DNA from: Pseudomonas sp. JM0905a
GTDB lineage: Bacteria > Pseudomonadota > Gammaproteobacteria > Pseudomonadales > Pseudomonadaceae
Assembly: GCF_014700075.1 (NCBI RefSeq)
Contig: NZ_JACXBU010000004.1
Location: forward strand, 1-64,000
Length of the DNA: 64,000 bases
Direction of reading: 5' to 3'
This document shows positions 1 through 64,000 of the stretch, in pieces (position 1 is the first letter of the stretch; every line of letters starts with the position of its first letter). The position numbers were made by a program, and so were the translations under genes. The notes beneath the pieces were generated by a model. The model was not told where the DNA came from. It was given only the letters and a program-made list of their open reading frames with translations, and did not search any database.

Positions 1-111
1 CCGGCACCAGCCACCTGTACACGCTGCTGCCGATCATCGAGGCGTCCGACGTCACCGGCAAGGACACCGTCGAAGTCGCCTCTGCCTACTTCGCCGTCGG
101 CGGCGCGCTGG
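1..111 (+). pseudogene. fragment of NAD-dependent glutamate dehydrogenase (gdhB-like), truncated at 3' side
   Basis: Reading from base 3 gives an open frame containing HLYTLLPIIEASDVTGKD and EVASAYFAVGGALD. I recognise this pattern from the C-terminal part of the large (about 180 kDa) NAD-specific glutamate dehydrogenases of Pseudomonas, which oxidise glutamate to 2-oxoglutarate. After GGALD the family normally continues with a conserved tryptophan-containing segment and well over 100 further residues. Here the frame changes to arginine/proline-rich sequence and stops at 270-272, inside the opposite-strand neighbour. The family call is from memory of the motif. The truncation could be a genuine rearrangement scar or an assembly join. 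The 5' part lies outside the window. Confidence 0.6.
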
Positions 112-144
112 ACCAGCATCGCCGACGCCCAGCTCGCGAGATCC

Positions 145-699
145 TCACTGGTCCACCAACGGGAACCTCGGCGCAAAGTCCTCCAGCGCCACCCGCAGGC
201 CTTTCACCAGGAAGGACACTGCGTGATAGAAGCCTGCCAGCATCACGCACTCCACCAGTTGCTCCTCACTGAAGTGTCCGCGCAGGCGCTGCCACAGGTC
301 GTCGTCGATATCCGCCTGCTCATGCAGGGCATCGGCCATGGCCAGCAATGCCAACTCCGACGCCTCCCAAAGCCCAGCATCCACCGGCACCCGGCAGGTG
401 TCGGCCAACTGGGCCTGACTGAACCCCGCCTTGGCGTTGAACGCCGCCACATGCACGCCCCATTCGTACTCGGCGCCGCAACGGGCGGTGCTGCGCAGAA
501 TCAGCAGCTCCCGTTCGCGCAGACTGATGCTTCCGCGATCCAGCAGCCCGCCGGCCATCATCCGCTGCAGCACGCGCGGATTGCGTGCAACGCAGCGGAA
601 CAGCAGCAGGGGCAGAGCGCCAGACATCACCCGGTCGAAGGCGGCCTGGATGTCCGGATCGTAGGGCGCCTCGACGGGCTGGATACGAGGTTCGTTCAT
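145..699 (-). CDS. carboxymuconolactone decarboxylase (CMD/AhpD-like) family protein
   Basis: The 184-residue protein carries the CMD-family core at residues 68-90, LRSTARCGAEYEWGVH, with C74, E77, E79, W80 and H83 in the usual arrangement. The single cysteine rather than a CxxC pair argues against peroxidase-type AhpD chemistry and for the broader CMD/DUF group, whose substrates are mostly unknown. I chose the internal ATG at 699 because AGGAG lies about 7 nt upstream. A longer reading from 753 has no ribosome binding site and would cross the palindrome in the promoter region. It is divergent from an HxlR-type regulator, which probably controls it. HxlR-like regulators often sense electrophiles or redox stress, so a detoxification role is possible, but that is inference. 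Confidence 0.8.
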   Translation of the reverse strand: MNEPRIQPVEAPYDPDIQAAFDRVMSGALPLLLFRCVARNPRVLQRMMAGGLLDRGSISLRERELLILRSTARCGAEYEWGVHVAAFNAKAGFSQAQLADTCRVPVDAGLWEASELALLAMADALHEQADIDDDLWQRLRGHFSEEQLVECVMLAGFYHAVSFLVKGLRVALEDFAPRFPLVDQ

Positions 700-724
700 G
701 GCGATGCTCCTGTTGGGCTGATAC

Positions 725-741
725 GCTACCGAAAACGTAGC
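725..741. promoter_or_regulatory. palindrome GCTAC-N7-GTAGC, candidate HxlR operator
   Basis: A perfect 5-bp inverted repeat with a 7-bp spacer lies midway between the divergent CMD and HxlR genes. The core TAC-N7-GTA matches the spacing of known YodB/HypR-type HxlR-family operators (TACT-N7-AGTA). A second ACGCTAC half-site is found at 757-763, 34 bp after the first one at 723-729. Binding by the neighbouring regulator is inferred. Confidence 0.5.
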
Positions 742-788
742 ACCCAGAATCAAGACACGCTACTAAATTAGAAGCAGCAGGATCGATC

Positions 789-1127
789 ATGACCACACCC
801 CTTCCCGGCCAACCGGTTCGCGGCTCCACCAGCGGGCGGCCGATCATGGCTTTGCTTGACCTGCTCGGCCGTCGCTGGACCCTGCGCATCCTCTGGGAAC
901 TGCACCAGGGTCCGGCGACCTTTCGCGACTTGCAGGCACGCTGCGAAGGCCTGTCACCCTCTGTTCTCAACACCCGCCTGGGGGAATTACGCCAGGCGCT
1001 GCTGGTGGAAAACGGCGAGGCGGGCTATGAGCTGACGGCGGACGGCAAAGAACTGGCGCTGCACTGCCTGCCGCTGGCGGAATGGGCCGAGCACTGGGCC
1101 AGCCGTCTGCCCGCGCCCGAAAAATGA
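789..1127 (+). CDS. HxlR-family winged-helix transcriptional regulator
   Basis: The 112-residue protein is one winged-helix domain: DLLGRRWTLRILWEL forms the first helices, FRDLQ...LSPSVLNTRLGELR the recognition part, and YELTADGKEL the wing, the classic HxlR signature. The length matches the family (about 110-120). There is no cysteine in the N-terminal helix, only C46 and one later cysteine, so a YodB-like N-terminal thiol switch is not evident. AGGA lies ahead of the ATG. It is divergent from the CMD-family gene across an 89-bp gap holding a palindrome, so autoregulation and control of that gene are the likely job. The effector is unknown. Confidence 0.88.
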   Translation: MTTPLPGQPVRGSTSGRPIMALLDLLGRRWTLRILWELHQGPATFRDLQARCEGLSPSVLNTRLGELRQALLVENGEAGYELTADGKELALHCLPLAEWAEHWASRLPAPEK

Positions 1128-1210
1128 CTCACGCTGGCGCATGGCGCCCTTGCCAGCCGCCCCTTCGCACCCTACCCTGCGCCTTTGCGTAAACCCCCAC
1201 AGGAATTTCC

Positions 1211-1759
1211 ATGTCCCTGGAACAGCATTACACCGCGATCCTTGGCCAGCTCGGCGAGGATGTCTCCCGCGAAGGCCTGCTCGATACCCCGAAGCGTGCC
1301 GCCAAGGCGATGCAGTACCTCTGCCGCGGCTACCAGCAGACGCTGGAAGAAGTCACCAACGGCGCCCTGTTCAGCTCCGACAACAGCGAAATGGTGCTGG
1401 TGAAGAACATCGAGCTGTACTCGCTCTGCGAACACCACCTGCTGCCGTTCATCGGCAAGGCTCACGTGGCCTACATCCCCAACGGCAAGGTGCTGGGCCT
1501 GTCCAAGGTGGCGCGCATCGTCGACATGTACGCCCGCCGCCTGCAGATCCAGGAAAACCTCAGCCGCCAGATCGCTGAAGCCATCCAGAAGGTCACCGGT
1601 GCCCTGGGCGTTGCCGTGGTCATCGAAGCGCAGCACATGTGCATGATGATGCGCGGCGTGGAGAAGCAGAATTCCTCCATGGTCACTTCGGTGATGCTCG
1701 GCGAATTCCGCGAAAACGCCGCCACCCGTAGCGAATTCCTCAGCCTGATCAACAACTGA
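1211..1759 (+). CDS. folE: GTP cyclohydrolase I
   Basis: This 182-residue enzyme hydrolyses GTP to 7,8-dihydroneopterin triphosphate, the first step of tetrahydrofolate synthesis. The zinc ligands are visible: C73 and H76 in [10 protein letters not shown] and C144 in [27 protein letters not shown] is the pterin/GTP-binding stretch. The N terminus is short, as in the bacterial single-domain form. AGGAATTT precedes the ATG. A strong hairpin with a T-run follows the stop, so the gene looks monocistronic. The neighbouring bacteriohemerythrin gene fits the folE2 locus of P. aeruginosa (PA1673-PA1674, from memory). Confidence 0.96.
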
Positions 1760-1773
1760 GTTTCGCTGCCCCC

Positions 1774-1806
1774 GAAAAAGCCGGCGCGAGCCGGCTTTTT
1801 TGTTTT
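1774..1806 (+). terminator. rho-independent terminator of folE
   Basis: The stem AAAAAGCCGGC / GCCGGCTTTTTT with a GCGA loop is followed by a T-rich tract directly after the folE stop. Confidence 0.9.
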
Positions 1807-1943
1807 ACGCATGGCGCAGAGTCCAATCCGGGATTGGCCCCGGTGTATTCCGGGCGATTGGCTATCGGATTGTCACGATGGCGCGCGCAATCTGGCATCT
1901 CCAAGCATTCCCCCGGCTCACGCCTCTCGGAAGGAGATGGACC

Positions 1944-2180
1944 ATGTCGACCTCAACGCCCTGCACAATCCTGATCCGCGCCCAGCGCCGGAGTGCGAGA
2001 AAGCTGCAACAGCACCTGCACCTTCTGGTCGCGCGCTTCGGCGGCCATCTGGAGCAGCCTGTTGTCGGCGAATGGGTGCTGGCGGCCTACCCCTTGGGAG
2101 CGCACGAAGCCGAAGCCGGCAAGGCGTTGGGCAGGCTGTTCGACAGCGGCCTGGTCAGCGGCCTGAGCTTCGCCGACTAG
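1944..2180 (+). CDS. hypothetical small protein, 78 aa
   Basis: The ATG is preceded by AAGGAG 8 nt upstream, a strong ribosome binding site, which is the main support for the gene. The 78-residue product (MSTSTPCTILIRAQRRSARK at its N terminus) has no signal peptide, membrane segment or motif I recognise. The N-terminal half is basic and the C-terminal half carries a short predicted helix ending in SGLSFAD. It follows the folE terminator, so it needs its own promoter. Its TAG stop lies in a CTAG shared with the stop of the convergent GFA gene. Confidence 0.6.
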   Translation: MSTSTPCTILIRAQRRSARKLQQHLHLLVARFGGHLEQPVVGEWVLAAYPLGAHEAEAGKALGRLFDSGLVSGLSFAD

Positions 2181-2524
2181 AAACTCCGCCCATCCACCTT
2201 CACCACCTTGAGCCCGTCCAGGGGCACGTCCTCCAGGCAGCGCACGTTCACTGCGGCCACGGCCTTTCCCTTCGGGTCGGTGGCCTCGCCGAACGGCGCG
2301 CAGCCGCAATTGGCGCAAAAGTGGTGGGCGATATGCATGCGATTGAAGCGGTAGGTGGAAAGATCGGACTCGGGCGTGGCGAGCTTGAGCTGCTCGCGCG
2401 GGACGAACCAGAGCAGGTAGCCGCGCCGACTGCACAGCGAGCAATTGCACTCCATGACCTGCTCCAGGGTGCCTTCCACGTCGAAGGCGATCTTCCCGCA
2501 GTGGCAACTGCCTCGGTATTTCAT
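2177..2524 (-). CDS. GFA (glutathione-dependent formaldehyde-activating/CENP-V) domain protein
   Basis: The 115-residue protein shows the zinc-binding GFA pattern: GSCHCGKIAF near the N terminus, CNCSLCSRRG near residue 30, and HHFCANCGCAPFG near residues 65-80. These cysteines bind two zinc ions. GFA-family proteins were named for S-hydroxymethylglutathione formation, but most small members have no proven substrate. The ATG at 2524 has AGGAGT upstream. An upstream in-frame start would add 34 residues without a binding site. It lies downstream of the bacteriohemerythrin gene on the same strand, about 100 nt away. Confidence 0.85.
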   Translation of the reverse strand: MKYRGSCHCGKIAFDVEGTLEQVMECNCSLCSRRGYLLWFVPREQLKLATPESDLSTYRFNRMHIAHHFCANCGCAPFGEATDPKGKAVAAVNVRCLEDVPLDGLKVVKVDGRSF

Positions 2525-2626
2525 GGTCGACACTCCTGGAAACGCCTGTTGGCAGGCTGGAGCGTCCAACTTAGTACAGGGTCGGTAGGTCCGCCATGAA
2601 TGCCAAAAAGGGGCGGCAAAAAGCAC

Positions 2627-3088
2627 TCAAGCGAAGAAGCGTCTCATCGAGCGCGATAGCCAGCCGCCGCTGCTGTCATCCCGGGTCAACTGCTGCATGT
2701 TGGCCTTGACTGCTTCGACGTAGTTGGCGTCGTCGTTGCGGATGTGATTGAACAGCCAGCGGCCGAGCAGATCCTTGAGTTCGTCGGCCACGTCATCACC
2801 GGCCTGATGACGTGTGCGGAACACGTTCACTCGCCGGATGAACAGTTCGTGGACCTTTTTGTGCGCCCGGCTGAACTGGTAACCGGCATCTTCCAGCAGC
2901 GTTTCCTCGAAGGCGAAGTGCGACAGCGTGTAGTCGACCACTTCCTCGATTACCCGGGCCACAGCCGCCTTGTCCATCTGCAATTGAGCGGCATGCAAGT
3001 CGTTGATCATCTCGACGATGCGCTTGTGCTGGCCATCGATGACCTCAATGCCGGTGTCCAGATCACTTTCCCACTCGAGATACACCAC
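2627..3088 (-). CDS. mhr: bacteriohemerythrin (oxygen-binding di-iron protein)
   Basis: The 153-residue four-helix bundle keeps all seven di-iron ligands at the classical positions: H21 (GQHKRI), H57 and E61 (SHFAFEE), H76 and H80 (HKKVH), H115 and D120 (HIRNDD). Bacteriohemerythrins bind O2 reversibly. The P. aeruginosa homologue Mhr is linked to microoxic fitness. Translation starts at GTG 3088 or the adjacent GTG 3085, both behind GAGGAGAGG. A perfect Anr box sits 82 bp upstream, so low-oxygen induction is expected. The last 15 residues extend past the bundle and are basic/aromatic. Confidence 0.94.
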
Positions 3089-3169
3089 TTCCTCTCCTCA
3101 CCATGCCGCCCGGCGTTGTCTGAAAAATAGAAACGGCCTGTAGGCTAGTGGCTGGCAAAGGGGATAATC

Positions 3170-3183
3170 TTGATTCCAATCAA
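3170..3183. promoter_or_regulatory. Anr/FNR box TTGAT-N4-ATCAA
   Basis: TTGATTCCAATCAA is a perfect match to the Anr/Fnr consensus, centred about 88 bp upstream of the bacteriohemerythrin start. With a TSS some 45-50 bp from the start codon it would sit at the usual -41.5 class II position. Anr control of this gene family member is known in P. aeruginosa. The assignment here is by motif. Confidence 0.85.
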
Positions 3184-3313
3184 TAAGATGAGAACAACCT
3201 GCAGCCAGGTCGTGAACAGTATTGCGACTCACCGCGAGGGGTTCCCGGAGCTTGAACACCGGACAGCCCGGAGCAGCTGATTTCCGCCTGGCGCTCGCTG
3301 TCCGCCAGAGACC

Positions 3314-3339
3314 AAAAAGCCGGCTTGCGCCGGCTTTTT
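3314..3339 (-). terminator. rho-independent terminator after GST gene
   Basis: AAAAAGCCGGC-TTGC-GCCGGCTTTTT forms an 11-bp stem flanked by A and T runs. It lies just past the stop of the minus-strand GST gene and could work in both directions. Confidence 0.85.
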
Positions 3340-3355
3340 CGTGAACCAGAGGATC

Positions 3356-3958
3356 TCAGCCGAACATGCCCACATGGCGCGGGTGGCTAGCCACTCGGTC
3401 CAGCCAAGCGAGGATCGCCGGGTAGCCTGAGAGGTCGAAGCCGCCTTCGTGGGCAACATGGGTGTAGGCGTAGAGGGCGATATCAGCGATGGAGTACTGG
3501 TCGCCCACCAGGTAGGGCGTGCGCTGCAGCTGCTTCTCCATCACCTTCAGTGCCTTGTTCCCACGCACCTGGCAGACCTTGTACTCCTCCAGGCGATCTT
3601 CCGGCATGCCCTGGTACAGCTGAATGAATCGCGCTACTGCGACATAGGGCTCGTGGCTGTACTGCTCGAAGAACTGCCACTGCAGTACCTGGGTACGCAG
3701 GCGCGGCTCGGCGGGCAGCAGGTCGGTGCCTTCGGCGAGGAAATTCAGGATGGCGTTGGACTCCCACAGGGTCGTGCCATCTTCCAATTCCAGCACCGGG
3801 ATCTTGCCGTTGGGGTTCTTCTCCAGGAATTCGGCGCTCTGGGTCTCACCCTTGAGAATGTCCACCGGAATCCACTGGTACGGCTGACCAAGCAGGTTGA
3901 GGATCAGCTTGACCTTGTAGCAGTTGCCGGATTTGTAGTCGCCATAAACCTTGTACAT
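3356..3958 (-). CDS. glutathione S-transferase family protein
   Basis: This 200-residue protein has the two-domain GST layout. An N-terminal thioredoxin fold starts MYKVYGDYKSGNCYKVKL, in which S10 is the likely catalytic serine. The cis-proline segment is NGKIPVLEL and the glutathione gamma-glutamyl contact is WESNAIL. An all-helical C-terminal domain ends with the N-capping motif SIADIALYAYTH. The length is typical. GGGAGG precedes the ATG. It is 20 nt downstream of the aminotransferase gene on the same strand, so the two may be co-transcribed. The substrate is unknown. Confidence 0.92.
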   Translation of the reverse strand: MYKVYGDYKSGNCYKVKLILNLLGQPYQWIPVDILKGETQSAEFLEKNPNGKIPVLELEDGTTLWESNAILNFLAEGTDLLPAEPRLRTQVLQWQFFEQYSHEPYVAVARFIQLYQGMPEDRLEEYKVCQVRGNKALKVMEKQLQRTPYLVGDQYSIADIALYAYTHVAHEGGFDLSGYPAILAWLDRVASHPRHVGMFG

Positions 3959-3978
3959 CGCTACTCCCTCCCCGGTGA

Positions 3979-5145
3979 TCAGGCAGCTTCCGCTGCCTGG
4001 GCTTGACGGATGACGCCCGCGAGCCGCTTCAGGCCTTCGCCCAGCCGCTCGGGTGCTACGTGGCTGAAGTTAAGGCGCAAGTGGCCCGGGTGCTGGTCCG
4101 GATCGATGAAGAAGGGTTCGCCCGGCATGAAGGCGACATTCTGCTCCAGCGCCGGCTTGAGCAGGGTGCGGGTGTCCAGCGGCTGCTTCAGGGTCAGCCA
4201 GAAGAACAGGCCACCCTGGGGGATTTCCCAGGTGGCCAGCTCGCCGAAGTGCTCTTCCAGCGCCGCCTGCATGGAATCACGGCGCACGCGGTAAAAATCA
4301 CGCAGCTCGGCCAGGTGCTGACGGTACTGCTCGGTACCGAACCACTGCAGCGCCTGCCACTGGCCGATGCGGTTGGTGTGCAGGTCGGCGGACTGCTTCA
4401 GGCGCAGCAGGTGCGGGAAGAGGTCCGGCGTGGCGATCAGGAAGCCCACGCGCAGGCCGGGCAGCAGGGTCTTGGACACGGTGCCGGTGTAGATCCAGCT
4501 GGCCTTCTTCAGGCGGCTGACGATGGGAGTGGCGGCGCCTTCATCGAACACCAGTTCGCGATAGGGCTCGTCTTCGATCAGGGTGACGCCGAACTCGTCC
4601 AGCAGCGCGGCGACCGCATCGCGCTTGGCCTCGCTGTAGCGGGTGCCGGACGGATTCTGGAAAGTCGGGATCAGGTAGGCAAAGGACGGCTTGTGCTGCT
4701 CCAGGCGCTGGCGCAGGGCGGCGATCTCGGGGCCGTCGGCTTCCTGGGGCACGGCGATGCAATCGGCGCCGAACAGTTGGAAGGCCTGCAGGGCCGCCAG
4801 GTAGGTCGGAGCCTCCAGCAGCACTTCGGTGCCCGGATCGATGAACAGCTTGGAGGCCAGGTCCAGGGTCTGCTGGGAGCCGCTGACGATCAGCACCTGG
4901 CTCGCCTCGCAGGGCACGCCGAGGGCGCGCGCTTCGGCGGCGATGGCTTCACGCAACGCCGGCTCGCCTTCGCTCATGCCGTACTGGCCCATGCTGGCCG
5001 GCATCTCGTCCCAATCCACCTTCGGCAGCATCGGCTCGGCCGGCAGGCCTCCGGCGAAAGACATCACTTCCGGACGCTGGGCGGCTGCAAGGATTTCGCG
5101 GATCAGGGAGCTTTTCAGGCGGGCGATGCGTTCGGAGAAGGCCAT
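3979..5145 (-). CDS. PLP-dependent aminotransferase, class I/II (2-aminoadipate aminotransferase-like)
   Basis: The 388-residue fold-type I aminotransferase has the Schiff-base lysine K225 in TGTVSKTLLPGLRVGF. N164 in NPSGTRY and D192 with Y195 in EDEPY contact the cofactor. There is no N-terminal DNA-binding domain, so it is an enzyme rather than a MocR regulator. The closest subgroup by motif is the LysN/ARO8-like 2-aminoadipate or aromatic aminotransferases. The substrate cannot be fixed from sequence. It is divergent from a MarR regulator, with twin palindromes in the gap, and upstream of the GST gene. Confidence 0.88.
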   Translation of the reverse strand: MAFSERIARLKSSLIREILAAAQRPEVMSFAGGLPAEPMLPKVDWDEMPASMGQYGMSEGEPALREAIAAEARALGVPCEASQVLIVSGSQQTLDLASKLFIDPGTEVLLEAPTYLAALQAFQLFGADCIAVPQEADGPEIAALRQRLEQHKPSFAYLIPTFQNPSGTRYSEAKRDAVAALLDEFGVTLIEDEPYRELVFDEGAATPIVSRLKKASWIYTGTVSKTLLPGLRVGFLIATPDLFPHLLRLKQSADLHTNRIGQWQALQWFGTEQYRQHLAELRDFYRVRRDSMQAALEEHFGELATWEIPQGGLFFWLTLKQPLDTRTLLKPALEQNVAFMPGEPFFIDPDQHPGHLRLNFSHVAPERLGEGLKRLAGVIRQAQAAEAA

Positions 5146-5179
5146 GGATTGTCACCGGGTGCGGAAGCGAGGAAATTAA

Positions 5180-5194
5180 GTCAAACTGCTTGAC
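5180..5194. promoter_or_regulatory. palindrome GTCAA-N5-TTGAC, candidate MarR operator 1
   Basis: A perfect 5-bp inverted repeat with a 5-bp spacer lies in the aminotransferase/marR gap. An identical-arm copy lies exactly 42 bp downstream, about four helical turns away. Confidence 0.7.
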
Positions 5195-5221
5195 CGAAAC
5201 TACGACGACCGCGACAGATAC

Positions 5222-5236
5222 GTCAATATGCTTGAC
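5222..5236. promoter_or_regulatory. palindrome GTCAA-N5-TTGAC, candidate MarR operator 2 overlapping the marR start codon
   Basis: This has the same arms and spacer length as the copy at 5180-5194. The ATG of the MarR gene lies in its spacer (GTCAATATGCTTGAC), so bound regulator would block its own transcription or initiation. Confidence 0.7.
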
Positions 5237-5683
5237 CTGAAAAATCCCACCATTCAGCAAGCCGCCATGGAAGCCTTCTTCTTCGGCTACCAGGCCTTCA
5301 CCAGCAAGCCGGACGAAATCCTCGCCCGCCGGGGCTTGTCGCGGGTGCATCACCGCATCCTGTTCTTCATCGCCAAGTACCCGGGGCTGAGCGTCAAGGA
5401 GCTGCTGGGCTACCTGGGCGTGACCAAGCAGGCGCTGAACACGCCGCTGCGGCAACTGGTCGAGATGAAGCTGGTGGAAAGCGTGGCCGCAATCGATGAC
5501 AAGCGTAAGCGCATGCTCGGTTTCACCAGCGAAGGGGCGAAGCTGGAACAGGCCCTGCGCCGGGAGCAGGCGCGCCTGCTGCAGCGTGCCTTTGGCGAGG
5601 CCGGCGAAGAAGCGGTGCGCGGCTGGCTGGAGGTCAACCAGGCCCTGTGCACCGCACGCCAGGGAGAAGCCGCGGAAGGCTAG
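5228..5683 (+). CDS. MarR-family transcriptional regulator
   Basis: The 151-residue winged-helix dimer protein has LSVKELLGYLGVTKQALNTPLRQLVEMKLVE as its recognition helix region and DDKRKRMLGFTSEG as the wing, a standard MarR core. The first ATG (5228) lies inside an operator palindrome and has no Shine-Dalgarno upstream. It may be read as a leaderless mRNA, or the real start may be the ATG at 5269 (MEAFFFGYQ). It is divergent from the PLP aminotransferase, its likely target. The stop shares CTAG with the convergent membrane-protein gene. Confidence 0.88.
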   Translation: MLDLKNPTIQQAAMEAFFFGYQAFTSKPDEILARRGLSRVHHRILFFIAKYPGLSVKELLGYLGVTKQALNTPLRQLVEMKLVESVAAIDDKRKRMLGFTSEGAKLEQALRREQARLLQRAFGEAGEEAVRGWLEVNQALCTARQGEAAEG

Positions 5684-6309
5684 GCGGCAGAAGCCAGCTC
5701 CCGCGCGCCACGGAAAAACACCAGCATCATCGCCACACTGCTGGCGATCAGCGGCAGCAGGCCCGGCATCATCAGTACGATGGTGGCCATCATGATCCCG
5801 CCCACCAGGTCCAGCCAGGCCATCACGCGGAACACCGGATAGACGTTCTGAACCTTCAGCAGACGCACCCCGAACCACGCGGTCAGGGCCCCCAGCAAGG
5901 CAATCACCCCAAAATAGAGCAGCATGGGCCAGCCGGGTTCGGTACTGGCATCGCCCATCAGCAGGTCCAGCACTTCCATTGCCAGGCTGCCGACGATCAC
6001 CGCCCAGATCGGCGGCGCCAGCCCTTCGGCGGAGAATCGCGCCTCGGCGAACAGCTTGAAGCGGATCAGCAGGTAGCAGCCGAGGAAGGTCAGGGCCACG
6101 CCGATCCAGTCGGAAAGACTGACCAGCCGTGGGTCCTCGGTGACGCCGGCGGCTACCGCGAGACCGGTGATGACCAGGGTGCCCACCGCGCTGACCAGGC
6201 TCAGCCAGCCCAGCAGCCTCAAGCTTCCCGGGGTCCAGCCGTTCATCTGCCGTGGACCGGCGTCTTCGACCAGATCCACCCGTGGCGCGGCGTAGGGATT
6301 CTCGTCCAT
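5680..6309 (-). CDS. hypothetical membrane protein with NPYAAP N-terminal motif
   Basis: This 209-residue protein begins MDENPYAAP, a short proline motif seen at the N termini of many uncharacterised membrane proteins. About five to six hydrophobic segments follow (approximately residues 30-52, 65-83, 98-118, 128-148, 160-200). The end, FFRGARELASAA, is cytoplasmic-looking. I recognise no enzyme motif. It stands alone on the minus strand, convergent with marR and divergent from the LysE-type gene. Confidence 0.8.
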   Translation of the reverse strand: MDENPYAAPRVDLVEDAGPRQMNGWTPGSLRLLGWLSLVSAVGTLVITGLAVAAGVTEDPRLVSLSDWIGVALTFLGCYLLIRFKLFAEARFSAEGLAPPIWAVIVGSLAMEVLDLLMGDASTEPGWPMLLYFGVIALLGALTAWFGVRLLKVQNVYPVFRVMAWLDLVGGIMMATIVLMMPGLLPLIASSVAMMLVFFRGARELASAA

Positions 6310-6456
6310 GTGCGTCTCTCCAGGCGGAAAACCAACACAGTAGCCGCAGATCCCACCGGTGCCAATCGACTGTATCGCTCAACGCGCGTGTTGCTGTATG
6401 GGGACGCTGCAATCTCCCTGGATTTAGTCTGCGGACACAACGACAAGGTGACCGCC

Positions 6457-7074
6457 ATGAGCCTGGAACTGATCTTCGCCTTCATCCTCTTCGCCTTCGT
6501 CACCTCGGTGACTCCCGGCCCCAACAACATGATGCTGCTCGCCTCGGGCGTGAACTTCGGTGTGCGCCGCAGCGTGCCGCACATGCTCGGCATCAGCCTC
6601 GGCTTCATGGTGCTGGTGATGGCCGTGGGCCTGGGGCTTTCCCAGGTATTCCGGCAGTTCCCCGAGCTCTATATCGCGCTGCGCTACATCGGCGCCGCCT
6701 ACCTGCTCTACCTCGCCTGGAAGATCGCCGGCTCCGGCGCACCGGACGCCAACAATTCCGAGAAGCGGCCGAAGCCTTTCACCTTCCTCCAGGCCGCGGC
6801 CTTCCAGTGGGTGAACCCCAAGGCCTGGGTCATGGCCATCGGCGCCATCACCACCTACACGCCGCAGGAAAACTTCGTGGTCAACGTGGTGCTGATCGCC
6901 GCCCTGTTCGCCCTGGTCAACTGCCCCAGCGTCGGCCTCTGGACGGTGGCCGGCAGCCTGATGCGTCGCTGGCTGTCCGAACCGCGCATACTGCGCCTGT
7001 TCAACATCGGCATGGCCCTTCTGCTGGTGGCTTCGCTCTACCCCATCCTGGTCGACGTCAACGGAAAGATCTGA
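6457..7074 (+). CDS. LysE/RhtB-family amino-acid exporter
   Basis: The 205-residue inner-membrane protein with about six hydrophobic helices carries the family signature TPGPNNMMLLASGVNFG near the N terminus. LGISLGFMVLV and QWVNPKAWVMAIGA are further conserved segments. LysE/RhtB members export amino acids or homoserine lactones, and the substrate is not readable here. AAGGTG precedes the ATG. The stop overlaps the next start by one base (TGATG), so the LysE and BenE transporters are translationally coupled. Confidence 0.92.
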   Translation: MSLELIFAFILFAFVTSVTPGPNNMMLLASGVNFGVRRSVPHMLGISLGFMVLVMAVGLGLSQVFRQFPELYIALRYIGAAYLLYLAWKIAGSGAPDANNSEKRPKPFTFLQAAAFQWVNPKAWVMAIGAITTYTPQENFVVNVVLIAALFALVNCPSVGLWTVAGSLMRRWLSEPRILRLFNIGMALLLVASLYPILVDVNGKI

Positions 7075-8288
7075 TGACCCAAGTTTCGGAATCCCCGGCC
7101 AACCCCGCACGGCTGCGCCCCCTGGCCGACTCTTCGCCTTCCGCCGTGGTGGCGGGATTCATCGCCATGCTCACCGGCTACACCAGCTCCCTGGTGCTGA
7201 TGTTCCAGGCCGGCCAGGCCGCGGGGCTCAGCAGCGCGCAGATCTCGTCCTGGATCTGGGCGCTGTCCATCGGCATGGCCCTGACCACCGTCGGCCTTTC
7301 CCTGCGCTACCGCACCCCCATCGTCGTTGCCTGGTCCACGCCGGGCGCGGCCCTGCTGATCACCAGCCTGCCGGGCGTAAGCTACGGCGAAGCCATCGGG
7401 GCTTTCGTCGTCTGCGCCGCCCTGCTTGCGCTGGTTGGCCTGACCGGAGGCTTCGAGCGCCTGATGCGCCGCCTCCCCTCCTCCCTGGCGGCTGCCCTGC
7501 TGGCGGGCATCCTGTTCAAGATCGGCAGCGAAATCTTCGTCGCCGCCCAGCATCGCACTGCCCTGGTCCTGGCGATGTTCTTCAGCTACCTGCTGTTCAA
7601 GCGTCTGCAGCCACGCTATGCGGTACTGGTGGCGCTCGTGGTGGGCTGTGTGATGGCGGCGGCGCTGGGCCTGTTGGACTTCAGCGGCTTCGAGTTCGCC
7701 CTGGCCGAACCCGTGTGGACCACCCCCGAGTTCTCGGTCACCGCCGTGATCAGCATCGGCATCCCCCTGTTCGTGGTGGCCATGGCCTCGCAGAACATTC
7801 CCGGCATCGCGGTACTGCGCGCCGACGGCTATCAGGTACCGGCCTCGCCACTGATCTCGGTGACCGGAATCGCCTCGCTGCTGCTGGCACCCTTCGGCTC
7901 CCACGGCATCAACCTGGCGGCCATCAGTGCGGCCATCTGCACCGGCCCCCATGCCCACGAAGACCGCAAAAAGCGCTACACCGCCGCCGTCTGGTGCGGG
8001 ATCTTCTACGGCATCGCCGGCACCTTCGGCGCGACCCTGGCGGCACTCTTCGCTGCCCTGCCCAAGGAGTTGGTGCTGTCCATCGCCGCCTTGGCGTTGT
8101 TCGGCTCCATCAGCAACGGCCTGACCGCCGCCATGCAGGAGCCCAAGGAGCGTGAAGCGGCGCTGATCACCTTCATGGTCACCGCTTCGGGCATGACCCT
8201 GCTGTCCATCGGCTCCGCCTTCTGGGGCCTGATCGCCGGGGTGCTGACCCTGCTGATCCTCAACGTCGACACCGGCAAGGACAAATGA
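7074..8288 (+). CDS. benzoate/H+ symporter family (BenE-like) transporter
   Basis: This 404-residue protein has about 11-12 membrane segments and the BenE pattern: AGFIAMLTGYTSSLVLMFQA at the N terminus, SWIWALSIGMALT, AWSTPGAAL and the long SQNIPGIAVLRADGY motif mid-protein. BenE members import benzoate with protons. No benzoate catabolic genes are nearby, so the substrate may differ. It shares an operon with the LysE exporter through a one-base overlap, and a terminator follows at once. Confidence 0.9.
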   Translation: MTQVSESPANPARLRPLADSSPSAVVAGFIAMLTGYTSSLVLMFQAGQAAGLSSAQISSWIWALSIGMALTTVGLSLRYRTPIVVAWSTPGAALLITSLPGVSYGEAIGAFVVCAALLALVGLTGGFERLMRRLPSSLAAALLAGILFKIGSEIFVAAQHRTALVLAMFFSYLLFKRLQPRYAVLVALVVGCVMAAALGLLDFSGFEFALAEPVWTTPEFSVTAVISIGIPLFVVAMASQNIPGIAVLRADGYQVPASPLISVTGIASLLLAPFGSHGINLAAISAAICTGPHAHEDRKKRYTAAVWCGIFYGIAGTFGATLAALFAALPKELVLSIAALALFGSISNGLTAAMQEPKEREAALITFMVTASGMTLLSIGSAFWGLIAGVLTLLILNVDTGKDK

Positions 8289-8289
8289 A

Positions 8290-8314
8290 AAAAGGCGCCG
8301 GAAGGCGCCTTTGT
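8290..8314 (+). terminator. terminator after BenE gene, probably bidirectional
   Basis: AAAGGCGCC-GGAA-GGCGCCTTT forms a compact GC stem with A and T flanks between two convergent genes. Confidence 0.8.
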
Positions 8315-8327
8315 CTTTGGGGGAGAA

Positions 8328-9089
8328 TCAGATAGCAGTGGCTCCACCATCCACCGCCAGGGCATGACCGGTAGTGAAGCCAGCCGCATCGCAGCAGAGG
8401 TAGAGCACCGCCGCAGCGATTTCCTCGACCTTGCCGATGCGCCCCACCGGGTGCATGGTGGCGACGAACTCGGCCTTCTTCGGGTCGGCTTCATAAGCAC
8501 GGCGGAACATATCGGTGTCGATCACCGCCGGGCATACGGCATTCACCCGGACCTTCTTCTTCGCGTACTCGACGGCCGCCGACTTGGTCAGGCCGATCAC
8601 CGCATGCTTGGACGCGGCATAAATGCTCATCTTTGGCGCGGCGCCCAGGCCTGCCACCGAAGCGGTGTTGACGATGGCGCCAGCGCCCTGGGCCAGCATC
8701 AGCGGGATCTGGTGCTTCATGCACAGCCACACGCCCTTCACGTTGACGCCCATGATGGCGTCGAATTCCGCCTCGTCGCCGTCGGCCAGCTTGCCCTTTT
8801 CGATCTCGATGCCGGCGTTGTTGAAGGCGTAGTCGAGGCGGCCGTAAGCAGCCAGGGTGCCTTCCATCAGCGCCTTGACCTCGGCGTCACGGGTCACGTC
8901 GCAGCGGATAAACACGGCATCGCCGCCGGCAGCGCGGATCAGCTCCACGGTGCCTTCGCCCCCGGTGACGTCCACATCGGAAACCACCACCTTCAGGCCC
9001 TCGGCGGCGAACGCCAGGGCGGTTGCGCGGCCGATACCGTTGGCGGCGCCGGTTACCAGGGCGACCTGGCCGGAGAACTTCATGCTCAT
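8328..9089 (-). CDS. SDR-family oxidoreductase
   Basis: The 253-residue classical short-chain dehydrogenase has TGAANGIG (cofactor glycine loop, residues 14-21), D38-D40 (SDVDVTGG) favouring NAD over NADP, NNAG (residues 90-93), and the Ser-Tyr-Lys centre NTASVAGLG...YAASK. The C-terminal AVDGGATAI is usual for the family. GAGGATG lies upstream of the ATG. The context (convergent with BenE, divergent from an MDR reductase) does not show the substrate. Confidence 0.9.
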   Translation of the reverse strand: MSMKFSGQVALVTGAANGIGRATALAFAAEGLKVVVSDVDVTGGEGTVELIRAAGGDAVFIRCDVTRDAEVKALMEGTLAAYGRLDYAFNNAGIEIEKGKLADGDEAEFDAIMGVNVKGVWLCMKHQIPLMLAQGAGAIVNTASVAGLGAAPKMSIYAASKHAVIGLTKSAAVEYAKKKVRVNAVCPAVIDTDMFRRAYEADPKKAEFVATMHPVGRIGKVEEIAAAVLYLCCDAAGFTTGHALAVDGGATAI

Positions 9090-9314
9090 CTGTGCATCCT
9101 CGACGGGAGTGGAAACAGGGGCGGAGTCTAGTCAGTCGCCTGCGTGCAACGTCAGCATCATCAGGGCTCTGGTGAACACGCCATCCAGAACGCTGATGAA
9201 GCGCGCGCCACCAGATCATTGCCATCCATGACGGGACATTCCGCCCGATCACCGAACTTGCCCCTCCCCGGCTGGCCGACTATCACCAGAACTTTCCCTC
9301 CTGGAGTTCCTGCC

Positions 9315-10319
9315 ATGTCCACGCTCAATCGTCAGTTCCTCCTTGCCCACCGCCCGATCGGCCCGGCTACGCGGGAGACCTTCTCCTACGTGGAAACCCC
9401 GGTCGGCGCGCCCGCCTCCGGACAGATTCTGGTGGAGAACCTCTACCTGTCCCTGGACCCGGCCATGCGCGGCTGGATGAACGACGCGCGTTCCTACATC
9501 CCTCCGGTGGCCATCGGTGAAGTGATGCGCGCGCTGGGCATCGGCAAGGTGGTGGCTTCCGGGCATCCGGACTACAAGACAGGCGATCATGTCTGCGGCG
9601 TGGTGGGGGTGCAGGACTATTTCCTGGGCGAGCCGCGCGACTTCCACAAGGTTGACCCGAACCAGGCTCCCCTGCCCCTCTACCTGTCCGCCCTGGGCAT
9701 GACCGGCATGACCGCGTACTTCGCCCTGCTCGACGTGGGCCAGCCAAAAGCCGGGGAAACCGTGGTCGTTTCGGGGGCCGCCGGCGCGGTGGGCAGCGTC
9801 GCCGGGCAGATCGCACGGATCAAGGGTTGCCGCGTGGTGGGCATCGCCGGCGGCGCCGACAAGTGTCGCTACCTGGTGGAGGAACTGGGCTTCGATGGCG
9901 CCATCGACTACAAGGCCGAGAACCTTCACGCCGCGCTCAAACGCGAATGCCCCAAGGGCGTGGACGTGTACTTCGACAATGTCGGTGGCGACATCCTCGA
10001 TGCCGTGCTCACCCGCATCAATCGCAAGGCGCGCATCGTCATCTGCGGCGCCATCAGCCAGTACAACAACAAGGAAGCGGTAAAGGGCCCGGCCAACTAC
10101 CTGGCGCTGCTGGTCAACCGTGCGCGCATGGAAGGCATGGTGGTGTTCGACTACGCGCCGCGCTTCGGCGAGGCGGTGAAGGACATTGCCGGCTGGCTCG
10201 CCAGCGGCGAACTGAAGAGCAAGGAAGACGTGGTGAGCGGACTGGAGACCTTCCCGGAGACCCTGGGCAGGCTGTTCAGCGGGGAGAACTTCGGGAAGCT
10301 GGTACTGAAGGTGCGCTGA
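9315..10319 (+). CDS. NADP-dependent medium-chain oxidoreductase (CurA/leukotriene B4 dehydrogenase-like)
   Basis: This 334-residue protein is a zinc-free MDR enzyme of the double-bond reductase branch. It has LSLDPAMRGWM near residue 46, a Rossmann fingerprint VSGAAGAVGSVAGQIA at residues 152-166, and YFDNVGGDILDAVL. Relatives (E. coli CurA, PTGR1) reduce alpha,beta-unsaturated ketones with NADPH. CTGGAG precedes the ATG. The 225-bp gap to the divergent SDR gene holds room for two promoters but no motif I can name. Confidence 0.88.
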   Translation: MSTLNRQFLLAHRPIGPATRETFSYVETPVGAPASGQILVENLYLSLDPAMRGWMNDARSYIPPVAIGEVMRALGIGKVVASGHPDYKTGDHVCGVVGVQDYFLGEPRDFHKVDPNQAPLPLYLSALGMTGMTAYFALLDVGQPKAGETVVVSGAAGAVGSVAGQIARIKGCRVVGIAGGADKCRYLVEELGFDGAIDYKAENLHAALKRECPKGVDVYFDNVGGDILDAVLTRINRKARIVICGAISQYNNKEAVKGPANYLALLVNRARMEGMVVFDYAPRFGEAVKDIAGWLASGELKSKEDVVSGLETFPETLGRLFSGENFGKLVLKVR

Positions 10320-10330
10320 TCGGCACGAAA

Positions 10331-10355
10331 GGCGCGCTGCCCGGGGCAGCGCGCC
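10331..10355. terminator. hairpin terminator between MDR gene and pyrF
   Basis: A perfect 11-bp stem GGCGCGCTGCC/GGCAGCGCGCC with a CGG loop sits between convergent genes. Read on the minus strand it is followed by TTTCGT, so it mainly serves pyrF. Confidence 0.7.
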
Positions 10356-10362
10356 AGCGGCG

Positions 10363-11061
10363 TCAGGCCAGTTCGGCGACGACGGCGGCCAGGGCCTTGG
10401 CCGGATCGGCGGCCTGGCTGATCGGGCGGCCGATCACCAGATAGTCGGAACCGGCATCCAGGGCCTGCCGCGGGGTGAGGATGCGGCGCTGATCATCCTG
10501 GGCGCTACCGGCCGGGCGGATACCCGGCGTCACCAGTTGCAGGCGCGGATAGGCGGACTTGAGGTCGGTAGCTTCCTGGGCCGAGCACACCAGGCCGTCC
10601 ATGCCGGCCTTGTCGGCCAGGCCCGCCAGGCGCAGCACCTGCTCCTTGGGTTCGATATCCAGGCCGATACCGGCCAGGTCTTCGCGCTCCATGCTGGTCA
10701 GCACGGTCACGCCGATCAGCAGCGGCTTGGGACCGTTGAACTTGTCCAGGGTTTCGCGGCAGGCCGCCATCATGCGCAGACCGCCGGAGCAGTGCACGTT
10801 GACCATCCACACGCCCATCTCGGCAGCGGCCTTCACCGCCATCGCCGTGGTGTTGGGGATGTCGTGGAATTTCAGGTCGAGGAAAACCTCGAAGCCCCGG
10901 TCACGCAGGGTCGAGACGATTTCGGCGGCGCAGCTGGTGAACAGCTCCTTGCCCACCTTGACCCGGCACAGCTTGGGATCCAGCTGGTCAGCCAACCGCA
11001 GGGCGGCTTCGCGGGTGGGGAAGTCGAGGGCGACAATGATCGGCGTCTGACAGGCGGACAT
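10363..11061 (-). CDS. pyrF: orotidine 5'-phosphate decarboxylase
   Basis: This 232-residue enzyme makes UMP from OMP, the last step of pyrimidine synthesis. The catalytic array D62-x-K64-x-x-D67 is in [20 protein letters not shown] at the N terminus, VTPGIRP for phosphate binding and DYLVIGRPI at the C terminus are standard. The length is that of the gammaproteobacterial form. It stands alone between convergent and co-directional neighbours, with no pyrimidine genes nearby. Confidence 0.97.
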
Positions 11062-11127
11062 GGAGGAAATCTCATACTAATCGGAAACGGCGCGCATTGT
11101 AGCGGAAGCCAGCGCGCGCCGCTGCTC

Positions 11128-11871
11128 TCAGACCAGATGATCGAGGGCAAAGGCCGTCATGAAGCCCGCCAGGGTGATCAGCCCGGTCCAGGCGTGAGTA
11201 CTCTCGAACGCCTCGGGAATCAGCGTATCCACCAGCATGCAGAGCACCGCCCCCGCCGAAAAGCCCAGGGCGAAGGCCAGCCAATGGGGCTGGAGGTCGG
11301 CGAACAGCCCCGGACCGGCCATGGCCGCCACTCCGGACAGCAATGCGATCACGCCCCAGAGCGCGAACACCATCCAGCCGCTGCGCTTCTCCGCACGCAG
11401 CCCTGCGGCGCTGGCCAGGCCCTCGGGCAGGTTGGCCAGGAAGATGGCCACCAGCATCAGCAGGCTGACCTCGCCACCATCCAGCACCCCCAGCCCCAGG
11501 CCGAGGGATTCGGGAATACCGTCGAGAAACGCACCGACGGCGATCAGCACGGCGACCATGCCGCTGCCGCCATTGCTGCTCTTGCCGCGATGGTGGCGTT
11601 CCAGGCGATCGATGTACTGGCTGGCCAGGACGAACACGGCGCCGCCGGCCAGCAGCCCCGCCATGGTTGGCCAGAGACCACCGATGCGCTCGGCTTCGGG
11701 AATCTGGCCGAAGCACAGGGCGGCGACCAGCACGCCGCTGCCGTAGGCCATGATCGAGGCCACCACCTTCTGCGGCAGCTTCACCAGAAAACCGATGGCG
11801 GCGCCGATCAACAGGCTGCTGGCGGCCAGCCAGCCCCAGAGACCGGCTTCAATGGTGACGGGAATCTGCAT
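11128..11871 (-). CDS. ZIP-family divalent metal transporter
   Basis: This 247-residue polytopic membrane protein has the ZIP metal-site motifs in two helices: DGIPESLGLG (H replaced by D at the first position) and NLPEGLASAAG. A histidine-bearing loop RLERHHRGK lies between helices 3 and 4. ZIP proteins move zinc, iron or manganese into the cytoplasm. The HxxxE of the canonical helix IV is altered to DGIPES, a variant found in the bacterial ZupT-distant group. AAGGAGGAAG is a strong binding site before the ATG. Confidence 0.88.
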   Translation of the reverse strand: MQIPVTIEAGLWGWLAASSLLIGAAIGFLVKLPQKVVASIMAYGSGVLVAALCFGQIPEAERIGGLWPTMAGLLAGGAVFVLASQYIDRLERHHRGKSSNGGSGMVAVLIAVGAFLDGIPESLGLGLGVLDGGEVSLLMLVAIFLANLPEGLASAAGLRAEKRSGWMVFALWGVIALLSGVAAMAGPGLFADLQPHWLAFALGFSAGAVLCMLVDTLIPEAFESTHAWTGLITLAGFMTAFALDHLV

Positions 11872-11916
11872 GTCCTTCCTCCTTGAATAACCGGGGCCCA
11901 GGCTACCAGAACAGTC

Positions 11917-12804
11917 TCAGCGCGCCGCCGGACGGTCCAGCAGGCGCTCCAGCAACCAACTCGCTGCCGGCCCCAGCGGACGCTGGCGGGACCAGACCAC
12001 ATCCACGGCCTGGCTGCGCGGCCAGCCGGGCACCTGCAATTCCTTCAGCCGCCCGTTGGCGTAGCCACTGACCAGCCAGCGCGGCAGTTCCGCCCAGCCG
12101 AAACCGTTGCTGGCCATGTCCAGCAGCAACAGGTAGCTCGGCGCTGACCAGCAACGACCGCCGCTGAACGGCAGCCCGTCGTCCAGCGCCATGGCGTCGC
12201 CCACGGTGTTCAGGCGCAGCAGCCGCCAGCCGGCGAGGTCGCTCTCCCTGACATCGGCCAGCTGCGCGAGCGGGTGCTCCCGGGCCGCGAACAAGCCGAA
12301 GTCCGCCCGCTCGGCCACGGTCGCCGACCCCACCTCCGGCGGATAGCTGCCCTGTGCCGCCAGCAGTCCCAGGGTGGCGCGCCCTTGCACGACCAGTTCG
12401 ATCACGTCGTGGTGCTCGGCGATCAGGCATTCAAACTCAAGGTCGGGGTAACGCTGATCCAGCTCCGTCAGGCGCTCTTCGTACTGCGCCGACTGGTAGG
12501 CGTCCGACAGCGCCAGGCTGACCCGCGGCTCCAGCCCGCCAGCCAGTTGCGCCGCAGCGTGCTGCAAACGGTCGGATGCGGCGAGGATCTCATCGACCCG
12601 CCCCAGCAGGGCGCGGCCGGCGTTGGTCAGCTGCGGTTGGCGGCTGCTGCGGTCGAAGAGTTCCAACCCAAGGTCGATCTCCAGTCGGGCAATGGCTTCG
12701 CTGATGGTGGACTGGCTCTTGCCCAGCTTGCGCGCGGCGGCACTGAAGGAGCCAAGGGCGACCGCCTGGGCGAAGGCTTCGAGGGATTCAGGGGAGTAGT
12801 TCAT
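11917..12804 (-). CDS. LysR-family transcriptional regulator, divergent from PACE efflux gene
   Basis: The 295-residue protein has an N-terminal helix-turn-helix (ALGSFSAAARKLGKSQSTIS, then EAIARLEIDLGLELFDRSSR) and a periplasmic-binding-like effector domain from about residue 90. It is divergent from a PACE transporter, the same arrangement as aceR/aceI of Acinetobacter, where the LysR protein activates the efflux gene on exposure to chlorhexidine or polyamines. An ATCGG-N5-CCGAT repeat touches its start codon, suggesting autoregulation. The effector is not readable. Confidence 0.92.
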   Translation of the reverse strand: MNYSPESLEAFAQAVALGSFSAAARKLGKSQSTISEAIARLEIDLGLELFDRSSRQPQLTNAGRALLGRVDEILAASDRLQHAAAQLAGGLEPRVSLALSDAYQSAQYEERLTELDQRYPDLEFECLIAEHHDVIELVVQGRATLGLLAAQGSYPPEVGSATVAERADFGLFAAREHPLAQLADVRESDLAGWRLLRLNTVGDAMALDDGLPFSGGRCWSAPSYLLLLDMASNGFGWAELPRWLVSGYANGRLKELQVPGWPRSQAVDVVWSRQRPLGPAASWLLERLLDRPAAR

Positions 12805-12853
12805 ATCGGTTTTCCCGATGGCATCTCACTTAACCCTATCCCATCGACCGATG
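12805..12853. promoter_or_regulatory. LysR/PACE intergenic inverted repeats
   Basis: ATCGG-N5-CCGAT occupies 12805-12819, directly against the LysR start codon, and CATCG-AC-CGATG occupies 12842-12853. Both share the ATCG core. They are candidate binding sites for the LysR protein in the 90-bp divergent gap. Confidence 0.5.
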
Positions 12854-12894
12854 AGAATACAGGCCATGTCTTCACTCGGAGCCAGGAGAGCACC

Positions 12895-13368
12895 ATGACC
12901 CGGACCACCACCGCCGCCCTGAACAAATCCATCAAGGAGCGGGTTTTCCATGCCCTGGCCTTCGAGGGCCTGGCCGTGCTGCTGACCGCGCCGGTGCTGT
13001 CGCTGGTGCTCGGCAAATCGCTGGCACACATGGGTGCGCTCACCCTGATGTTCTCTACCGTGGCGATGCTCTGGAACATGGCATTCAACAGCCTGTTCGA
13101 CCGCGCCCAGCAGCGTTTCGGCTTCCAGCGCACCCTGCCGGTACGCGTGGCCCACGCCATGCTGTTCGAACTGGGGCTGATCGTCGTGCTGGTTCCGCTG
13201 GCGGCCTGGTGGCTGTCGATCGGGCTGTTGGAAGCCTTCCTGCTGGATATCGGGCTTCTGCTGTTCTTCCTGCCCTACACACTGGCGTTCAACTGGACCT
13301 ACGACGCGCTGCGCGCCCGCCTGGTGGAAGGCCGGGCCGACGGCGCCGCCGATTGCGGCGCCCGCTGA
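12895..13368 (+). CDS. PACE-family multidrug/biocide efflux transporter
   Basis: This 157-residue, four-helix protein has both halves of the bacterial transmembrane-pair repeat. Repeat 1 holds R16-x-x-H19-x-x-x-F23-E24 and W60-N-x-x-F-N-x-x-F-D69. Repeat 2 holds R84-x-x-H87...F91-E92 and F132-N-W-x-Y-D137. The conserved glutamate E24 matches AceI E15, needed for proton-coupled export. PACE pumps export chlorhexidine, acriflavine and short diamines. CAGGAGAG precedes the ATG. A divergent LysR gene probably controls it. Confidence 0.92.
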   Translation: MTRTTTAALNKSIKERVFHALAFEGLAVLLTAPVLSLVLGKSLAHMGALTLMFSTVAMLWNMAFNSLFDRAQQRFGFQRTLPVRVAHAMLFELGLIVVLVPLAAWWLSIGLLEAFLLDIGLLLFFLPYTLAFNWTYDALRARLVEGRADGAADCGAR

Positions 13369-13455
13369 GCCGCACGGAAATCACAGGCTCCCGGGAACGT
13401 GGAAAGGCGCGCACAATCGAATAGAGTAGTGACCCCTTTTTCGCAGGAGAACATC

Positions 13456-13623
13456 ATGCCCTGGTATGCCTGGCTGATACTGGTCCTGGCCATCGGCTCC
13501 ATAGTCGGTAGCCTGATGCTGTTGCGCGATACAGCGAAGAAACTGCCGCTGACCGAAGAGCAGCTCAAACGCATCCGCGAGCGCAACGCCGAGATGGATG
13601 CCAAGGAAGCCAAGGACCGCTGA
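13456..13623 (+). CDS. DUF2897-type small membrane protein
   Basis: This 55-residue protein consists of one transmembrane helix (residues 4-23, WYAWLILVLAIGSIVGSLML) followed by a charged cytoplasmic helix with LTEEQLKRIRERNAEMDAKE. I recognise this as the Pseudomonas DUF2897 family, function unknown. AGGAGA lies 6 nt upstream of the ATG. The next gene starts 4 nt after its stop if GTG 13628 is used, which suggests an operon with the CPBP protease. Confidence 0.85.
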   Translation: MPWYAWLILVLAIGSIVGSLMLLRDTAKKLPLTEEQLKRIRERNAEMDAKEAKDR

Positions 13624-13627
13624 CCCC

Positions 13628-14437
13628 GTGCCCTCCCCCGAACAACAGAGCGCGGCAGCGTCGCTGAGAAGCGTCATGCCGCTCCACCTGCAGTTGCTGT
13701 TCCCGCTGATCGTCCTCGCCCTTGGCCAAGGGCTGGGTGGCGTACAAGTCACCGCCCTGCTGGCGGGCGTCGCCTACGCCGGCTGGGTTTTCGCCGATAG
13801 GCAGCTGCCGGTACAGCTCTGGCTGCCGGTCACCCTGCTCTCATCCGTCGCACTCGCCGCCCATCTGGTGCCGGGCTTCAGCCCATTGCCCCTTGGCGAA
13901 CCGCAGCGCCTGAGCCCCGACGCGCCGCCCTACGCGCTGCGCGTTTCCTGGGACAAGCTGCTGGTGGGCATGACCCTGCTCGCCTGGTGGCTGGGCCGCC
14001 CGACACCGCGAGCGCTTGCGCCTGCGCCGCGCAACGCCTGGCTCGCCGCCCTCGCCACCTTGCTGCTGGTGCCGCTGCTGGCCTTGGCCATCGGCCTGGT
14101 GGGCTGGCAGCCGAAATGGCCGGAGATGATCTGGGAATGGCTGGCGGTGAACCTGCTGGTCACCGTGCTGGCGGAAGAACTGGTATTTCGCGGATTGCTG
14201 CAACCGGTGTTGGTCTGCCGGCTCGGTGCACGCGATGGCGTGCTGCTCACGGCGGCGATCTTCGGAGCCGTCCACCTGCCGTTCAGCCCACTGTTTGCGT
14301 TAGTCGCGGGGCTGGCCGGCCTGGGCTACGGGCTGGCTTTCCACTACAGCGGCCGGCTGTCGATGGCGGTGGCCCTGCATCTGGCGGTCAATGCTTGCCA
14401 TCTGATGCTGCTGAGCTACCCGCTGCGGCTGGCCTGA
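13628..14437 (+). CDS. CPBP-family intramembrane glutamic endopeptidase (CAAX protease-like)
   Basis: This polytopic protein of 269 residues from GTG 13628 (253 from ATG 13676) has the three CPBP motifs: EELVFRGLLQP (EExxxR), IFGAVHLPF (FxxxH) and HLAVNACHL (HxxxN/B). These form the membrane-embedded glutamate active site. Prokaryotic members act in bacteriocin self-immunity or in cleaving membrane peptides, but this one has no diagnostic neighbour. GTG 13628 follows the DUF2897 stop with AAGG upstream. ATG 13676 has a weaker GAGAAG, so the start is uncertain. Its last 50 nt overlap the convergent binding-protein gene. Confidence 0.85.
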   Translation: MPSPEQQSAAASLRSVMPLHLQLLFPLIVLALGQGLGGVQVTALLAGVAYAGWVFADRQLPVQLWLPVTLLSSVALAAHLVPGFSPLPLGEPQRLSPDAPPYALRVSWDKLLVGMTLLAWWLGRPTPRALAPAPRNAWLAALATLLLVPLLALAIGLVGWQPKWPEMIWEWLAVNLLVTVLAEELVFRGLLQPVLVCRLGARDGVLLTAAIFGAVHLPFSPLFALVAGLAGLGYGLAFHYSGRLSMAVALHLAVNACHLMLLSYPLRLA

Positions 14438-15209
14438 CCAGCACGCCATAACGCCCGAATATCTGCTGCAACTGGCCCCCGGTGCGCAGCCGCTCCAGCA
14501 GTGCGGAAAACTGCTCGGCACTGATGGGAGCTCCCGGCCTCAGCAAGGCGTAGTGATGGTAGCTCTGGTCGATTCGGTCGCTGGCGAGGAAAGTGCCCGC
14601 CTGCTCCGGGTTTCGCTCCAGGTAGGCATTGAAATAGGAACGGGTCACCAGGGCGATATCCGCACGCTCGCGCAGCAGCATCCGCAAGTTGCTGTCGTGG
14701 GAATAGGTGAGCTTCGCGTCGAACTCGCGCTGGAGGAATGCGGGGTCGGGATTGAAGCCGGCAAAGCCGTAGTGATAGCCGCTGTAGAGCGCCAGGCGCT
14801 TGCCGGCCAGCTTGCCAAAGTAATGCTGGCTACGCCCGGGCTGAGCCTTGGCGACGAAGATTTCCGCATCTTCCAGTCCCATGTCGATGCGCGCACCGGG
14901 GATGCCTTGCCAACCCCAGTCCGGATTCTCGAACACAGCCAGATCGATCCGCCCTTCCTGGAAATCCCGGAAGCGCCGGGGAATGGCGGTAGGACGCACG
15001 ACGAAGCGGTAGTCCGTCTGCAACGCGTTGAGCGCCGCGAGCATGTCCAGAAGCAACCCGCTGGCCTCGGCCGATTCCGGCTTGACCACATAAGGCGGGA
15101 AATGCGCACCGGCGACCTGGACGGTCTGCGACGCCGCCACAGGCGCGGAAACCAGCAGAACCAAGGAGAAGCACAACGCCTTCAGGGAATGCCCCCTGCT
15201 TACTTCCAT
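14388..15209 (-). CDS. periplasmic substrate-binding protein (SBP_bac_3 family)
   Basis: This 273-residue protein has an N-terminal signal peptide (residues 1-27, ending PVAAS). The bacterial extracellular solute-binding family 3 fold follows: GAHFPPYVVKP, a GLLLDMLAALNAL helix, and the RFRDFQEGRIDLAVFENP segment that forms the ligand cleft. No permease or ATPase gene is adjacent, so it may be an orphan sensor-like binding protein, as many Pseudomonas members are. The C-terminal tail (about 14 residues after GVLVRP) is Ala/Ser-rich and is encoded opposite the CPBP active-site codons. Confidence 0.85.
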   Translation of the reverse strand: MEVSRGHSLKALCFSLVLLVSAPVAASQTVQVAGAHFPPYVVKPESAEASGLLLDMLAALNALQTDYRFVVRPTAIPRRFRDFQEGRIDLAVFENPDWGWQGIPGARIDMGLEDAEIFVAKAQPGRSQHYFGKLAGKRLALYSGYHYGFAGFNPDPAFLQREFDAKLTYSHDSNLRMLLRERADIALVTRSYFNAYLERNPEQAGTFLASDRIDQSYHHYALLRPGAPISAEQFSALLERLRTGGQLQQIFGRYGVLVRPAAAGSSAASDGKH

Positions 15210-15315
15210 TTCTACCGCTGCTCCCTGCAGATACGGCCCTGCGCCGCAGCCTACGTGATTAATGCTTCAACTTTTCAGACGTCCCCAGCAAACCGTGACG
15301 CAGTTCACGCTTGCC

Positions 15316-15945
15316 TCAGGCGTCCTTGATGACCAGGGACAACGCCTGCTCGGCCAACTGGTCGAGGCTCATCGGCCCTTCCGGGCGGAACCAGGTGGTG
15401 GTCCAACTCAGCGCCCCGGTGAGAAAACGCCGCAGGATGAAGGGATCGGTGGTGAAGTAGCCCTCGGCCCGCGCTTCACCCAGCACCTCCAGCCAGAGCT
15501 GCTCATAGGCTTCGCGTAGCTGGAGGATATGGTGCTGGCCTTCCTCGGACAGCGAGCGCCACTCGTACACCAGCACCGCCATGGCCTCCCCCGTGCCCCC
15601 CATGATGGATTGCAGCTCGCAGCGGATCAGCGCCAGCACCCGCTCGCGCAGGTCGCCAGCGTCCGCCAGGGAAGCGCGCATCAGCGCGGTGTTGTAGAGG
15701 ACGGTTTCCTCCATCACCGAACGGAGGATCTCATCCTTGCTCTTGAAGTGATGGAAGATGCTGCCGGACTGGATACCGACGGCGCTGGCGAGATCGCGCA
15801 CCGTGGTGCGCTCGTAGCCCTTGCTGCGGAACAGGTGGGCGGCGGTCTGCAGCAGCTTGCCGCGGGCGCTTTCAGGGTCGGTGATCTGGCCGCCGGCAAC
15901 CAGTTCCTGCATCACCGCTTGGGCTTTTTCGTCGTCAAGGCTCAT
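15316..15945 (-). CDS. atuR: TetR-family repressor of acyclic terpene utilisation
   Basis: This 209-residue protein has a TetR helix-turn-helix (KLLQTAAHLFRSKGYERTTV, then RDLASAVGIQSGSIFHHFKSK) and a ligand-binding C-terminal domain. It is divergent from atuA at the head of a full atuABCDEFGH set, the position of AtuR in P. aeruginosa. AtuR represses the operon by binding two inverted repeats ahead of atuA, and two such repeats are present here. The start at 15945 (MSLDDEKAQ) follows GGGGA. A longer frame to 16080 would run through operator 1. Confidence 0.92.
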   Translation of the reverse strand: MSLDDEKAQAVMQELVAGGQITDPESARGKLLQTAAHLFRSKGYERTTVRDLASAVGIQSGSIFHHFKSKDEILRSVMEETVLYNTALMRASLADAGDLRERVLALIRCELQSIMGGTGEAMAVLVYEWRSLSEEGQHHILQLREAYEQLWLEVLGEARAEGYFTTDPFILRRFLTGALSWTTTWFRPEGPMSLDQLAEQALSLVIKDA

Positions 15946-16033
15946 TGGAATCCCCGCTGCAGTCAGCCACTCCAACTTAAGAATGGTCCGCAAGTCTCTG
16001 TCTTGATTAGCGAAATTTATGCCGGGTGATCCG

Positions 16034-16051
16034 CCCAAGCAAGCGCTCGGG
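16034..16051. promoter_or_regulatory. AtuR operator, imperfect copy
   Basis: The reverse complement CCCGAGCGCTTGCTTGGG matches the downstream copy at 14 of 18 positions. It lies 46 bp from that copy in the atuR-atuA gap. Confidence 0.7.
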
Positions 16052-16079
16052 TGAAAAAGAACTGAACCGCCACTTTTCA

Positions 16080-16097
16080 ACCAAGCGCTTGCTTGGT
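16080..16097. promoter_or_regulatory. AtuR operator, near-perfect palindrome
   Basis: ACCAAGCGCTTGCTTGGT has 7-bp arms (ACCAAGC/GCTTGGT) around GCTT, 41 bp upstream of the atuA start. This agrees with the published picture of two AtuR inverted repeats upstream of atuA. Its identity is inferred from context. Confidence 0.8.
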
Positions 16098-16138
16098 AGT
16101 GTTCTTCCCATCACCCAACAGTGCTGCGGAATACGCCA

Positions 16139-17926
16139 ATGACAAGAACCGTACGCATCGGCTGCGCCTCCGCCTTCTGGGGCGACACCTCCACCGCCGC
16201 CGCCCAACTGGTAAATGGCGCCACGCTGGATTACCTCGTCTTCGATTATCTGGCCGAGATCACCATGTCGATCATGGCCGGCGCCCGCCTGAAAGACCCG
16301 AATGCCGGCTTCGCCACCGATTTCGTCGAAGTCCTGGCGCCCCTGCTGCCGACCATCGCGCAGCAGAAGATCCGCGTGATCAGCAATGCCGGCGGGGTCA
16401 ATCCGGGTGCCTGCGCCAGCGCCCTGGCCGCCGCCTGCGAGAAGGCCGGCGTGTCACTGAAGATCGCCGTGCTGCACGGCGACAACCTGCAACCCCGAAT
16501 GGGCGAACTGGCCAAGTCCGGCATCCGCGAAATGTTCAGCGACGCCCCGCTGCCGCCCATGTGCGTCTCGATCAACGCCTACCTGGGCGCGCCGGGCATA
16601 GTGGCCGCGCTGGAACAGGGCGCGGACATCGTCATCACCGGCCGGGTCGTGGACAGCGCGGTGGTCAGCGCCGCCCTGGTCCACGAGTTCGGCTGGTCCT
16701 GGAGCGACTACGACAAGCTGGCCCAGGCCGCCCTCGCCGGCCACCTGATCGAATGTGGCGCCCAGTGCACCGGCGGCAACTTCACCGACTGGGAATCGGT
16801 ACCCGACTACGAACATATCGGCTTCCCCATCATCGAAGTGGAAGCCGACGGCAGTTTCTGCGTGACCAAGCCGGATAGTTCCGGCGGCCTGGTTACGCCT
16901 TTATCGGTCGGCGAGCAGATGCTCTACGAGATCGGCGACCCGCGCGCCTATCTGCTCCCCGACGTGGTCTGCGACTTCACCCGGGTCAACCTGGAACAGG
17001 CCGGGACCAACCGGGTGCGCGTGCTTGGCGCCCGCGGCCTGCCGCCGACGCCGCAATACAAGGTCAGCGCCACCTACCCCGACGGTTTCCGCTGCACCGC
17101 CAGCTGCCTGCTGGCCGGCATCGACGCGGTGAAGAAGGCCGAGCGGGTGAGCCGCGCCATCATCGCCAAGACTGAAGAACTCTTCGCCGAACGCGGCTGG
17201 GGCCGCTATCGCGAGGTGAACGTCGAACTGCTGGGCAGCGAAGCGACCTACGGCCCCCACGGCCAGCGCCAGGACAGCCGCGAGGTGGTCATCAAGATCG
17301 CCGTCAGCCATAGCCGCAAAGACGCCCTGGTGCTGTTCTCCCGCGAGATCGCCCAGGCCGCCACCGGCATGGCGCCAGGCCTGACCGGCATCGTCGGCGG
17401 CCGCCCCACGGTCTACCCGGTGATCCGGCTGTTTTCCTTCCTGGTGGACAAATCCGCCTGCCACCTCGAAGTGGAAATGGATGGCCAGCGCAGCCCCTGC
17501 GACCTGCCGCAATTGCACGGCTTCGACGTCACAGCCCTGGCCGACGACCTGGCGCCTCCAGCCGCCGAAGGCCAGGCCAGCGCCAGCGTCCCCCTGGTGA
17601 AACTGGCGGTTGCGCGCTCCGGCGACAAAGGCAACCACAGCAATATCGGCGTTATGGCGCGCAAGCCGGAGTACCTGCCCTGGATTGCCGAAGCCCTGAC
17701 CCCGGAAGCCGTGGTCGACTGGATGGGCCACGTACTCGACCCGCAGATCGGCCGCGTGGCGCGCTGGTACTTGCCGGGCAGCCACAGCCTGAACTTCCTG
17801 CTGGAGAACGCCCTGGGCGGCGGCGGCGTGGCCAGCCTGCGCATCGACCCGCAAGGCAAGGCCTTCGCCCAGCAGCTCCTGGAATTCCCGGTGCCGGTGC
17901 CCCAGGCCCTGGCCGACAGCCTCTGA
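16139..17926 (+). CDS. atuA: acyclic terpene utilisation protein AtuA (DUF1446)
   Basis: This 595-residue cytoplasmic protein starts [17 protein letters not shown]. It has a large DUF1446 domain (about residues 6-450) with [20 protein letters not shown] and GGNFTDWE, and a small C-terminal domain (about 490-590) with [15 protein letters not shown]. The family is needed for growth on citronellol in Pseudomonas, but its reaction is not established. I chose the ATG at 16139; the GTG 18 nt earlier has no better binding site. It is the first gene of the operon, 11 nt before atuB. Confidence 0.93.
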
Positions 17927-17937
17927 GGACGCAACCC

Positions 17938-18813
17938 ATGGCATACGATTCGGTATTCAAGCCCGGCCTGTTCAGCGGCCAGACCATCATGGTCACCGGT
18001 GGCGGCAGCGGCATCGGCCGTTGCACCGCCCATGAGCTGGCGGCCCTGGGCGCCCACGTGGTGCTGGTCGGCCGCAAGGCGGAAAAACTGGAGAAGACTG
18101 CTGGCGAGATCAGCGAGGACGGCGGCAGCGCCAGCTGGCAGGCGTGCGACATCCGCGACGAAGAAGCGGTGAAAGCCATGGTCGCCATCGTGCTGACCGA
18201 GCGAGGACCGATCCATCACCTGGTCAACAACGCCGGCGGCCAGTACCCCGCGCCGCTGGCCTCGATCAGCCAGAAAGGCTTCGAGACCGTGGTACGCACC
18301 AACCTGGTGGGCGGCTTCCTGGTCGCCCGCGAAGTGTTCAACCAGTCGATGAGCAAGACCGGCGGCAGCATCGTCAATATGCTCGCTGACATGTGGAGCG
18401 GCATGCCCGGCATGGGCCACTCCGGCGCCGCCCGCGCCGGCATGGAGAACTTCACCAAGACCGCCGCCATCGAGTGGGGCTACGCCGGGGTGCGGGTCAA
18501 CGCCGTGGCACCGGGCTGGATCGCCTCCAGCGGCATGGACACCTACGAAGGCGCCTTCCGCGCCATCATCCCCACACTGCGCGAGCACGTACCACTCAAG
18601 CGCATCGGCAGCGAATCCGAAGTGGCCGCCGCCATCGTCTTCCTGCTCTCCCCCGGCGCCGCCTTCATCAGCGGCAACACCATCCGCATCGACGGCGCCG
18701 CCAGCCAGGGCAGCCGCGCCTTCCCCCTGGCCAAGGCCAAGCCCGGTCAGAGCAAGGCCTACAACGGGTTCCACCGGGCTTTCCTACCCGACGTGCTGAA
18801 GGATCAAGAGTGA
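17938..18813 (+). CDS. atuB: SDR-family dehydrogenase AtuB
   Basis: This 291-residue classical SDR has TGGGSGIG (residues 20-27), GRKAEK for adenine ribose contact, NNAGGQYPAP, and an active-site region whose usual Tyr-x-x-x-Lys appears as SGAARAGMENF. There the expected tyrosine is replaced by alanine, a feature shared with 2,4-dienoyl-CoA reductase-type SDRs. It is thought to oxidise a terpenol/terpenal intermediate or to act on a CoA ester; the exact step is unproven. The stop overlaps the atuC start (TGATG), so translation is coupled. Confidence 0.9.
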   Translation: MAYDSVFKPGLFSGQTIMVTGGGSGIGRCTAHELAALGAHVVLVGRKAEKLEKTAGEISEDGGSASWQACDIRDEEAVKAMVAIVLTERGPIHHLVNNAGGQYPAPLASISQKGFETVVRTNLVGGFLVAREVFNQSMSKTGGSIVNMLADMWSGMPGMGHSGAARAGMENFTKTAAIEWGYAGVRVNAVAPGWIASSGMDTYEGAFRAIIPTLREHVPLKRIGSESEVAAAIVFLLSPGAAFISGNTIRIDGAASQGSRAFPLAKAKPGQSKAYNGFHRAFLPDVLKDQE

Positions 18814-20429
18814 TGACCGCGATCCAATCCCAACTCGATGCCCAGGGCGAGGACTTCGCGAAGAACCGCGAAGCCATGCTCAGCGCCATCGCGAGTTTCC
18901 GCGAGGTGGAGCAGAAGGTGCTGGACAAGGCCGCCGAAGCCCGGCCGAAGTTCGAAAAGCGCGGCCAGCTGCTGCCCCGCGAGCGCCTGAACCTGCTGCT
19001 GGACCCGGGCAGCCCCTTCCTCGAACTCTGCTCCCTGGCCGGCTACAAGCTGCACGACGACAAGGACGGCACCCAGGCCGGCGGCGGCATCATCGCCGGC
19101 ATCGGCTACATCTCCGGCATCCGCTGCCTGATCAGTGCCAGCAACAGTGCGATCAAGGGCGGCACCATCTCCCCCACGGGGCTGAAGAAGACCCTGCGTC
19201 TGCAGCAGATCGCCATGGAGAACAAGCTGCCGCTGGTGGCCCTCACCGAAAGCGGTGGCGCCAACCTCAACTACGCGGCGGAAATCTTCGTCGAGGGCGC
19301 GCGCGGCTTCGCCAACCAGGCACGGATTTCCGCCATGGGCATCCCCCAGGTCACCGTAGTGCATGGTTCGAGCACCGCCGGCGGCGCGTACCAGCCGGGG
19401 CTGTCGGACTACGTGATCGTGGTGCGCGGCAAAGCCAAGATGTTTCTCGCAGGCCCGCCCCTGCTGAAGGCCGCCACCGGTGAAGTGGCGACCGACGAAG
19501 AGCTGGGCGGCGCCGAAATGCACGCCCAGGTGGCCGGCACAGCCGAATACCTGGCGGAGAACGATGCCGACGGCCTGCGCCTGGCCCGCGAGATCCTCGC
19601 GATGCTGCCCTGGAATGCGCAACTGCCGCCCCATCGCAAGGGCGAATGGCGCGAACCGCTGTACAGCACCGAAGAATTGCTGGGGGTGGTTCCGGCCGAT
19701 CCGAAGAAGCCCTACGACGTACGCGAGATCATCGCCCGCATCGCCGACGGCTCGGAATTCCTCGACTTCAAGAACGAGTTCGACAGCCAGACCGTCTGCG
19801 GTCACCTGCGCATCGAAGGGCGCCCCTGCGGCCTGATCGGCAACAACGGCCCCATCACGCCCCAGGGTGCAGCCAAGGCGGCGCAGTTCATCCAGCTCTG
19901 CGAGCAGGCCAACGTGCCGCTGCTGTTCCTGCACAACACCACCGGCTTCATGGTCGGCACCGAGTCCGAGCAGCTGGGCGTGATCAAGCATGGCTCGAAG
20001 ATGATCCAGGCCGTGGCCAACGCCCGCGTGCCCAAGCTCACCCTGGTGGTGGGCGGTTCCTACGGTGCCGGTAACTACGCCATGTGCGGCCGTGGCCTGG
20101 ACCCGCGTTTCATCTTTGCCTGGCCCAACAGTCGTACGGCGGTCATGGGCGGCGCCCAGGCCGGCAAGGTGCTGCGCATCGTCACCGAGGAGAAGCACGC
20201 CAAGGAGGGCAAGGAGCCCGATCCGAAGGTGCTCGACATGCTCGAACAGATGACCGCGCAGAAGCTCGAGAGCCAGTCCACCGCCCTCTACGGCACCGCC
20301 AACCTCTGGGATGACGGCCTGATCGACCCCCGTGACAGCCGCCGGCTGCTGGGCTATCTGCTGGATATCTGCGCGGAGGCGGACGTGCGACCGCTGAAAG
20401 GCAATAGTTTTGGGGTAGCGAGGTTCTGA
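18813..20429 (+). CDS. atuC: geranyl-CoA carboxylase beta (carboxyltransferase) subunit
   Basis: The 538-residue carboxyltransferase of the acyl-CoA carboxylase family moves CO2 from biotin to the gamma carbon of cis-geranyl-CoA, giving isohexenylglutaconyl-CoA. An N-terminal domain holds PRERLNLLLDPGSPFLEL, and the first oxyanion-hole loop is HGSSTAGGAYQPGLSDY. The C-terminal domain begins after about residue 300 and holds the second loop VGGSYGAGNYAMCGRGLDP. It works with AtuF, encoded three genes downstream. Its paralogue LiuB handles methylcrotonyl-CoA; the atu context decides the call. Confidence 0.94.
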   Translation: MTAIQSQLDAQGEDFAKNREAMLSAIASFREVEQKVLDKAAEARPKFEKRGQLLPRERLNLLLDPGSPFLELCSLAGYKLHDDKDGTQAGGGIIAGIGYISGIRCLISASNSAIKGGTISPTGLKKTLRLQQIAMENKLPLVALTESGGANLNYAAEIFVEGARGFANQARISAMGIPQVTVVHGSSTAGGAYQPGLSDYVIVVRGKAKMFLAGPPLLKAATGEVATDEELGGAEMHAQVAGTAEYLAENDADGLRLAREILAMLPWNAQLPPHRKGEWREPLYSTEELLGVVPADPKKPYDVREIIARIADGSEFLDFKNEFDSQTVCGHLRIEGRPCGLIGNNGPITPQGAAKAAQFIQLCEQANVPLLFLHNTTGFMVGTESEQLGVIKHGSKMIQAVANARVPKLTLVVGGSYGAGNYAMCGRGLDPRFIFAWPNSRTAVMGGAQAGKVLRIVTEEKHAKEGKEPDPKVLDMLEQMTAQKLESQSTALYGTANLWDDGLIDPRDSRRLLGYLLDICAEADVRPLKGNSFGVARF

Positions 20430-20436
20430 TCCGCAG

Positions 20437-20484
20437 GGTGCGCGATGCGCGCCGAACGAACTGATCACGGTGCGCACGGCGCAC
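20437..20484. repeat. two small REP-like hairpins between atuC and atuD
   Basis: GGTGCGC-GAT-GCGCGCC (20437-20453) and GTGCGC-ACG-GCGCAC (20470-20484) are adjacent short inverted repeats with related sequence, ending just before the atuD ribosome binding site. Confidence 0.6.
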
Positions 20485-20505
20485 ACTACAAGGAGAACAA
20501 CAACA

Positions 20506-21666
20506 ATGATCTTCACCCAGGAACACGAGGAACTTCGCCGCACGGTGCGCAATTTCGTCGAAAAGGAGATCAACCCCTACGTCGACGAGTGGGAGAAAGC
20601 CGGCCGTTTCCCGATCCACGAAGTGTTCAAGAAGGCCGGAGAACTCGGCCTGCTGGGCATTTCCAAGCCGGAGAAATTCGGCGGCATGGGCCTGGACTAC
20701 AGCTACTCGATCGTCGCCGCCGAAGAGTTCGGCACCATCCACTGCGGCGGCATTCCCATGTCCATCGGCGTGCAGACCGACATGTGCACCCCGGCCCTGG
20801 CCCGTTTCGGCTCCGATGAGCTGCGCGACGAGTTCCTGCGCCCGGCCATCGCCGGCGAGATGGTCGGCTGCATCGGTGTTTCGGAAGTGGGTGCCGGCTC
20901 CGACGTGGCCGGAATGAAGACCACCGCCCGCAAGGACGGCAGCGACTACGTGATCAACGGCAGCAAGATGTGGATCACCAACTCCCCCAGCGCCGACTTC
21001 ATGTGCCTGCTGGCCAACACCTCGGACGACAAGCCGCATATCAACAAGTCGCTGATCATGGTGCCGATGAACACCCCCGGCATCACCCTCAGCCCCCACC
21101 TCGACAAGCTCGGCATGCGCAGCTCCGAGACCGCCCAGGTGTTCTTCGACAACGTCCGCGTGCCGCAGCGCTACCGCATCGGCCACGAAGGCGCGGGCTT
21201 CATGATGCAGATGCTGCAGTTCCAGGAAGAACGCATGTTCGGCGCTGCCAACATGATCAAGGGCCTGGAGCACTGCGTGGACGTCACCATCGACTACTGC
21301 AAGGAACGCAAGACCTTCGGCAATCCGCTGATCGACAACCAGGTGATCCACTTCCGCCTGGCCGAGCTGATGACCGAGATCGAAGCCCTGCGCGCCCTGG
21401 TCTACCAGGCGGTGGAGCTGTACGTCACCGGCAAGGACGTCACCCGCCTCGCCTCCATGGCCAAGCTCAAGGCCGGCCGCCTCGGCCGCGAAGTCACCGA
21501 CGCCTGCCTGCAGTACTGGGGCGGCATGGGCTTCATGTGGGACAACCACGTCTCCCGCGCCTATCGCGATACCCGCCTGGTGTCCATCGGCGGCGGCGCC
21601 GACGAAATCATGCTGGGCATCATCTGCAAGCTGATGGGCACCCTGCCGGGCAAGAAGAAGGGCTGA
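20506..21666 (+). CDS. atuD: citronellyl-CoA dehydrogenase (acyl-CoA dehydrogenase family)
   Basis: This 386-residue FAD enzyme desaturates citronellyl-CoA to geranyl-CoA and passes electrons to ETF. Family signatures are GCIGVSEVGAGSDVAGMKT (FAD/substrate loop), MWITNSPSADF, ERMFGAANMIKG and the C-terminal QYWGGMGFMWDNHVSRAYRD. AAGGAG precedes the ATG. An upstream in-frame start would read through the REP-like hairpin. The electron acceptor genes etfBA and ETF-QO lie about 15 kb downstream in this window. Confidence 0.93.
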   Translation: MIFTQEHEELRRTVRNFVEKEINPYVDEWEKAGRFPIHEVFKKAGELGLLGISKPEKFGGMGLDYSYSIVAAEEFGTIHCGGIPMSIGVQTDMCTPALARFGSDELRDEFLRPAIAGEMVGCIGVSEVGAGSDVAGMKTTARKDGSDYVINGSKMWITNSPSADFMCLLANTSDDKPHINKSLIMVPMNTPGITLSPHLDKLGMRSSETAQVFFDNVRVPQRYRIGHEGAGFMMQMLQFQEERMFGAANMIKGLEHCVDVTIDYCKERKTFGNPLIDNQVIHFRLAELMTEIEALRALVYQAVELYVTGKDVTRLASMAKLKAGRLGREVTDACLQYWGGMGFMWDNHVSRAYRDTRLVSIGGGADEIMLGIICKLMGTLPGKKKG

Positions 21667-21670
21667 CGCC

Positions 21671-22465
21671 ATGACCCTGCCGAACTGCGAAACCCTGCTG
21701 CTGGAACAGGCCGCCGGCGTGCTGCACATCACCCTGAACCGGCCGGACAGCCGCAACGCCATGAGCCTGGCCATGGTCGAGGAACTGCGCGCGGTCCTGA
21801 CCGCCGTGCGCACCGACTCAAGCGTGCGCGCCCTGGTGCTGCGCGGTGCCGGCGGGCATTTCTGCGCCGGTGGCGACATCAAGGACATGGCCAGTGCCCG
21901 AGCTACCGGCAGCGATGCCTACCGCAGCCTGAACCGTGCCTTCGGCAGCCTGCTGGAAGAAGCCCAGGCGCAGCCTCAGGTGCTGTTGGCGGTGCTGGAA
22001 GGCGCAGTGCTGGGCGGCGGATTCGGCCTGGCCTGCGTCTCCGATATCGCCATCGCCCACGCCAGCGCCCAGTTCGGCCTGCCGGAAACCAGCCTCGGCG
22101 TGCTGCCGGCGCAGATCGCGCCCTTCGTGGTCAAGCGCATCGGCCTGACCCAGGCGCGCCGCCTGGCGCTCACCGCGGCGCGCTTCGATGGCGCCGAGGC
22201 CCTGCGCCTGGGCCTGGTGCATTTCGCCGAGGCCGAAACGGCCGGCGTGGAGCAGCGCCTGGCCGAGAGCCTGGAACAGATCCGGCGCTGCGCCCCCGGC
22301 GCCAACGCCCGGACCAAGGCCCTGCTGCTCGCTACTGAAGACGAGCCGCTGTCCGACCTGCTGGACAACGCCGCCGAACAGTTCGCCGCTGCCGTCACCG
22401 GCCCCGAAGGCACCGAGGGCACCCTGGCCTTCGTGCAGAAGCGCAAGCCCACCTGGGCGCAGTGA
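21671..22465 (+). CDS. atuE: isohexenylglutaconyl-CoA hydratase (enoyl-CoA hydratase family)
   Basis: This 264-residue crotonase-fold enzyme hydrates isohexenylglutaconyl-CoA to the 3-hydroxy acid CoA ester, which is then cleaved to 7-methyl-3-oxo-6-octenoyl-CoA plus acetate. It shows HITLNRPDSRNAMSL, the oxyanion-hole loop HFCAGGDIKDM and the acyl-binding segment GAVLGGGFGLACVSDIAIA. It begins 4 nt after the atuD stop, consistent with coupling. It resembles LiuC, but the position in the atu operon supports AtuE. Confidence 0.93.
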   Translation: MTLPNCETLLLEQAAGVLHITLNRPDSRNAMSLAMVEELRAVLTAVRTDSSVRALVLRGAGGHFCAGGDIKDMASARATGSDAYRSLNRAFGSLLEEAQAQPQVLLAVLEGAVLGGGFGLACVSDIAIAHASAQFGLPETSLGVLPAQIAPFVVKRIGLTQARRLALTAARFDGAEALRLGLVHFAEAETAGVEQRLAESLEQIRRCAPGANARTKALLLATEDEPLSDLLDNAAEQFAAAVTGPEGTEGTLAFVQKRKPTWAQ

Positions 22466-22474
22466 GCCTTTACG

Positions 22475-22567
22475 CCCTCTCCCTCTGGGAGAGGGTTGGG
22501 GTGAGGGGAATCCCGCCGCGCACAGGTGGTTCCCTCACCCCTGGCCCCTCTCCCAGGGGGAGAGAGG
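22475..22567. repeat. REP-type inverted repeat pair between atuE and atuF
   Basis: Two C/G-strand-biased copies face each other, CCCTCTCCC...GGGTGAGGGG (22475-22508) and CCCTCACCCC...GGGGGAGAGAGG (22532-22567). Each can also fold alone. This is the widespread CCCTCTCCC-type intergenic repeat of Pseudomonas and fills nearly all of the 127-bp gap. Confidence 0.85.
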
Positions 22568-22592
22568 AATAGAATCCGAGGAGCCAGAGAAT

Positions 22593-24578
<1,986 letters not shown>

Positions 24579-24591
24579 CCGGATGCTTTCC

Positions 24592-24615
24592 GTAGGAGCG
24601 AGCTCTGCTCGCGAA
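24592..24615. repeat. REP-like element GTAGGAGCGAGC...GCTCGCGAA between atuF and atuG
   Basis: The short hairpin GCGAGC-TCT-GCTCGC is inside the typical Pseudomonas REP wording GTAGGAGCGAGCTCTGCTCG, 13 nt after the atuF stop. Confidence 0.75.
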
Positions 24616-24657
24616 CTGCCCCCTGACCAAAACAAGAATCACAACAGGAGCAACGCA

Positions 24658-25482
24658 ATGTCCCTTTCCGGCAAAACCCTGTTCATCACCGGCGCCAGCC
24701 GTGGCATCGGCCGCGAGATCGCCCTGCGCGCCGCCGCCGATGGCGCCAATATCGTCATCGCCGCCAAGAGCGCCGAGCCCCATCCGAAACTCGCCGGCAC
24801 CATCTTCAGCGTCGCCGAGGAAGTGGAAGACGTCGGCGGCAAGGCCCTGCCACTGCAACTGGACGTGCGTGACGAAAACGCGGTGCGCGACGCCATGGCC
24901 AAGGCCGCTGAACACTTCGGCGGCATCGATGCCCTGGTCAACAATGCCGGCGCCATCAAGCTGGTGGGCGTCGAACGCCTGGACCCCAAGCGCTTCGACC
25001 TGATGTACCAGATCAACACCCGCGCGGTGATGGTCTGCAGCCAGGCCGCCTTGCCGTATCTGAAGCAAAGCGCCAGCGCCCACATCATCAACCTCTCGCC
25101 GCCCCTCAACCTCGCGCCCAAATGGTTTACCCAGCACGGCCCCTACACCGTCACCAAGTACGGCATGAGCATGCTCACGCTGGGTATGAGCGAAGAGTTC
25201 AAGCGCTACGGCATCAGCGTCAACTCACTGTGGCCGAAGACCATGATCGCCACCGCCGCCATCGAGTTCGAGCTGGGCAGCCGCGACGCCTTCAAGCGCG
25301 CCCGCACCCCGGCCATCATGGCCGACGCCGCCTACGCCATCCTCACCAGCCAGGGCCGCAGCATCACCGGCCGCCTGCTGATCGACGAAGAGATTCTGCG
25401 CGAGCAGGGCCAGACCGAGTTCGAGCAGTACCGCTACGACCCGCAGGGTGGCTCGCTGGTGCCGGATCTGTTCCTGGACTGA
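24658..25482 (+). CDS. atuG: SDR-family dehydrogenase AtuG
   Basis: This 274-residue SDR has TGASRGIGRE (residues 11-20), NNAGAIKLV, INLSPPLNLAPKWF with the active-site serine, and YTVTKYGMSML with the catalytic Tyr-x-x-x-Lys, so the catalytic set is complete, unlike AtuB. The segment AAKSAEPHPKLAGTI after the first strand is typical of the SDR subgroup related to human HSDL2. AACAGGAG precedes the ATG. It is proposed to serve an oxidation step in citronellol catabolism; the exact step is unproven. Confidence 0.9.
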   Translation: MSLSGKTLFITGASRGIGREIALRAAADGANIVIAAKSAEPHPKLAGTIFSVAEEVEDVGGKALPLQLDVRDENAVRDAMAKAAEHFGGIDALVNNAGAIKLVGVERLDPKRFDLMYQINTRAVMVCSQAALPYLKQSASAHIINLSPPLNLAPKWFTQHGPYTVTKYGMSMLTLGMSEEFKRYGISVNSLWPKTMIATAAIEFELGSRDAFKRARTPAIMADAAYAILTSQGRSITGRLLIDEEILREQGQTEFEQYRYDPQGGSLVPDLFLD

Positions 25483-25488
25483 GTCCGT

Positions 25489-25586
25489 TTGTGGGGGCGA
25501 ATTCATTCGCTATGGGCTGCGCAGCAGCCCCTTGAGGCCGAAGGGCAGGACTGCGTCCTGCATCGCGAATGAATTCGCCCCCACAA
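25489..25586. repeat. REP doublet (REPIN) with perfect 22-bp arms after atuG
   Basis: The outer arms at 25489-25510 and 25565-25586 are perfect reverse complements, each containing GGGGGCGAATTCATTCGC. The 54-nt middle folds into inner hairpins, GGGCTGC-GCA-GCAGCCC and GCAGGAC-TGC-GTCCTGC. A related copy lies at 31248-31274. The 98-bp structure would form a long cruciform or, in mRNA, a branched hairpin between atuG and atuH. Confidence 0.85.
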
Positions 25587-25721
25587 GGAGCCACCACAGC
25601 CTCACCACCACCATTTGCCCATCTGCCCCTCCCCCGCCGCGCCAGGGTCATGGCGGGGCCCGGTCGACGGTTCTAGAGTCAGGGGCACATCTGCGTACAA
25701 CAACGACAACACGCGAGAACC

Positions 25722-27545
25722 ATGAGCCAAGTCGATCTGATCTCCCCGCTGAGCTTCATCGCCCGCCTGCCGGCCAACCTTCCGCGCTTGCCGCGCATGG
25801 TACTGGGCCTCTACTACACCGGCATCCGCAACCGCGAAAAGGCGCTGTCCCTGGGCTGGGCGCTGGAACGCGCCGCGCGGCTGTATCCCGAGCGCCCGGC
25901 CGTGATCGATGAACACCGCCGGATCAACTACGCCGGGTTCAACACCTGGAGCAATCGCCTGGCCCATGCCCTGAAGGCCGAAGGCGTCAGCCATGGCAGC
26001 GTCGTGGCGGTGATGCTGGAGAACCGCATCGAAGTGCTGGCGGTGCTCGGCGCCCTGGCCAAGCTGGGTGCCATCGCCGCCCTGGTGAACACCACCCAGC
26101 GCGGCAAGGTGCTGAGTCACAGCCTCAATCTGGTCAAGGCTCGGCACTTCGTAGTGGGCGAGGAACTGCGTGGCGCTTTCGACGAGGTCCGCGACGAACT
26201 GGAGGACGCCCGCCGCTGCTACTGGGTGGCCGACGGCGACTGCCTGGCCGCCCCCGGCGACGCCCCACCCGGCTGGCAGAACCTGATGCGACTGGCCCAG
26301 GATCAGTCCAGCGACAACCCGGTGGAAACCGGCCAGGTCCGCCTCAAGGACGCCTGCTTCTACATTTACACCTCGGGCACCACCGGCCTGCCCAAGGCCT
26401 CCATCCTCAGTCATGGCAAGTGGATCAAGGCCTTCGGCGGCTTCGGCCACTCGGGTCTGGGCCTAGACGAGAACGACGTCTTCTATCTGACCCTGCCCTG
26501 CTACCACAACAATGCGGTCACCGTGAGCTGGGCCTCGGTGCTGGCCGGCGGCGCGGCCATCGCCCTGCGCCGCAAGTTCTCCGCCAGCAACTTCTGGAAG
26601 GACGTGGCCCGCTACCAGGCCACCTGCTTCGGCTACATCGGCGAGCTCTGCCGCTACCTGCTGAACCAGCAGCCCTGCGCCGAGGAACAGGGCAACAGCC
26701 TGACCTGCATGATCGGCAACGGCTTGCGCCCGTCGATCTGGGCCGAGTTCAAGACGCGCTTCGGCATCGAACGGGTGATGGAGTTCTACGCCTCCAGCGA
26801 GGGCAACATCGGCTTCACCAACGTGTTCAACTTCGACAATACGGTGGGCTTCTCGCCGGCCACCTTCGCCATCGTCCGCTATGACCTGGAAAACGACCGC
26901 CCGCTGCGAGACCACCGGGGCCTGATGGAAGAAGTCGGCAAGGGCGAAACGGGCCTGCTGATCAGCGAAATCAGCGACAAGTGGCCCTTCGACGGCTACA
27001 CCGACCCGGCCAAAAGCGAAGCGGTGATCCTGCGGGATGTGTTCAAGAAGGGTGACGCCTGGTTCAACACCGGCGACCTGATGCGCGGCATCGGTTGCAA
27101 GCACGCGCAGTTCGTCGACCGCCTCGGCGACACCTTCCGCTGGAAAGGCGAGAACGTCTCCACCACCGAGGTCGAAAACGCCCTCGGCGCCTTCCCCGGC
27201 GTGGAAGATGCGGTGGTCTACGGCGTGGAGATTCCCGGCACCAACGGTCGTTGCGGCATGGCGGCCCTGCGCCTGGGCAGTGGCGCGCGTCTGGATGGCC
27301 AGGCCCTGGCCGTTCACCTGGATCGCGAACTGCCGGCCTACGCCTCGCCGCTGTTCGTGCGCCTGCTGGCGGAGGTGGAGACCACGGGCACCTTCAAGTA
27401 CAAGAAGACTGACCTGAAGAAGCAGGCCTACGATCCGGCTGCGGTGAGCGAGCCCCTTTTTGCCCGCCTGCCCGGCGAACCCCATTTCCGCCCACTGGAC
27501 GGCGCGCTGTATCAGGCGATCCAGCGTGGGGACTATCGCTTCTGA
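25722..27545 (+). CDS. atuH: acyl-CoA synthetase (very-long-chain/FATP-type) AtuH
   Basis: This 607-residue AMP-forming acyl-CoA ligase of the FATP/FadD6 branch has the ATP-binding P-loop-like YIYTSGTTGLPKASILSH near residue 212, MEFYASSEGNIGF, and the adenylate motif WFNTGDL followed by DRLGDTFRWKGENVSTTEVE. In the pathway it is expected to activate citronellate to its CoA ester; direct proof is lacking. It is separated from atuG by the REP doublet and 135 nt without a visible promoter, so it may be a weaker distal gene of the operon. Confidence 0.9.
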   Translation: MSQVDLISPLSFIARLPANLPRLPRMVLGLYYTGIRNREKALSLGWALERAARLYPERPAVIDEHRRINYAGFNTWSNRLAHALKAEGVSHGSVVAVMLENRIEVLAVLGALAKLGAIAALVNTTQRGKVLSHSLNLVKARHFVVGEELRGAFDEVRDELEDARRCYWVADGDCLAAPGDAPPGWQNLMRLAQDQSSDNPVETGQVRLKDACFYIYTSGTTGLPKASILSHGKWIKAFGGFGHSGLGLDENDVFYLTLPCYHNNAVTVSWASVLAGGAAIALRRKFSASNFWKDVARYQATCFGYIGELCRYLLNQQPCAEEQGNSLTCMIGNGLRPSIWAEFKTRFGIERVMEFYASSEGNIGFTNVFNFDNTVGFSPATFAIVRYDLENDRPLRDHRGLMEEVGKGETGLLISEISDKWPFDGYTDPAKSEAVILRDVFKKGDAWFNTGDLMRGIGCKHAQFVDRLGDTFRWKGENVSTTEVENALGAFPGVEDAVVYGVEIPGTNGRCGMAALRLGSGARLDGQALAVHLDRELPAYASPLFVRLLAEVETTGTFKYKKTDLKKQAYDPAAVSEPLFARLPGEPHFRPLDGALYQAIQRGDYRF

Positions 27546-27576
27546 GTCTTGAACCCGGCCTTGTGAGGGCGACGCC

Positions 27577-28083
27577 CTAGCGCTTGAACTCGAACTGCAA
27601 TTCGGCGCCCTCGACCGAACGCCAGTAATCGTCTTCCCGCTCGTTGTGGATCAGCTTGCCGTTGAGCTGGAACGGGCTTTCCGGGACGGGCTTTTCCACG
27701 AACATCTGCGGCAATAGCGGTTGATCAGGCAGGTCGGCCGCCGCCTCGGTCGGCTGCAACTGGTCCACCAGATCCTTGGGCAGGCTGAGGTCGAGCTTGG
27801 CTGCGGGCAATGAGGCCGTGGCAGCCGACTCTGCCGCCGGTTCGGCCGGCTTGGCCGGGGCGGGAGGCGTTGGCGCAGGTTTCGGTGCCGGCGCAGGCGG
27901 TGGTGGAGTCGGCTTGGACTCAGGCGCGGGCGGCGGCTCCACAGGCGCGGCCGGCTCCGGCGCCGGGCTGGAGGTCAGCGGCGGCGGCGCCGGAGGCGCT
28001 TTGGGCTGGGACGGCGCTTCCTTGTCGCAGGCCGTCAACAGGGTCAGTGCCAGAGCGGCACAAAGCAGATGAATCGAACGCAT
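27577..28083 (-). CDS. proline-rich lipoprotein downstream of sbrR
   Basis: This 168-residue product has a lipoprotein signal MRSIHLLCAALALTLLTAC, with C19 as the lipidated cysteine (lipobox LTAC). About 70 residues of Pro/Ala-rich linker follow, then a C-terminal part with LPKDLVDQLQP and YWRSVEGAELQFEFKR. The linker suggests a surface-reaching or peptidoglycan-spanning tether. No enzyme motif is seen. It lies 76 nt after sbrR on the same strand and is the counterpart of the unnamed gene next to sbrR in P. aeruginosa (PA2894, from memory). Confidence 0.78.
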   Translation of the reverse strand: MRSIHLLCAALALTLLTACDKEAPSQPKAPPAPPPLTSSPAPEPAAPVEPPPAPESKPTPPPPAPAPKPAPTPPAPAKPAEPAAESAATASLPAAKLDLSLPKDLVDQLQPTEAAADLPDQPLLPQMFVEKPVPESPFQLNGKLIHNEREDDYWRSVEGAELQFEFKR

Positions 28084-28159
28084 GAAAGCACTTGCCAGAG
28101 CGAAGATGGCGCAATGCTCCACCTTGGCCAGCATCGTGGCAAGTCCGCCGTGATCGACT

Positions 28160-28828
28160 TCAACGCTCGCCTTCCAACTCACGGAGTTCCGCCGCGATAT
28201 CTCGCTGCGGATAGCGGGCCTGCAGTTCGTCCAGCAGCTTGTGCGCTTCTTCGCGCTTGCCGGCCTTATCCAGTTCCAGCACACGGCGCAGCTCGGCGTC
28301 GATCTCGGCAGGTTGTGCCGCCGTGGCCTTGGCCATCTCCGTCTTGGGTGCGGCCTCCAGACTCATAGGCTCCGCCTGGCGTGCCTCTTCACTGACGCTG
28401 TCGGCCATGGCCGATGCCTTCTTCTCGGCCTGGGCCGGCGGGCTGGCGAGCGTGGCCGGTGCGGCCCTGGACATGGGCGCGGCGGCCGGTGCCGGCGCGG
28501 AATACTGCGCGGGGCTGGCGGGCGGTGCGTCGAAGCGCTGCCTGGCCTCTTCCTGGGTACGCATCGTCAGGCTCAGGCCGATGCCCAGGGTGGCGAAGCC
28601 GGCCACGGCAACCGCCCAGCGCTGCCGGCCGCCGGCACCGAACAGCCAGGCGTGCAGGCGCTCACCGAGCGACGGGCGAGGCTCAGGCCGGTTCTGGGCG
28701 GCCTGGGCAGCAGCCGCGGCGAGGATGCGCTGGTCCAGCGACGCCGAAGGCTCGTCGTGGCTGTGGCGACGATAGTGTTCGAGCAGTTCCCGTTCCATGG
28801 CGTCCGGCTTGTGCGGGTCTTGGTTCAT
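28160..28828 (-). CDS. sbrR: anti-sigma factor, SbrR-like
   Basis: This 222-residue protein has a cytoplasmic N-terminal part (residues 1-65, with LLEHYRRHSHDEPSASLDQRILAA) that probably holds the sigma factor, and a single membrane helix (about residues 70-89). An Ala/Pro-rich periplasmic segment follows and ends in a helix rich in charged residues (EIDAELRRVLELDKAGKREE). It overlaps the sigma gene by ATGA, the usual coupling for sigma/anti-sigma pairs. In P. aeruginosa SbrR restrains SbrI, affecting swarming and biofilm formation. The name is by locus match from memory. Confidence 0.75.
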   Translation of the reverse strand: MNQDPHKPDAMERELLEHYRRHSHDEPSASLDQRILAAAAAQAAQNRPEPRPSLGERLHAWLFGAGGRQRWAVAVAGFATLGIGLSLTMRTQEEARQRFDAPPASPAQYSAPAPAAAPMSRAAPATLASPPAQAEKKASAMADSVSEEARQAEPMSLEAAPKTEMAKATAAQPAEIDAELRRVLELDKAGKREEAHKLLDELQARYPQRDIAAELRELEGER

Positions 28829-29415
28829 GCGGATACCTCCTCGGCCGCAGCCGGGTCGGCCAGCAGCCGACGCAACTTCTGCAACGCATAGCGCAGGCGG
28901 CTTTTCACCGTCTCTGCGGGGGTGCGGGTAAGTTCGGCGATCTCGGTCAGTTCCAGGTCGCCGTGGGCTCTCAGCAGGAACACTTCGCGCTGCTCGCCCG
29001 GCAGTTCGTCCAGCGCGGCGCGCAGGCGCTGCTGATCCTGACTGAGGGAAAGCTCCCGCTCGGGGTCCTGGCTCTCCCCCGACAGCGCTTCGCCGTGCAG
29101 CGTCTCATCGAAGGCTTCTTCACGGCCCTGCAGACGGCCGTGCTTGCGCCAATGGTCGATCAGGCGATTGCGGGCGATCTGGTAGAGCCAGGTTTTGAAG
29201 CTGGCCTGTCCGAGTGGCGACGACTCGCTGCGGATCAGGTTCAGCCAGGTCTCCTGGAAGATTTCCTCAGCCAGCACACCGTCGCCGCACAGGCCGCAGA
29301 GAAAACGGTAGAGGCCGAGACGATGGCGCGCGTAGAGCACGCCAAAGGCCTCGGCATCGCCATTCCGGTAACGCCGCAGCAAAGCGGCGTCGTCGTCCGT
29401 GAGAGTCGCGTTCAC
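28825..29415 (-). CDS. sbrI: ECF-family RNA polymerase sigma factor, SbrI-like
   Basis: This 196-residue ECF sigma factor has region 2 at residues 10-80 (LYARHRLGLYRFLCGLCGD, FQETWLNLIRS, FKTWLYQIARNRLIDHWRKHG) and region 4 at about 130-190 (LDELPGEQREVFLLRAHGDL, ELTRTPAETVKSRLRYALQ). Translation starts at GTG 29415 behind GGAAGGAA; the nearby ATG at 29420 runs straight into TGA. It follows the vWA lipoprotein gene by 1 nt and overlaps the anti-sigma gene by 4 nt, so all three are coupled. Confidence 0.85.
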   Translation of the reverse strand: MNATLTDDDAALLRRYRNGDAEAFGVLYARHRLGLYRFLCGLCGDGVLAEEIFQETWLNLIRSESSPLGQASFKTWLYQIARNRLIDHWRKHGRLQGREEAFDETLHGEALSGESQDPERELSLSQDQQRLRAALDELPGEQREVFLLRAHGDLELTEIAELTRTPAETVKSRLRYALQKLRRLLADPAAAEEVSA

Positions 29416-29416
29416 G

Positions 29417-31141
29417 TCATTCCTTCCGCGCGTGGGATGGGGCAGGAGTTTGCAAGCTTTGCGCGAGTTCCACCAGTTGAACGAACTCGCCACGCAGGCC
29501 GAAGCGATCATCGCCACGGGCCCCACGAGCCAGCCCGGCGCTGTCGGCCAGGCCGAACTCTCCCGTGTACTGGCCGCCCTTGAGTTGCTGGGCGAAGGCC
29601 GCAACCGCGGCGGCGAAACGCAGGTCCTCACTGGCCTGATCCAGCGGGAGGGCCTTGCCGGCTGCGATGGGGCGTTCCAGCAAGCGGCTCTGCTCCGACC
29701 CCGGCACCTTGTAGCGCACCCGCAGCCAGGCCAGTTCGCCAGCCTTGCCCTCGGCCTTCACGGCGCTCTGGTAGCGCAGCGGTTCCAGCCAGCCCTTGGC
29801 ACCGGTGGGCACGATCTCATACAGCGCGGTGATGGTATGCCCGGCCCCGATCTCGCCGGCATCCACCTTGTCATTGCTGAAGTCCTCCCGCTTGAGGGCA
29901 CGATTCTCATAGCCCAGCAGGCGGTACTCACTCACTTCGGCGGGGTTGAACTCCAGCTGCAGTTTCACGTCCCGCGCCACCACCGAGAGGGTGGAGCCGA
30001 GCTGGTCCACCAGCACCTTGCGTGCTTCGCGCAGGTTGTCGATGTAGGCGTAGTTGCCATCGCCGGCATCGGCCAGTTGCTCCATCAACTGCTCGTTGTA
30101 GTTGTCCACGCCGAAGCCCAGGGTGGTCAGCGAAACCCCGCCCTTGCGCTTCTGCGCGGCCAGTTGCTTGAGGCTGTCGAAATCGCTGATGCCGACGTTG
30201 AAGTCGCCGTCGGTGGCCAGGAGGATACGGTTGATGCCTTCCGGGATCAGGCCCTTCTGCGCTTCGGCATAGGCCAGCTGGATGCCCGACTCGCCCGCCG
30301 TGGAGCCGCCGGCGCTGAGCTGTTCGATGGCGGCGCGGATCTTTGCCTTCTCGCTGCCGGGCGTGGAGCCCAGCACCACCCTCGCCTCCCCGGCATAGGT
30401 GACCAGGGAGACCCGGTCCTGCGGGCGCAACTGGTCCACCAGCAGCTTGAGGGTGCCCTGCACCATGGGCAGGCCTTCGCGGCGGTCCATGGAGCCCGAG
30501 ACGTCCACCAGGAATACCAGGTTGGCCGGGGGCAGCTGTTCGACGCTGCTGTCGGAGGCCTTGATCGCCACGCGCAACAGGCGGGTTTGCGGATTCCAGG
30601 GGGTCTGCGCCTGCTCGATACCGATGCCGAAGGGCACGTCGCTTTCCGGTAGCGGGTAGCGGTAAGGGAAGTAGTTGACCATCTCTTCCAACCGCACGGC
30701 ATCGGCCGGCGGCAGTTGTCCGCCGTTCAAGAAGCGCCGCACATTAGCGTAGCTGCCGGTGTCGACATCGATGCTGAAGGTGGAAACCGGATCGCTGGCA
30801 ACCGCGTGGACCGGGTTGTCGGGAAGGTGCTGGTACTGCTCGCGGGGCACATCGCGATAGCCCGGCTGCAGTGCATCCGCCATGGGGGCAGGCGCGATCA
30901 TGGGCATCTGCCGTACCTCGGCCGCGTAATCGGCGCGCTTGGCCATGGCTGCCGGCACGCTGGCCTTGCTCTCCTCGCGCAATTCCGGCTCCACCTGGAT
31001 CGATGCGGGCGGCGGCGCCTCGGCCTTGCCGCTGACGGGGGCGGACGCATCCTGCGCACTGCAGGCGGCCAGGGCCAGCAGCAGGCCGGCGGTGAAGCCG
31101 GCGGCCAGGGGTTGGTGCGAAAGGAAACTGTGGCTGGAGAT
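29417..31141 (-). CDS. von Willebrand factor type A lipoprotein (YfbK-like), apparent ATC start
   Basis: The natural N terminus is a lipoprotein signal ending LLLALAAC (C27 of a 574-residue product), but no ATG, GTG or TTG is in frame before it. The only well-placed initiation site is ATC at 31141, six bases after AGGAGG. The first standard start, GTG 30994, lies past the signal and has no binding site. The body has an N-terminal YfbK-specific region, a vWA domain from about residue 206 with MIDAS D213-x-S215-x-S217 (VDVSGSM) and ATDGDF, and a C-terminal beta-rich YfbK domain. It leads the ECF sigma operon. Confidence 0.8.
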   Translation of the reverse strand: MSSHSFLSHQPLAAGFTAGLLLALAACSAQDASAPVSGKAEAPPPASIQVEPELREESKASVPAAMAKRADYAAEVRQMPMIAPAPMADALQPGYRDVPREQYQHLPDNPVHAVASDPVSTFSIDVDTGSYANVRRFLNGGQLPPADAVRLEEMVNYFPYRYPLPESDVPFGIGIEQAQTPWNPQTRLLRVAIKASDSSVEQLPPANLVFLVDVSGSMDRREGLPMVQGTLKLLVDQLRPQDRVSLVTYAGEARVVLGSTPGSEKAKIRAAIEQLSAGGSTAGESGIQLAYAEAQKGLIPEGINRILLATDGDFNVGISDFDSLKQLAAQKRKGGVSLTTLGFGVDNYNEQLMEQLADAGDGNYAYIDNLREARKVLVDQLGSTLSVVARDVKLQLEFNPAEVSEYRLLGYENRALKREDFSNDKVDAGEIGAGHTITALYEIVPTGAKGWLEPLRYQSAVKAEGKAGELAWLRVRYKVPGSEQSRLLERPIAAGKALPLDQASEDLRFAAAVAAFAQQLKGGQYTGEFGLADSAGLARGARGDDRFGLRGEFVQLVELAQSLQTPAPSHARKE

Positions 31142-31179
31142 GGGGCGCCTCCTGGGAGCGAATGAGCCATTCGCACCAG

Positions 31180-31209
31180 TAGACGGAGGCGCTGCGCCGA
31201 ACGGGTCAA
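31180..31209 (-). promoter_or_regulatory. candidate ECF-type promoter upstream of vWA-sbrI-sbrR
   Basis: Read on the minus strand, TTGACCC (31209-31203) and CGTCTA (31185-31180) are 17 bp apart, as in ECF promoters. The expected start of transcription near 31173 leaves a leader of about 30 nt before the AGGAGG-ATC initiation site. The leader also contains the perfect hairpin GCGAATG-GCT-CATTCGC. Recognition by SbrI is inferred. Confidence 0.45.
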
Positions 31210-31247
31210 GGCTGCGTGGAATCTTGAAGGGCTGCTTGTCGCCAGCC

Positions 31248-31274
31248 CTTGGCGAATGAGTTCGCCCCTACAGG
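31248..31274. repeat. REP-like element overlapping the end of the MocR gene
   Basis: GGCGAATGAGTTCGCC and the flanking CCCCTACAGG belong to the same family as the arms at 25489-25586. The TAG stop of the MocR gene (31268-31270) lies within it. Confidence 0.75.
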
Positions 31275-32701
31275 CCGGCCTCCTGGCAGAGCTGCTTGGC
31301 CAGCATGCCGAGGGTCATGATGGCCCGCTCGGCCTCACGGTTCCATGGGATGCCGCAGTTCAGCCGCACGCAGTGGTTGAACTGCTCGGTATTACTGAAG
31401 ATCAGCCCCGGCGCGATGCTGATGCCCTGCTGCAGGGCGCGCACGTGCAGGTCCTTGGTGTTCACCTTGGCCGGCAGGCTGATCCAGAGGATGAAGCCGC
31501 CATTGGGCCGGGTAATCTGGGTGCCTTCGGGGAAGTACTGCTGCACGCCCAGTTGGAACGCGGTGAGGTTCTTCCGGTACTCCTGGCGGATGTAGCGCAG
31601 GTGCCGGTCGTAACCGCCGTTCTCCAGGTACGCGGCCACCCCCATTTGGGTGACGCTGCACGCCGAGTGGGTGCTGAAGGTCTGCAGGCGCTGGATTTCC
31701 GCCTGGTACTTGCCGGCGATCATCCAGCCGATGCGCACGCCAGGCGACAGGGTCTTGGAGAAACTGGAACAGTAGATCACCCGGTCATCGAGGTCGTAGG
31801 CCTTGATCGCCTTGGACGGCCCCTGGTCGAACATCAGCTCGCCGTAGATATCGTCCTCGATGATCTGGATGTCGAAGTCCGAAGACAGGCACAACAGCTG
31901 CTTCTGGCGCTCCTCGGGGATGGTGCCACCCAGCGGATTGCTCAGCCGCGCGGTCAATACCAGCGCCTTGATCGGCCACTGGTTGGCAGCCAGCTGCAGG
32001 GCCTCCAGGCTGATGCCGGTGGTGGGGTCGCTGGGAATCTCGATCACCTTCAGGCCGAGCAGGTCGGCCAGTTGCAGCAGGCCGTAATAGGTCGGCGACT
32101 CGGTGGCGATCAGGTCACCGGGACGGGTCAGCACCCGCAGGCTCATCTGCAGGGCATCCACGCAGCCGTGGGTGATGACCACTTCGCTCGGGTCCACCAC
32201 CACGCCGGCATCGCGCATGCGGATGGCAACCTGGCGCCGCAGCGGCTCGAAGCCAGGGCTGAACATGTAGCTGAAGGCACGCGGACTATGGAAACGGGTG
32301 ACCTTGGCCAGTTGCTGGTGCAGGGTGCGCACCGGCAGGTAGTCGACATGGGGCACAGCCGCGCCCAGCGGGAACACACCTTCGCGGCGGGATTCGGCCA
32401 GTACCTGCTGGATGATGCTGGCGCGGGTCACGAGGCCAGGGCGCTCGACGCGGGCGATATCCGGGGTGGATGCGGTCAGGGCCGGCGTCTGGTGCACGTA
32501 GAAGCCGGACTGCGGACGGGCACGGATCAGCCCCTGGTCTTCCAGGCTGGCATAGGCCTGCAGCACGGTGGCGTGGCTGACACTGAGCTGGGAACTGAGC
32601 TTGCGCACCGAGGGCACACGCTCGCCGGGCTGGTAAACGCCACGGCGGATGTCATCGGCCAGTTGCTGGGCGATGCGCTGGTAGAGCAACAGATTGGTCA
32701 T
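31268..32701 (-). CDS. MocR-type regulator (GntR winged helix fused to aminotransferase-like domain)
   Basis: This 477-residue protein has a GntR DNA-binding domain at residues 1-75 (LLYQRIAQQLADDIRRGVY, VSHATVLQAYASLEDQGLI) fused to a fold-type I aminotransferase domain. That domain has PSDPTTGISLEALQ, DDIYGELMFD and the PLP lysine in SSFSKTLSPGVRIGW. MocR proteins use PLP as a sensor rather than for catalysis. I start at ATG 32701 (MTNLLLYQ), where the GntR domain begins; a longer frame to 32758 adds 19 residues without support. It occupies the PA2897-like position beside sbrIR. Confidence 0.9.
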   Translation of the reverse strand: MTNLLLYQRIAQQLADDIRRGVYQPGERVPSVRKLSSQLSVSHATVLQAYASLEDQGLIRARPQSGFYVHQTPALTASTPDIARVERPGLVTRASIIQQVLAESRREGVFPLGAAVPHVDYLPVRTLHQQLAKVTRFHSPRAFSYMFSPGFEPLRRQVAIRMRDAGVVVDPSEVVITHGCVDALQMSLRVLTRPGDLIATESPTYYGLLQLADLLGLKVIEIPSDPTTGISLEALQLAANQWPIKALVLTARLSNPLGGTIPEERQKQLLCLSSDFDIQIIEDDIYGELMFDQGPSKAIKAYDLDDRVIYCSSFSKTLSPGVRIGWMIAGKYQAEIQRLQTFSTHSACSVTQMGVAAYLENGGYDRHLRYIRQEYRKNLTAFQLGVQQYFPEGTQITRPNGGFILWISLPAKVNTKDLHVRALQQGISIAPGLIFSNTEQFNHCVRLNCGIPWNREAERAIMTLGMLAKQLCQEAGL

Positions 32702-32808
32702 GTAGGCGGCACCTGTATCACTGGACCGAAACACTATCCGAACACCCTGCAACTGCACCGGTACAGATCTGGAAATTGTGGGCGTTACAGTGAATTTGTC
32801 CAGGCACT

Positions 32809-32840
32809 AAAAAGCCCCGGCGCCGAACGGCAACCGGGGC
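32809..32840 (-). terminator. terminator after OmpA-like lipoprotein gene
   Basis: On the minus strand, GCCCCGG and CCGGGGC pair around a 13-nt loop and are followed by TTTTT, 16 nt past the stop of the three-gene envelope operon. Confidence 0.85.
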
Positions 32841-32855
32841 CCTTCGTTTCAGGCA

Positions 32856-33668
32856 TCAACGTCCCGGGCCGAGCTCGCCCTTTTCGTTGGAGAAGACGAT
32901 CTCCACGCGGCGGTTCTGCGCCCTGCCCCGGTTGGAAGCGTTTTCCGCCACCGGGAAAGCTTCGCCGTAGCCCTGGACCTGGATGCGCTTGGCATCGATA
33001 CCGAGGTCGACCAGGGCGTCGGCCACCGCTTGCGCGCGGTCGGTGGAAAGCCTGAGGTTGTCCGGCTTGGTACCGCTGCTGTCGGTATAGCCCTCGATGC
33101 GCACGACGCGACGCGGGTTGAGCTGGAGGAACTGCACCAGCTTGAGCACGGTGCGATTGGCGGATGCCTTGAGATCGGCGTGACCGGTATCGAACAGCAC
33201 ATCACCCAGGGTCATCACCAGACCGCGATCGGTTTCTGTCGCGGCCAGGGCGATCATCTGCTCTTCCAGCCACTTGCCCTGCTGCTGAACGCTGAGCATC
33301 TTGGCTTCACGCAGTGCCAACTGCAGGCGCTCGCGTTCCAGTTGCAGCTTGGCGGCGCGGGCCTGGTTCTGGCTCTGCTCGCTGTTCTGGCTGGCGATTT
33401 CGCTGTAGCGCTGGCTCAGGTAGGCGTAATGGACGACGTCGATATCGTTGCCCCAGTAGCTGGACAGTCGCTCGGCACGGGCGAGGGATTCGCCGGCTCG
33501 GATCACGTCCTTGGGTGCGGCGCTGAGGACGCTCTGGTCCTCCTTGACCTTCTGGAACATCTGCCGGGCCTGCTCCAGGCTCTGTTCGGTCTGCTGTTGG
33601 TTGGCGCAACCACCGAGCAGACCGAGGCCGATCAGCAGGCCGGCGGTCAATGTATGATTCCGCTTCAC
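32856..33668 (-). CDS. OmpA-family lipoprotein with DUF4398-like N-terminal region
   Basis: This 270-residue protein has a lipoprotein signal with LGLLGGC (C21), a helical, Gln/Arg-rich middle (residues 25-145) and a C-terminal OmpA peptidoglycan-binding domain (about 150-262). The domain shows LGDVLFDTGHADLKASANRTV, RVVRIEGYTDSSGTKPDNLRL and the closing NRGRAQNRRVEIVF. It should tether the outer membrane to peptidoglycan. Translation starts at GTG, overlapping the upstream stop as GTGA. It is the last gene of the operon DUF4398 protein/binding protein/OmpA. Confidence 0.9.
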   Translation of the reverse strand: MKRNHTLTAGLLIGLGLLGGCANQQQTEQSLEQARQMFQKVKEDQSVLSAAPKDVIRAGESLARAERLSSYWGNDIDVVHYAYLSQRYSEIASQNSEQSQNQARAAKLQLERERLQLALREAKMLSVQQQGKWLEEQMIALAATETDRGLVMTLGDVLFDTGHADLKASANRTVLKLVQFLQLNPRRVVRIEGYTDSSGTKPDNLRLSTDRAQAVADALVDLGIDAKRIQVQGYGEAFPVAENASNRGRAQNRRVEIVFSNEKGELGPGR

Positions 33669-34039
33669 TGCACATCTCCCAACTGCTTGCGCAGGCGATT
33701 GATCCGCGACGTCAGCTCGGCCAACTGGTCCTGGCTCTTCTTGGTCAGCACCTTGGCCTCGGCCAGGCGCGCGTCCAGTTCGGCTTCCTCAGCGAGGATA
33801 CGGGCGCGCTTGTAGTCCTGCTCACCCATATTCTTCTCGGCCAGTGCGAGCTTCTCCTGGGCAAGCTTCATTTCCTCGATCTGATCGGTGGCGCCAACGG
33901 CCGTGGCCTGCTCCACCGCCTTGTGGGTCAGGCGCATCTGTTCGATGGGCGCCGGGTCGTTGGCGCAGCCGGCCAGGGCCAGCACAGCCAGGCCGGCTGC
34001 AAACAGGGGTGTCTTGCTCACTAGAGGGTTCCTAATCAT
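33665..34039 (-). CDS. DUF4398 family lipoprotein
   Basis: This 124-residue product has a signal ending LAVLALAGC (C25, lipobox LAGC), followed by one long charged helical stretch (EKLALAEKNMGEQDYKRARI, EAELDARLAEAKVLTKKSQ) typical of DUF4398 and likely a coiled coil. The same type of helical region is present in the downstream OmpA-like protein, so the two may pair. It overlaps the binding-protein gene by ATGA and the OmpA gene by GTGA. The molecular role is unknown. Confidence 0.85.
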   Translation of the reverse strand: MIRNPLVSKTPLFAAGLAVLALAGCANDPAPIEQMRLTHKAVEQATAVGATDQIEEMKLAQEKLALAEKNMGEQDYKRARILAEEAELDARLAEAKVLTKKSQDQLAELTSRINRLRKQLGDVQ

Positions 34040-34851
34040 TCGGGCGTGGCGACCGGTTGCATCTGCAGTGCCTTCCAGCGTTCCAGGTTGCGCTGCAGCA
34101 GGGTTTCCGGCACTCCGGCGGCGACCAATTCTGTCATCTTTTTGGCCAACTGTCCGCGCAGCCAGGGATCGTTGCAGGCTGAGTTGTGGGACAGGGTCAG
34201 GTACAGACCTTCACTGGAAATCGGCGGTTCCAGGGCGACCAGATCGTCGGCCATGCCCAAGGTGTCGGCCAGCACCAGGCCGGGGTAGCGCTCATAGAGC
34301 ACATACTCGGTGCGCTCAAGCAGAAGCTTCTGGTAGGCCTGGGTCAGGCTGGGGACCTCCTCGAGCTTGAGGTTTTCCCTGGCAAACTGGTCGAAGGCTT
34401 GGCCGAAGCTGTTCTTCACCAAGGTGCCACCAGTGTGGCTGCGCAGGTCGTCCCAGCCGCTGTAGGGGAATGCCCGGTCGCGCTTCACCCAGACGACGCT
34501 TTGGGTTTCGAGGAAGGCCGGATGCACGTAGTCCATGGTTTCCAGGCGCGGAAGCGTGAGGAAGGCCCCAGCTATCAGATCGACCCGGCCGGTGCGGACT
34601 TCATCCTGAGCGCGGGACCAAGGGCCGGTGTAGAGGATTTCCACCTTCAGCCCGAGCTCCCTGGCGATCTGCTTGAGCAGGTCGGCATTGGCGCCTATCA
34701 GTTGCTTTGGGTTCTCCGGATCACGCCAGAGGTAGGGCGGGTACTCGGGATTGCCGGTGGCCACCAGGCGCTCGCACTTCCCGGCCGCGTGCCCGAGTCC
34801 GGGAAGCAGGCACAGCAGGAGGAGAAGGAACGAGCGGTGGAATCTTGGCAT
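34036..34851 (-). CDS. periplasmic substrate-binding protein (SBP_bac_3 family)
   Basis: This 271-residue protein has a cleaved signal peptide (residues 1-22, GLGHAAG). A family 3 solute-binding fold follows: ATGNPEYPPYLWRD, LIGANADLLKQIARELGLK, EVRTGRVDLIAGAFLTL and a C-terminal AKKMTELVAAGV. There is no ABC permease nearby. It is first in an operon with DUF4398 and OmpA-like lipoproteins, so it may sense or shuttle something at the envelope rather than feed an importer. Confidence 0.85.
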   Translation of the reverse strand: MPRFHRSFLLLLLCLLPGLGHAAGKCERLVATGNPEYPPYLWRDPENPKQLIGANADLLKQIARELGLKVEILYTGPWSRAQDEVRTGRVDLIAGAFLTLPRLETMDYVHPAFLETQSVVWVKRDRAFPYSGWDDLRSHTGGTLVKNSFGQAFDQFARENLKLEEVPSLTQAYQKLLLERTEYVLYERYPGLVLADTLGMADDLVALEPPISSEGLYLTLSHNSACNDPWLRGQLAKKMTELVAAGVPETLLQRNLERWKALQMQPVATPE

Positions 34852-34966
34852 CTGAGGTTTCCCGGACTGGACATTAGATTGGCCGCAGCGTGGGCGGCAT
34901 CGCCTGGAACGAGCTTCATGCTAGCGTACAGGCAGCATCTAGAACTATTCGTGATAAGGACAGGCC

Positions 34967-35896
34967 ATGAAGAAATTCATCATCGCAGTCGTCATGCTGC
35001 TGGCGGCTGCGGCGGCAACCCTCTACTTCTCCCCCGCTACGCTGACCGCCAGCGTGCGCCTGGTGGAACGCCAGCTCGCCGGCTTGTCGGAGCGGCAGGT
35101 CGCGCTGGGCGATCTTAGCATCCATTACTACGAGGGCGGCCCGGCCAAGGGCGAAACCATCGTGATGATTCACGGATTCGGCGCCAACAAGGACAACTGG
35201 CTGCGCTTCGCCCGCCACTTCACCCAACGCTATCACGTCATCGCCCTGGACCTGCCTGGCTTCGGCGAAAGCGACCGGCCCACCGGCAGCTACGACGTCG
35301 GCACCCAGGCAGAGCGCCTGGAGTCCTTCATCAAGACCTTGGAGCTGGGTAAGGTGCACCTGGTGGGTAACTCCATGGGCGGCCATATCGCGGGCCTCTT
35401 CGCAGCCCGCTACCCGCAGCAGGTGCGCAGCCTCGCGATGTTCGACAACGGCGGCATCACGGCGCCGAACAAGAGCGAACTGTTCCGCCTGATCGAAACC
35501 GGCCAGCCCAATCCGCTGGTGGTGCGCAGCGCCGGGGACTTCCAGCGCATGCTGGATTTCGTTTTCGTCGAGCCGCCGCCCCTGCCTGAGTCGGTGAAGT
35601 CCTACCTGGCCGAGCAGTCCATGGCCAATGAGGCTCACTACGACGAAGTCTTCCGCCAGCTTCGCGAACGTTATGTTCCGCTTGAGCCAGAACTGCCAAG
35701 AATCGACGCCCCTACCCTGCTGCTCTGGGGAGATCGCGACCGGGTGCTGGATGTGTCCAGCATCGAAGTGATGAAGCCGCTGCTGAAGAAGCCCAGCGTG
35801 GTGATCATGCGGGACTGCGGCCATGCGCCCATGATCGAGCGCCCCGAGGAAACCGCCCGCCACTATCAGGCCTTCCTCGACGCAAGCCGTGGCTGA
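34967..35896 (+). CDS. plaF: membrane-anchored alpha/beta-hydrolase, PlaF-like phospholipase A
   Basis: This 309-residue protein has an N-terminal membrane helix (residues 4-21) that anchors the catalytic domain toward the periplasm. The oxyanion segment is MIHGFGANKDNW, the nucleophile elbow is GNSMGG with S136, and D256/D258 in LLWGDRD and H286 in DCGHAPM complete the triad. These positions match P. aeruginosa PlaF (PA2949; S137, D258, H286, from memory), a dimeric phospholipase that remodels membrane lipids. AGGACAGGCC lies ahead of the ATG. The neighbouring etf genes are also as in that species. Confidence 0.85.
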   Translation: MKKFIIAVVMLLAAAAATLYFSPATLTASVRLVERQLAGLSERQVALGDLSIHYYEGGPAKGETIVMIHGFGANKDNWLRFARHFTQRYHVIALDLPGFGESDRPTGSYDVGTQAERLESFIKTLELGKVHLVGNSMGGHIAGLFAARYPQQVRSLAMFDNGGITAPNKSELFRLIETGQPNPLVVRSAGDFQRMLDFVFVEPPPLPESVKSYLAEQSMANEAHYDEVFRQLRERYVPLEPELPRIDAPTLLLWGDRDRVLDVSSIEVMKPLLKKPSVVIMRDCGHAPMIERPEETARHYQAFLDASRG

Positions 35897-35988
35897 ATGT
35901 AGCAGTTCGGGGTTCACTCCCCTGGCGCCGCTGTGAGTTGTCGGCGCGCCCTGCCAGCACGGACTCATCCAACTATCCAGGGCAATAA

Positions 35989-36014
35989 AAAACCCGCTCC
36001 GAGGAGCGGGTTTT
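35989..36014. terminator. bidirectional terminator between plaF and etfA
   Basis: AAAACCCGCTC and GAGCGGGTTTT form a perfect 11-bp stem with a 4-nt loop between convergent genes, with A and T runs on both sides. Confidence 0.92.
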
Positions 36015-36039
36015 CTGTACGGCTAGCCGGGAAGCGCTA

Positions 36040-36969
36040 TTACAGCAGCTTTTCCAGTTCCGGTACGGCTTCGAACAGGTCAGCCACCAGGCCGTAGTCA
36101 GCCACCTGGAAGATCGGGGCTTCTTCGTCCTTGTTGATCGCGACGATGACCTTGGAGTCCTTCATGCCAGCCAGGTGCTGGATGGCACCGGAGATGCCCA
36201 CGGCGATGTACAGCTGCGGGGCGACGATCTTGCCGGTCTGGCCGACCTGCATGTCGTTCGGCACGAAGCCTGCGTCGACCGCGGCACGGGAAGCACCGAC
36301 AGCCGCGCCCAGCTTGTCGGCCAGGGCGTACAGGTGCTTGAAGTTGTCACCGTTCTGCATGCCACGGCCGCCGGAGACGACGATCTTGGCTGCGGTCAGT
36401 TCCGGACGGTCGGACTTGGCCAGCTCTTCGCCAACGAAGGCGGACTTGCCGGCGTCGGATACGGTGCCCACAGCTTCAACGGCAGCGGAACCGCCTTCAG
36501 CGGCCGCGGCGTCGAAACCGGTAGTACGCACGGTGATCACCTTCACGGCAGCCGAGGACTGCACGGTGGCGATGGCGTTGCCGGCGTAGATCGGACGCTT
36601 GAAGGTGTCGGCGCTTTCAACGGCGATGATCTCGGAGATCTGGTCGACGTCCAGCAGCGCGGCCACGCGCGGCAGGAAGTTCTTGCCGTTGGTGGTGGCC
36701 GGGGCCAGCACGTGGCTGTAGCCCTTACCCAGCTCGGCGATCAGCGGAGCGACGTTTTCCGGCAGTTGGTGGGCGTAGGCAGCGTTGTCGGCTACCAGCA
36801 CCTTGGATACGCCAGCGATCTTGGCCGCGGCTTCGGCAGCAGCGCCTGCGCCCTGACCGGCAACCAGAACGTGGATGTCGCCACCGATCTTCTGAGCGGC
36901 GGTCACGGTGTTGAGGGTGGCGGCCGCCAGCGCGGCATTGGAGTGTTCAGCGATTACAAGGACGGCCAT
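36040..36969 (-). CDS. etfA: electron transfer flavoprotein alpha subunit
   Basis: This 309-residue FAD-binding subunit of ETF accepts electrons from acyl-CoA dehydrogenases and hands them to ETF-ubiquinone oxidoreductase. The C-terminal FAD domain shows [54 protein letters not shown] and [18 protein letters not shown], all diagnostic. It follows etfB by 1 nt. Besides beta-oxidation, it would serve AtuD and other dehydrogenases of the terpene pathway. Confidence 0.97.
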
Positions 36970-36970
36970 C

Positions 36971-37720
36971 TCAGATCACCTTCGCTTCGTTCTTCAGTTT
37001 CTCGACCAGCTCGGCCACGGACTTGACCTTGATACCGGCCTGGCGGGCAGCCGGCGCTTCGACTTTCAGGGTCTTGACGGTGGAAGCGGTGGAAACACCC
37101 AGGGCGTCCGGGGTGACCACGTCCAGCGGCTTTTTCTTGGCCTTCATGATGTTCGGCAGCGACGCGTAGCGCGGCTCGTTCAGGCGCAGGTCGGTGGTGA
37201 CGATCGCCGGCAGGTTCAGCGCAACGGTCTGCAGACCACCGTCGATTTCGCGGGTGACGTTGACCTTGTCGCCAGCAACTTCAACCTTGGAGGCGAAGGT
37301 GCCCTGGGCATAGCCGGTCAGGGCGCCCAGCATCTGGCCGGTCTGGTTGTTGTCGCTATCGATGGCTTGCTTGCCGAGGATGACCAGTTGCGGCTGCTCC
37401 TTGTCGACCACAGCCTTCAGCAGCTTGGCGACGGCCAGGGAGTTCAGCTCGTCATTGGACTCGACCAGGATGGCGCGGTCTGCGCCCAGGGCCAGGGCAG
37501 TACGCAGCTGCTCTTGAGCGGTGTTCGGGCCGATGGTGACGACGACGATTTCACTCGCTACGCCTTTTTCTTTCAGACGGACGGCTTCTTCTACGGCAAT
37601 TTCGCAGAAGGGGTTCATCGACATCTTCACGTTGGCAAGGTCGACGCCGGAGTTGTCCGCCTTGACGCGGACCTTGACGTTGTAGTCGACCACTCGTTTG
37701 ACAGCTACAAGAACCTTCAT
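36971..37720 (-). CDS. etfB: electron transfer flavoprotein beta subunit
   Basis: This 249-residue AMP-binding subunit begins [20 protein letters not shown]. It carries the recognition loop for acyl-CoA dehydrogenases and the AMP-site region [25 protein letters not shown] lies before the ATG. It heads the etfBA operon, divergent from the ETF-QO gene across a 319-bp gap with a 26-bp inverted repeat and a PsrA-type box. Confidence 0.97.
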
Positions 37721-37836
37721 GGATTCCTCGTTACTCTCCGGTTAATAAGAATGTCGCCAAGACGAGCCTGGCCAGTGATGCAGGTCGGCCGGAACCGACT
37801 CTCAGCCCAGACAGCGAGCGCAAAACCGCCCGTATC

Positions 37837-37862
37837 TTGACCGGATCGCCTATTCCGGTCAA
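37837..37862. promoter_or_regulatory. inverted repeat TTGACCGG-N10-CCGGTCAA upstream of etfBA
   Basis: Perfect 8-bp arms surround a 10-bp spacer. Each arm contains TTGACC, a good -35 element, so a bound protein could block the etfBA promoter. I do not recognise the cognate regulator. Confidence 0.5.
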
Positions 37863-37922
37863 TACAGCAAAATGCCCCGCCATAAGCCGCAGAGCCTTAT
37901 CCTATCAGGGCTTCACAAAATT

Positions 37923-37936
37923 CAAACAAACGTTTG
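37923..37936. promoter_or_regulatory. PsrA-type box CAAAC-N4-GTTTG
   Basis: CAAACAAACGTTTG fits the PsrA consensus (C/G)AAAC-N2-4-GTTT(G/C) and ends 2 bp before the -35 of the ETF-QO promoter. PsrA is the fatty-acid-responsive repressor of beta-oxidation genes in Pseudomonas, so induction by long-chain fatty acids is expected. Confidence 0.75.
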
Positions 37937-37938
37937 TA

Positions 37939-37967
37939 TTGGACCCGCCACAGGCTCTGGATATAAT
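37939..37967 (+). promoter_or_regulatory. sigma-70 promoter TTGGAC-N17-TATAAT of the ETF-QO gene
   Basis: There is a consensus -10 and a five-of-six -35 with the optimal 17-bp spacer. The predicted start near 37974 gives a leader of about 65 nt. Confidence 0.85.
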
Positions 37968-38039
37968 GCGCCAGCTCAGGTCAGGGATCGAGCCTAGCCC
38001 TCCAACACAAAATATCGAAGAGCCTTGAGGAGATTGACT

Positions 38040-39704
38040 GTGGAACGCGAATACATGGAATTCGACGTCGTCATCGTCGGCGCTGGCCCTGCTGGCCTGT
38101 CCGCCGCGTGCCGACTGAAGCAGAAGGCCGCGGAAGCTGGTCAAGAGATCAGCGTATGCGTGGTCGAGAAGGGTTCCGAAGTGGGCGCCCACATTCTCTC
38201 TGGCGCCGTATTCGAACCGCGAGCCCTTAACGAACTCTTCCCTGACTGGAAAGAACTGGGCGCCCCGCTGAACACCCCGGTAACCCGCGACGACATCTAT
38301 ATGCTCAAGGATGCCGACTCCGCGATCAAGGTTCCCGATCTGTTCGTGCCCAAAACCATGCACAACGAGGGCAACTATATCATTTCCCTGGGCAATCTCT
38401 GCCGCTGGCTGGCCCAGCAGGCCGAAGGCCTGGGCGTTGAGATCTACCCGGGCTTCGCCGCCCAGGAAGCGCTGATCGACGAGAATGGCGTAGTACGTGG
38501 CATCATCACCGGCGACCTCGGCGTGGACCGTGAAGGCAACCCGAAAGAGGGTTACTACACCCCCGGCATGGAACTGCGCGCCAAATACACCCTGTTCGCC
38601 GAAGGCTGCCGTGGCCATATCGGCAAGCAGCTGATCAAGAAGTACAACCTGGACTCCGAAGCTGACGCCCAGCACTACGGCATCGGCATCAAGGAAATCT
38701 GGGACATCGACCCGGCCAAGCATCAGCCCGGCCTGGTAGTCCACACCGCCGGCTGGCCGATGGACATCGTGGGCACCGAGAACACCGGTGGCTCCTTCCT
38801 CTATCACCTGGAAAACAACCAGGTGGTCGTAGGCCTGATCATCGACCTGTCCTACGCCAACGCCTACCTGTCGCCCTTCGACGAATTCCAGCGCTACAAG
38901 CACCACCCGGTGATCAAGCAGTACCTGGAGGGCGGCAAGCGCGTCGCTTACGGCGCCCGCGCCATCTGCAAAGGCGGCCTGAACTCGCTGCCGAAAATGG
39001 TCTTCCCGGGCGGCGCGCTGATCGGCTGCGACCTGGGCACCCTGAACTTCGCCAAGATCAAGGGCAGCCACACCGCGATGAAGTCCGGCATGCTGGCCGC
39101 CGAATCCGTGGCCGCCGCCCTGGCCGCCGGCAAGGAAGGCGGTGACGAGCTGACCAACTATGTCGACGCCTTCAAATCCAGCTGGCTGTACGACGAACTG
39201 TTCCGCAGCCGTAACTTCGGCGCGGCCATTCACAAGTACGGTGCACTGGTAGGCGGTGCGTTCAACTACATCGACCAGAACTGGTTCGGCGGCAAACTCC
39301 CGTTCACCCTGCACGACAACAAGCCGGACTATGCCTGCCTGAAGCCGGCAGCCCAGTCCCAGCGCATCGACTATCCGAAGCCGGACGGCAAGATCAGCTT
39401 CGACAAGCTGAGCTCGGTATTCCTCTCCAACACCAACCATGAAGAGGAACAGCCCTGCCACCTGAAGCTGGCCGACGCGAGCATCCCGATCGCGAAGAAC
39501 CTGCCGTTGTACGATGAACCGGCACAGCGCTACTGCCCGGCAGGCGTGTACGAAGTGGTGACTCAGGAAGATGGCGCCAAGCGCTTCCAGATCAACGCCC
39601 AGAACTGCGTCCACTGCAAGACCTGCGACATCAAGGACCCGGCCCAGAACATCACCTGGGTAGCCCCGGAAGGCACCGGCGGCCCGAACTACCCCAACAT
39701 GTAA
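38040..39704 (+). CDS. electron transfer flavoprotein-ubiquinone oxidoreductase
   Basis: This 554-residue inner-membrane-associated flavoprotein passes electrons from ETF to ubiquinone. The FAD dinucleotide fold is VVIVGAGPAGLSAACRL. The membrane/quinone region includes GCDLGTLNFAKIKGSHTAMK. The C-terminal 4Fe-4S cluster ligands lie in RYCPAGVYEV and CVHCKTCDIKDP. I take the GTG at 38040 because AGGAG lies 8 nt upstream; an upstream TTG lacks one. It is divergent from etfBA and serves the same electron path. Confidence 0.96.
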   Translation: MEREYMEFDVVIVGAGPAGLSAACRLKQKAAEAGQEISVCVVEKGSEVGAHILSGAVFEPRALNELFPDWKELGAPLNTPVTRDDIYMLKDADSAIKVPDLFVPKTMHNEGNYIISLGNLCRWLAQQAEGLGVEIYPGFAAQEALIDENGVVRGIITGDLGVDREGNPKEGYYTPGMELRAKYTLFAEGCRGHIGKQLIKKYNLDSEADAQHYGIGIKEIWDIDPAKHQPGLVVHTAGWPMDIVGTENTGGSFLYHLENNQVVVGLIIDLSYANAYLSPFDEFQRYKHHPVIKQYLEGGKRVAYGARAICKGGLNSLPKMVFPGGALIGCDLGTLNFAKIKGSHTAMKSGMLAAESVAAALAAGKEGGDELTNYVDAFKSSWLYDELFRSRNFGAAIHKYGALVGGAFNYIDQNWFGGKLPFTLHDNKPDYACLKPAAQSQRIDYPKPDGKISFDKLSSVFLSNTNHEEEQPCHLKLADASIPIAKNLPLYDEPAQRYCPAGVYEVVTQEDGAKRFQINAQNCVHCKTCDIKDPAQNITWVAPEGTGGPNYPNM

Positions 39705-39714
39705 TGCAGGCACG

Positions 39715-39741
39715 AAAAAGGCTCCCTCGGGAGCCTTTTTT
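39715..39741. terminator. bidirectional terminator after the ETF-QO gene
   Basis: AAAAAGGCTCCC-TC-GGGAGCCTTTTT is a 12-bp stem with U and A runs between convergent genes. Confidence 0.92.
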
Positions 39742-39757
39742 CATGTCCGTCTTCCGG

Positions 39758-40327
39758 CTATTCCGGCAACGGCCCGATGGGGAAGAACTCCCCACCGCTC
39801 CACACACCAAGCCAGGTAATGCCATCGATCTCGCGAGGCTCTGCCAGCTCCACCAGCTGGTAGAAGACATTGCGATGGATCAGCGCTTCCAGGTTGGTGC
39901 GCACCAGCACATAGGGCGAGGGCTCCTGGGTTTCCGGGTCCAACTCGACCCGCAGCGGATGCACCGCACCCGCGACCACCTCGTCCTCCACATTGGTGAC
40001 GAAGCGCAGCTGCTGCTCCTCCCCTACCCCCTCGACCTGCAGTTGAACGGCCACGAAGGGTGCATCTTCTACCTGGATACCCACCTTCTCGACGGGCGTG
40101 ACCAGGAAATAGTCCGCGCCATCCTTGCGGATCACGCTGGAAAACAGCTTGACCATGGGCTTGCGGCCGATTGGCGTGCCCAGGTAGAACCAGGTGCCGT
40201 CCCGGGCGATGCGCATATCGATGTCACCGCAGAACGGCGGGTTCCACAAATGAACGGGCGCACCGCCGGGCTTGTCGCCCTTGGGTATCTGCGCCAGCAG
40301 GTCGCCGGCCTTGCCGGGATCGCTCAT
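39758..40327 (-). CDS. DUF1285 domain protein
   Basis: This 189-residue soluble protein has the DUF1285 pattern: HLWNPPFCGDIDMRIARDG, WFYLGTPIGRKPMVKLFSSV, DYFLVTPVEKVGIQVEDAPF and LVRTNLEALIHRNVFYQLVE. Structures of this family exist, but the function is unknown. It is 10 nt downstream of the DUF4823 lipoprotein gene, on the same strand, so the two are probably co-transcribed. Confidence 0.88.
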   Translation of the reverse strand: MSDPGKAGDLLAQIPKGDKPGGAPVHLWNPPFCGDIDMRIARDGTWFYLGTPIGRKPMVKLFSSVIRKDGADYFLVTPVEKVGIQVEDAPFVAVQLQVEGVGEEQQLRFVTNVEDEVVAGAVHPLRVELDPETQEPSPYVLVRTNLEALIHRNVFYQLVELAEPREIDGITWLGVWSGGEFFPIGPLPE

Positions 40328-40337
40328 TTCAATCTCC

Positions 40338-40940
40338 TCAACGACTCAATCCAATCAGGCTGCGAGCATACTCTTCCAGCGGCGGCCCGATCAGGTCTTC
40401 AGGCTTGGAGTCGTAGAACGTCAGAAAACCGCCACGATTACGGATTCGCGCGGAATCCACCAGGTAACGGGTATTGGTTTCAATCAGCATCAGCTGGATC
40501 ACGCCACGGTCGCGGCCAACGCGATCCAACGCCTCCTGATCTTCCCACTCCTCGACCGTGCCGATGCGGTCGTCGGCACTGGCGAAACGCGCATACAGCA
40601 GGTAGTGCGCACCAACCGCACGAGCCTGTCCCATGGCCTCTTCCAGGCCGGCCGGCCCCGCTGCGCGGCGCACCATGGGGAAGTATTCGACAAAGCCGTT
40701 GAAGGCTTCCTCGGCCACCACATTGGGCCGCGGATAAGCGGAACCAGGCGGTACGAAATAGCCCTGGGCGATGAAGATGAAGGAGTCAGGCTGCAGGCGC
40801 CACGGGCTGGCGCGGCGGGTTTCGCTGTGGTCGAGGAATCCGGCATCGCTCAGCTGTTCGCGGGTGCCTTCGGCCATGTCGCTGACCTTCATGCAGCCAG
40901 CCAGGCCGAGAAACGCCAGCAGCAGAATCAAACTACGCAT
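40338..40940 (-). CDS. DUF4823 family lipoprotein
   Basis: This 200-residue product has a short lipoprotein signal MRSLILLLAFLGLAGC (C16). The mature part has SFIFIAQGYFVPPG, ARAVGAHYLLYARFASADD, MLIETNTRYLVDSARI and FYDSKPEDLIGPPLEEYAR, matching DUF4823. It is predicted to sit in the periplasm on the outer membrane. No enzymatic motif is seen. Confidence 0.85.
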   Translation of the reverse strand: MRSLILLLAFLGLAGCMKVSDMAEGTREQLSDAGFLDHSETRRASPWRLQPDSFIFIAQGYFVPPGSAYPRPNVVAEEAFNGFVEYFPMVRRAAGPAGLEEAMGQARAVGAHYLLYARFASADDRIGTVEEWEDQEALDRVGRDRGVIQLMLIETNTRYLVDSARIRNRGGFLTFYDSKPEDLIGPPLEEYARSLIGLSR

Positions 40941-41006
40941 CGTGTGTCCTCCAGGCGCCGGCGACGAAAAACCGGCGGATAGAGAATCAATGCAGCTTCC
41001 GCGCCA

Positions 41007-41975
41007 TCAACCGCCAATGATCTTCATCACGGTGACGCCGCCTGAAAACGCGATGTCCTGTTTGTCCGCGAGAGCCTTGACCAGCAGTCGCTGCAACGCT
41101 GGCAGCGCTTCGTGCCGGGGCTTCTCCAACAGGTCGCCGACGTAGTGGCGATTGCTCGAGGAAAGGCAACCATGCAGCCACCCGGTGGAAGACAGGCGAA
41201 GGCGCGAACAGGTCCGGCAGAATGGCACGCTCTCGTTGGCGATCACCCCGAAGTAGCCCTCGCCCGGTACGCGATAGCGAATGGCCGTGGCATCCAGCGG
41301 CGCATCGGCCTGGACGAACTCATGACTGGTACGGATCAGCGCCAGCAACTCTTCCAACCCCACGAACTGCTGGTGGAAGGTGTTGGGATCACGAGCCAGG
41401 TGGCCCATGCGCATCAACTCGATGAAGCGCAGCTCGAAGCCACGCTCCAGGCAGTAGTCCAGCAGCGGCAGGACCTGGTCGAGGTTCTTGCCGCGCAGCG
41501 GAACCATGTTGATCTTGACCTTGAGGCCGGCCGCCTTCGCCTCGTCGAGCCCCTTGAGCACCGTGGCGAGGTCGCCGCCACGGGCGATGCTGCGGAACTC
41601 GTCGGCATTCAAGGTATCGAGTGAAATGTTCAGACGGCGGATGCCGCAGTCCAGCAGCAGCGGCAATTTGCGGGACAGCAGCTGACCATTGCTGGTGATG
41701 CTGATGTCATCGAGGCCGAGCTTGCTGACTTCGCGAAGGAAAGGATCGAGTTTGGGACTCACCAGCGGTTCGCCGCCGGTGATCCGCAGGCGTTCTATGC
41801 CGGCGGCTTCGATGAGGTAGGCCACGCCACGAACCATGGCCTCGGCGGAGAGTTCATCCTGTGCCGCCACCAGTCGTTTGCCGTCTGGCACACAATAAGT
41901 ACAGGCGTAGTTGCAGGCGGCAGTCAAACTGATTCGCAGGTTGCGGAAGCGCCTGCCTTGGCGGTCGACGATCAT
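41007..41975 (-). CDS. moaA: GTP 3',8-cyclase (molybdenum cofactor biosynthesis protein A)
   Basis: This 322-residue radical SAM enzyme starts the molybdopterin pathway. The SAM-cluster cysteines are in SLTAACNYACTYCVPDG, the SAM-binding GGEP in RLRITGGEPLV, and the second 4Fe-4S cluster ligands in FCRTCSRLRLSSTGWLHGC. The C-terminal Gly-Gly needed by MoaA is present (VMKIIGG). I start at ATG 41975 (MIVDRQGRRF), 6 nt after GGAG; readings 15 and 24 nt longer lack this. No other moa genes are near, so it may be one of several moaA copies. Confidence 0.92.
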   Translation of the reverse strand: MIVDRQGRRFRNLRISLTAACNYACTYCVPDGKRLVAAQDELSAEAMVRGVAYLIEAAGIERLRITGGEPLVSPKLDPFLREVSKLGLDDISITSNGQLLSRKLPLLLDCGIRRLNISLDTLNADEFRSIARGGDLATVLKGLDEAKAAGLKVKINMVPLRGKNLDQVLPLLDYCLERGFELRFIELMRMGHLARDPNTFHQQFVGLEELLALIRTSHEFVQADAPLDATAIRYRVPGEGYFGVIANESVPFCRTCSRLRLSSTGWLHGCLSSSNRHYVGDLLEKPRHEALPALQRLLVKALADKQDIAFSGGVTVMKIIGG

Positions 41976-42064
41976 GGGACGCTCCGGCATGTAGTACACC
42001 GGAGTATATCCCTGCGGCCCCTACAGCACATGTCCGAGACCGCGTTATAGGCGCACTGAATACG

Positions 42065-42703
42065 TCAGCCGGCGGGCGACTCGGCCTCGCGCTTGCGCTT
42101 GTTGCCCATGCGCACGCCGATGTCCATGAGGAACTGGAAGAAACCTTCCTGATCCTCCAGCACATTGCTCCAGAACGGTGAGTGGTAGAGCGCGACAGCG
42201 CCATGCACCAGAGCCCAGGCAGCGCAGTAATGGAAGTACGGAGGTACGTCTTCCAGCTTGCCTTCGGCAATACGACCCTTGATCAGGTGGGTGAGTCGCT
42301 CGAAGTTGGACGCGCGAATCTTGTGCAGCTGCTCGACCATCTCCGGAACCTGGCTGTTCTTCACCACCTTCTCTTCCAGGCGGTCGAACAGGCGATAGCG
42401 CTGCGGGTCACGCATGCGGAACTCGAAGTAGGCGCGCGACAGCGCCTCCTTGTCACGGTCCACATCCGCAGAATGGAACAGCGCGTTCAGGTCACGCTCG
42501 TAGTCGAGCATCAGGCGCAGATAGATCTCCGCCTTGGACTTGAAATGCTTGTAGATGGTGCCTTTGCCGATACCCACTGCGTCGGCGATCATCTCGACGG
42601 TAACGCTGTCTTCGCCCTCTTCGAGGAAGAGCTTCAGGGCGGTGTCGAGAATTTCCTGCTCGCGGCGGCGGAACTCACGGACTTTACGGGGTTCTTTCTG
42701 CAT
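42065..42703 (-). CDS. TetR-family transcriptional regulator
   Basis: This 212-residue protein has a TetR DNA-binding domain at residues 15-62 (ILDTALKLFLEEGEDSVTVE, MIADAVGIGKGTIYKHFKSK) and a helical ligand domain with CAAWALVHGAVALYHSPFW. It sits between moaA and a divergent PLP-fold gene, the PA2957-like position (from memory). The target and ligand are unknown. Confidence 0.92.
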   Translation of the reverse strand: MQKEPRKVREFRRREQEILDTALKLFLEEGEDSVTVEMIADAVGIGKGTIYKHFKSKAEIYLRLMLDYERDLNALFHSADVDRDKEALSRAYFEFRMRDPQRYRLFDRLEEKVVKNSQVPEMVEQLHKIRASNFERLTHLIKGRIAEGKLEDVPPYFHYCAAWALVHGAVALYHSPFWSNVLEDQEGFFQFLMDIGVRMGNKRKREAESPAG

Positions 42704-42777
42704 AAAGGGACTGTGGGGTCAAAAATCAAGCCGCGTATTATGCCTATCTGGCGTAAAAATGCACGGATCATCCGACT

Positions 42778-43911
42778 ATGAGCTTATTGCAAGATGAGTT
42801 TGCCCAGGCCGATGGGCTCCGCTATCTCAACCATGCCGCCGTCGCGCCCTGGCCGAAACGCGCGACCCGCGCGGTCCAGAGCTTCGCCGAAGAGAACTGC
42901 CATCTCGGCGCAAGGGACTATCCAGACTGGATGATAGTGGAGCGTCGTCTGCGCGAACGCCTGGCCAGACTACTGAACACTCCGACCACAGCTGATCTTG
43001 CACTGGTCAAGAATACATCGGAAGCCCTGTCTTTCGTTGCCTTTGGTCTGGATTGGAGTGCAGGCGATCAGGTCGTCATCAGCGACCAGGAATTCCCGTC
43101 CAATCGGGTCGTCTGGGAAGCGCTTAAGCGCTTCGGCGTGGATACCCTCCAGGTGCCACTGAATGGCCTCGATCCGGAAGGCGCCCTGATCGCCGCCATT
43201 GGCCCGCGCACCCGCCTGCTGTCCATCAGCGCGGTGCAATACGCCAGCGGCTTGCGCCTGGACCTGCACCGCCTCGGCCAGGAGTGCCGCAAGCGCGGGG
43301 TGCTCTTCTGCGTCGACGCCATCCAGCAACTGGGTGCCCTGCCCTTCGACGTCCAGGCCATCGACTGCGACTTCGCCATGGCCGATGGTCACAAGTGGAT
43401 GTTGGGTCCGGAAGGCCTCGGGGTTTTCTATTGCCGCGCCGACCTGCGCCAGCAGCTGAAACTCCACGAGTACGGCTGGCACATGCTGGAACACCCCGGA
43501 GACTACGAGCGAGCCGACTGGGAACCCTCGCGCACCGCACGCCGTTTCGAATGCGGCAGCCCCAACATGCTGGGCGCCATGGCGCTGGAGGCGAGCCTGT
43601 CCTTGCTGGAGGAAGTCGGCCTGGAACAAGTGGCGAAGGACCTGGCCGAGCGCGTGCAATGGCTGCAGGACGGCCTCGTCCGGATTCCTGGCGTGCAATT
43701 GCTGAGCCCGCTGAACCCGCTGCGCCGGGCCGGCATTCTCAGTTTCCGTCTGGACGGATGGGGCAACCAGGCGCTATTCGAACGCCTGCGCGCCGAGCAG
43801 GTGGTGTGCGCCCAGCGCGGCGGCGGAATCCGCTTCTCGCCTCACTTCTACACCGAATTCCGCGTGCTGGACGAGACGCTTGGGCTGGTACGCCAGATGG
43901 CAGACACATGA
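42778..43911 (+). CDS. class V aminotransferase-fold PLP enzyme
   Basis: This 377-residue protein of the cysteine desulfurase/kynureninase superfamily has YLNHAAVAPWP at the N terminus, VKNTSEALSFVAFGLDW, the PLP-phosphate and ring contacts FCVDAIQQLGALPFDV, and the Schiff-base lysine in ADGHKWMLGPEGLG. The late motif FECGSPNMLGAMALEASLSL is typical of the YcbU/isopenicillin N epimerase-like subgroup. A desulfurase loop cysteine is not evident. The ATG lacks a clear ribosome binding site. The substrate is unknown. Confidence 0.85.
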   Translation: MSLLQDEFAQADGLRYLNHAAVAPWPKRATRAVQSFAEENCHLGARDYPDWMIVERRLRERLARLLNTPTTADLALVKNTSEALSFVAFGLDWSAGDQVVISDQEFPSNRVVWEALKRFGVDTLQVPLNGLDPEGALIAAIGPRTRLLSISAVQYASGLRLDLHRLGQECRKRGVLFCVDAIQQLGALPFDVQAIDCDFAMADGHKWMLGPEGLGVFYCRADLRQQLKLHEYGWHMLEHPGDYERADWEPSRTARRFECGSPNMLGAMALEASLSLLEEVGLEQVAKDLAERVQWLQDGLVRIPGVQLLSPLNPLRRAGILSFRLDGWGNQALFERLRAEQVVCAQRGGGIRFSPHFYTEFRVLDETLGLVRQMADT

Positions 43912-43992
43912 GGACTCAGCCGACGCCACTGTATTCCAAATAGGTTTAAGAAACGCCACCGGGCTATCTGGACGCGCGGGGATAATGACCAA

Positions 43993-44123
43993 TACTTCTT
44001 CTTACTGGCGCGCGGCATCTCCCCCCAAGTGCCCAGCCAGTCGAGGAACCGTGGATCGCGTTCCTTTGTTTTACTCCTAATGGTCTTGACCCGGATTCAT
44101 CCCCCAGAACCCGGGTTTTTTTT
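43993..44123 (+). ncRNA. rgsA: candidate RgsA (P16-type) small RNA
   Basis: The gap before the minus-strand tatD gene holds a probable RNA gene. It has GATAAT at 43981-43986 as a possible -10, then three successive hairpins: ACTGGC/GCCAGT (44004-44041), GGAAC/GTTCC (44045-44064), and ACCCGG/CCGGGT (44089-44116) followed by eight T. P. aeruginosa encodes the RpoS-dependent sRNA RgsA next to tatD (from memory). Strand and ends are deduced from the terminator; the 5' end is approximate. Confidence 0.6.
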
Positions 44124-44159
44124 GTGCGCGGCTTTTGTCGACCGCCGAGGGAGATCACT

Positions 44160-44942
44160 TCAGCCGCGTCGGGCGAGGGGGAACAGGCGCAGATAGTTCT
44201 CGCCGGTCTGCTCGGCGAATGCCTCGTACGACACGCCTCGCAACTCGGCGAGGAATTCCGCCACCTCACGCACATACTGCGGCAGGTTGGGCTTGCCGCG
44301 GTAAGGCACCGGCGCGAGATAAGGCGAATCGGTTTCCACCAGCAGGCGGTCGGCCGGCACCTGACGGGCAACTTCCCGCAGGGCATCGGCATTGCGGAAG
44401 GTGACGATGCCGGAAAGCGAAATATAGAAACCGAGGTCGAGTGCGGCGCGGGCCATCTCCCAGTCCTCGGTGAAGCAGTGCAGCACACCGGCCTGGGGCA
44501 GCGCCGCATCGCGCAGCAGCGCAAGGGTGTCAGCTCGGGCGTCACGGGTGTGCACGATGACCGGTTTGCCAGTCACCTTCGCCGCCTCCAGGTGCAAGCG
44601 GAATGCCTGCTGCTGGAGCTCGGCGGCTTCAGGCTCGTAGTAATAGTCCAGGCCCGTCTCACCAATCGCCACAACACGCGGGTGTCCCAGCTCTCCGAGC
44701 AGCCAGTCCAGTGCGAGGGATTCGCCCGGCTGCAGGTCCAGCGGGTGAACACCAACGGAGCAATGCACGTCGTCGTAACGCTCGGCGAGGGACTTCACCG
44801 CCGCCGCATTGTCGGCGCTCACGCCAATGCAGAGGAACTGGCTGACACCGCGAGCACGGGCGGCATCGAGGGCGGCATCGAGGGAGCCATCATGGGCGGC
44901 CAGGTCGAGGCGGTCCAGGTGGCAATGGGAGTCGATCAACAT
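44160..44942 (-). CDS. TatD-family deoxyribonuclease/metal-dependent hydrolase
   Basis: This 260-residue TIM-barrel hydrolase has metal ligands in MLIDSHCHLDRLDL, IGETGLDYYYEPE, VIVHTRDAR, HCFTEDWEMAR and ETDSPYLAPVPYRGKPN, the complete TatD set. TatD proteins have 3'-5' exonuclease activity. The ATG at 44942 starts exactly at the family N terminus; a longer frame adds 12 unrelated residues. It closes the fab/pilZ cluster on the minus strand. Confidence 0.92.
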   Translation of the reverse strand: MLIDSHCHLDRLDLAAHDGSLDAALDAARARGVSQFLCIGVSADNAAAVKSLAERYDDVHCSVGVHPLDLQPGESLALDWLLGELGHPRVVAIGETGLDYYYEPEAAELQQQAFRLHLEAAKVTGKPVIVHTRDARADTLALLRDAALPQAGVLHCFTEDWEMARAALDLGFYISLSGIVTFRNADALREVARQVPADRLLVETDSPYLAPVPYRGKPNLPQYVREVAEFLAELRGVSYEAFAEQTGENYLRLFPLARRG

Positions 44943-45011
44943 GCTTCTGAGGCTCCAGGCGCAGGCGCCAAGCTTCAAGCCTGCCGCTTGCAGCCGGAGC
45001 CCGACGGCCGG

Positions 45012-45368
45012 TTACATCGTATGGGTGGGACGGTCGGACTTGAGGGCGCCAGCGAGGTAGGTCTCGATCTTGTTGCGTGCGCCGCTGTCGCCGTCGTTGA
45101 ACTGGACGCCGATGCCCGCTGCGCGGTTGCCCTGGGCGCCCTTGGGGGTGATCCAGACCACCTTGCCGGCGACCGGGATCTTCTCCTGCTCATCCATCAG
45201 GTTGAGCAGCATGAATACTTCGTCGCCCAGCTTGTAGGTCTTGTTGGTCGGAATGAACAGGCCACCATTCTTGATGAACGGCATGTAGGCGGCATACAGC
45301 ACGGACTTGTCCTTGATGGTCAAGGACAGGATCCCGTTACGCGGGCCCAGATTCGGCGGCAGGCTCAT
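45012..45368 (-). CDS. pilZ: type IV pilus assembly protein PilZ
   Basis: This 118-residue PilZ-domain protein (MSLPPNLGPRNGILSLTIKD at its N terminus) lacks the RxxxR motif that binds cyclic di-GMP, as in the P. aeruginosa PilZ that works by contacting PilB and FimX in pilus biogenesis. The conserved KNGGLFIPTNKTYKLGDEVF segment is present. AGGAAA precedes the ATG. It sits after holB, the standard Pseudomonas order. Confidence 0.94.
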   Translation of the reverse strand: MSLPPNLGPRNGILSLTIKDKSVLYAAYMPFIKNGGLFIPTNKTYKLGDEVFMLLNLMDEQEKIPVAGKVVWITPKGAQGNRAAGIGVQFNDGDSGARNKIETYLAGALKSDRPTHTM

Positions 45369-45403
45369 GCGATTTTCCTGGAAAGCTGTTTCAGCCACCG
45401 ATT

Positions 45404-48066
<2,663 letters not shown>

Positions 48067-48069
48067 GAA

Positions 48070-48885
48070 TCAGATGTCCAGTAGATCGCGGGCGATGGCC
48101 TGAAGTTTACGGGTCAGCGGCCCGACCGGCCAGTGATGGCCTGTTACAGAACGCACCGGCCAGACGCCGAAGAGGCTGTTGCAGAGGAACACCTCGTCGG
48201 CCTTGAGGAAGTCCTCGAAGGGGATGTCGCGCACGTCGACCTTCAGGCCTTCGGCCCTGGCGCTGTCGAGCAGGGCTGCTCGCATCACACCGGCCACGCC
48301 GCAGCGCGAAAGGTCCGCGGTGATCAGCGCGCATTCATGCACGATGAACAGGTTGCTGAACACGCCTTCGATTACGCGACCGGATAGGTCACGCATCAGT
48401 CCCTCGGCAAACTCGCTGCCCTGCCACTCGCTCCGGGCCAGTACCTGCTCCAGTCGATTCAGGTGCTTGAGACCGGCAAGCAGGGGCTGTTCGGCAAGGC
48501 GAGTCAAGCAGGGATAGAGCTGGACGCCCTCTTCCCCATTAACTTCCGGATAGGCCGGGAACGGACTGCTCTGCAGAATGCGTCGAGGCAACGCGACAGG
48601 CGGTGGCGCGTAGCCACGCAAGCCTTCGCCGCGGGTGATCATCAACTTGGTGACGCCCTCACCCAGCCCAGCCGAAAAGGCCAGCAGCTCGGTGCGCATC
48701 AGTTGGAGATCCAGTGGAATACCGAGGCGCCGACAACCTTCGGCCAGACGCGCCATGTGGTACTCGAGAAGTGGGGGCCTTCCGGCACGCACGGCGATGG
48801 TCTCGAAAAGCCCATCGCCGTAGGCCAGGCCGCGATCCTTGATGGAAAGCGACTCAGCCGGGTGACCGTCGACCCAGCTCGGCAT
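48070..48885 (-). CDS. pabC: aminodeoxychorismate lyase
   Basis: This 271-residue fold-type IV PLP enzyme makes 4-aminobenzoate for folate. It has RGLAYGDGLFETI at residues 18-30, the PLP lysine in AGLKHLNRLEQVLAR, and EGVFSNLFIV for phosphate binding. Its ATG shares one base with the fabF stop (TGATG). With folE at the start of the window, it is the second folate gene here, though in a separate locus. Confidence 0.94.
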   Translation of the reverse strand: MPSWVDGHPAESLSIKDRGLAYGDGLFETIAVRAGRPPLLEYHMARLAEGCRRLGIPLDLQLMRTELLAFSAGLGEGVTKLMITRGEGLRGYAPPPVALPRRILQSSPFPAYPEVNGEEGVQLYPCLTRLAEQPLLAGLKHLNRLEQVLARSEWQGSEFAEGLMRDLSGRVIEGVFSNLFIVHECALITADLSRCGVAGVMRAALLDSARAEGLKVDVRDIPFEDFLKADEVFLCNSLFGVWPVRSVTGHHWPVGPLTRKLQAIARDLLDI

Positions 48886-50129
48886 CAGCCCACGAACCGA
48901 CGGAATACCAGGGAACCGTTGGTGCCACCGAAGCCGAAGGAGTTGGACAGGACGATATCGATAGGCATGGAACGCGCTTCGTGAGGCACGAAGTCGAGAT
49001 CGCAGCCTTCGTCCGGCTCCTCCAGGTTGATAGTGGGCGGCGCCACCTGGTCGCGCAGGGCCAGCACGCTGAAGATCGCCTCTACCGCGCCCGCCGCACC
49101 CAGCAGGTGGCCGGTCATGGACTTGGTGGAGCTGACGGCGAATTTGTAAGCGTGATCACCGAACACCGACTTGAGCGCCATGGCTTCAGCCACGTCGCCG
49201 GCCGGAGTGGAGGTTCCGTGGGCGTTGACGTATTGCACCTGGTCGGCATTCAGGCCGGCATCACGCAGGGCGTTGCTCATGCAACGGGCGGCACCGGCGC
49301 CATCTTCCGGCGGAGAAGTCATGTGGTAGGCGTCGCCACTCATACCGAAGCCGATGAGCTCGGCATAGATGGTCGCGCCACGGGCCTTGGCGTGTTCCAG
49401 CTCTTCCAGTACCAGGGCACCGGCGCCATCGGACAGCACGAAACCATCACGCCCCTTGTCCCATGGACGACTGGCGCGGGTCGGATCGTCATTGCGAGTC
49501 GACAGCGCTCGGGCTGCGCCGAAGCCACCGAGGCCGAGGCCGCAGGCGGCCATCTCGGAACCACCGGCGACCATGACGTCTGCTTCGCCATAGGCGATGT
49601 TGCGAGCGGCCATGCCGATGCAGTGGGTACCGGTGGTGCACGCGGTGGCGATAGCGTAATTCGGCCCCTGGATACCCAGGTGGATCGACAGGAAGCCGGA
49701 CACCATGTTGATGATCGAGCCCGGAACGAAGAACGGCGAGATCCGGCGCGGACCCTGCTCGTGCAGGGATTTGCAGTTGTTCTCGATGTTGGTCAGGCCG
49801 CCGATACCGGAGCCCATGGCCACGCCGATGCGCTCGCGATTTGCGTCGGTAACTTCGAGACCGGAATCGCGAACGGCCTGGAAGCTCGCTGCAAGGCCGT
49901 ACTGGATGAACAGGTCGAGCTTGCGCGCTTCCTTGGCCGACAGATACTCCTCGACATTGAACCCCTTCACCGAACCACCGAAACGGGTGGAATAGGCGGA
50001 CAGGTCCATATGCTCGATCAGGCCAATGCCACTGCGGCCAGCCAGAATTCCCTGCCAGCTGCTCGATACATCAGTACCCAGCGGCGACAGCATGCCAAGG
50101 CCAGTGACCACGACGCGTCTACGCGACAC
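48885..50129 (-). CDS. fabF: beta-ketoacyl-ACP synthase II
   Basis: This 414-residue thiolase-fold enzyme elongates malonyl-ACP with acyl-ACP. The active site is C164 (ATACTTGTH) with histidines in [12 protein letters not shown] and [14 protein letters not shown] start at GTG 50129 ([17 protein letters not shown]) behind AAGGAGA, giving the standard length; an ATG 18 nt upstream would overlap that binding site. It is separated from acpP by a hairpin and a terminator, so it gets only part of the upstream transcription. Confidence 0.97.
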
Positions 50130-50180
50130 AGCGATCTCCTTCTTCAATCTCTACACGGCGGTTGATTCGGATTAACAGAC

Positions 50181-50226
50181 TGTTGAAAAGCCCGGCAGGT
50201 AACGTGCAATCCGTGGTTTTTCAACA
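50181..50226. repeat. inverted repeat in the acpP-fabF gap
   Basis: TGTTGAAAA and TTTTCAACA (9-bp perfect arms, 28-nt loop) lie between the acpP terminator and the fabF start, inside the fabF leader. Confidence 0.55.
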
Positions 50227-50237
50227 ATCGGCTAAAG

Positions 50238-50272
50238 AAAAGCCGCACGCCCAGTCGGGTCGTGCGGCTTTT
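50238..50272 (-). terminator. terminator/attenuator between acpP and fabF
   Basis: AAAAGCCGCACG and CGTGCGGCTTTT form a 12-bp stem with an 11-nt loop. It should end most acpP transcripts and let some read through into fabF. Confidence 0.9.
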
Positions 50273-50297
50273 CCGCGTCGGGTAACCGACGACTACA

Positions 50298-50534
50298 TTA
50301 CTGCGCGTGAGCGTTGATGTAGTCGATGGCTTCCTGAACGGTGGTGATCTTCTCGGCTTGCTCGTCCGGGATTTCGGTCTCGAATTCCTCTTCCAGAGCC
50401 ATCACCAGCTCAACGGTGTCAAGGGAGTCGGCGCCCAGGTCTTCAACGAAGGAAGCGCTGTTGGTGACTTCGTCTTCTTTGACGCCCAGTTGCTCGGCGA
50501 CGATTTTCTTGACGCGTTCTTCGATGGTGCTCAT
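50298..50534 (-). CDS. acpP: acyl carrier protein
   Basis: This 78-residue acidic four-helix protein ([18 protein letters not shown] at its N terminus) has the phosphopantetheine site S37 in GADSLDTVE. It is the carrier for all fatty-acid synthesis intermediates. A dense terminator follows, as expected for a highly expressed monocistronic mRNA. The 191-nt gap to fabG should hold its own promoter, though I could not fix one. Confidence 0.98.
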
Positions 50535-50725
50535 ACCTTGTTTTCACTCCTATGGAAAAATCCGTGCAGCTGGGGCTGCAGTGTATAGAAAGGGTTTTCC
50601 GCATTTCAAGCTGAACGCCTGAACCCTTTCAGGATCGCCGCAACGAAATGTCTATAACCCGACTGCACTCTTATAGCGAATTCTAGACAGGGCATATGAC
50701 AGCTTCCTGAAGGGATTCGTCACAT

Positions 50726-51469
50726 TCAGCTCATGTACATGCCGCCGTTCACCGGAATGGTAGCGCCGGTGACGTAGGCAGCGCCGTCGGAAGCGAGGAA
50801 TCCGACTACCTTGGCGATCTCTTCGGCCTGGCCCAGACGACCCAGCGGAATCTGGGTGAGCAGCGCATCGCGCTGGGCTTCCGGCAGCTCACGGGTCATG
50901 TCGGTATCGATGAAGCCCGGAGCCACCGCGTTCACGGTGATGGCGCGGGAGCCGACTTCACGCGCCAGAGCGCGGCTGAAACCTTCCAGGCCGGCCTTGG
51001 CTGCGGCGTAGTTGGTCTGGCCGGCGTTACCCATGGCACCCACCACCGAACCGATGTTGATGATGCGCCCCCAACGAGCCTTGGTCATGCCACGCAGGAC
51101 GGCCTTGGACAGGCGGTACAGGCTGTTGAGGTTGGTGTTGATGACGTCGAACCACTCGTCGTCTTTCATGCGCAGCATCAGGTTGTCGCGGGTGATGCCG
51201 GCGTTGTTCACCACGATCAGCGGCTGACCGAGGTGCTGCTGAATGTGTTCCAGGGTGCTGGCGACCGATTCGTCACTGCTGACGTCGAGCACCAGACCGG
51301 CGCCTTCGATGCCGTTTTCCTTGAGGAACTCGGCGATGCGCTCGGCGCCGGAAGCGGAGGTCGCAGTGCCGATCACCACGGCGCCCTGACGGCCCAGTTC
51401 GAGGGCGATAGCCTGGCCAATGCCACGGCTCGCACCGGTGACCAATGCCACCTTACCTTGCAGACTCAT
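50726..51469 (-). CDS. fabG: 3-oxoacyl-ACP reductase
   Basis: This 247-residue SDR reduces beta-ketoacyl-ACP with NADPH. TGASRGIG is at residues 11-18, NNAGITRDNL at 88-97, and the catalytic set is S141, Y154 and K158 (YAAAK). VTGATIPVNGGMYMS is the usual end. AAGGAGAAG precedes the ATG. It follows fabD by 15 nt. Confidence 0.97.
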   Translation of the reverse strand: MSLQGKVALVTGASRGIGQAIALELGRQGAVVIGTATSASGAERIAEFLKENGIEGAGLVLDVSSDESVASTLEHIQQHLGQPLIVVNNAGITRDNLMLRMKDDEWFDVINTNLNSLYRLSKAVLRGMTKARWGRIINIGSVVGAMGNAGQTNYAAAKAGLEGFSRALAREVGSRAITVNAVAPGFIDTDMTRELPEAQRDALLTQIPLGRLGQAEEIAKVVGFLASDGAAYVTGATIPVNGGMYMS

Positions 51470-51484
51470 AGGTCTTCTCCTTGT

Positions 51485-52423
51485 TCAGGCCAGCGCAGCA
51501 CGGGCGGCTGCGAAAGCATCAGGGGTATCCAGGTTGTGGGTGTTGACACCCTTCACGCAGCGCTTGTTCAGGCCGGACAGCACCTTGCCCGGGCCGCACT
51601 CGACCAGGTCGGTAACGCCACGCTCGGACAGGCTCACCATCGACTCGACCCAGCGAACCGGACTGTACAGCTGGGCCAGCAGGTCGCGCTTGAGCTCGGC
51701 GAGATCGGCCACTACTGCTGCGCTGACATTCTGCACCAGCGGAATCTGCGGAGATTGCCAGGCCAGGGCCTCGACCGATTCGGCGAAGCGTTCGGCGGCG
51801 GGCTTCATCAGCGCGCAATGGGACGGAACACTCACCGGCAGCGGCATGGCGCGCTTGGCGCCACGAGCCTTGCAAGCCTCGATGGCGCGCTCGACCGCGG
51901 CAGCGGAACCAGCGATCACCACCTGGCCAGGCGCGTTGAAGTTCACGGCGCTGACGACTTCGCCCTGGGCTGCCTCGGCGCAGGCAGCCAGCACGTCGGC
52001 ATCTTCCAAGCCGAGAATGGCAGCCATGCCGCCCTGCCCTGCCGGTACGGCCTGCTGCATCAGCTGACCACGAAGCTCGACCAGCTTCACCGCATCGGCG
52101 AAGCCCAGGCTGCCGGCAGCTACCAGGGCGGAGTATTCGCCCAAACTATGGCCGGCGACGTAGGCCGGACGCGCACCACCTTCAGCGAGCCAAAGGCGCC
52201 ACAGGGCGATGGAGGCAGTGAGGATAGCGGGCTGGGTCTTGTCGGTTTGGTTGAGCTGTTCTTCCGGACCTTGCTGGGTCAGCGCCCAGAGGTCATAACC
52301 GAGCGCCTCGGAGGCTTCGGCGAAGGTATCCAGGACCAGCTTCTGCTGGCCCCCCTGCTCGGCCAGCATGCCCAGAGACTGGGAGCCCTGACCGGGAAAA
52401 ACGAAAGCGAGGGATGCGGACAT
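51485..52423 (-). CDS. fabD: malonyl-CoA:ACP transacylase
   Basis: This 312-residue enzyme loads malonate onto ACP. It shows FVFPGQGSQSLGML at the N terminus, the nucleophile S93 in AGHSLGEYSAL, and the histidine in VPSHCALMKP. ATG 52423 matches the family start; a longer frame to 52477 is unsupported. It is 103 nt downstream of plsX. Confidence 0.97.
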   Translation of the reverse strand: MSASLAFVFPGQGSQSLGMLAEQGGQQKLVLDTFAEASEALGYDLWALTQQGPEEQLNQTDKTQPAILTASIALWRLWLAEGGARPAYVAGHSLGEYSALVAAGSLGFADAVKLVELRGQLMQQAVPAGQGGMAAILGLEDADVLAACAEAAQGEVVSAVNFNAPGQVVIAGSAAAVERAIEACKARGAKRAMPLPVSVPSHCALMKPAAERFAESVEALAWQSPQIPLVQNVSAAVVADLAELKRDLLAQLYSPVRWVESMVSLSERGVTDLVECGPGKVLSGLNKRCVKGVNTHNLDTPDAFAAARAALA

Positions 52424-52526
52424 TGAGTGAGGTCCCTTATCTGGCGGTATAGGGAGATGGACGCCCGGCATAGCCAAGCGCAGGAAACTGACAGTTGGAT
52501 GACAGGCTGCCGGTAGTGGTCACATC

Positions 52527-53537
52527 CTACAGCAACAGATGCTCGAGACGGCCGTGAAGACGCTGCGGCAGGTTCTCGCGAACCTCGATCAGCGCGCGAC
52601 GAATGGCACTCTGGAAACCATCCGAACCAGCCGAGCCATGGCTCTTGATGACGATGCCCTGCAACCCGAGGAAGCTGGCTCCGTTGTGGCGCGCAGGCGT
52701 CAGATCGGTGCGCAGGCGACGCAACAGCGGCAGCGCCAGCGCACCCACCATGCGCGAGCCGAGACTCTCGTTGAACAAGGCCTCCATGCGCGAGGAAATC
52801 ATCGAAGCCAACCCCTCGCTGGACTTCAGCAGGATGTTGCCGACGAAACCGTCGCACACGACCACATCTGCATCACCACGGTACAGGCCGTCGCCCTCGA
52901 TGTAGCCGATGTAGTTGAGGCCCTCGGCCTGCTGCAGCAAGCTCGCCGCCAGCTTGACCTGCTGGTTGCCCTTGATGTCTTCGGTGCCGACGTTCAGCAG
53001 TGCAACCCGCGGACGATCAGTGCCCAAAGCCTCCGCAGCGACCGCCCCCATCACCGCAAACTGATAGAGATGCTCGGCACTGCAATCGACGTTGGCCCCC
53101 AGATCCAGCAAGTGGCAGTGACCACGAGCCGTGGGAATGGCGCTGACCATCGCCGGACGATCGATGCCGGGCAAGGTCTTCAGGACATAGCGGGAAAGCG
53201 CCATCAGGGCGCCGGTGTTGCCGGCACTGACGCAGGCCTGGGCACGACCGTTTCGCACCAGATCGAGCGCAACACGCATCGAGGCATCCGGTTTGCCACG
53301 CAAGGCTTGCGCCGGGCGCTCATCCATGGCGATCACTTCGCTGGCATGCTCGATTTGCAGGCGCTGGCGATCAACCGCTGGAATGCGGGCGACTAGTTCT
53401 TCAAGGAGGGGAGCTTGGCCGACGAGGACCAGGTGAAGCGAGGGGAATTCAGCCAGACAGGCGATGCTGGCTGGAACAATGCAGCGGGGACCGTAGTCCC
53501 CGCCCATTGCATCAATCGCGATGATCGAGGCAGCCAA
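52527..53537 (-). CDS. plsX: phosphate acyltransferase PlsX
   Basis: This 336-residue enzyme converts acyl-ACP to acyl-phosphate for phospholipid synthesis. It has [13 protein letters not shown] near the N terminus, [31 protein letters not shown] and [17 protein letters not shown], all diagnostic. The start appears to be TTG at 53537, 3 nt after the rpmF stop, with only GAG as binding site, so it probably depends on rpmF translation. Confidence 0.95.
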
Positions 53538-53540
53538 GGA

Positions 53541-53723
53541 TTACTCGGCAGCGCCCTTGTCGACCACCTTGCGACCGCGGTAGAAACCGTCCGGAGAAAC
53601 GTGGTGGCGCAGGTGAACTTCACCAGTGCTCTTCTCTACGGACAGTGCGTTGGCTTCGAGGGCGTCGTGGGAACGACGCATGTCGCGTGCCGAGCGGGAT
53701 TTTTTGTTCTGCTGAACAGCCAT
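53541..53723 (-). CDS. rpmF: 50S ribosomal protein L32
   Basis: This 60-residue basic ribosomal protein ([20 protein letters not shown] at its N terminus) is of the zinc-free type; the cysteine pairs found in other L32 proteins are absent. AGGAG precedes the ATG. The order yceD-rpmF-plsX-fab is widespread and links ribosome and membrane-lipid production. Confidence 0.97.
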
Positions 53724-53736
53724 AATCAATTAACTC

Positions 53737-54264
53737 CTAAACGTTTGGGTCACGCTTTAACTGCGCCAGTACGCTGAACGGGTTGGACCGCGAAACCTCG
53801 TTCTCGCTCGGTTCGGGCTCATCGAGACCCGCCGGCTGCTGGCAATCTTCAGGGTCATGGGCCGGAACTATGGGCAGGGCGAGCAACAGCTCATCCTCGA
53901 CCAGAGTCATCAGATCCAGCGGATCTTCTCCCACTTCCAGCACGTCATAGCCCTTCGGCAGCGACTGACTGTCAGCCCCTTCCCTCACCACGGCGTAATC
54001 ACATTCGCTGTGGATGTTCAGGGCGACCAGCTCTAGACAACGCTGGCAAACCATCTTGACCTCAACGTCGATCCGACTGTGGATGACCACAGCGCGACGC
54101 TCATCACGGCCAAACGCCAGGCGTGCATGAATGCTGCCCGCATTGTCCGCAAGGGGGTCGCAGAGCCGCTCCAGGCTGGCAAGTGCGATCTCACCCTCTA
54201 GAGTGACTTCGCGGTCCGCCAGCTTGCGCGGATCTACATGAGGTGGAATCGGCCCATTCAACAT
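53737..54264 (-). CDS. yceD: YceD/DUF177 family protein (23S rRNA accumulation protein)
   Basis: This 175-residue protein has the DUF177 pattern: VDPRKLADREVTLEGEIALA, VIHSRIDVEVKMVCQRCLEL with the Cys-x-x-Cys, and DLMTLVEDELLLALPIVPAH. It is required for normal 23S rRNA levels in E. coli and plants. The start codon lies about 3 nt after the predicted transcription start and lacks a ribosome binding site. It is the first gene of the rpmF-plsX-fabD-fabG run. Confidence 0.92.
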   Translation of the reverse strand: MLNGPIPPHVDPRKLADREVTLEGEIALASLERLCDPLADNAGSIHARLAFGRDERRAVVIHSRIDVEVKMVCQRCLELVALNIHSECDYAVVREGADSQSLPKGYDVLEVGEDPLDLMTLVEDELLLALPIVPAHDPEDCQQPAGLDEPEPSENEVSRSNPFSVLAQLKRDPNV

Positions 54265-54273
54265 AGGCGCAGC

Positions 54274-54302
54274 ATTCTAGGGATGCCCCCCTCCCCTGTC
54301 AA
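54274..54302 (-). promoter_or_regulatory. sigma-70 promoter TTGACA-N17-TAGAAT of yceD-rpmF
   Basis: On the minus strand there is a perfect -35 and a five-of-six -10 with the optimal 17-bp spacer. The predicted start near 54267 is only about 3 nt from the yceD ATG. Confidence 0.85.
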
Positions 54303-54315
54303 AGGAATTTCCGCA

Positions 54316-54343
54316 TTGTCCGCAGCCGGAGCGCGTCTATAGA
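54316..54343 (+). promoter_or_regulatory. candidate promoter TTGTCC-N16-TATAGA of maf
   Basis: A reasonable -10 and moderate -35 lie 32 bp upstream of the maf ATG, back to back with the yceD promoter. Confidence 0.5.
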
Positions 54344-54374
54344 ATCGCCCACCCCACAAGCCCGGAGATCGCCA

Positions 54375-54953
54375 ATGCTGCCCCTGGTGCTCGCATCCAG
54401 CTCCCCCTATCGCCGCGAACTGCTCGAACGCCTGCGCCTCCCCTTTACCTGGAGCGCTCCGGCCATCGACGAAAGCCGCCAACCTGAGGAATCCGCCGAA
54501 CAACTGGTGCGCCGCCTCGCTCTGGAGAAGGCTCGAGCCCTCGCCAACCAATACCCGAATCACCTGATCATCGGCTCCGACCAGGTCGCCGTGCTGGGCG
54601 AACAGATCCTCGGCAAGCCTCACGGCTTCGAACGCGCCCGCGACCAATTGCTGGCCGCGAGCGGCACCAGCGTCAGCTTCATGACTGGCCTCGCACTGCT
54701 GAACAGCGAAACCGGACAGCACCAAGTCGATTGCGTGCCATTCACCGTGCACTTCCGTGACCTGGACGAAGCGCGCATCAGCCGCTACCTGGAAGCGGAA
54801 CAACCCTACGACTGCGCCGGCAGCTTCAAGGCAGAAGGCCTTGGCGTGAGCCTGTTCCGCACCACCGAAGGCACGGACGCCACCAGCCTGGTCGGCCTCC
54901 CCCTGATTCGACTGGTAGATATGCTGCTCGCCGAAGGCGTGCAGATTCCCTGA
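54375..54953 (+). CDS. Maf-family nucleoside triphosphate pyrophosphatase (YceF-type)
   Basis: This 192-residue Maf protein has VLASSSPYRRELLERL at the N terminus, the ESAEQLVRRLALEKA helix, IIGSDQVAVL with the catalytic aspartate, and GSFKAEGLGVSLF near the C terminus. The wording of the substrate loops resembles YceF, which hydrolyses 7-methyl-GTP, rather than the dTTP/UTP-specific YhdE. CCCGGAG lies ahead of the ATG. It is divergent from yceD, a conserved pairing. Confidence 0.92.
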   Translation: MLPLVLASSSPYRRELLERLRLPFTWSAPAIDESRQPEESAEQLVRRLALEKARALANQYPNHLIIGSDQVAVLGEQILGKPHGFERARDQLLAASGTSVSFMTGLALLNSETGQHQVDCVPFTVHFRDLDEARISRYLEAEQPYDCAGSFKAEGLGVSLFRTTEGTDATSLVGLPLIRLVDMLLAEGVQIP

Positions 54954-54966
54954 CCCACATATAAAG

Positions 54967-54992
54967 GAAAGCCCGGCACTGGCCGGGCTTTC
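54967..54992. terminator. bidirectional terminator between maf and sppA
   Basis: GAAAGCCCGGC and GCCGGGCTTTC pair with a 4-nt loop between convergent genes. Confidence 0.88.
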
Positions 54993-55014
54993 TTCATTAG
55001 GACAACTGCCAACC

Positions 55015-55995
55015 TTAACGCAGGCTCGGCCCCTGGAACCCCATCCAAAGAGCGAGACGCTCAGCCACGCTGGCACCGAACTTCTTCGAGAAGCGATCGA
55101 AGGGAGACTCCTGGACGGTGTAGTCGACGATCTCCTTCGCACCGATCACTTCGCGAGCAACAAAGCTGGTATTGCCGAGCTTATCCACCAACCCCAGCTC
55201 CAGCGCCTGCTCACCGGACCAGACCAGGCCACTGAACAATTCGGGATGGCCATCTACCTTGAGCCGATCGCCACGCCCCTTCTTCACGCTCTCGATGAAC
55301 TGCTGGTGAGTGGTGTCCAGGACGTTTTGCCAGAACTCGGTTTCTTCCTGCTTCTGCGGCTGGAAAGGATCCAGGAAGGCCTTGTGCTCGCCCGAGGTAT
55401 AGACACGGCGCTCAACACCCAGCTTGCCCATGGCATCGACGAATCCAAAGCTCGCTGCGGTGACACCGATGGACCCGACAAGGCTGGCCTTGTCGGCATA
55501 GATCTCATCTGCAGCACTAGCGATGTAGTAGGCACCAGATGCCCCCAGGTCAGCGATCACGGCGTAAACCTTGATGCCCTTGTGTGCCTCGCGCAGACGG
55601 CGAATCTCGTCATAGACGTAGCCGGACTGCACCGGACTGCCGCCCGGACTATTGATGCGCAGCACCACCCCCTTGGTCTTCGGATCTTCGAAGGCCGCGC
55701 GCAGGCTGGTCACGATGTTGTCGGCACTGGCCGCCTCTTCATCGGCGATCATGCCGCGAACCTCTACCAGAGCAGTGTGCTCCTGGCCGCGCGCCGCGCT
55801 TTTTTGCAGATCGAAGGCCGGCGACAGCATCACCAGAGCGACAAACAGGTAAATGAAGGTCAAAAGCTTGAAGAAAATACCCCAGCGCCGCGCACGACGC
55901 TGCTCCTGAACACCTGCCAGAACAGCCTTTTCCAGCAGCTTCCAGCTCTTCTCTTCAGTTTTGTCGGCAGCCGGTTCTTTCCATTCGTCAGACAT
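55015..55995 (-). CDS. sppA: S49-family signal peptide peptidase SppA-like protease
   Basis: This 326-residue short-form SppA has a cytoplasmic N-terminal part, one membrane helix (residues 40-60) and a periplasmic serine protease domain. The catalytic dyad is S153 (LGASGAYYIAS) and K204 (SGEHKAFLDPF), the same spacing as in B. subtilis SppA. LRINSPGGSPVQSGYVYDEI is the substrate strand. It degrades leftover signal peptides. It overlaps the HAD gene by 8 nt. Confidence 0.93.
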   Translation of the reverse strand: MSDEWKEPAADKTEEKSWKLLEKAVLAGVQEQRRARRWGIFFKLLTFIYLFVALVMLSPAFDLQKSAARGQEHTALVEVRGMIADEEAASADNIVTSLRAAFEDPKTKGVVLRINSPGGSPVQSGYVYDEIRRLREAHKGIKVYAVIADLGASGAYYIASAADEIYADKASLVGSIGVTAASFGFVDAMGKLGVERRVYTSGEHKAFLDPFQPQKQEETEFWQNVLDTTHQQFIESVKKGRGDRLKVDGHPELFSGLVWSGEQALELGLVDKLGNTSFVAREVIGAKEIVDYTVQESPFDRFSKKFGASVAERLALWMGFQGPSLR

Positions 55996-56680
55996 AGGTC
56001 TCCACCTCTCGGGATTGCCGGCTCAGATCACCCTTCAGCCAGTGTCGCAGTTCCTCGAAACGCTCGATCGCCAACTTCGGCGACTCCTTGAGCAACTCTG
56101 CAAGCGGTTGGGCACCATAGCCCACTGCCACGGAATCCATCCCCGCCCGATGCGCCATGCGTAGATCGAAGGGCGAATCCCCCACCATCACAGCCCGCTC
56201 CGCCACCAACCCGCAATGAGCCAGGATTTCCTGCAACATGCGCGGATCAGGCTTGCTCGCGGTTTCATCAGCACAGCGCGTAACGTCGAAATAATCCAGC
56301 CAACCGCGCCCCGCCAGCACCTGATCGAGGCCGCGGCGACTCTTGCCGGTGGCCACCGCCAGACGATAGCCCTCCTCACGAAACGCCTCCAGCGCCTCGG
56401 CCACACCCTCGAACAGAGGCGAAGGCTGGCGCTCCAGAGCACCGTAGTGCTCACCGTAACGTTTGCGGAACGCGTCGATACAGCGCGAATCCTCGAGCTC
56501 CGGATAAAGAGTGGCGATAGCTTCCGGCAACCCGAGACCGATGATGCCCTTGATTGCAACATCATCGCGCCACGGCAGCCCGGATACGTCAGCCGCCACA
56601 CGCATGGATTCGACAATACGGGCAATGGAGTCAACCAGCGTGCCGTCCCAGTCAAATATAAGCAGCTGGTAATCAGGCAC
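55988..56680 (-). CDS. HAD-superfamily hydrolase, phosphoglycolate phosphatase-like
   Basis: This 230-residue HAD-IA phosphatase has motif [14 protein letters not shown] (D10, D12), motif [14 protein letters not shown], and the motif III/IV segment [11 protein letters not shown]...[13 protein letters not shown]. It is placed between rluC and sppA, as in other Pseudomonas. The substrate is not determined; phosphoglycolate or another small phosphate is likely. The start is GTG, overlapping the rluC stop by 8 nt (GTGCCTGA). Confidence 0.9.
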
Positions 56681-57626
56681 CGAGACGCTCCAGGGTTTTT
56701 TCCCACATCTCGTCCACCGGAGCTTCCAGCTTCAGTTCGCCGCCATCGGGAAGACTGATCGCCAGGGAATGCGCGTGCAGGAACAAGCGCTTGCCGCCCA
56801 GCTCGCGAATCTCGCGAGTGAAATCCTCGTCACCGTACTTGGGGTCGCCAGCGATGGAATGACCGGCGTGCTTGGCATGCACACGAATCTGGTGGGTACG
56901 CCCGGTGATCGGACTGGCTTCCACCAGCGTGGCGAACTCGCCGAAACGACGCACGACGCGGAATTCGGTCAGCGCTTCCTTGCCCTCGGGATTCACCTCG
57001 ACCATCCGCTCGCCGGAGCGCAGGTTGTTCTTCAGCAACGGCGCACTGACCTTCTTCTTTGAGGTCGGCCAACTGCCGCGCACCAGCGCGAGGTAACGCT
57101 TGTCGACACCATCGCCACGCAGCGCCTCGTGAAGGTGACGCAGCATGCTGCGCTTCTTGGCGATCATCAGCAGACCGGAGGTGTCGCGATCCAGGCGATG
57201 CACCAGCTCCAGGTCCTTGGCTTCGGGACGCAACTGACGAAAGGCCTCGATCACACCAAAGCTGAGACCACTGCCGCCGTGAACCGCGATGCCGGCCGGC
57301 TTGTTCAGCACGATCAGCGCCTTATCCTCGTAGACGATCGCAGCCTCCAGCCGTTCCAGCATCCCCTGGGCAACCGGAGCCGGTTCGTCCGGTTCGGACA
57401 GGCGCAGCGGCGGAACCCGTACCACATCGCCCGCCTGGAGCTTGTACTCAGGCTTGATACGCCCCTTGTTCACGCGAACTTCGCCCTTGCGAAGGATGCG
57501 ATAAATCAATGTCTTGGGCGCACCTTTCAGCTGGGTGCGTAGGAAATTGTCGATTCGTTGGCCGGCATATTCCGGCGCAACCTCAAGCAGCTGGACGCCG
57601 GAGGTTGGAGAGGCGGGAGTATTCAT
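56673..57626 (-). CDS. rluC: 23S rRNA pseudouridine synthase RluC
   Basis: This 317-residue enzyme modifies 23S rRNA uridines 955, 2504 and 2580 (E. coli numbering). It has an N-terminal S4 domain (residues 24-75, [20 protein letters not shown]) and a catalytic domain with D146 in [16 protein letters not shown], and [16 protein letters not shown] 57626 matches the family start; the longer frame to 57698 crosses the rne promoter region. It is divergent from rne, a conserved arrangement in gammaproteobacteria. Confidence 0.95.
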
Positions 57627-57654
57627 CTGCGCATCATAACAATTTTTTATGGAT

Positions 57655-57683
57655 TTGAAGCACTTAATGATTACTGCTATAGT
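57655..57683 (+). promoter_or_regulatory. sigma-70 promoter TTGAAG-N17-TATAGT of rne
   Basis: There is an optimal 17-bp spacer, with -35 four of six and -10 five of six. It places the rne start of transcription near 57690. Confidence 0.75.
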
Positions 57684-57689
57684 CGCGAA

Positions 57690-58184
57690 CGCCGCCAAAA
57701 GCGGCCTGGTTTCGGGGTGTTCGCCATATCTGCCACCCCAACCGCTGCAACCCTTTCAGGACGTAAGGCCGTCCGACAGAAAAGTCGCCGCAATGGCCGC
57801 GAATTTTCCGAAATCAAAGCCTCGAGCCATGACGCGTGATCGCCCCTTTCAATGGGAGATTGCGGTAAATGCAACCCGCTACGGATTCAGCGAGCGGCAC
57901 CCGATTTTCAAGGGATAAGTGTAGGGTGGAGATGCATAACCGTCGGACTGCGTAGTTTCAAGACGCTTCATTTCGTCCGCTACCGACCGTTGATTCCTCC
58001 TCCTGAACAAGTGCTTCTGTCACGACACAGCAAGCAGGAGACGTAGTCGCGATTCCGGCCCCATTGGCTGGAGCTCGCTGGACACTGGGGTGGCCCTCCA
58101 CCCCTGACACGCACCTGACACCGACCGCGAGAGTCGTGTGCGCCAATCGCCGTTTCCGGCAGCCCGGAAACCTATTGGTACCAC
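57690..58184 (+). promoter_or_regulatory. long structured 5' leader of rne
   Basis: About 495 nt separate the predicted start of transcription from the rne ATG. The stretch codes for no protein I can support. It contains strong hairpins, GCCGC/GCGGC near 57692-57706, GGGGTGG-CCCT-CCACCCC (58087-58104) and GTTTCCGG-CAGC-CCGGAAAC (58152-58171), the last ending 13 nt before the ATG where no good ribosome binding site is seen. RNase E autoregulates through its leader in enterobacteria; a similar role is inferred. Confidence 0.65.
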
Positions 58185-61100
58185 ATGAAAAGAATGCTGA
58201 TTAACGCGACTCAGCCCGAAGAGTTGCGTGTTGCTCTGGTCGACGGCCAACGCCTGTATGACCTGGACATCGAATCGGGTGCCCGCGAGCAGAAGAAAGC
58301 CAACATCTACAAAGGCCGAATCACTCGCATCGAACCCAGCCTCGAGGCAGCCTTCGTCGACTTCGGCGCTGAGCGCCACGGCTTCCTGCCCCTGAAAGAA
58401 ATCTCCCGCGAATACTTCAAGAAGTCCCCCGAAGGTCGCATCAACATCAAGGAAGTGCTCAGCGAAGGCCAGGAAGTCATCGTCCAGGTCGAGAAAGAAG
58501 AGCGCGGCAACAAGGGCGCAGCCCTGACCACCTTCATCAGCCTCGCCGGCCGTTACCTGGTGCTGATGCCGAACAACCCCCGTGCCGGCGGCATCTCCCG
58601 TCGCATCGAAGGCGAAGAGCGCAACGAACTGCGCGAAGCGCTAAACGGTCTCAACGCTCCGGCCGACATGGGCCTGATCGTCCGCACCGCAGGCCTCGGC
58701 CGCTCCAGCGAAGAGCTGCAGTGGGACCTGGACTACCTGCTGCAACTCTGGAGCGCCATCAAGGAAGCCTCCGGTGAGCGTGGCGCCCCCTTCCTGATCT
58801 ACCAGGAAAGCAACGTCATCATCCGCGCCATCCGCGACTACCTGCGCCAGGACATCGGCGAAGTGCTGGTTGACAGCGTCGAAGCCCACGAGGAAGCCCT
58901 GAGCTTCATTCGCCAGGTGATGCCGCAGTACCAGAGCAAGATCAAGCTCTACCAGGACAGCGTTCCGCTGTTCAATCGCTTCCAGATCGAAAGCCAGATC
59001 GAAACCGCCTTCCAGCGCGAAGTGAAGCTGCCGTCCGGCGGCTCCATCGTCATCGACCCGACCGAAGCCCTGGTGTCCATCGACATCAACTCGGCGCGTG
59101 CGACCAAGGGCGGTGACATCGAAGAAACCGCCCTGCAGACCAACCTGGAAGCGGCCGAAGAAATCGCCCGCCAGCTGCGCCTGCGTGACATCGGCGGCCT
59201 GATCGTCATCGACTTCATCGACATGACCCCGGCCAAGAACCAGCGCGCCGTGGAAGAGAAAGTCCGCGAAGCCCTGGAAGCCGACCGCGCTCGTGTGCAG
59301 ATCGGCCGTATCTCCCGCTTCGGCCTGCTGGAAATGTCGCGTCAGCGTCTGCGTCCGTCCCTGGGCGAGACCAGCGGCATCGTCTGCCCCCGTTGCGACG
59401 GCCAAGGCATCATCCGTGACGTCGAGTCCCTGTCGCTGGCCATCCTGCGCCTGATCGAAGAAGAAGCCCTCAAGGACCGCACCGCCGAAGTACGCGCCCA
59501 GGTGCCGATCCCGGTTGCCGCCTTCCTGCTCAACGAGAAGCGCAACAGCATCACCAAGATCGAGCTGCGTAGCCGTTCGCGCATTGTCATCCTGCCGAAC
59601 GACCACCTGGAAACCCCGCACTTCGAAGTCCAGCGCCTGCGCGACGACAGCCCGGAAGTGCAGAGCAACCAGTCCAGCTACGAAATGACCCCGGCCGAGA
59701 CTGAAGAAGTCCAGCAGGTCAGCTCCACCCGCACCCTGGTCCGCCAGGAAGCCGCGGTGAAGACCGTATCCCCCGAGCGCCCTGCCCCGGCACCGACCCC
59801 GGCCGCCCCGCTGGCTCCGCCGGCACCGGCTCCGGAACCGAGCCTGTTCAAAGGCCTGGTGAAGTCCCTGGTGGGCCTGTTCGCCGGCAAGGAAGAGCCC
59901 AAGGTCGAAGCCGAGAAGCCTGCCGCCGAGCGCCAGCCGCGCGGTGACGAGCGTCGCAACGGCCGCCAGCAGAACCGCCGCCGTGACAGCCGCGAAGGTC
60001 GTGAAGGCCGCCGCGAGGAAGATCGCAAACCGCGTGAAGAGCGCCAGCCGCGCGAAGCCCGTGAAGGCCAGGAAGCTCGTCGCGAGCGTGGTGAACGTGC
60101 GGAGCGTCCGGCCCGCGAAGAGCGCCAGCCGCGTGAAGAGCGTCAGCCCCGCGAGGAACGCCAGCCCCGCGAGCCGCGCGAAGAGCGTCAACCGCGTGAA
60201 GAGCGCCAGCCCCGTGAGGAGCGTCAACCCCGCGAAGAGCGCCAGCCGCGTGAAGCCCGCGAAGGCCAGGAAGGTCGTCGCGAGCGTGGCGAGCGCGCTG
60301 AGCGTCCGGCCCGCGAAGAACGTCAGCCGCGCGAAGAGCGTCAGCCCCGCGACGAGCGCCAGCCGCGTGCCGAAGTGGCCCAGGCTGAAGTGGTCGACGA
60401 AGAACTGCTGAACAACGAAGAACTGCTGCAAGACGACGATCAGGAAGGCGCCGATGGTGAGCGTCCCCGTCGTCGCTCCCGTGGTCAGCGTCGTCGCAGC
60501 AACCGTCGCGAGCGTCAGCGCGAAGCCAATGGCGAAGAGCTGGGTGCAGACGAGGAAGGCACTGAACAGGCCGTTCCGGCCGACGCAGTCCAGGCCGCTT
60601 CCGTAGCCGCCGCCACTGTTGTTGCCACCGACGTGGCTGCTGAAGTGGTTGCCGAAGCCACCGCTGAAGCTCCGGTCCAGGTGGAAACTCCGGTTGCCGA
60701 AGCAGTCGTTGAAGCGCCGGCCGCAGAAGCCGCGGCTGCCGAGACTGTTGAAGCCGCCCCGACTGCCGAACAGGCTCCGGTGGTAGAGCAGTCCCCGACT
60801 GTGGTGGAAGCTCCTGTCGCTGAAACAGCCCCCGCCGAAGTCGTGGTAGAAGCTCCTGTCGCGGCTCCTGCTGAGGAAGCGCCGGCTCAGGAAGCTGCTC
60901 AAGCGCCGTCCAGCACCGGCCGCGCCGCCAACGACCCGCGTGAAGTACGTCGTCGTCAGCGCGAAGCCGAGCGCCTGGCCAAGGAAGCCGAAGCGTCTGC
61001 CGCCCAGGCTATTGAAGCCGTAGCCGCCGCCGAGCCAGTATCCGCTGCCGCCCACGCCGTCGCTGGTGTGGAAGAGGAAGTGGTCGCTGCCGAGCAGAAG

Positions 61101-61259
61101 GTCGAGGAAGCTGTTGAACAAGTCGTGGAAGCTCCGGCCGAACAACCCGAGCAAGTAGCAGCCGAAGCGACCGAAGCCCAAGCGCCGGCCGAAGCCGAGA
61201 CCAAGGCTGAGGAAGAAGAGAAGGACGAAGCCAAGGACGAGACCAAACCGGTCGTCTGA
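58185..61259 (+). CDS. rne: ribonuclease E
   Basis: This 1024-residue endonuclease is the scaffold of the RNA degradosome. Its catalytic half (residues 1-500) has an S1 domain at 35-120, DNase I-like residues D300 (VSIDIN) and D343 (IDFIDM), and the zinc link C401-PR-C404. The unstructured half begins near residue 500, with an amphipathic membrane-binding helix [15 protein letters not shown] at about 557-571. An Arg/Glu/Gln/Pro repeat spans 617-728, an arginine-rich RNA-binding block ([17 protein letters not shown]) follows, and the tail is Ala/Glu/Val-rich. Confidence 0.97.
60033..60370 (+). repeat. in-frame tandem repeat in rne encoding REERQP-type units
   Basis: An 18-nt (six-codon) unit encoding REERQP is repeated many times. 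A larger block around REAREGQE...[12 protein letters not shown] occurs twice, 198 nt (11 units) apart. Confidence 0.9.
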
Positions 61260-61274
61260 AACCAGTCCTGAATG

Positions 61275-61306
61275 AAAAAGGGGATGCCAATGGCATCCCC
61301 TTTTTT
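61275..61306 (+). terminator. terminator after rne
   Basis: AAAAAGGGGATGCC-AAT-GGCATCCCCTTTTT is a 14-bp stem ending in a T run, and probably also serves the convergent ABC exporter gene. Confidence 0.93.
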
Positions 61307-61329
61307 CTTGTCCGAAATATAGAAGCCCG

Positions 61330-63111
61330 CTATTCCACTTCGTCTCCTACCTGGGTCGCGAATTGCAGCTCCGCCAGCCGGGCATAGAGCGGACTGTTGG
61401 CCACCAGCTGCGCGTGACGACCGACCGCCACTACCCTGCCCCGCTCCATCACCGCGATTCGGTCGGCGTTCTGCACCGTGGCCAGGCGGTGGGCGATCAC
61501 CAGCGTCGTGCGTCCGCTCATCAGTGCCGGTAGTGCCTGCTGGATCAGGTGCTCGCTTTCCGCATCCAGGGCGCTCGTCGCTTCGTCCAGCAACAGGATG
61601 GGCGCGTCCACCAGCAGAGCGCGCGCGATGGCCAGGCGCTGCCGCTGGCCGCCAGAGAGACCGATGCCACCTTCTCCCAGATGGGTCTGGTAACCCTGCG
61701 GCAGGCGGGTGATGAACTCGTGCGCATGGGCGGCGCGGGCAGCCGCTTCGACCTCGGCGTCCGTGGCTGACGGGCGACCGTAGCGGATGTTGTCCTCAAC
61801 GCTGCCGTAGAACAGCGCAGGATTCTGCGAAACCAATGCAAAGCAGCGGCGCAGGTGGGCCGGTTCCAGCTGCTTCAGCTCAACGCCCTCCACCTGGATG
61901 CTGCCCCCCTGGGGATCGAAGAAGCGCAGCAACAGCTCGAAGACCGTCGACTTGCCCGCACCTGAAGGCCCCACCAGCGCCAATGTCTCGCCGGGGCGAA
62001 CCTCCAGGCTGACGCCGTCCAGCGCGTTCACTTCCGGCCGACCAGGATAGGCGAAGCGCACGGCGTCCAGCTCGATGCGACCGCTGACCCGCTCCGGCAG
62101 CGACACCTGTCCCTGCGCGGGCGCATGAATATCGTTTCGCGCCTGCAGCAGCTCGGCGATTCGCTCAGCGGCACCGGCAGCGCTCTGCAGCTCGCCGATC
62201 ACCTCGCTGATGGCACCGAAGGCCGCCCCCACGATCAGGCTGTAGAAGACGAAAGCCGCCAGGTCGCCGGGTGATATGCGCCCGGCGATCACATCCATAC
62301 CGCCGACCCAGAGCATCACGCCCACCGCGCCCAGCACCAGCAGGATCACCAGGGTGATCAGCCAGGCGCGCTGGGTGATACGCAGGCGCGCGGTGTCGAA
62401 GGCCCCCTCCACCGTGCGGGCGAATCTCTGGCGATCCTGTTCCTGGTGGTTGTAGGCCTGTACCGTCTTGATCTGCCCCAGGGTTTCCCCGACGTAGCTG
62501 CCGACGTCGGCGATACGGTCCTGGCTTTGCCGCGAGAGGCGCCGCACCCGCCGGCCGAAGAGGAGGATGGGCGCCAGCACCAGTGGCAGCGCCAGCAGGA
62601 CGATGCCGGTCAGTTTCGGGTTGGTGACGAACAGCAGGCCGATACCACCCACCAGCATGATGCCGTTGCGCAAGGCCATGGACAGCGACGAGCCGATCAC
62701 CGACTGCAGCAAGGTGGTGTCGGCGGTGAGCCTGGACTGGATTTCGGACGCGCGATTGCTTTCGTAGAAGCCCGGATGCAGCTGGATCAGATGGTCGAAC
62801 ACGCGCTTGCGGATATCCGCCACGAAGCGCTCGCCAATCCACGAGACCAGGTAGAAGCGCGTGAAAGTGCCCAGCGCCAGAGCCAGCACCAGGCCGAAGA
62901 ACAGCATGATCGAATGCTGCAGCGACGCTTCGGACTGGGTAGCCAGACCCTGGTCCACCAGCAAGCGGATGCCCTGCCCCATCGACAGGGTAATGGCGGC
63001 GGTGAACAGCAGCGCCAGCAAGGCACCCATCACGCGCCAGCGGTAGGGCGCGACGAAGCGCGCAGCCATGCGCAGCGCATTACGCTGCCGTGAGGAAAGG
63101 AGAGATGCCAT
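61330..63111 (-). CDS. ABC exporter, fused permease/ATPase (MsbA/LmrA-like)
   Basis: This 593-residue half-transporter has six membrane helices (residues 20-305) and a nucleotide-binding domain with Walker A GPSGAGKST at 381-389, the Q-loop in LVSQNPALFYGSVEDN, signature LSGGQRQRLAIARAL, Walker B ILLLDEATSALD and the H-loop VIAHRLATV. It resembles the MsbA/multidrug exporter group, but true msbA is usually followed by lpxK or waa genes, which are absent here. The substrate is unknown. It is the last of three minus-strand genes. Confidence 0.92.
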   Translation of the reverse strand: MASLLSSRQRNALRMAARFVAPYRWRVMGALLALLFTAAITLSMGQGIRLLVDQGLATQSEASLQHSIMLFFGLVLALALGTFTRFYLVSWIGERFVADIRKRVFDHLIQLHPGFYESNRASEIQSRLTADTTLLQSVIGSSLSMALRNGIMLVGGIGLLFVTNPKLTGIVLLALPLVLAPILLFGRRVRRLSRQSQDRIADVGSYVGETLGQIKTVQAYNHQEQDRQRFARTVEGAFDTARLRITQRAWLITLVILLVLGAVGVMLWVGGMDVIAGRISPGDLAAFVFYSLIVGAAFGAISEVIGELQSAAGAAERIAELLQARNDIHAPAQGQVSLPERVSGRIELDAVRFAYPGRPEVNALDGVSLEVRPGETLALVGPSGAGKSTVFELLLRFFDPQGGSIQVEGVELKQLEPAHLRRCFALVSQNPALFYGSVEDNIRYGRPSATDAEVEAAARAAHAHEFITRLPQGYQTHLGEGGIGLSGGQRQRLAIARALLVDAPILLLDEATSALDAESEHLIQQALPALMSGRTTLVIAHRLATVQNADRIAVMERGRVVAVGRHAQLVANSPLYARLAELQFATQVGDEVE

Positions 63112-63119
63112 CGAAGGAC

Positions 63120-63530
63120 TCAGTCAGCCAGGCCAGGGGATTGTCCACCTCGCGCCGGAGCTTCCGCCCACCAGCCCACCAGGCAGAGGCACAGCGCCAC
63201 CAGATTGGTGGATAGGGGATTGAAGGCCTGGATCAGCAGGCCCGGTGTGAACAGCGCCACGTCCAGCAGCAGCCCCGCCAGCAGCAGCGCCGATACGACG
63301 AGCGGCCAGCGCGACTGGCGAACCATGATCAGGACCAGCGCCATGACGATCTCCGCCAGCCCGGCGAGGGTCGCCACCAGCTCGACGCGGGCCAACCCGT
63401 GGACCGCAATCATCAGTTTCTCGTCGGCGCTCAGCCAGAGCAGCTTAGGCACGAGACCATGGTAGAGGAACAGCAGCGCCAGCCCCCAGCGAGCCAGCAA
63501 GGCGAATCGACGCAGTTCAGCGATCGGCAT
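63120..63530 (-). CDS. DoxX-like family membrane protein
   Basis: This 136-residue protein has four hydrophobic helices (about residues 10-32, 44-66, 72-92, 98-120), with LARWGLALLFLYHGLVPKLL at the N terminus and LAGLAEIVMALVLIMV, the pattern of the short DoxX-like family. It overlaps the DCC-family gene by 14 nt and lies 8 nt before the ABC exporter. DoxX/DCC pairs are common and are thought to work with a thiol redox partner; the function is unproven. Confidence 0.82.
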   Translation of the reverse strand: MPIAELRRFALLARWGLALLFLYHGLVPKLLWLSADEKLMIAVHGLARVELVATLAGLAEIVMALVLIMVRQSRWPLVVSALLLAGLLLDVALFTPGLLIQAFNPLSTNLVALCLCLVGWWAEAPARGGQSPGLAD

Positions 63531-63957
63531 TCAGGAAGCGCCCCTCATGGTCTGGGGACGGCATCAGGCAGACGTCATATCGACCGAAGAGACGATAGCG
63601 ATTCAGCGCGACGCGGTCATAGCACCAGTCGCGAAAACCCAGCGGCAGGAAACGGAAGATCGCCAGCAACGGCCAGGGCGCCGGCAGCTGGCGCAGGATT
63701 CGTGCAATGGCCTCGGAGCGGACGAACAACTCGGCCCCTTCGACATAGAGCAAGGTGGCGAAGCTGTCGGGCGGCAAGCCGAACCAGTGAAGGATCGCCT
63801 GCCCTTCGGCCGACTGCACCGAGGCAAGCTTGATGGTCCGCGCCCGATCATGGCGGATCAGGAACTTCGCCCAGCCATTGCAGAGCTTGCACACCCCGTC
63901 GAAGAGCACGACGCGCTCTCCGGGGCCGACATGGGGAGGGTATTGCTCGGCATCCAT
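63517..63957 (-). CDS. DCC family (DUF393) thiol-disulfide oxidoreductase-like protein
   Basis: This 146-residue protein has the signature VVLFDGVCKLCNGW (C23-x-x-C26) with the paired aspartate, then FLIRHDRARTIKLASVQS and FLPLGFRDWCYDRVALNRY, the DUF393 layout. The CxxC suggests thiol-disulfide exchange. The start is ATG at 63957. It heads the three-gene set with the DoxX-like protein and the ABC exporter; the promoter must lie in the last 40 nt of the window or beyond. Confidence 0.85.
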   Translation of the reverse strand: MDAEQYPPHVGPGERVVLFDGVCKLCNGWAKFLIRHDRARTIKLASVQSAEGQAILHWFGLPPDSFATLLYVEGAELFVRSEAIARILRQLPAPWPLLAIFRFLPLGFRDWCYDRVALNRYRLFGRYDVCLMPSPDHEGRFLNADR

Positions 63958-64000
63958 CGCGATGCTCCTGCAACCTCGGGAAATTGTCGTCGATGGTAGC

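What the first reader, a model, noticed from the sequence alone, without database searches (positions are those of the whole stretch)
30992..31153. vWA lipoprotein appears to start with ATC behind a consensus Shine-Dalgarno
The lipobox LAAC and hydrophobic signal are intact, yet no ATG, GTG or TTG precedes them in frame. ATC at 31139-31141 sits six bases after AGGAGG. Non-standard start codons are known in infC and pcnB, where they allow control by initiation factor 3. Such a start at the head of an ECF sigma operon could throttle the whole unit. A point change from ATG is the alternative.
Basis: partly seen in the sequence, partly recalled or inferred. Interest (0 to 1): 0.7.

Follow-up and report, generated by a model that had tools for sequence, protein, structure and literature searches.

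The report
Start codon lost in lipoprotein gene
In this one Pseudomonas-group genome the normal ATG start of a surface lipoprotein gene reads ATC, most likely a private point change that should reduce the protein and not a conserved regulatory start.

Summary
On the minus strand AGGAGG (31153-31148), six bases, then ATC (31141-31139) open a frame with signal and lipobox LAAC; no ATG, GTG or TTG precedes the lipobox in frame. The next standard start, GTG 30994-30992, lies past the lipobox without a Shine-Dalgarno. The regulatory reading is not supported: 89 of 89 distinct readable orthologues start with ATG behind a Shine-Dalgarno, including all 17 congeners at this same codon; one more is interrupted there by an insertion. 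The ATC is private to this assembly and lies among five private substitutions in 40 bp. The gene (changed:silent codons 4:16) and sigma (0:10) still look constrained on this branch, so the change is recent, leaves some expression, or is an error. Sigma's GTG sits one base after the lipoprotein stop, so sigma may fall too. Best reading: a natural, recent start-loss allele, probably a strong knock-down. No reads or second assembly of the species were available, so a base-calling error stays open. The promoter's -35-like block is TGACCC here and in one relative, TAACCC in the other 88 of 90 loci.

The parts
31203..31208 (-). -35-like element TGACCC of the operon promoter (TAACCC in 88 of 90 loci)
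   Evidence: A to G here and in G003 only; 17-base spacer to CGTC
31181..31185 (-). -10-like element CGTCT of the operon promoter
31158..31174 (-). inverted repeat GCGAATG-GCT-CATTCGC in the leader (7-base arms; base 31158 is a private change)
31148..31153 (-). Shine-Dalgarno AGGAGG
   Evidence: same place in relatives
31139..31141 (-). ATC at the start-codon position (ATG in 17 of 17 congeners; 89 of 89 readable distinct orthologues start with ATG)
31061..31141 (-). N-terminal region with hydrophobic signal and lipobox LAAC (Cys codon 31063-31061)
   Evidence: no signal-peptide program run
29417..31141 (-). vWA-domain lipoprotein of the YfbK type (PF12450, PF00092, PF12034), frame open, start codon lost
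30992..30994 (-). first in-frame standard start (GTG), downstream of the lipobox, no Shine-Dalgarno match
28825..29415 (-). ECF sigma factor (PRK12513 type), GTG start one base after the vWA stop
28160..28828 (-). probable anti-sigma protein by position only, overlapping the sigma stop by 4 bases; no Pfam family above cut-off

Best explanation
A natural point change has turned the ATG start of the first gene of an ECF sigma operon into ATC in this lineage. Shown: the codon, its absence from the orthologues examined, the intact remainder of the gene and the operon layout. Inferred: ribosomes still dock at the strong Shine-Dalgarno, but fMet-tRNA pairs poorly with AUC and IF3 rejects most such complexes, so the lipoprotein is made at a small fraction of the ancestral level; because the sigma gene starts one base after the lipoprotein stop, its translation probably falls too through lost coupling. 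It is a hypomorphic or near-null allele, not an evolved switch.
For: The only start lost among 35 comparable ones in the window. The ATC is one of five private substitutions in 40 bp (31119, 31120, 31139, 31145, 31158), unlike a lone miscall. No compensating start upstream in frame, and the Shine-Dalgarno is predicted more paired than in the 17 congeners (mean unpaired probability 0.02 against 0.04 to 0.46). No second copy in the own genome at E 1e-3. Literature, passages only: an rpoS ATG>ATA change that arose in culture lowered RpoS up to 5-fold, and the paper cites ATA as giving at most 1% of ATG efficiency (PMC12864459); raising IF3 lowered full-length product for the AUU/CAU, AUC/UAU and AUC/AAU pairs in vitro (PMC10158994; its text lists the class that holds AUC/CAU among combinations omitted).
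Against: The gene body is still constrained on this branch: 4 non-synonymous and 16 synonymous private codons against a neutral expectation of about 2.7 to 1; by a simple Poisson model at most about 14 to 19% of the branch was unconstrained. That demands a recent change, residual expression or an error. Clusters of five or more private substitutions also occur elsewhere on this and the sister branches, so the cluster is weak support. Three of the 35 control ORFs carry a private stop in the window. No reads and no second assembly of the species were available. The knock-down is not measured, and no AUC efficiency was seen in a paper.
Confidence: 0.72

Rival explanations
1. Base-calling or assembly error: the strain really has ATG and nothing has changed.
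For: One assembly only, in 43 contigs; a private change in an otherwise constrained gene is what an error would look like; three mechanically chosen control ORFs carry private stops.
Against: None of the 35 comparable ORFs has a length out of frame where both ends align. The change lies among five private substitutions, which a single miscall would not produce. The neighbouring -35 change is shared with another genome.
Confidence: 0.16
2. A working, regulated AUC start: initiation from AUC is weak and IF3-sensitive by design, throttling the ECF sigma operon, as AUU does for infC.
For: Consensus Shine-Dalgarno at normal spacing; the gene and sigma remain constrained; the same genome appears to open infC with ATT behind GGAG by direct reading; one paper lists AUC among rare but known bacterial starts (passage, PMC6397469).
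Against: 89 of 89 orthologues start with ATG, so the trait is not conserved; the change adds a predicted pairing with the Shine-Dalgarno.
Confidence: 0.07
3. Translation begins elsewhere, at GTG 30994 or from a leader not seen, giving a cytoplasmic protein without the lipobox.
For: GTG 30994 is the first standard start in frame and is what a simple ORF caller gives.
Against: No Shine-Dalgarno match in the 20 bases before it; it discards a signal and lipobox seen in the orthologues; the conserved promoter-like block ends about 40 bases before the ATC and no in-frame standard start lies between.
Confidence: 0.05

Closest known systems
Natural or laboratory start-loss alleles, for example rpoS ATG>ATA in E. 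coli O104:H4 (PMC12864459, abstract and passages seen)
   Same: third base of ATG changed in one strain, frame intact, expected knock-down
   Different: here ATC, a lipoprotein gene at the head of an ECF operon, level not measured
PAAR gene copy of Neisseria mucosa strains with ATG to ATC (PMC10210955, one passage seen)
   Same: ATG to ATC; the authors give it as the likely reason that automatic annotation missed the copy
   Different: there caused by a Correia element's inverted repeat; no insertion seen here
infC AUU start (IF3 autoregulation; mechanism recalled, not from a call)
   Same: non-standard start behind a Shine-Dalgarno
   Different: infC's start is a known autoregulatory device; here the non-standard start is private to one genome
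SbrI-SbrR ECF sigma/anti-sigma pair of P. aeruginosa (passages in PMC10418997)
   Same: an ECF sigma with a (here putative) anti-sigma
   Different: orthology not tested; similar neighbourhood only recalled; a vWA lipoprotein leads the operon here

Membership tests
Regulated non-standard starts (infC/pcnB kind) | non-standard start conserved among orthologues | tested here: not met
   ATG in 89 of 89 readable distinct orthologues
Regulated non-standard starts (infC/pcnB kind) | Shine-Dalgarno at normal spacing before the codon | tested here: met
   AGGAGG, 6 bases
Regulated non-standard starts (infC/pcnB kind) | expression responds to IF3 level | not testable with these tools
   needs reporter work
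Start-loss allele of a conserved gene | ATG in relatives, other codon here, frame otherwise intact | tested here: met
Start-loss allele of a conserved gene | base confirmed by independent sequence of the strain or species | not testable with these tools
   no other record of the species was found: one search listed 80 loci, the nearest 97% identical in protein, and says records very near the window may be left out; viral contigs gave no relative
Start-loss allele of a conserved gene | reduced protein | not testable with these tools
   inferred from literature on other codons
YfbK-type vWA lipoprotein | PF12450, PF00092 and PF12034 above cut-off | tested here: met
   131.5, 74.5 and 229.3 bits
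YfbK-type vWA lipoprotein | signal peptide and lipobox | tested here: met
   by eye and pattern, LAAC; no signal-peptide program run
ECF sigma factor (PRK12513) | score over the NCBIfam cut-off | tested here: met
   255.1 bits against 206, run on the longer ORF 28825-29631

The most novel reading that the evidence does not exclude
The AUC is a fixed, working start in this species that sets a very low, IF3-dependent level of the lipoprotein and, by coupling, of its ECF sigma factor: a recent re-tuning of an ECF operon through its start codon, with the leader hairpins sharpened at the same time.
Probability: 0.07. Interest if true: 0.6.

Novelty: new member of a known kind. Interest (0 to 1): 0.22.

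Why it matters
If real, it is a natural start-codon knock-down at the head of a sigma operon and gives a near-matched comparison (closely related leaders, same gene, different start) for how much translation AUC supports and how far loss of an upstream start lowers a coupled sigma factor. It also shows how a gene like this can be called from the next GTG, as the mechanical ORF list does, and so lose its signal peptide on paper.

Tried and rejected
Start upstream in frame: rejected, no ATG, GTG or TTG before the stop. Decaying gene: not supported; changed to silent codons 4:16 in vWA and 0:10 in sigma on this branch. Spare copy: none at E 1e-3 in the own genome. Other sites of the promoter motif in the own genome: TAACCC-N14-18-CGTCT gave 3 matches against 5 for the reversed control; of the 3, one has no ATG or GTG frame over 90 codons starting from 300 bases before to 154 after it, one lies inside an open frame, one is unclear, so I take them as chance. 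The pattern does not cover the window's own TGACCC. Other sequence of the same species: viral contigs gave no relative (3 pattern matches, none confirmed; 0); the one genome-contig scan listed 80 loci and says records very near the window may be left out. A templated (palindrome-mending) origin of the private cluster: suggested by inverted repeats that private changes complete, not tested against chance. Papers: on non-standard starts, searches, of which I saw listings, plus passages of PMC12864459, PMC10158994, PMC5622118, PMC10210955, PMC6397469 and PMC11497404; Hecht 2017 is not held, so its AUC value was not seen. On vWA with ECF, searches (10 of 329 listed; 1 paper, listing only) showed nothing on this operon. 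One search on SbrI: 3 listed, passages of one seen. One search on the genus name: listing only, not used.

Full report
What is there. On the minus strand of the window an ECF sigma operon begins with a vWA-domain lipoprotein gene (29417-31141; PF12450, PF00092, PF12034), followed by an ECF sigma factor (28825-29415; NCBIfam PRK12513 over its cut-off) and a protein that by position is probably its anti-sigma (28160-28828; no Pfam family above cut-off). A MocR-type regulator lies upstream (31268-32758; GntR and aminotransferase domains). The lipoprotein frame has AGGAGG, six bases, then ATC; signal and lipobox follow intact.

Is ATC shared? Not in anything examined. Seventeen other genomes of the genus were held; 17 of 17 carry the gene and have ATG at this codon (in 12 the alignment reaches residue 1, in 5 it begins at residue 3 or 7 and was extended back without gaps). 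The remaining 89 of 89 have an ATG behind a Shine-Dalgarno-like word of at least four bases: 48 at the window's distance of 26 codons before the lipobox cysteine, 41 at 19 to 30 codons. In a pattern search of the 18 genomes of the genus, the four that share the leader type read ATG, ATG, ATG and, in the window, ATC.

Is it an error? It cannot be settled here. Of 57 mechanically chosen ORFs, 22 had no usable start; of the other 35, 34 keep a standard start in the window, and none has a length out of frame where both ends align. The same control also has a result the other way: three of the 35 carry a private in-frame stop in the window; two are short (57 and 78 codons) and the third partly overlaps a neighbouring ORF, so they may not be genes. 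The ATC is one of five private substitutions within 40 bp, tied for the densest such cluster on this branch in 35.7 kb aligned to three relatives; clusters of five or more also occur elsewhere on this and the sister branches, so the cluster is not exceptional by itself.

Is the gene decaying? Using codons where the three relatives agree, the window's branch has 4 amino-acid-changing and 16 silent codons in the lipoprotein gene and 0 and 10 in sigma. The two sister branches have 1 and 18, and 3 and 23, in the lipoprotein gene, so the window is slightly but not clearly looser. A neutral gene of this composition would give about 2.7 to 1. A Poisson estimate, with the constrained rate taken from relatives, allows at most about 14 to 19% of the branch to have been unconstrained. 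So the change is recent, or enough protein is still made to be selected, or it is an error.

What it should do. The leader is short: a conserved block stands before the start, TAACCC or TGACCC, 17 bases, then CGTC followed by T or C. The scan found it in 90 of 90 loci, with the 17-base spacer in 87; in the other 3 it stopped at a nearer CGTCC, and the printed sequences show a further CGTC at 17 bases. The base before the block is T in 87 of 90, and CGTCT rather than CGTCC was matched in 86 of 90. I read it as the ECF promoter of the operon; that is inference from conservation and position. Between it and the lipobox there is no standard in-frame start in the window. Initiation at AUC is expected to be weak: I saw passages stating that ATA gives at most 1% of ATG efficiency and that an rpoS ATG>ATA change lowered the protein up to 5-fold (PMC12864459), and that IF3 disfavours weak codon-anticodon pairs (PMC10158994). 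No value for AUC with the normal initiator was seen. In predicted folds of natural leaders, the window's Shine-Dalgarno is the least accessible of 18 (0.02; next 0.04 and 0.06), so the weight of this is small. The sigma GTG is one base after the lipoprotein stop; a mechanical scan put the sigma start within -8 to +2 bases in 79 of 87 loci with a visible sigma gene, 8 lying further off and 3 of the 90 examined showing none. Loss of lipoprotein translation may therefore lower sigma as well; this is inference.

Other changes at the promoter. The -35-like block reads TGACCC in the window and in G003 and TAACCC in the other 88 of 90 loci. Around 31-33 kb the window shares more derived sites with G003 than with G015 (10 to 3 and 15 to 4 per kb), against the total (199 to 284 over 36 kb), so this base is probably shared by descent. 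Sigma residues around region 4 are the same in the window, G015 and G003 (G007 differs there).

Context on starts. The same genome appears to open infC with ATT behind GGAG, by direct reading of the frame, and pcnB most simply with ATG. So the classical IF3-sensitive infC start seems to exist here, but the lipoprotein's ATC is not conserved.

Verdict. The most likely explanation is a natural private start-loss allele (0.72), then a base-calling error (0.16), a regulated AUC start (0.07) and initiation elsewhere (0.05). Interest is modest: such alleles are known, and this one would be useful mainly as a natural test of AUC initiation and translational coupling.

Noticed in passing
L048:2656-2983 (Pseudomonas mendocina EF27, NZ_VRYE01000135.1): The orthologous gene is interrupted just after its ATG by what looks like an IS200/IS605-type element (transposase-like start MDYRYGSHTVYQIEYHFVWVTKYRYK; family name recalled, not searched) followed by a run of N (gap or mask): a second natural lesion at the head of this gene.
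   Followed up: partly
window 31203-31208 (-): The otherwise conserved -35-like TAACCC is TGACCC here and in G003 only (2 of 90).
   Followed up: partly
window 31113-31178 (-): Private substitutions complete inverted repeats: GCGAATG/CATTCGC (31158), TGGTGCGAA/TTCGCACCA (31119-31120), and GGAG/CTCC with the ATC base itself; possible templated mutation, not tested against chance.
   Followed up: partly
L116 (G000:C41:298771-299274, -): infC of this genome appears to start with ATT behind GGAG.
   Followed up: partly
window 48319-48552 (+), 17651-18412 (-), 3749-3919 (+): Three mechanically chosen ORFs, open in G003 at these codons, carry a private in-frame stop in the window; they may not be real genes.
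   Followed up: no
window 31251-31266 (-): A REP-like inverted repeat (GGCGAA...TTCGCC) between the MocR gene and the lipoprotein gene (family name recalled).
   Followed up: no
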